This document shows, piece after piece, positions 1 through 8,680 of a stretch of 8,680 nucleotides of DNA. A program made the position numbers and the translations under genes. The stretch is taken from positions 1 to 8,680 of the forward strand of contig CANHPI010000095.1 of the NCBI GenBank assembly GCA_947462425.1, given 5' to 3'. The DNA comes from Bacteroidota bacterium (GTDB taxonomy: Bacteria; Bacteroidota; Bacteroidia; B-17B0; B-17BO). The notes beneath the pieces were generated by a model, which was not told where the DNA came from, did not search any database, and worked only from the letters and a program-made list of their open reading frames with translations. How positions within the stretch are numbered: position 1 is the first letter of the stretch; each line of letters starts with the position of its first letter.

Positions 1-149
1 ACAATTCATTTATATTTAAATCATAGTCATACAATTTTAATAATATTTCTACTGTAAACCTACCAATATAAAAATTTATTATTTCGCTTGTTTTTTCAGC
101 TTCAGTTATAGAATAATATTCCATTCCTCCAATTAACTTTTGCAGGTAC
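1..149. repeat. Terminal direct repeat, left copy (circular overlap)
   Basis: Bases 1-149 are identical to 8532-8680. The frame of the 509-aa protein passes through the join in phase, as expected if the contig comes from a circle of 8,531 bp, or from head-to-tail copies, and the assembler repeated the overlap. Confidence 0.95.
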
Positions 150-748
150 AATTTGGAATTTATTTTATTTTCTTCAATAGGCTTGCCAATAATTTTGGCC
201 TCCAACAATTCTAAAACTCTATTTTCTTTTTCAATTATTCTACTTTTAAAATTGAATGTAATTTTAGCAATACTTAAATTATCTGCATTGTTTATTGGAA
301 TATCAGTTAATAAAGTAAAGTAATTATTTATTGCAACATCTACAGAATTTGAAAGCTCCATAATTTTATTTTTAGTTTCTAACATACAAGAATACATTGC
401 ACCATAATAGTAATATTCATTTTCAAAATCATAGTTTAGTGAATTATTTTTATACCAAATTTTGTAATTATCTATACATTTAAATTCATCTATCAATATT
501 TTATAAACATTAGTAAAATTGCTTTGGTCAACTTCAATTTTAATAGAATTTACTTCGTCAATAAAATTTTGTTCTATTTCCCTTATTGTAGAAATGTTAC
601 AAAAACCATACAATAATAGTTTAGAATTTTCAGTAGCAGTTGCATTTATAATTTCTGCTTTTTGAACACCATGCTTAATAGTCAAATCTGCAAATTGTCT
701 GACAAAGTAAATCCATTCGCTAATTTTAGGCCTGCTTAATATATCCAT
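1..748 (-). CDS. N-terminal half of a 509-aa protein of unknown function (continues at 8531-7750)
   Basis: This is the first part of a gene cut by the window edge. The ATG is at 748-746. The frame stays open down to base 1, continues at 8531 on the circular molecule, and ends at the stop at 7752-7750, giving 509 residues. I translated it by hand and found no stop. The N-terminus reads MDILSRPKISEWIYFVRQF. This half looks mostly helical, with a Tyr-rich patch (NEYYYYGAMYS, about residues 110-120) and a Glu/Lys-rich segment around residue 190. I see no signal peptide, membrane segment or recognisable catalytic motif. The start lies 3 nt after the integrase stop, in the same frame, so it is probably translated from the int transcript. 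GC is clearly lower than in int, which points to cargo of separate origin. I do not recognise the family. It sits where satellites and integrative elements often carry accessory genes, but nothing in the sequence shows a defence role. Confidence 0.8.
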   Translation of the reverse strand, partial: MDILSRPKISEWIYFVRQFADLTIKHGVQKAEIINATATENSKLLLYGFCNISTIREIEQNFIDEVNSIKIEVDQSNFTNVYKILIDEFKCIDNYKIWYKNNSLNYDFENEYYYYGAMYSCMLETKNKIMELSNSVDVAINNYFTLLTDIPINNADNLSIAKITFNFKSRIIEKENRVLELLEAKIIGKPIEENKINSKLYLQKLIGGMEYYSITEAEKTSEIINFYIGRFTVEILLKLYDYDLNINEL

Positions 749-751
749 TGC

Positions 752-2020
752 TTATGCTTGCTTTCTAAGTATATCTGTTAATACATCGGTTGTAGTATGC
801 ACCTGCTTGGCCTCGAAGCTAGCTAGGTAATGCTTAGTGGTTTTTAGGCTGTTATGTCCTAATGCTTCGCTTATAAATTCTGTGCTTGCATTGGCGCGCT
901 TTAATACGGTTGCAAAACTATGGCGTGCATACTGTGTGGTAACAGTTGGTGTAATTTTTAACTCCTTACTAATAATGGCCAAATACTTGTTTACACTTTT
1001 TGTAAGTAGGTTGACTAGTTTCTTTTTATCCAATGTGCTTTGGCCTTGCTTGTAATGTGGAAATACAAATGCAGTAGGTAATACACTAGGCGTGCCTTGC
1101 CTCCTAATAATTTCCAATGCTTCATCTTTTAAAGATACTTGTATAGGGTTTTGTGTATTGCTTTTGCCTTGCGTTTTTTGGCGGTGGTATGTAATAAGGT
1201 TGCCATTAATTTGTTGCCATGTAAGGTTGCAAAGGTCATTTATATTCATTCCATTGCATAAAAACATAAATATCCAATAATCTTTGGCGCGCTGTAATTG
1301 CTTGCTATATTCTTTTTGCTTAATTGGTGTATTGGTACTAATTGCTGGTACTTCATAATTGTAAATAGATGCAATTTGTAGTACTGTTAATGCTTTCTTT
1401 TGATTGGTAACCAATGGTATTTTGTAACCGCTTTTGTTATTTGACCTATGGAATGGCTGTAAATTCAAAGGAATATTATTAAAATTGAATAGAGAGCGAA
1501 GGCATCTAACATAAATTGCAACTGTAGTAATACTTTTGCCATCTGCAAGCATTTTATGTTCAAATTGTTTTAGTTTGGTTGCTGTAATATCTGCAAACTT
1601 TAATTTAGGCCAATGTATAGCGAAGCAATTTTTTGCTGTACTGTAGCCAATTGAAGAGCCTATTTGGTCATTTGCATTCAAAAAATCAATATACCTATCA
1701 AATGCATTGCTTATACTATCAACCGCGCTATTTTCGCTTAAATATCCAGCCTCAAACAAGTTGAATGTAAAAATTGGTAAGGTGTCGATAACATCGTTTG
1801 CTTTCTTAATTCTTGCTTGCAGTTCCTTTAAAATATTATTTTCCTCATTGGTTCTACGTTTGGCATTCATGACATTTTCAAATGCAGCTGGAGTTAATTT
1901 GAATTTAGTACCATAATACTTTTGTTGGCGGTTGTGTGTAACTCGTATGCTTATTGCACAAGTTCCATCTTTTCTAGGGTGTTTATCGTCAATGGTTGCA
2001 GTTACTGTTATATTACTCAT
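752..2020 (-). CDS. int: Tyrosine recombinase / site-specific integrase
   Basis: This 422-aa protein has the size and layout of Bacteroidota tyrosine integrases. Residues 1-90 are a beta-rich arm-binding domain (SIRVTHNRQQKYYGTKFKL). About 100-200 form a SAM-like core-binding domain. About 210-415 form the catalytic domain. Visible catalytic residues are Lys282 (RQKT), Arg366 and His367 (YARHSFAT), His389 (LGHNS) and the nucleophile Tyr398 (TTKHYLA). The usual first Arg in the G-[LM]-R-x-x-[DE]-L motif is Asn259 (GMNINDL), and the His that often precedes Arg366 is also absent. CTnDOT IntDOT is known to lack the first Arg, so this need not inactivate the enzyme. The gene begins 31 bp from the nearer arm-type repeat of attP, as expected for an integrase beside its own site. 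The predicted reaction is insertion into, and excision from, a tRNA-Asn gene. The next gene starts 3 nt after the stop in the same frame. Confidence 0.95.
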   Translation of the reverse strand: MSNITVTATIDDKHPRKDGTCAISIRVTHNRQQKYYGTKFKLTPAAFENVMNAKRRTNEENNILKELQARIKKANDVIDTLPIFTFNLFEAGYLSENSAVDSISNAFDRYIDFLNANDQIGSSIGYSTAKNCFAIHWPKLKFADITATKLKQFEHKMLADGKSITTVAIYVRCLRSLFNFNNIPLNLQPFHRSNNKSGYKIPLVTNQKKALTVLQIASIYNYEVPAISTNTPIKQKEYSKQLQRAKDYWIFMFLCNGMNINDLCNLTWQQINGNLITYHRQKTQGKSNTQNPIQVSLKDEALEIIRRQGTPSVLPTAFVFPHYKQGQSTLDKKKLVNLLTKSVNKYLAIISKELKITPTVTTQYARHSFATVLKRANASTEFISEALGHNSLKTTKHYLASFEAKQVHTTTDVLTDILRKQA

Positions 2021-2050
2021 TTTACTACTTTTTTAAAGGTTATGCATTTT

Positions 2051-2071
2051 CTCCTATACAATTCCTATACA
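2051..2071 (+). repeat. Arm-type direct repeat 1 (int side)
   Basis: This 21-bp sequence is identical to 2294-2314. It contains two copies of the 9-mer TCCTATACA (2052-2060 and 2063-2071), offset by 11 bp, about one helical turn. Same-face paired boxes on both sides of the tRNA core fit binding by the integrase N-terminal domain. It also covers the predicted int transcription start. Confidence 0.75.
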
Positions 2072-2103
2072 AAAGTAATATAATAACACATAATAACAAT
2101 AAG
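2070..2103 (-). promoter_or_regulatory. Probable int promoter (TTG-N19-TACTTTTG)
   Basis: Read on the minus strand, TACTTTTG (2077-2070) matches the Bacteroidota -7 consensus TAnnTTTG. A TTG lies 19 bases upstream, at the -33 spacing. Transcription would start at about 2065, inside the arm-type repeat 2051-2071 and about 45 nt before the int ATG. Integrase bound to that arm could therefore block its own promoter. The match is read by eye and the start site is inferred. Confidence 0.55.
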
Positions 2104-2198
2104 TAACCAATAATCATTTATGCACAAAAGCCTTGATAAGTCTATATTTTACCAATATTTGTATTTAGTTGCTATTTGGTAGTTTATGGTAATAGGTA

Positions 2199-2243
2199 TG
2201 ACTGTTAATCAGAGGGTCTCTGGTTCAAGTCCAGAAGGGAGAG
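2199..2243 (+). tRNA. 3' fragment of tRNA-Asn (anticodon GTT), attP core
   Basis: The fragment carries an anticodon loop CTGTTAA with GTT at 2204-2206 and the 3' anticodon-stem strand TCAGA. Next come a 5-nt variable loop (2214-2218) and a perfect T arm: stem TCTGG, loop TTCAAGT, stem CCAGA (2219-2235). The 3' acceptor strand AGGGAGA (2236-2242) and discriminator G (2243) follow. No CCA is encoded. The 5' acceptor strand, D arm and most of the 5' anticodon stem are absent: upstream bases TATGA pair with TCAGA except at one position. This is therefore not a working tRNA gene but the identity block used to rebuild the host gene. Confidence 0.88.
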
Positions 2244-2250
2244 CAACAGT

Positions 2251-2288
2251 AATAAAGGGTTTCAAGTAATTGAAGCCCTTTATTTTTT
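2251..2288 (+). terminator. Rho-independent terminator after the tRNA-Asn fragment
   Basis: A 15-bp stem, AATAAAGGGTTTCAA (2251-2265) with TTGAAGCCCTTTATT (2270-2284), has a single T-G wobble and a GTAA loop. A T run extends to 2288. It lies 8 bp after the tRNA 3' end, so it would terminate the rebuilt tRNA transcript and insulate the element from it. Confidence 0.85.
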
Positions 2289-2293
2289 ACGGC

Positions 2294-2314
2294 CTCCTAT
2301 ACAATTCCTATACA
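2294..2314 (+). repeat. Arm-type direct repeat 2 (cargo side)
   Basis: This is the exact 21-bp copy of 2051-2071 in the same orientation, with the same pair of TCCTATACA boxes (2295-2303 and 2306-2314). It starts 50 bp after the end of the tRNA fragment, whereas arm 1 ends 127 bp before it. The unequal spacing is usual for attP arms. Confidence 0.75.
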
Positions 2315-2376
2315 TAGTCGATTTAAGGCATTAAAAAACTAATTATTTAATCACTATTATTTACATTTGAATAATT

Positions 2377-2901
2377 ATGAAAAAACTTTTATTCTTATTA
2401 GTAACTACTTTTTCCTTCATTCAAATTCATAGCCAAACTGAAACAAAAATTGATTTAGGCCATTATTCAAAAGTTTTAGATTTTCCCAATAACACGAAAA
2501 TAGAATTATTTAATGCAATCAATAAATGGCTTACATTAAATTATAATAGTGCTAAAGATGTAATACAACTCAATAATTTGGAAAATGGCGAAATTGTAGT
2601 AAAAGGAATAGTAAATATAGATGCACTTATTATGTTTGGTAAAGGGGTTCAAAAACCAATTCATCACACTTTATCAATTAAAATAAAGGAAAATAAAATT
2701 AAAGTTGATTTAGATTATAACGAAATTGTGTTTGACTACCTAAACTCTAATAACAATAAAATTGTAGCTGAATATTTAACGCATAAGGCAATAAGGCAAA
2801 AAGATAAAGATTGTTTAATTGTAAGTATGCAAAATCATTTTGACAGTACTATAAATTCAATAGCAAAATTTATCAATACATCTATTTCAAATGAATGGTA
2901 A
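2377..2901 (+). CDS. Secreted DUF4468-like protein
   Basis: This 174-aa protein begins with a clear Sec signal peptide: MKK, a hydrophobic stretch LLFLLVTTFSFIQI, then a probable cut near HSQ-TET (about residue 20). There is no lipobox Cys. The mature part has AINKWLTLNYNSAKDVIQ (about 47-64) followed by GEIVVKGIVN. This resembles the DUF4468 (TBP-like fold) proteins common in Bacteroidota, whose function is not established. It is the only gene on the plus strand. It converges on the 101-aa gene with 5 bp between stops, and in the integrated state it would lie directly downstream of the host tRNA-Asn. GC is low compared with the backbone, so it looks like cargo. A TACATTTG at 2362-2369 matches the -7 consensus but is only 7 nt from the ATG and lacks a convincing -33 box. 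The family call is from memory. Confidence 0.8.
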   Translation: MKKLLFLLVTTFSFIQIHSQTETKIDLGHYSKVLDFPNNTKIELFNAINKWLTLNYNSAKDVIQLNNLENGEIVVKGIVNIDALIMFGKGVQKPIHHTLSIKIKENKIKVDLDYNEIVFDYLNSNNNKIVAEYLTHKAIRQKDKDCLIVSMQNHFDSTINSIAKFINTSISNEW

Positions 2902-2906
2902 AATAT

Positions 2907-3212
2907 TTATTGAGGGTTATTAATTATTTTTTTTATTATTACATGTAAATCCTTAGAGTATAGTTTTGAAATAGCTTCATCTAACTTAGATAGGTGTTTA
3001 CTATTAAAATATTTTAATCTATTATAAGTTTTTTGAGGGTTTACAATTTTAAAAAACTCTATAGCTTCAGCATAATTTTTAACCTTAATTTTAAAACCGC
3101 TTAAACTTAGTATCTCATTAATGATTTCAATTTTAGATGTTTGTAAACTTTCATCTTTATAAATGAAGTAATCACTTTGCAATTCATTTAACTTATTCAA
3201 TATTTCATTCAT
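2907..3212 (-). CDS. Small protein of unknown function (101 aa)
   Basis: The frame opens at a TTG (3218), but an ATG two codons later (3212-3210, MNEILNKLNELQSDYFIYKD) is the more likely start. The protein is hydrophilic, Lys- and Ile-rich and probably all helical. It has no Cys, signal peptide or membrane segment, and I do not recognise a family. It lies 22 bp after the stop of the 102-aa gene, so it may share that transcript, and it converges on the DUF4468-like gene. Its low GC resembles the cargo genes more than the neighbours upstream. It could be a late addition at the end of the operon. Confidence 0.65.
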   Translation of the reverse strand: MNEILNKLNELQSDYFIYKDESLQTSKIEIINEILSLSGFKIKVKNYAEAIEFFKIVNPQKTYNRLKYFNSKHLSKLDEAISKLYSKDLHVIIKKIINNPQ

Positions 3213-3233
3213 ATTCAAAGTTAATAAATCATT

Positions 3234-3542
3234 CTAACTTTCTACTTCATTTGGTAATTGCTTTAATGCCATTACTGGTTGAATAACTATTTTATCATCT
3301 AGGTTCAAAGTAATTGTAACATCTCTATCCTTTTCCTCATTCAATTGTATTGTTTGCAGTTTAGGCACTAGGTAGGGCAATAGGTCGCTAATAAACTTTA
3401 GTTTATCCTTTGGCTCTAGTTGTTCAAAGTTGGTTTGTATAGTGCCTATATTGCTATCAATAAAGTTTTGCAAAGATTGCCTTGTAGTTAGTGTTATTTT
3501 GTTTGGTGTTCCTATGGTTCGGCCTCCAGTCTTATTTCTCAT
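3234..3542 (-). CDS. Small protein with GGR-GTPNK N-terminus, terminase-small-like
   Basis: This 102-aa protein begins MRNKTGGRTIGTPNKITLTT, a basic Gly-rich tail. A helical domain follows, RQSLQNFIDSNIGTIQTNFEQLEPKDKLKFISDLLPYLVPKLQ (about 21-63), and then an acidic and beta-prone C-terminus. Proteins with a GG-R-x-GTPNK start and a LEPKD-[RK]-L-x-F-x-x-x-LLPY-x-x-PK core are familiar from Bacteroidota prophages and mobile elements. They are often called hypothetical or small-terminase-like. The basic start probably contacts DNA. The gene follows the 85-aa gene by 26 bp, and that protein has a related type of N-terminus, so the two may work together. The packaging role is inferred from resemblance only. 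Confidence 0.75.
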   Translation of the reverse strand: MRNKTGGRTIGTPNKITLTTRQSLQNFIDSNIGTIQTNFEQLEPKDKLKFISDLLPYLVPKLQTIQLNEEKDRDVTITLNLDDKIVIQPVMALKQLPNEVES

Positions 3543-3568
3543 TTTCTATTTTGTTCTACTTTAGATAA

Positions 3569-3826
3569 CTAAATATAAATTTCTGCTTCTAATTCTGCTC
3601 CTACCTTTGGCATTCTTATTTCTTGCTTCTCTATTGGCCTACCAAAAGCGTGTTCAAATACGAATTTAATCAATGCCACTTCTCCAGTAGCTAGCAAGGC
3701 CTGCATAGCTTTGCAATTGCCACCATAAGTAGATTGTATTGCTTGCTTACAAATATTGCTTGTATGCTGTTCTAAGGCCTTTGGTTTGCGTCCTGCTCCA
3801 GGCCTTGCACCTCCTTTATTTGTCAT
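3569..3826 (-). CDS. Small GGARPGAGRK protein, phage terminase-small-like DNA-binding protein
   Basis: This 85-aa protein starts MTNKGGARPGAGRKPKALEQ. The RPGAGRKP signature is AT-hook-like and common at the N-terminus of phage small-terminase-type proteins and DUF5681-like proteins. The rest (about 23-70) is short and helical, with GEVALIKFVFEHAFGRPIEKQEI, where FGRP-x-x-K is also usual in this group. It is shorter than a typical full small terminase (about 130-180 aa), so it could be a minimal form or an unrelated DNA-binding protein. It has its own promoter candidate (3851-3879) and leads a two- or three-gene set with the 102-aa and 101-aa genes. No large terminase is present, so any packaging role would need a helper phage. 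Confidence 0.75.
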   Translation of the reverse strand: MTNKGGARPGAGRKPKALEQHTSNICKQAIQSTYGGNCKAMQALLATGEVALIKFVFEHAFGRPIEKQEIRMPKVGAELEAEIYI

Positions 3827-3849
3827 TGATTAAATATTGATTATTCAAT
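3825..3849. promoter_or_regulatory. Possible operator: repeated ATTGATTA with inverted repeat
   Basis: ATTGATTA occurs at 3825-3832 and 3836-3843, 11 bp apart. ATTGA (3836-3840) and TCAAT (3845-3849) form an inverted repeat with a 4-base gap. The group sits between the -7 box and the ATG of the 85-aa gene, where a repressor would act. The site is AT-rich and short, so chance is possible. Confidence 0.35.
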
Positions 3850-3850
3850 G

Positions 3851-3879
3851 CAAAGATACATTTTACTTTGTATTTCAAA
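3851..3879 (-). promoter_or_regulatory. Promoter candidate for the two terminase-small-like genes
   Basis: On the minus strand TATCTTTG (3858-3851) is a full match to TAnnTTTG. A TTTG (3879-3876) lies 17 bases upstream and overlaps the primase-like gene's stop. The expected start at about 3845 leaves a leader of about 20 nt before the ATG at 3826. This would let these genes be transcribed apart from the replication genes. Confidence 0.6.
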
Positions 3880-5350
3880 GTGAATTGCTAAGCATAGATT
3901 TTAATTTAGATAACCTTTTTAGGTAAGGAATCGCAATAGGTTTGTTGTAATATGTATTAATGGTTTCAAGATGACTGTTTACAAATTTCATTAAATCAAT
4001 TATTTTAGTACCACTGCATAAATTTATTTCACCTTTATTTTCAAGCTTTGCAGTTTCAAAGTATTCTGTTAATTCTAAAATTTGATTATGAAAGTTATTT
4101 TCAGGAATAGCAATTTTTAATTTTGTTTCATTTTCTAGTATTGGCGCTGGTAACTGTATCAAAGGTTTAATAATTGGCGTGTCTACTTTTATTTGACTAT
4201 TCTCTAAAATATAATCTGCTAAATCATGGCCATCAATTTTATTATTATCGTTGGCTAGTTGTTCTAGTATGTTTACACAAGTAAAACCAAATTCAATTGC
4301 TTTTTTATTCCATAGAATAAAAGCAGTATCATCAACTGAATTATCAGGAAATAAATAAACATCTCTATTTTTTAATACTTCTATTCTATTGGCTGTTAAA
4401 TAACCTAAACCTCCAGTAGCAAGCCATAAATATTCAGGGTAAAACATACTTGCAATAATTGCTGTTTTAGGAGCTTCTACAATGGCAATTGGTTTGTGCT
4501 TAAATTGATTCATTAGATGTTCACCAAATAAGCAATTGAATTTATTTACACTATTCTTATAGTTTAATAGCCACGTTGGCAATGCTTCGCCTTTTGCGGT
4601 GTATGCAAAGGATAGGTAAGTATGTATATTTCGCGCTTGTGGCTCTGTTTTAACACGTTTACCTATCTTACTATACTCTATTAAGGATATTGCCCTGCAA
4701 TGCCCTAAAATGCTTATAAATGGAAATGTAATGTATTTATCACAAGTACCTACAAAATACAAATGCAAAACTTTGTTTACTACATCTGTTCCAAATTTGG
4801 AGTATAAAATAGTTACCAATGTATTTGTATCATAGTTTTTTAATGTGTGCAACAATACTTCATCTATAATATTTACGATTGGCTGTTTTTGGAAATCAAC
4901 ATTGTTAGGCTTGCAAATTGGAGTATTACGAGTTATTAGCGTTATGTTGCCTTCGCTTTGAAAATGTTTAAAGTCCCATTCATTGTAGTTAATGTTTAAT
5001 TGGTTGGTTCTTTTGCCGTTGGTGTTTTTTATAAAAAATTCAGCCAAATAGATACCTGTACTCATTTGCTCAAAAATCGCTTTTTTGGGTATTATTTGTT
5101 CGTTTGCACCTTGCTTAATTAGCACTGCTTTTTCTGTTATTTCTCTTAGTTCGGTCGTAGGTACAAAATAGCACAGTATTGGCGGTGGTAAATGATAAGT
5201 ACATTTAACTGCATTATCACATTTGCCATATTCAGGCGGTAATGCTTCGCCAGTGGTGGCGTCTATGTATCGCTGGTAATGTTTGATTGCATGGCATTTA
5301 GGGCAATCTATTTTAGGTAGCTTATTTGAAGCTAGTTTATATTTATGCAT
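3875..5350 (-). CDS. Zinc-finger/Toprim primase-like protein (DUF6371-like)
   Basis: I chose the ATG at 5350-5348 (MHKYKLASNKLPKIDCPKC), giving 491 aa. The frame is open further, to a GTG at 5428, but those 26 codons run through the iteron-like repeats and give an unnatural IPIVLFIPYT sequence. Residues 16-53 form a zinc ribbon: CPKC, then C44, C50 and H53 around KHYQRYIDATTGEALP. This matches Bacteroidota proteins grouped as DUF6371 and resembles the CHC2 finger of DnaG. A Toprim-like domain spans about 285-375, with IVEAPKTA (Glu292), LATGG and FPDNS (Asp336), the last in place of the usual D-x-D. Known relatives sit in replication modules of phages and integrative elements, and I infer RNA-primer synthesis. 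It lies directly downstream of the candidate origin and of the RepA-like ATPase gene. Confidence 0.8.
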   Translation of the reverse strand: MHKYKLASNKLPKIDCPKCHAIKHYQRYIDATTGEALPPEYGKCDNAVKCTYHLPPPILCYFVPTTELREITEKAVLIKQGANEQIIPKKAIFEQMSTGIYLAEFFIKNTNGKRTNQLNINYNEWDFKHFQSEGNITLITRNTPICKPNNVDFQKQPIVNIIDEVLLHTLKNYDTNTLVTILYSKFGTDVVNKVLHLYFVGTCDKYITFPFISILGHCRAISLIEYSKIGKRVKTEPQARNIHTYLSFAYTAKGEALPTWLLNYKNSVNKFNCLFGEHLMNQFKHKPIAIVEAPKTAIIASMFYPEYLWLATGGLGYLTANRIEVLKNRDVYLFPDNSVDDTAFILWNKKAIEFGFTCVNILEQLANDNNKIDGHDLADYILENSQIKVDTPIIKPLIQLPAPILENETKLKIAIPENNFHNQILELTEYFETAKLENKGEINLCSGTKIIDLMKFVNSHLETINTYYNKPIAIPYLKRLSKLKSMLSNSL

Positions 5351-5361
5351 TTTGGAATGGT

Positions 5362-5382
5362 TTTGATTGGTATAAGGTATAA
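5362..5382 (+). repeat. Iteron-like 21-bp direct repeat, copy 1
   Basis: Identical to 5467-5487. The unit starts TTTGATT and contains two GGTATAA boxes 7 bp apart (5369-5375 and 5376-5382). Both copies are preceded by an ATTTATGCAT (5341-5350 and 5455-5464). Confidence 0.75.
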
Positions 5383-5407
5383 AAAGCACTATAGGTATAT
5401 TATACTT

Positions 5408-5438
5408 TATACCTAGTGCAATAAACACACTAGGTATA
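5408..5438. repeat. Perfect 11-bp inverted repeat in the candidate origin
   Basis: TATACCTAGTG (5408-5418) pairs with CACTAGGTATA (5428-5438) across a 9-base loop. A third, imperfect copy of the arm (GCACTATAGGTATA, 5386-5399) stands just to the left. The lack of a following T run on the minus strand argues against a terminator there. On the plus strand a T run does follow, so a terminator in that direction is possible, but no gene would use it. Confidence 0.6.
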
Positions 5439-5466
5439 TTTTTTCACTATACATATTTATGCATGG

Positions 5467-5487
5467 TTTGATTGGTATAAGGTATAA
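5467..5487 (+). repeat. Iteron-like 21-bp direct repeat, copy 2
   Basis: Exact copy of 5362-5382 in the same orientation, 105 bp away (about ten helical turns), with the same tandem GGTATAA boxes. Confidence 0.75.
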
Positions 5488-5494
5488 TGTAGCT

Positions 5495-5510
5495 TTTATA
5501 CTAGTATAAA
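5495..5510. repeat. 16-bp perfect palindrome TTTATACTAGTATAAA
   Basis: Perfect two-fold symmetry, followed at once by GTATAAAGG direct repeats (5504-5512 and 5512-5520). It is a likely dimer binding site or melting element within the candidate origin. Confidence 0.55.
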
Positions 5511-5540
5511 GGTATAAAGGGGCTATAGTGGAATTTTATT

Positions 5541-6587
5541 CTATACCAATGCATAATTTAAATTTTCTAGCTTTTGGATTAACCCACCATTCACTAAATC
5601 CCTACATTTAGCCTTTGCATTAGGCATACCTGTATTGGTATGATTCATTATAGCTTTGCATAAATCTGTATAGCTTAATTCAGTTGTTAGTTTAAATAAG
5701 TGAATTGCTAAACCTTTTAATTTATCTGCTTTGGTAGGCTTGTATTCACCTTCGTGCAATCCTGTGCAAACATGATAACCTAAATATTTATCAAATTCAA
5801 ATTTAAGCTGTGGCACTAAATGCGAACCACCATTACGCAAATCTTCGGCCACTAGGTAACAATATGTATCTGTTTTTTTCATTGCAACTCCAGCATCTTG
5901 CTTTCGCAATAGTTCACTACCTAAATGGCCTCTTACTTTTCCATCATTAGGATTCTTATGCACAACTGCTAATATTAGCGCTTTATATTCATCTGCAATT
6001 TTCATTAATAATTTTACCAATTCATTGCTTGCATCTGCATCATTTACATCATTTATTAAATCCGCTGCACCGTCTAATATTATCATGTGAATGCCTCCAT
6101 ATTTCGATATCAATTCAGGGCAAATTTTTTCTAATAGTTCCTGTACTTCTCGACGTTCCATTGATTTCACATTGTAACTATGGAAATTTTCAGGTAATTC
6201 TGTTTGGCCAATTCTCATTGCTATGTTTTTTAGATTGCGTAAATGCTTTGGCTTGGGTTGTTCTGTATCAATATGTAGGATAGCTTTGCCGTTACAATAT
6301 TCAACACTTATTTCAGGTGGTACGCTATCTAATTTATTTTGGCTTAATGATGCAACCATACAAGTATTTAGGAATGCAGATTTACCACTTTTTTGCACTC
6401 CAGATACAGTTACTATTTCGCCTGCACTACCTATACATTCATCTGCTAATTTAATAATTGGTGGCAAAGTAGGGTAATTACTTGATGATGTAATTCTAAA
6501 TGGTTCGTACTTATTAATAATACTATTCACTTTTGGCAATTGCCTTATAGCGTTTAATGCTTCTATTGCTTTCTTTTTATTTTCCAT
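5541..6587 (-). CDS. RepA-like hexameric replicative helicase / AAA (RecA-fold) ATPase
   Basis: This 348-aa protein has a Walker A motif GVQKSGKS (63-70). A Walker B strand follows, IHMIILDGA with Asp172, and an IDTEQPK strand (106-112) is in the place of the catalytic-acid motif. VVHKNPND (208-215) and RGHLGSELLRKQDAG (219-233) then match the sensor region of RepA/DnaB-type and AAA_25 ATPases. The last 80 residues look like a winged-helix tail (AIHLFKLTTELSYTDLCKAIM). Plasmid RepA proteins of this type (RSF1010 RepA) are hexameric helicases that open the origin. Here it probably loads at the repeat region just downstream and works with the primase-like protein. The gene starts 2 nt after the winged-helix gene, so they are co-transcribed. 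A non-helicase ATPase role is possible. Confidence 0.85.
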   Translation of the reverse strand: MENKKKAIEALNAIRQLPKVNSIINKYEPFRITSSSNYPTLPPIIKLADECIGSAGEIVTVSGVQKSGKSAFLNTCMVASLSQNKLDSVPPEISVEYCNGKAILHIDTEQPKPKHLRNLKNIAMRIGQTELPENFHSYNVKSMERREVQELLEKICPELISKYGGIHMIILDGAADLINDVNDADASNELVKLLMKIADEYKALILAVVHKNPNDGKVRGHLGSELLRKQDAGVAMKKTDTYCYLVAEDLRNGGSHLVPQLKFEFDKYLGYHVCTGLHEGEYKPTKADKLKGLAIHLFKLTTELSYTDLCKAIMNHTNTGMPNAKAKCRDLVNGGLIQKLENLNYALV

Positions 6588-6589
6588 AA

Positions 6590-6910
6590 CTAAAAAAGGT
6601 TTAATTGTGGATTGATAGGTGCTAAATTTGGGTTTGTTGTATAAACATTGGCGCGGTGCTTTGTAATACTACAAATGCGTTTACCTATGCAGTATATTTG
6701 CTTTACTTGCCTTAAATGTCTATTGTACCAACATATCGATTCTCTCATAATGCCACTATTCCTATCACATTCCTTCATAGTTTGCGGTTGGCTGTGGTAA
6801 GTATCAAATACTTTTTTTAGTTGTACTAATCTTGTATCTTTGTGCTGAAGGCTGTCTACCTTATTGGCGTTATTACTTGGAGGTGTAACGCCATTATTTT
6901 TGCTATACAT
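6590..6910 (-). CDS. Winged-helix-like small protein in the replication operon
   Basis: This 106-aa protein has a polar, disordered N-terminus (1-24). A probable winged-helix fold follows, LVQLKKVFDTYHSQPQTMKECDRNSGIMRESICWYNRHLRQVKQIYCIGK (about 28-77), with a wing-like ITKHRANVYTTNP (82-94). The pattern of a helix, a CDRNSG-IMRESICWYNRHL recognition helix and a hairpin is that of small DNA-binding proteins seen in the same place in Bacteroidota mobile elements. Four Cys (48, 60, 74, 80) are present, but their spacing is not a standard zinc site. It starts 2 nt after the HTH gene's stop and ends 2 nt before the RepA-like gene. It may help initiate replication or regulate the operon. The fold is judged by eye. 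Confidence 0.7.
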   Translation of the reverse strand: MYSKNNGVTPPSNNANKVDSLQHKDTRLVQLKKVFDTYHSQPQTMKECDRNSGIMRESICWYNRHLRQVKQIYCIGKRICSITKHRANVYTTNPNLAPINPQLNLF

Positions 6911-6912
6911 AA

Positions 6913-7248
6913 TTAATTAGATTTTGAGGTTAAATAATTATTTACAATTTGGTTGGCTTCGTCTGTGGTAATTCTTTTACCGCTCCTAATCCATTCTATA
7001 AGTTCTGCATTGCTAAAATAGAGGCGTTTATTCCGCTTCATGTGTGGCACTTTCCCAGCCGATACTAGGCCGTAAACGGTTTGTTTTGCTAAACCAATTT
7101 TATTGCAGGCCTGCTCCAATGTTAGGAGGTCATTTGCAACTGGTTGTGGCTGTGGTGGAATTTGTTTAGATAATGCATTGATAACACTATTGTTTATCAA
7201 TACTTCTAATTCATGCGGTGTAATCTGTGTAATCGTTACTGCTGTCAT
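6913..7248 (-). CDS. Helix-turn-helix protein, excisionase/MerR-like (HTH_17 type)
   Basis: This 111-aa protein has a helical N-terminus (ELEVLINNSVINALSKQI), a Pro/Gln linker (PPQPQP, 31-36) and a classic HTH_17 excisionase-type domain at 41-90: LLTLEQACNKIGLAKQTVYGLVSAGKVPHMKRNKRLYFSNAELIEWI, quoted here only as the span of its key motifs TLEQAC, TVYGLV, VPHMKR and LIEWI. This type is found beside replication genes in many Bacteroidota integrative elements, where it acts as an excision factor or operon activator. It leads the tight cluster with the winged-helix and RepA-like genes, so it could couple excision to replication. A TGTCGA-rich palindrome group (7299-7332) upstream is a candidate binding site. 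I saw no good -7/-33 pair there; the nearest is AATCTTTG, one base off. Confidence 0.85.
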   Translation of the reverse strand: MTAVTITQITPHELEVLINNSVINALSKQIPPQPQPVANDLLTLEQACNKIGLAKQTVYGLVSAGKVPHMKRNKRLYFSNAELIEWIRSGKRITTDEANQIVNNYLTSKSN

Positions 7249-7298
7249 TGTACTTTATTTTGTTTGTTGAGTACAAAGATTTGCATTAAATATTGGCG

Positions 7299-7332
7299 TG
7301 TCGAATATTCTGTCGACGACAAAAAATCGACA
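7299..7332. promoter_or_regulatory. TGTCGA palindrome cluster upstream of the HTH gene
   Basis: TGTCGA occurs at 7299-7304 and 7311-7316, and its complement TCGACA at 7327-7332. TGTCG-A-CGACA (7311-7321) is a perfect 11-bp palindrome. Such GC-rich symmetry stands out in AT-rich DNA and is 51-84 bp before the HTH start, so it is a good operator candidate for the HTH protein. Confidence 0.5.
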
Positions 7333-7372
7333 ATTTTTATTTAAGTAAATTGTTTTGTTTTACTTACTATAA
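7325..7372. repeat. 48-bp direct repeat, copy 1 (remnant of the 509-aa gene's 3' end)
   Basis: It matches 7734-7781 at 45 of 48 positions. Read on the minus strand it still encodes IVSKTKQFT and a stop, against IANKTKQFT in the real gene end. It therefore looks like a duplicated 3' tail of a related gene. It lies between the small membrane-protein gene and the HTH gene. Confidence 0.8.
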
Positions 7373-7407
7373 AACAACGTGAATTAATTTGTAGGTTGTT
7401 ATTTATT

Positions 7408-7656
7408 TTAGTTATTTATTTTTTCAAAATATTTATTTCTGTCTACTTTATAATATTTATTTAAATAATCATTCGGATCGTAAGAGCTACCAAATACGCC
7501 GTATTCTGCAGAACGTTTAAAACCCTCATGCCATCCAATATTATAGGCGTTATAAATATCCTCTTGAAAGTAAACAAAATGTAGTTGCGTATTAGCAAAA
7601 TAAGTTAATGCAATTGCAACTATTGCAATAAGTAATGATTTAGGCATCTTGTTCAT
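7408..7656 (-). CDS. Small membrane-anchored protein of unknown function (82 aa)
   Basis: The frame is open from 7713, but I place the start at the ATG at 7656-7654 (MNKMPKSLLIAIVAIALTYF). The 19 codons before it would put a Cys/Tyr-rich tail ahead of the membrane helix, and a TACATTTG -7 box (7690-7683) lies inside them. Residues about 7-22 form one hydrophobic helix, a signal anchor or uncleaved signal peptide. A polar, Tyr-rich C-terminal part follows (IGWHEGFKRSAEYGVFGSSYDPNDYLNKYYKVDRNKYF), probably outside the membrane. No family is recognised. It lies between the 48-bp direct repeats and is very AT-rich, so it looks like an inserted cargo gene. The stop overlaps a tandem 13-bp duplication (7398-7423). 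Confidence 0.6.
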   Translation of the reverse strand: MNKMPKSLLIAIVAIALTYFANTQLHFVYFQEDIYNAYNIGWHEGFKRSAEYGVFGSSYDPNDYLNKYYKVDRNKYFEKINN

Positions 7657-7682
7657 GATTAGCTGTTTTGTTTTGTAATATA

Positions 7683-7690
7683 CAAATGTA
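7683..7690 (-). promoter_or_regulatory. -7 box candidate for the small membrane-protein gene
   Basis: TACATTTG on the minus strand is a full match to TAnnTTTG and would give a start near 7678, about 20 nt before the ATG at 7656. No clear TTG is found 17-23 bp upstream, so the call rests on the -7 box alone. Confidence 0.35.
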
Positions 7691-7733
7691 TAAAGGATTT
7701 TGCAATAATTCACTTTTGTATCTAGATAGACAT

Positions 7734-7781
7734 AATCGACAATTTTTATTTAGGTAAATTGTTTTGTTTTATTTGCTATAA
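7734..7781. repeat. 48-bp direct repeat, copy 2 (3' end of the 509-aa gene)
   Basis: It differs from 7325-7372 at three positions and covers the last ten codons and stop of the 509-aa gene plus 16 bp beyond. With copy 1 it brackets the small membrane-protein gene. Confidence 0.8.
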
Positions 7782-8680
7782 GTTCATTTACTAATTTTCT
7801 TTTTTCTATACATTCAATAATATTAGTTTCTAGAATACTACTAATATCTAATATTTCATTTTTCGTAGGGGAGGTAATGTGTTTTCTTATTTCCTTCCCA
7901 TAAGGTAGGCCATATTTTTTACATAGTTGAAAAGCAGTGGAATCGGCATTCCCTATGTAGGTTTCTTTTTCTCCATCAATTAACAGCCAAAATAATTTTC
8001 CAGTTTTTTTAAAGTTTAATTTACCTTTTACTGTTTTATCCTTGCTTCTATTAGTCGGAATATTCAAAATTTCATCTTCATATTCCTTTAGCCTTAAATA
8101 TTGTTGATAATCAATTTGACCCCAATCGTATGATTTACATTGAATTTCATTCCATCCTAATTGCTTCATTTCTACACTTGTTTTATTAATGCCATGCATA
8201 GCATCAAATATACCTTTCCATCCAATTCTAATTTCACATTCTTTTGAAACACTTGCACAATCTTTATTCCATAATTCAATAGCTTTATCTATTCCAATTT
8301 GATTGATTTTTAATCTGACTTTTATTTTTTTATCACTCAATTGTTTTAAAGAATCAACTTTCTTTATAAAATTTGTCGCTTCATTTGATGAAAGGTGCAT
8401 GAGGTCGGGCAATATGTAATTTGTTTTGTTGTCAATTAAATACAATAAAGGTATTTCTTGAATTTGCGCACTCTCATTAAATTTATTGACTACAACCTGC
8501 TTTAATTCTTTGTTGCATCTAGTACCATTCAACAATTCATTTATATTTAAATCATAGTCATACAATTTTAATAATATTTCTACTGTAAACCTACCAATAT
8601 AAAAATTTATTATTTCGCTTGTTTTTTCAGCTTCAGTTATAGAATAATATTCCATTCCTCCAATTAACTTTTGCAGGTAC
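7750..8680 (-). CDS. C-terminal part of the same 509-aa protein of unknown function
   Basis: This is the continuation of the frame that starts at 748. Bases 8532-8680 repeat 1-149, so the unique part is 8531-7750. A shorter frame could be called from the internal ATG at 8655-8653 (MEYYSITEAEK), giving 301 aa. That Met is residue 209 of the longer frame and has 208 in-frame codons before it, so I treat it as internal. The C-terminal half contains GWKGIFDAMHGINKT and LGWNEIQCKSYDWGQIDYQQY (about residues 345-395), then a Lys-rich stretch. After that comes a compact segment, GKLFWLLIDGEKETYIGNAD, that looks like a small beta-rich domain. I could assign no family. The last ten codons and the stop lie in a 48-bp sequence found again at 7325-7372. 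The DNA is very AT-rich, like the small gene downstream. Confidence 0.8.
   Translation of the reverse strand, partial: YLQKLIGGMEYYSITEAEKTSEIINFYIGRFTVEILLKLYDYDLNINELLNGTRCNKELKQVVVNKFNESAQIQEIPLLYLIDNKTNYILPDLMHLSSNEATNFIKKVDSLKQLSDKKIKVRLKINQIGIDKAIELWNKDCASVSKECEIRIGWKGIFDAMHGINKTSVEMKQLGWNEIQCKSYDWGQIDYQQYLRLKEYEDEILNIPTNRSKDKTVKGKLNFKKTGKLFWLLIDGEKETYIGNADSTAFQLCKKYGLPYGKEIRKHITSPTKNEILDISSILETNIIECIEKRKLVNELIANKTKQFT
8532..8680. repeat. Terminal direct repeat, right copy (circular overlap)
   Basis: This is the exact copy of bases 1-149. It should be removed before counting length or genes, because it is the same DNA seen twice. Confidence 0.95.

Follow-up and report, generated by a model that had tools for sequence, protein, structure and literature searches.

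A candidate minimal phage satellite of Bacteroidota on a circular molecule of 8.5 kb

We analysed a stretch of 8,680 nucleotides from a Bacteroidota bacterium (hereafter the window). This contig represents a molecule of 8,531 bp that is circular (or else tandem/concatemeric). Judging from its genes and from those of its relatives, we interpret this molecule as a minimal, excisable phage satellite resembling PICIs and PICMIs, a reading to which we assign a probability of about 0.6.

Circular form, integration and replication genes

Sequence comparison within the window revealed that bases 1-149 are exactly repeated at 8532-8680. This 149-nt terminal direct repeat closes the window into a circle, and the alternative of a chromosomal island with its flanks was therefore dropped. 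By the same closure, the ORFs at the two ends become a single gene for a 509-aa protein, which runs on the minus strand from 748 to 1 (N-terminal part) and then from 8531 to 7750 (C-terminal part). The gene order on this strand is integrase, the 509-aa protein across the contig junction, a protein with an HTH_17 domain, an AAA_25 helicase, iterons, a DUF6371 primase and small basic proteins. The initial annotation had described genes running in one direction in 8.5 kb. The size was borne out, and so was the direction from the integrase gene through a 103-aa ORF without clear family (2907-3218, minus), but the cargo gene (DUF4468, 6.8e-11; 2377-2901, plus) is the only one with the opposite orientation. 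The N-terminus of the DUF4468 protein resembles, by eye, a signal peptide.

The analysis confirmed the earlier calls of an integrase, an Xis-like HTH protein, a helicase and a primase, along with two small basic proteins and the DUF4468 protein. The tyrosine integrase (422 aa; 752-2020, minus) matches PF00589 (4.6e-17), the HTH_17 protein of the Xis/AlpA type (6913-7248, minus) matches PF12728 (9.7e-12), and the 348-aa RecA-type helicase (5541-6587, minus) matches AAA_25 (2.8e-6). The primase-like protein (3875-5428, minus) contains DUF6371 (1.3e-39), Zn_ribbon_16 (1.6e-14) and DUF6965 (4.3e-14), and translation probably begins at Met27 (5350), a residue that is almost invariant. The “winged-helix” call for the 106-aa protein p106 (6590-6910, minus) found no family support; this protein has no assigned fold, and its cluster occurs in 32 of the 72 backbone loci described below. 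A 101-aa ORF without clear family (7408-7713, minus) is located between 48-nt repeats (7325-7372 and 7734-7781).

An origin had also been proposed, and the region between the helicase and primase genes (5351-5540), which contains six GGTATAA/TTATACC words, is indeed origin-like and constitutes a predicted replication origin. Six of the seven such words of the circle sit within 5369-5517, and none of 500 second-order Markov simulations placed six words in one 206-bp stretch, the word having been picked by eye beforehand. A single-sequence scan of viral contigs with the helicase gave no lead.

The attP core (2199-2246, plus) comprises 48 nt, made up of the 3' half of tRNA-Asn(GTT) and two further bases, and is identical to positions 423-470 of contig C63 of the nearest genome compared (G001), which overlap an intact tRNA-Asn gene. 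This identity upholds the tRNA-Asn site claimed previously, as regards the 3' half, but ARAGORN detected no complete tRNA in the window. Identical 21-nt repeats on either side of attP (2051-2071 and 2294-2314, both plus) are putative P and P' arm sites of the integrase. A mosaic sibling of the element is present at tRNA-Val in G001, where it is joined to chromosome-like genes. The two elements share blocks of ~99% identity and differ in attP and in the N-terminus of the integrase (residues ~1-175), the remainder of which is ~99% identical at the DNA level. The pair links the change of target site to a single recombination point in int.

The gene of the 509-aa (“position-2”) protein begins 3 nt past the end of int. 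Its membership in a modular family occupying the same slot ruled out plain cargo. Position-2 proteins were also rejected as known defence genes: PADLOC, run on 69 proteins, matched only the PDC-S05 and PbeC models, with one protein each. Some position-2 C-termini look RteC-like by eye.

Phage structural and lysis genes are absent from the gene set of the window (as judged for the 509-aa protein from Pfam and PADLOC scans only); no capsid gene was found there, and a search with the whole-element DNA against phages and plasmids gave no lead. The initial annotation had recognised no relaxase, in agreement with our scan of 11 window proteins, in which no relaxase family was matched at E≤1.

Small basic proteins past the primase

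The small basic 85-aa protein (3569-3826, minus) has two prophage homologues located directly upstream of terminase large subunits (TerL). Across 396 genomes its matches are confined to the sibling and to a single genome (G108), the only one with homologues outside such elements; this carries two copies (44 and 42% identity), each immediately upstream of TerL. The first G108 TerL matches Flavobacterium phage proteins annotated “PBSX family terminase large subunit” (29% over 87%, E 2e-40). The second matches the TerL of locus L044 (3.5e-171), which in turn matches phrog_979 (3.3e-26); portal-, protease- and capsid-like genes come after this second G108 gene. TerL proteins gave no lead against the PDB. 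Since both G108 contigs stop just upstream of the TerS-like gene, another TerS may be located farther upstream. Based on this synteny, the 85-aa protein is probably TerS-like, and the element probably carries a phage DNA-packaging gene. The terS slot claimed previously has in its favour the synteny and the TerS of a relative (L064, see below), but a profile built from TerS-position proteins gives this short protein 5.8 bits only. Searching 50,697 phage records with it gave no match.

The neighbouring 102-aa basic protein (3234-3542, minus) is of the GTPN/DUF5681 type. It was rejected as a proven TerS, its phage matches (Bacteroides BF1-TP2, BKO1-TP3 and BS-TP4) adjoining integrase and not terminase. 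A survey of 298 genomes of the order, with ~1.5 kb of flank viewed, yielded 25 loci with homologues: a TerL-like ORF is present in three (adjacent in L240, one small ORF away in L234, and in L245) and a primase ORF in five, one of which is the sibling itself. AF2 gave a weak model for the 102-aa protein (pLDDT 64.7, pTM 0.30), and the 102-aa protein of L017 gave no lead against phages. The protein f33 was likewise rejected as a proven TerS (phrog_24579 at E 0.014 only; no PDB match below E 0.3); its AF2 model comprises an HTH, helices and two short strands (pLDDT 69.5, pTM 0.46).

Relatives on the same backbone and competing explanations

The possibility that the ordered gene set recurs, raised by the initial annotation, was confirmed: in 72 of 159 primase-bearing loci (the backbone loci), integrase and helicase genes lie upstream in the same direction, and the int-to-primase segment is co-directional in 71 of these (small ORFs ignored). 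The helicase slot is occupied by D5/DUF5906-type proteins in 32 backbone loci and by DUF3987-type proteins in 15. Repeats of 46-49 nt at tRNA genes were found in eight of the 72 and short repeats of the 3' end of mnmE in five; the same core is retained in no fewer than 14 elements that are bounded by repeats and span 6.5-9.4 kb. Cultured Chryseobacterium lacus and Polaribacter strains are among the carriers of repeat-bounded relatives (L091, L138 and L153). One circular relative (L064, 8.67 kb) combines this backbone with a prohead protease (phrog_80, 1.9e-32), a major head (capsid) protein (phrog_10, 3.5e-32) and a small terminase subunit (phrog_51, 4.9e-28), and has no remaining ORF fit for TerL or portal. 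Members of the L064-type TerS cluster, assigned by clustering rather than by individual PHROG matches, occur in L017, L032, L054 and L157.

As a phage satellite, the element could operate as follows. The integrase would recombine attP with the 3' half of the tRNA-Asn gene, both sequences having been observed. The HTH_17 and 509-aa proteins may drive excision, by analogy with AlpA and IOLG of PICMIs and with Tn4555, and the helicase and DUF6371 primase would start replication of the circle at the iterons that separate their genes. The 85-aa TerS-like protein, if the synteny is a guide, would redirect the terminase and capsid of a helper phage onto the element DNA, the packaged form being a single genome or a concatemer.

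In favour of a satellite we count the circle, attP, the sibling at tRNA-Val, the G108 TerL synteny, L064, the PICMI plan and the negative relaxase scan. Against it stand the 85-aa protein's negative phage-record search and 5.8-bit score, the weak 102-aa model, the integrase-side phage matches, the presence of the f16 TerS cluster protein in only three of the 72 backbone loci, a backbone common to conjugative Tn4555 and to phages (L032, L041), and the fact that neither a PF05065 capsid nor an L217-type TerL was found in G001.

Mobilization in trans is the main rival, because Tn4555-type elements share the backbone and carry a mobilization gene in the slot. The window would then be a stripped integrative mobilizable element of the Tn4555/NBU kind, with no relaxase of its own, mobilized via an oriT by a conjugative element. 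The sharp contrast with NBU-type elements drawn in the initial annotation found no support: the Tn4555-type circle CP103138 (10,057 bp) has the same order of int, X, xis, AAA ATPase and DUF6371, and differs by a mobilization protein past the primase, where the window has the TerS-like gene. Comparison of the window with CP103138 proteins gave matches for the primase (1.5e-24), the integrase (8.9e-5) and the HTH protein (3.9e-5). The gene list of Tn4555 includes int, X (TnpC), Xis, AAA ATPase and DUF6371 (PMC13183296); its relaxase is MobP, and table rows such as SGI1 read “None” where NBU1 and Tn4555 show MobP (PMC5704250). However, a homologue of the CP103138 mobilization protein was found only in L055 (among the 72) and L023 (outside them), in a single-sequence search which distant relaxases can escape, while 40 of the 72 loci carry, within five genes past the primase, one of six other recurrent families. 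In the window the slot is taken by a TerS-like gene. We consider this explanation unlikely.

The integration and replication set, the circular form and the small size would also suit a cryptic integrative plasmid capable of excision and replication yet lacking a dedicated transfer route, spreading by chance transduction or transformation, and 32 of the 72 backbone loci have none of the six recurrent families. This explanation, which leaves the TerS-position gene and the relative with capsid and TerS unaccounted for, appears improbable. A decayed prophage, in which a small terminase subunit would survive alongside int and the replication genes, is very unlikely: L032 and L041 do carry portal, TerL or both on the same backbone, and a tape-measure protein is encoded in L017 and L123, but the recurrence of the core in the repeat-bounded elements and of the co-directional order argues against random decay, and the core ORFs of the window are all open.

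Tentatively, the satellite may belong to a widespread Bacteroidota chassis composed of int, a rapidly evolving protein next to int, HTH_17, a helicase that can be interchanged and DUF6371, in which one exchangeable slot past the primase decides how the element spreads. If so, elements with a mobilization gene in the slot would hitchhike by conjugation (Tn4555), those with a TerS-type gene would be phage satellites (the window), and TerS accompanied by protease and capsid would give an 8.7-kb capsid-bearing satellite (L064). Slot exchange would switch elements between conjugation and phage transfer, and the host tRNA would be switched by recombination within int, where its DNA-binding part meets the catalytic part. 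Conjugative and phage-borne elements would thereby appear on one common chassis.

Comparison with known systems

PICIs, including SaPIs, possess int, an Xis-type regulator, a primase-helicase with iterons and a TerS-like gene, have no lytic genes, and have divergent int and regulatory/replication modules. The window resembles them, as far as genes alone can tell, in its tyrosine integrase with an att site, Xis-type regulator, replication genes with nearby iterons (the predicted origin) and, judging from synteny, a putative TerS-like gene; it differs in that int and the replication genes are co-directional. L064 resembles capsid-forming PICIs (cfPICIs) in its protease, major capsid protein and TerS, and differs in its small size and in having no TerL or portal candidate; the window itself has no capsid gene.

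The phage-inducible chromosomal minimalist islands (PICMIs) of Vibrionaceae have a tested plan of int, IOLG, AlpA and primase, with a variable gene (IOLG/ICG, 13 families) touching or adjoining int, AlpA of PF12728 or PF05930, a DUF3987 or DUF5906 primase, and integration at fis (PMC10803314). The window is likewise very small and has int, a variable int-adjacent gene, an AlpA-type regulator, a primase and no capsid genes. It differs in its Bacteroidota host, in its attP (tRNA-Asn; tRNA genes or mnmE in its group, rather than fis) and in combining int and PF12728 with an AAA_25 helicase, a separate DUF6371 primase and small TerS-like and DUF5681-like proteins. The DUF3987 and DUF5906 domains are used by its relatives, but in the helicase slot. 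The PICMI gene model retrieved 135 elements in complete genomes, of which Vibrionaceae account for only 67 (PMC10803314), and some relatives of the window may therefore already be in that list.

Many Firmicutes and Gammaproteobacteria are stated to harbour PICIs (PMC10803314), and the titles and abstract openings of the papers searched on satellites or PICIs with Bacteroidota describe no satellite family of that phylum. If the window represents such a family, a phylum prominent in the gut, in soil and in the sea would gain satellites of its own, with carriers among cultured strains.

Charybdis elements were set apart by their size (~4.6 kb), archaeal host and absence of a replication gene (PMC12324425). 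The 10K genomic island of Riemerella anatipestifer measures ~10 kb, lies at tRNA-Arg and has 53-bp repeats; it excises and forms a circle, with no plaques reported (PMC6764341); by description, rather than by gene content, it resembles the window in size, tRNA site, repeats and circular form.

Circular form and attachment site

The terminal 149 bases of the window are identical (bases 1-149 repeat the last 149 exactly), and the contig therefore represents a circle of 8,531 bp, or a tandem or concatemeric form. Across the circle junction the end ORFs join as a single gene for a 509-aa protein (748 to 1, then 8531 to 7750, minus strand), which begins 3 nt past the end of the integrase gene. The co-directional order is integrase, 509-aa protein, 101-aa protein, HTH_17 protein, 106-aa protein (p106), AAA_25 helicase, DUF6371 primase, and proteins of 85, 102 and 103 aa. 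The initial annotation had described a single gene direction, which holds for all named genes from the integrase to the 103-aa ORF, but not for the DUF4468 gene (2377-2901), the only named gene of opposite direction. It had also recognised no relaxase, and none was found among the 11 window proteins by Pfam at E≤1. DUF4468-type end cargo occurs again in L091:12154-12711 and L126:12829-13452; among 68 proteins scanned, 4 gave a match to phrog_4002. The 101-aa ORF lies between 48-nt direct repeats (7325-7372 and 7734-7781, 94% identical), as if the gene had arrived with a duplication.

The attP core (2199-2246), the 3' half of a tRNA-Asn, comprises 48 nt identical to a stretch overlapping an intact tRNA-Asn gene in G001, the nearest of the genomes searched. 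An element search of that contig gave nothing beyond the 48-nt match, so this site in G001 looks empty. Two identical 21-nt repeats surrounding the core (2051-2071 and 2294-2314) are candidate arm sites and would match the expectation for an integrase. Six of the seven GGTATAA/TTATACC words of the circle, a word chosen by eye beforehand, are placed between the helicase and primase genes, a clustering equalled in none of 500 simulations; this region may be used as the origin. The primase belongs to a large family (2,607 proteins at E≤0.001; 7,996 scored).

Sibling element with a different target

A copy of the element, L006, is present in G001 and is broken off by a contig end. Its core is a tRNA-Val half in the place of tRNA-Asn, and a second G001 contig end carries tRNA-Val (named by eye) followed by an element-like end. 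Identity with the window, read from the alignment in 100-column steps, was 65-89% over attP and approximately integrase residues 1-175. It was 98-100% across the remaining integrase and some 290 residues of the 509-aa protein, then 43-80% in a block that takes in the last part of this protein, the 101-aa region and the start of the HTH gene. The next two steps showed 88-90%, and from the 106-aa ORF onwards, up to where the L006 contig stops within the 102-aa ORF, identity was 96-100%. Target, flanking repeat and N-terminal part of the integrase differ jointly, while the catalytic part is unchanged. The pair represents a natural swap of target within the integrase gene.

At L006:3350-3960, the sibling's tRNA-Val half adjoins another copy that is tRNA-Val-like but odd in its 5' half (by eye). 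The same region includes an 82-aa GIY-YIG-like ORF (by eye) and a stretch resembling the window's 21-nt repeat, and seems to be what remains of a third, tandemly placed element.

Recurrence of the backbone

A primase-alignment scan supplied the best 80 of 154 viral loci and the best 80 of at least 581 genome loci which, with the sibling, gave 161 loci, 159 of them with a primase ORF of the main cluster. Recurrence of the ordered gene set was confirmed: integrase and helicase genes lie upstream of the primase on the same strand at 72 loci (14 viral, 57 genomic and the sibling), counts that are not frequencies, since loci were chosen via the primase and from the best 80 of each listing. The IMG/VR loci are viral by prediction, which does not prove packaging. 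The integrase-primase stretch is co-directional in 71 of the 72 (ORFs <150 aa ignored); the HTH cluster is present in 63 and p106 in 32. The helicase slot is occupied by D5/DUF5906 (32), AAA_25 (25) or DUF3987 (15) types, assigned from one Pfam-scanned member per cluster plus the window. Contigs with terminal repeats accounted for 8 of 170 loci.

Between the integrase and the HTH or helicase gene, 66 of the 72 loci carry ORFs ≥150 aa, either singly or in pairs (68 ORFs in all), 44 of which overlap the preceding ORF or begin within 25 nt of it. When these were compared together with the 509-aa and DUF4468 proteins of the window, 46 of the 70 formed one single-linkage group via common N- or C-terminal modules (E<1e-3); the 509-aa protein is linked to it through the sibling only. 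Besides DUF4468, strong Pfam matches numbered two (ORF6N and DUF6617). Excision of PICMI115 is described as requiring an integrase-overlapping gene, in a slot with 13 families (PMC10803314), and optimal excision of Tn4555 as needing an extra protein beyond integrase and RDF (PMC5704250). Because both of these serve excision, we predict by analogy that the integrase-adjacent protein is an excision cofactor, through which excision may be controlled.

Direct repeats of 46-49 nt at tRNA-Arg or tRNA-Met bound 8 of the 72 loci (L091, L093, L095, L107, L111, L114, L130, L155), repeats of 17-22 nt near tRNA-Leu bound 3 (L127, L138, L153), and repeats of 16-18 nt that match the mnmE 3' end bound 5 (L099, L124, L126, L135, L145; codons read by eye, MnmE Pfam-confirmed in L139). 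These 16 spans measure 6.5 to 11.8 kb, except L095 (14.6 kb) and L135 (14.9 kb). The control, with the right side reversed, gave repeats of 9-15 nt. A repeat of at least 14 nt was absent in 33 of the 72 loci, further loci had repeats hardly longer than the control, and others had repeats without tRNA or mnmE (e.g. L108, 56 nt; L116, 120 nt; L094, 31 nt; L129, 30 nt).

Of the ORFs in 25 elements that are circular or bounded by repeats, 102 fell outside the named families. Pfam and PHROGs were applied to 64 of them, plus one f33 and three window proteins, and Pfam to 24 more (integrase-adjacent proteins); 14 (one of 295 aa, the others ≤179 aa) were omitted from the Pfam scan. No relaxase was present among the first 25 of the 47 Pfam families matched, a list in which weak single matches could be missed. 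For each of terminase small subunit, capsid and protease there was a single matching member, in every case from L064. G001 (91% complete) yielded neither a PF03432 relaxase nor a PF05065 capsid.

Candidate packaging genes and comparison with known satellites

L064 (IMG/VR contig, L064:1-8791) is a circle of 8.67 kb with a 123-nt repeat, in which integrase, integrase-adjacent protein, HTH, AAA helicase and primase genes are followed by a 111-aa ORF, prohead protease, major head protein, small terminase subunit (TerS) and two small ORFs. With no ORF remaining for a large subunit (TerL) or portal, it is a capsid-bearing element of unusually small size. A profile from cluster f16, PHROG-checked for its L064 TerS member only, marks L017, L032 and L064 among the 72, and also L157 and L054, the latter with the same genes on a permuted contig. 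Tape-measure proteins occur in L017 and L123; L032 carries portal and TerL genes and L041 a TerL gene, and the chassis is therefore common to phages. In L017:6362-11405 and L123:12356-15427 the tape-measure gene precedes genes resembling small terminase subunits (in L017 via f16); family f39, found in both, is presumably TerS-like (by eye).

The Tn4555-type circle CP103138 shares the window's gene order, but a mobilization protein, for which homologues were found in L055 and L023 only, comes next after its primase. The 10,057-bp Bacteroides fragilis record bears the name of a plasmid, but the molecule looks like a Tn4555-type element in circular form.

In the window the primase is followed by the 85-aa protein, whose only matches among 396 genomes, as in a 196-genome search, were in the sibling and in genome G108. 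The two G108 homologues (44 and 42% identity) are each encoded directly upstream of TerL, on contigs that stop just upstream of the homologue. One TerL (L216) is similar to TerL records from Flavobacterium phages (29% over 87%, E 2e-40). At the other locus (L217) the homologue gene overlaps that of TerL, which matches the TerL of phage contig L044 (3.5e-171) and precedes portal-, protease- and capsid-like genes. The 85-aa protein is likely, from synteny, a small terminase subunit, and the element would be packaged by a helper. The evidence on the 102-aa protein is more ambiguous: one relative from its cluster, in L044, overlaps TerL, and another, in L114, shows 45% identity to a Leptospira phage LE4 protein overlapping the TerL start, but the phage matches of the window protein itself adjoin integrases. 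A profile of TerS-position proteins gave it 1.2 bits, versus 5.8 bits for the 85-aa protein.

PICMI and PICI are the closest tested systems. The window is filed as PICI/PICMI-like, outside both classes, because it is without the PICMI fis site and against the PICMI domain rule, and lacks the divergent layout of PICI.

A common gene downstream of the primase elsewhere is that of family f8 (27 loci; e.g. L139:12099-12686); its 195-aa product, with no Pfam or PHROG match, is a candidate packaging or regulatory protein.
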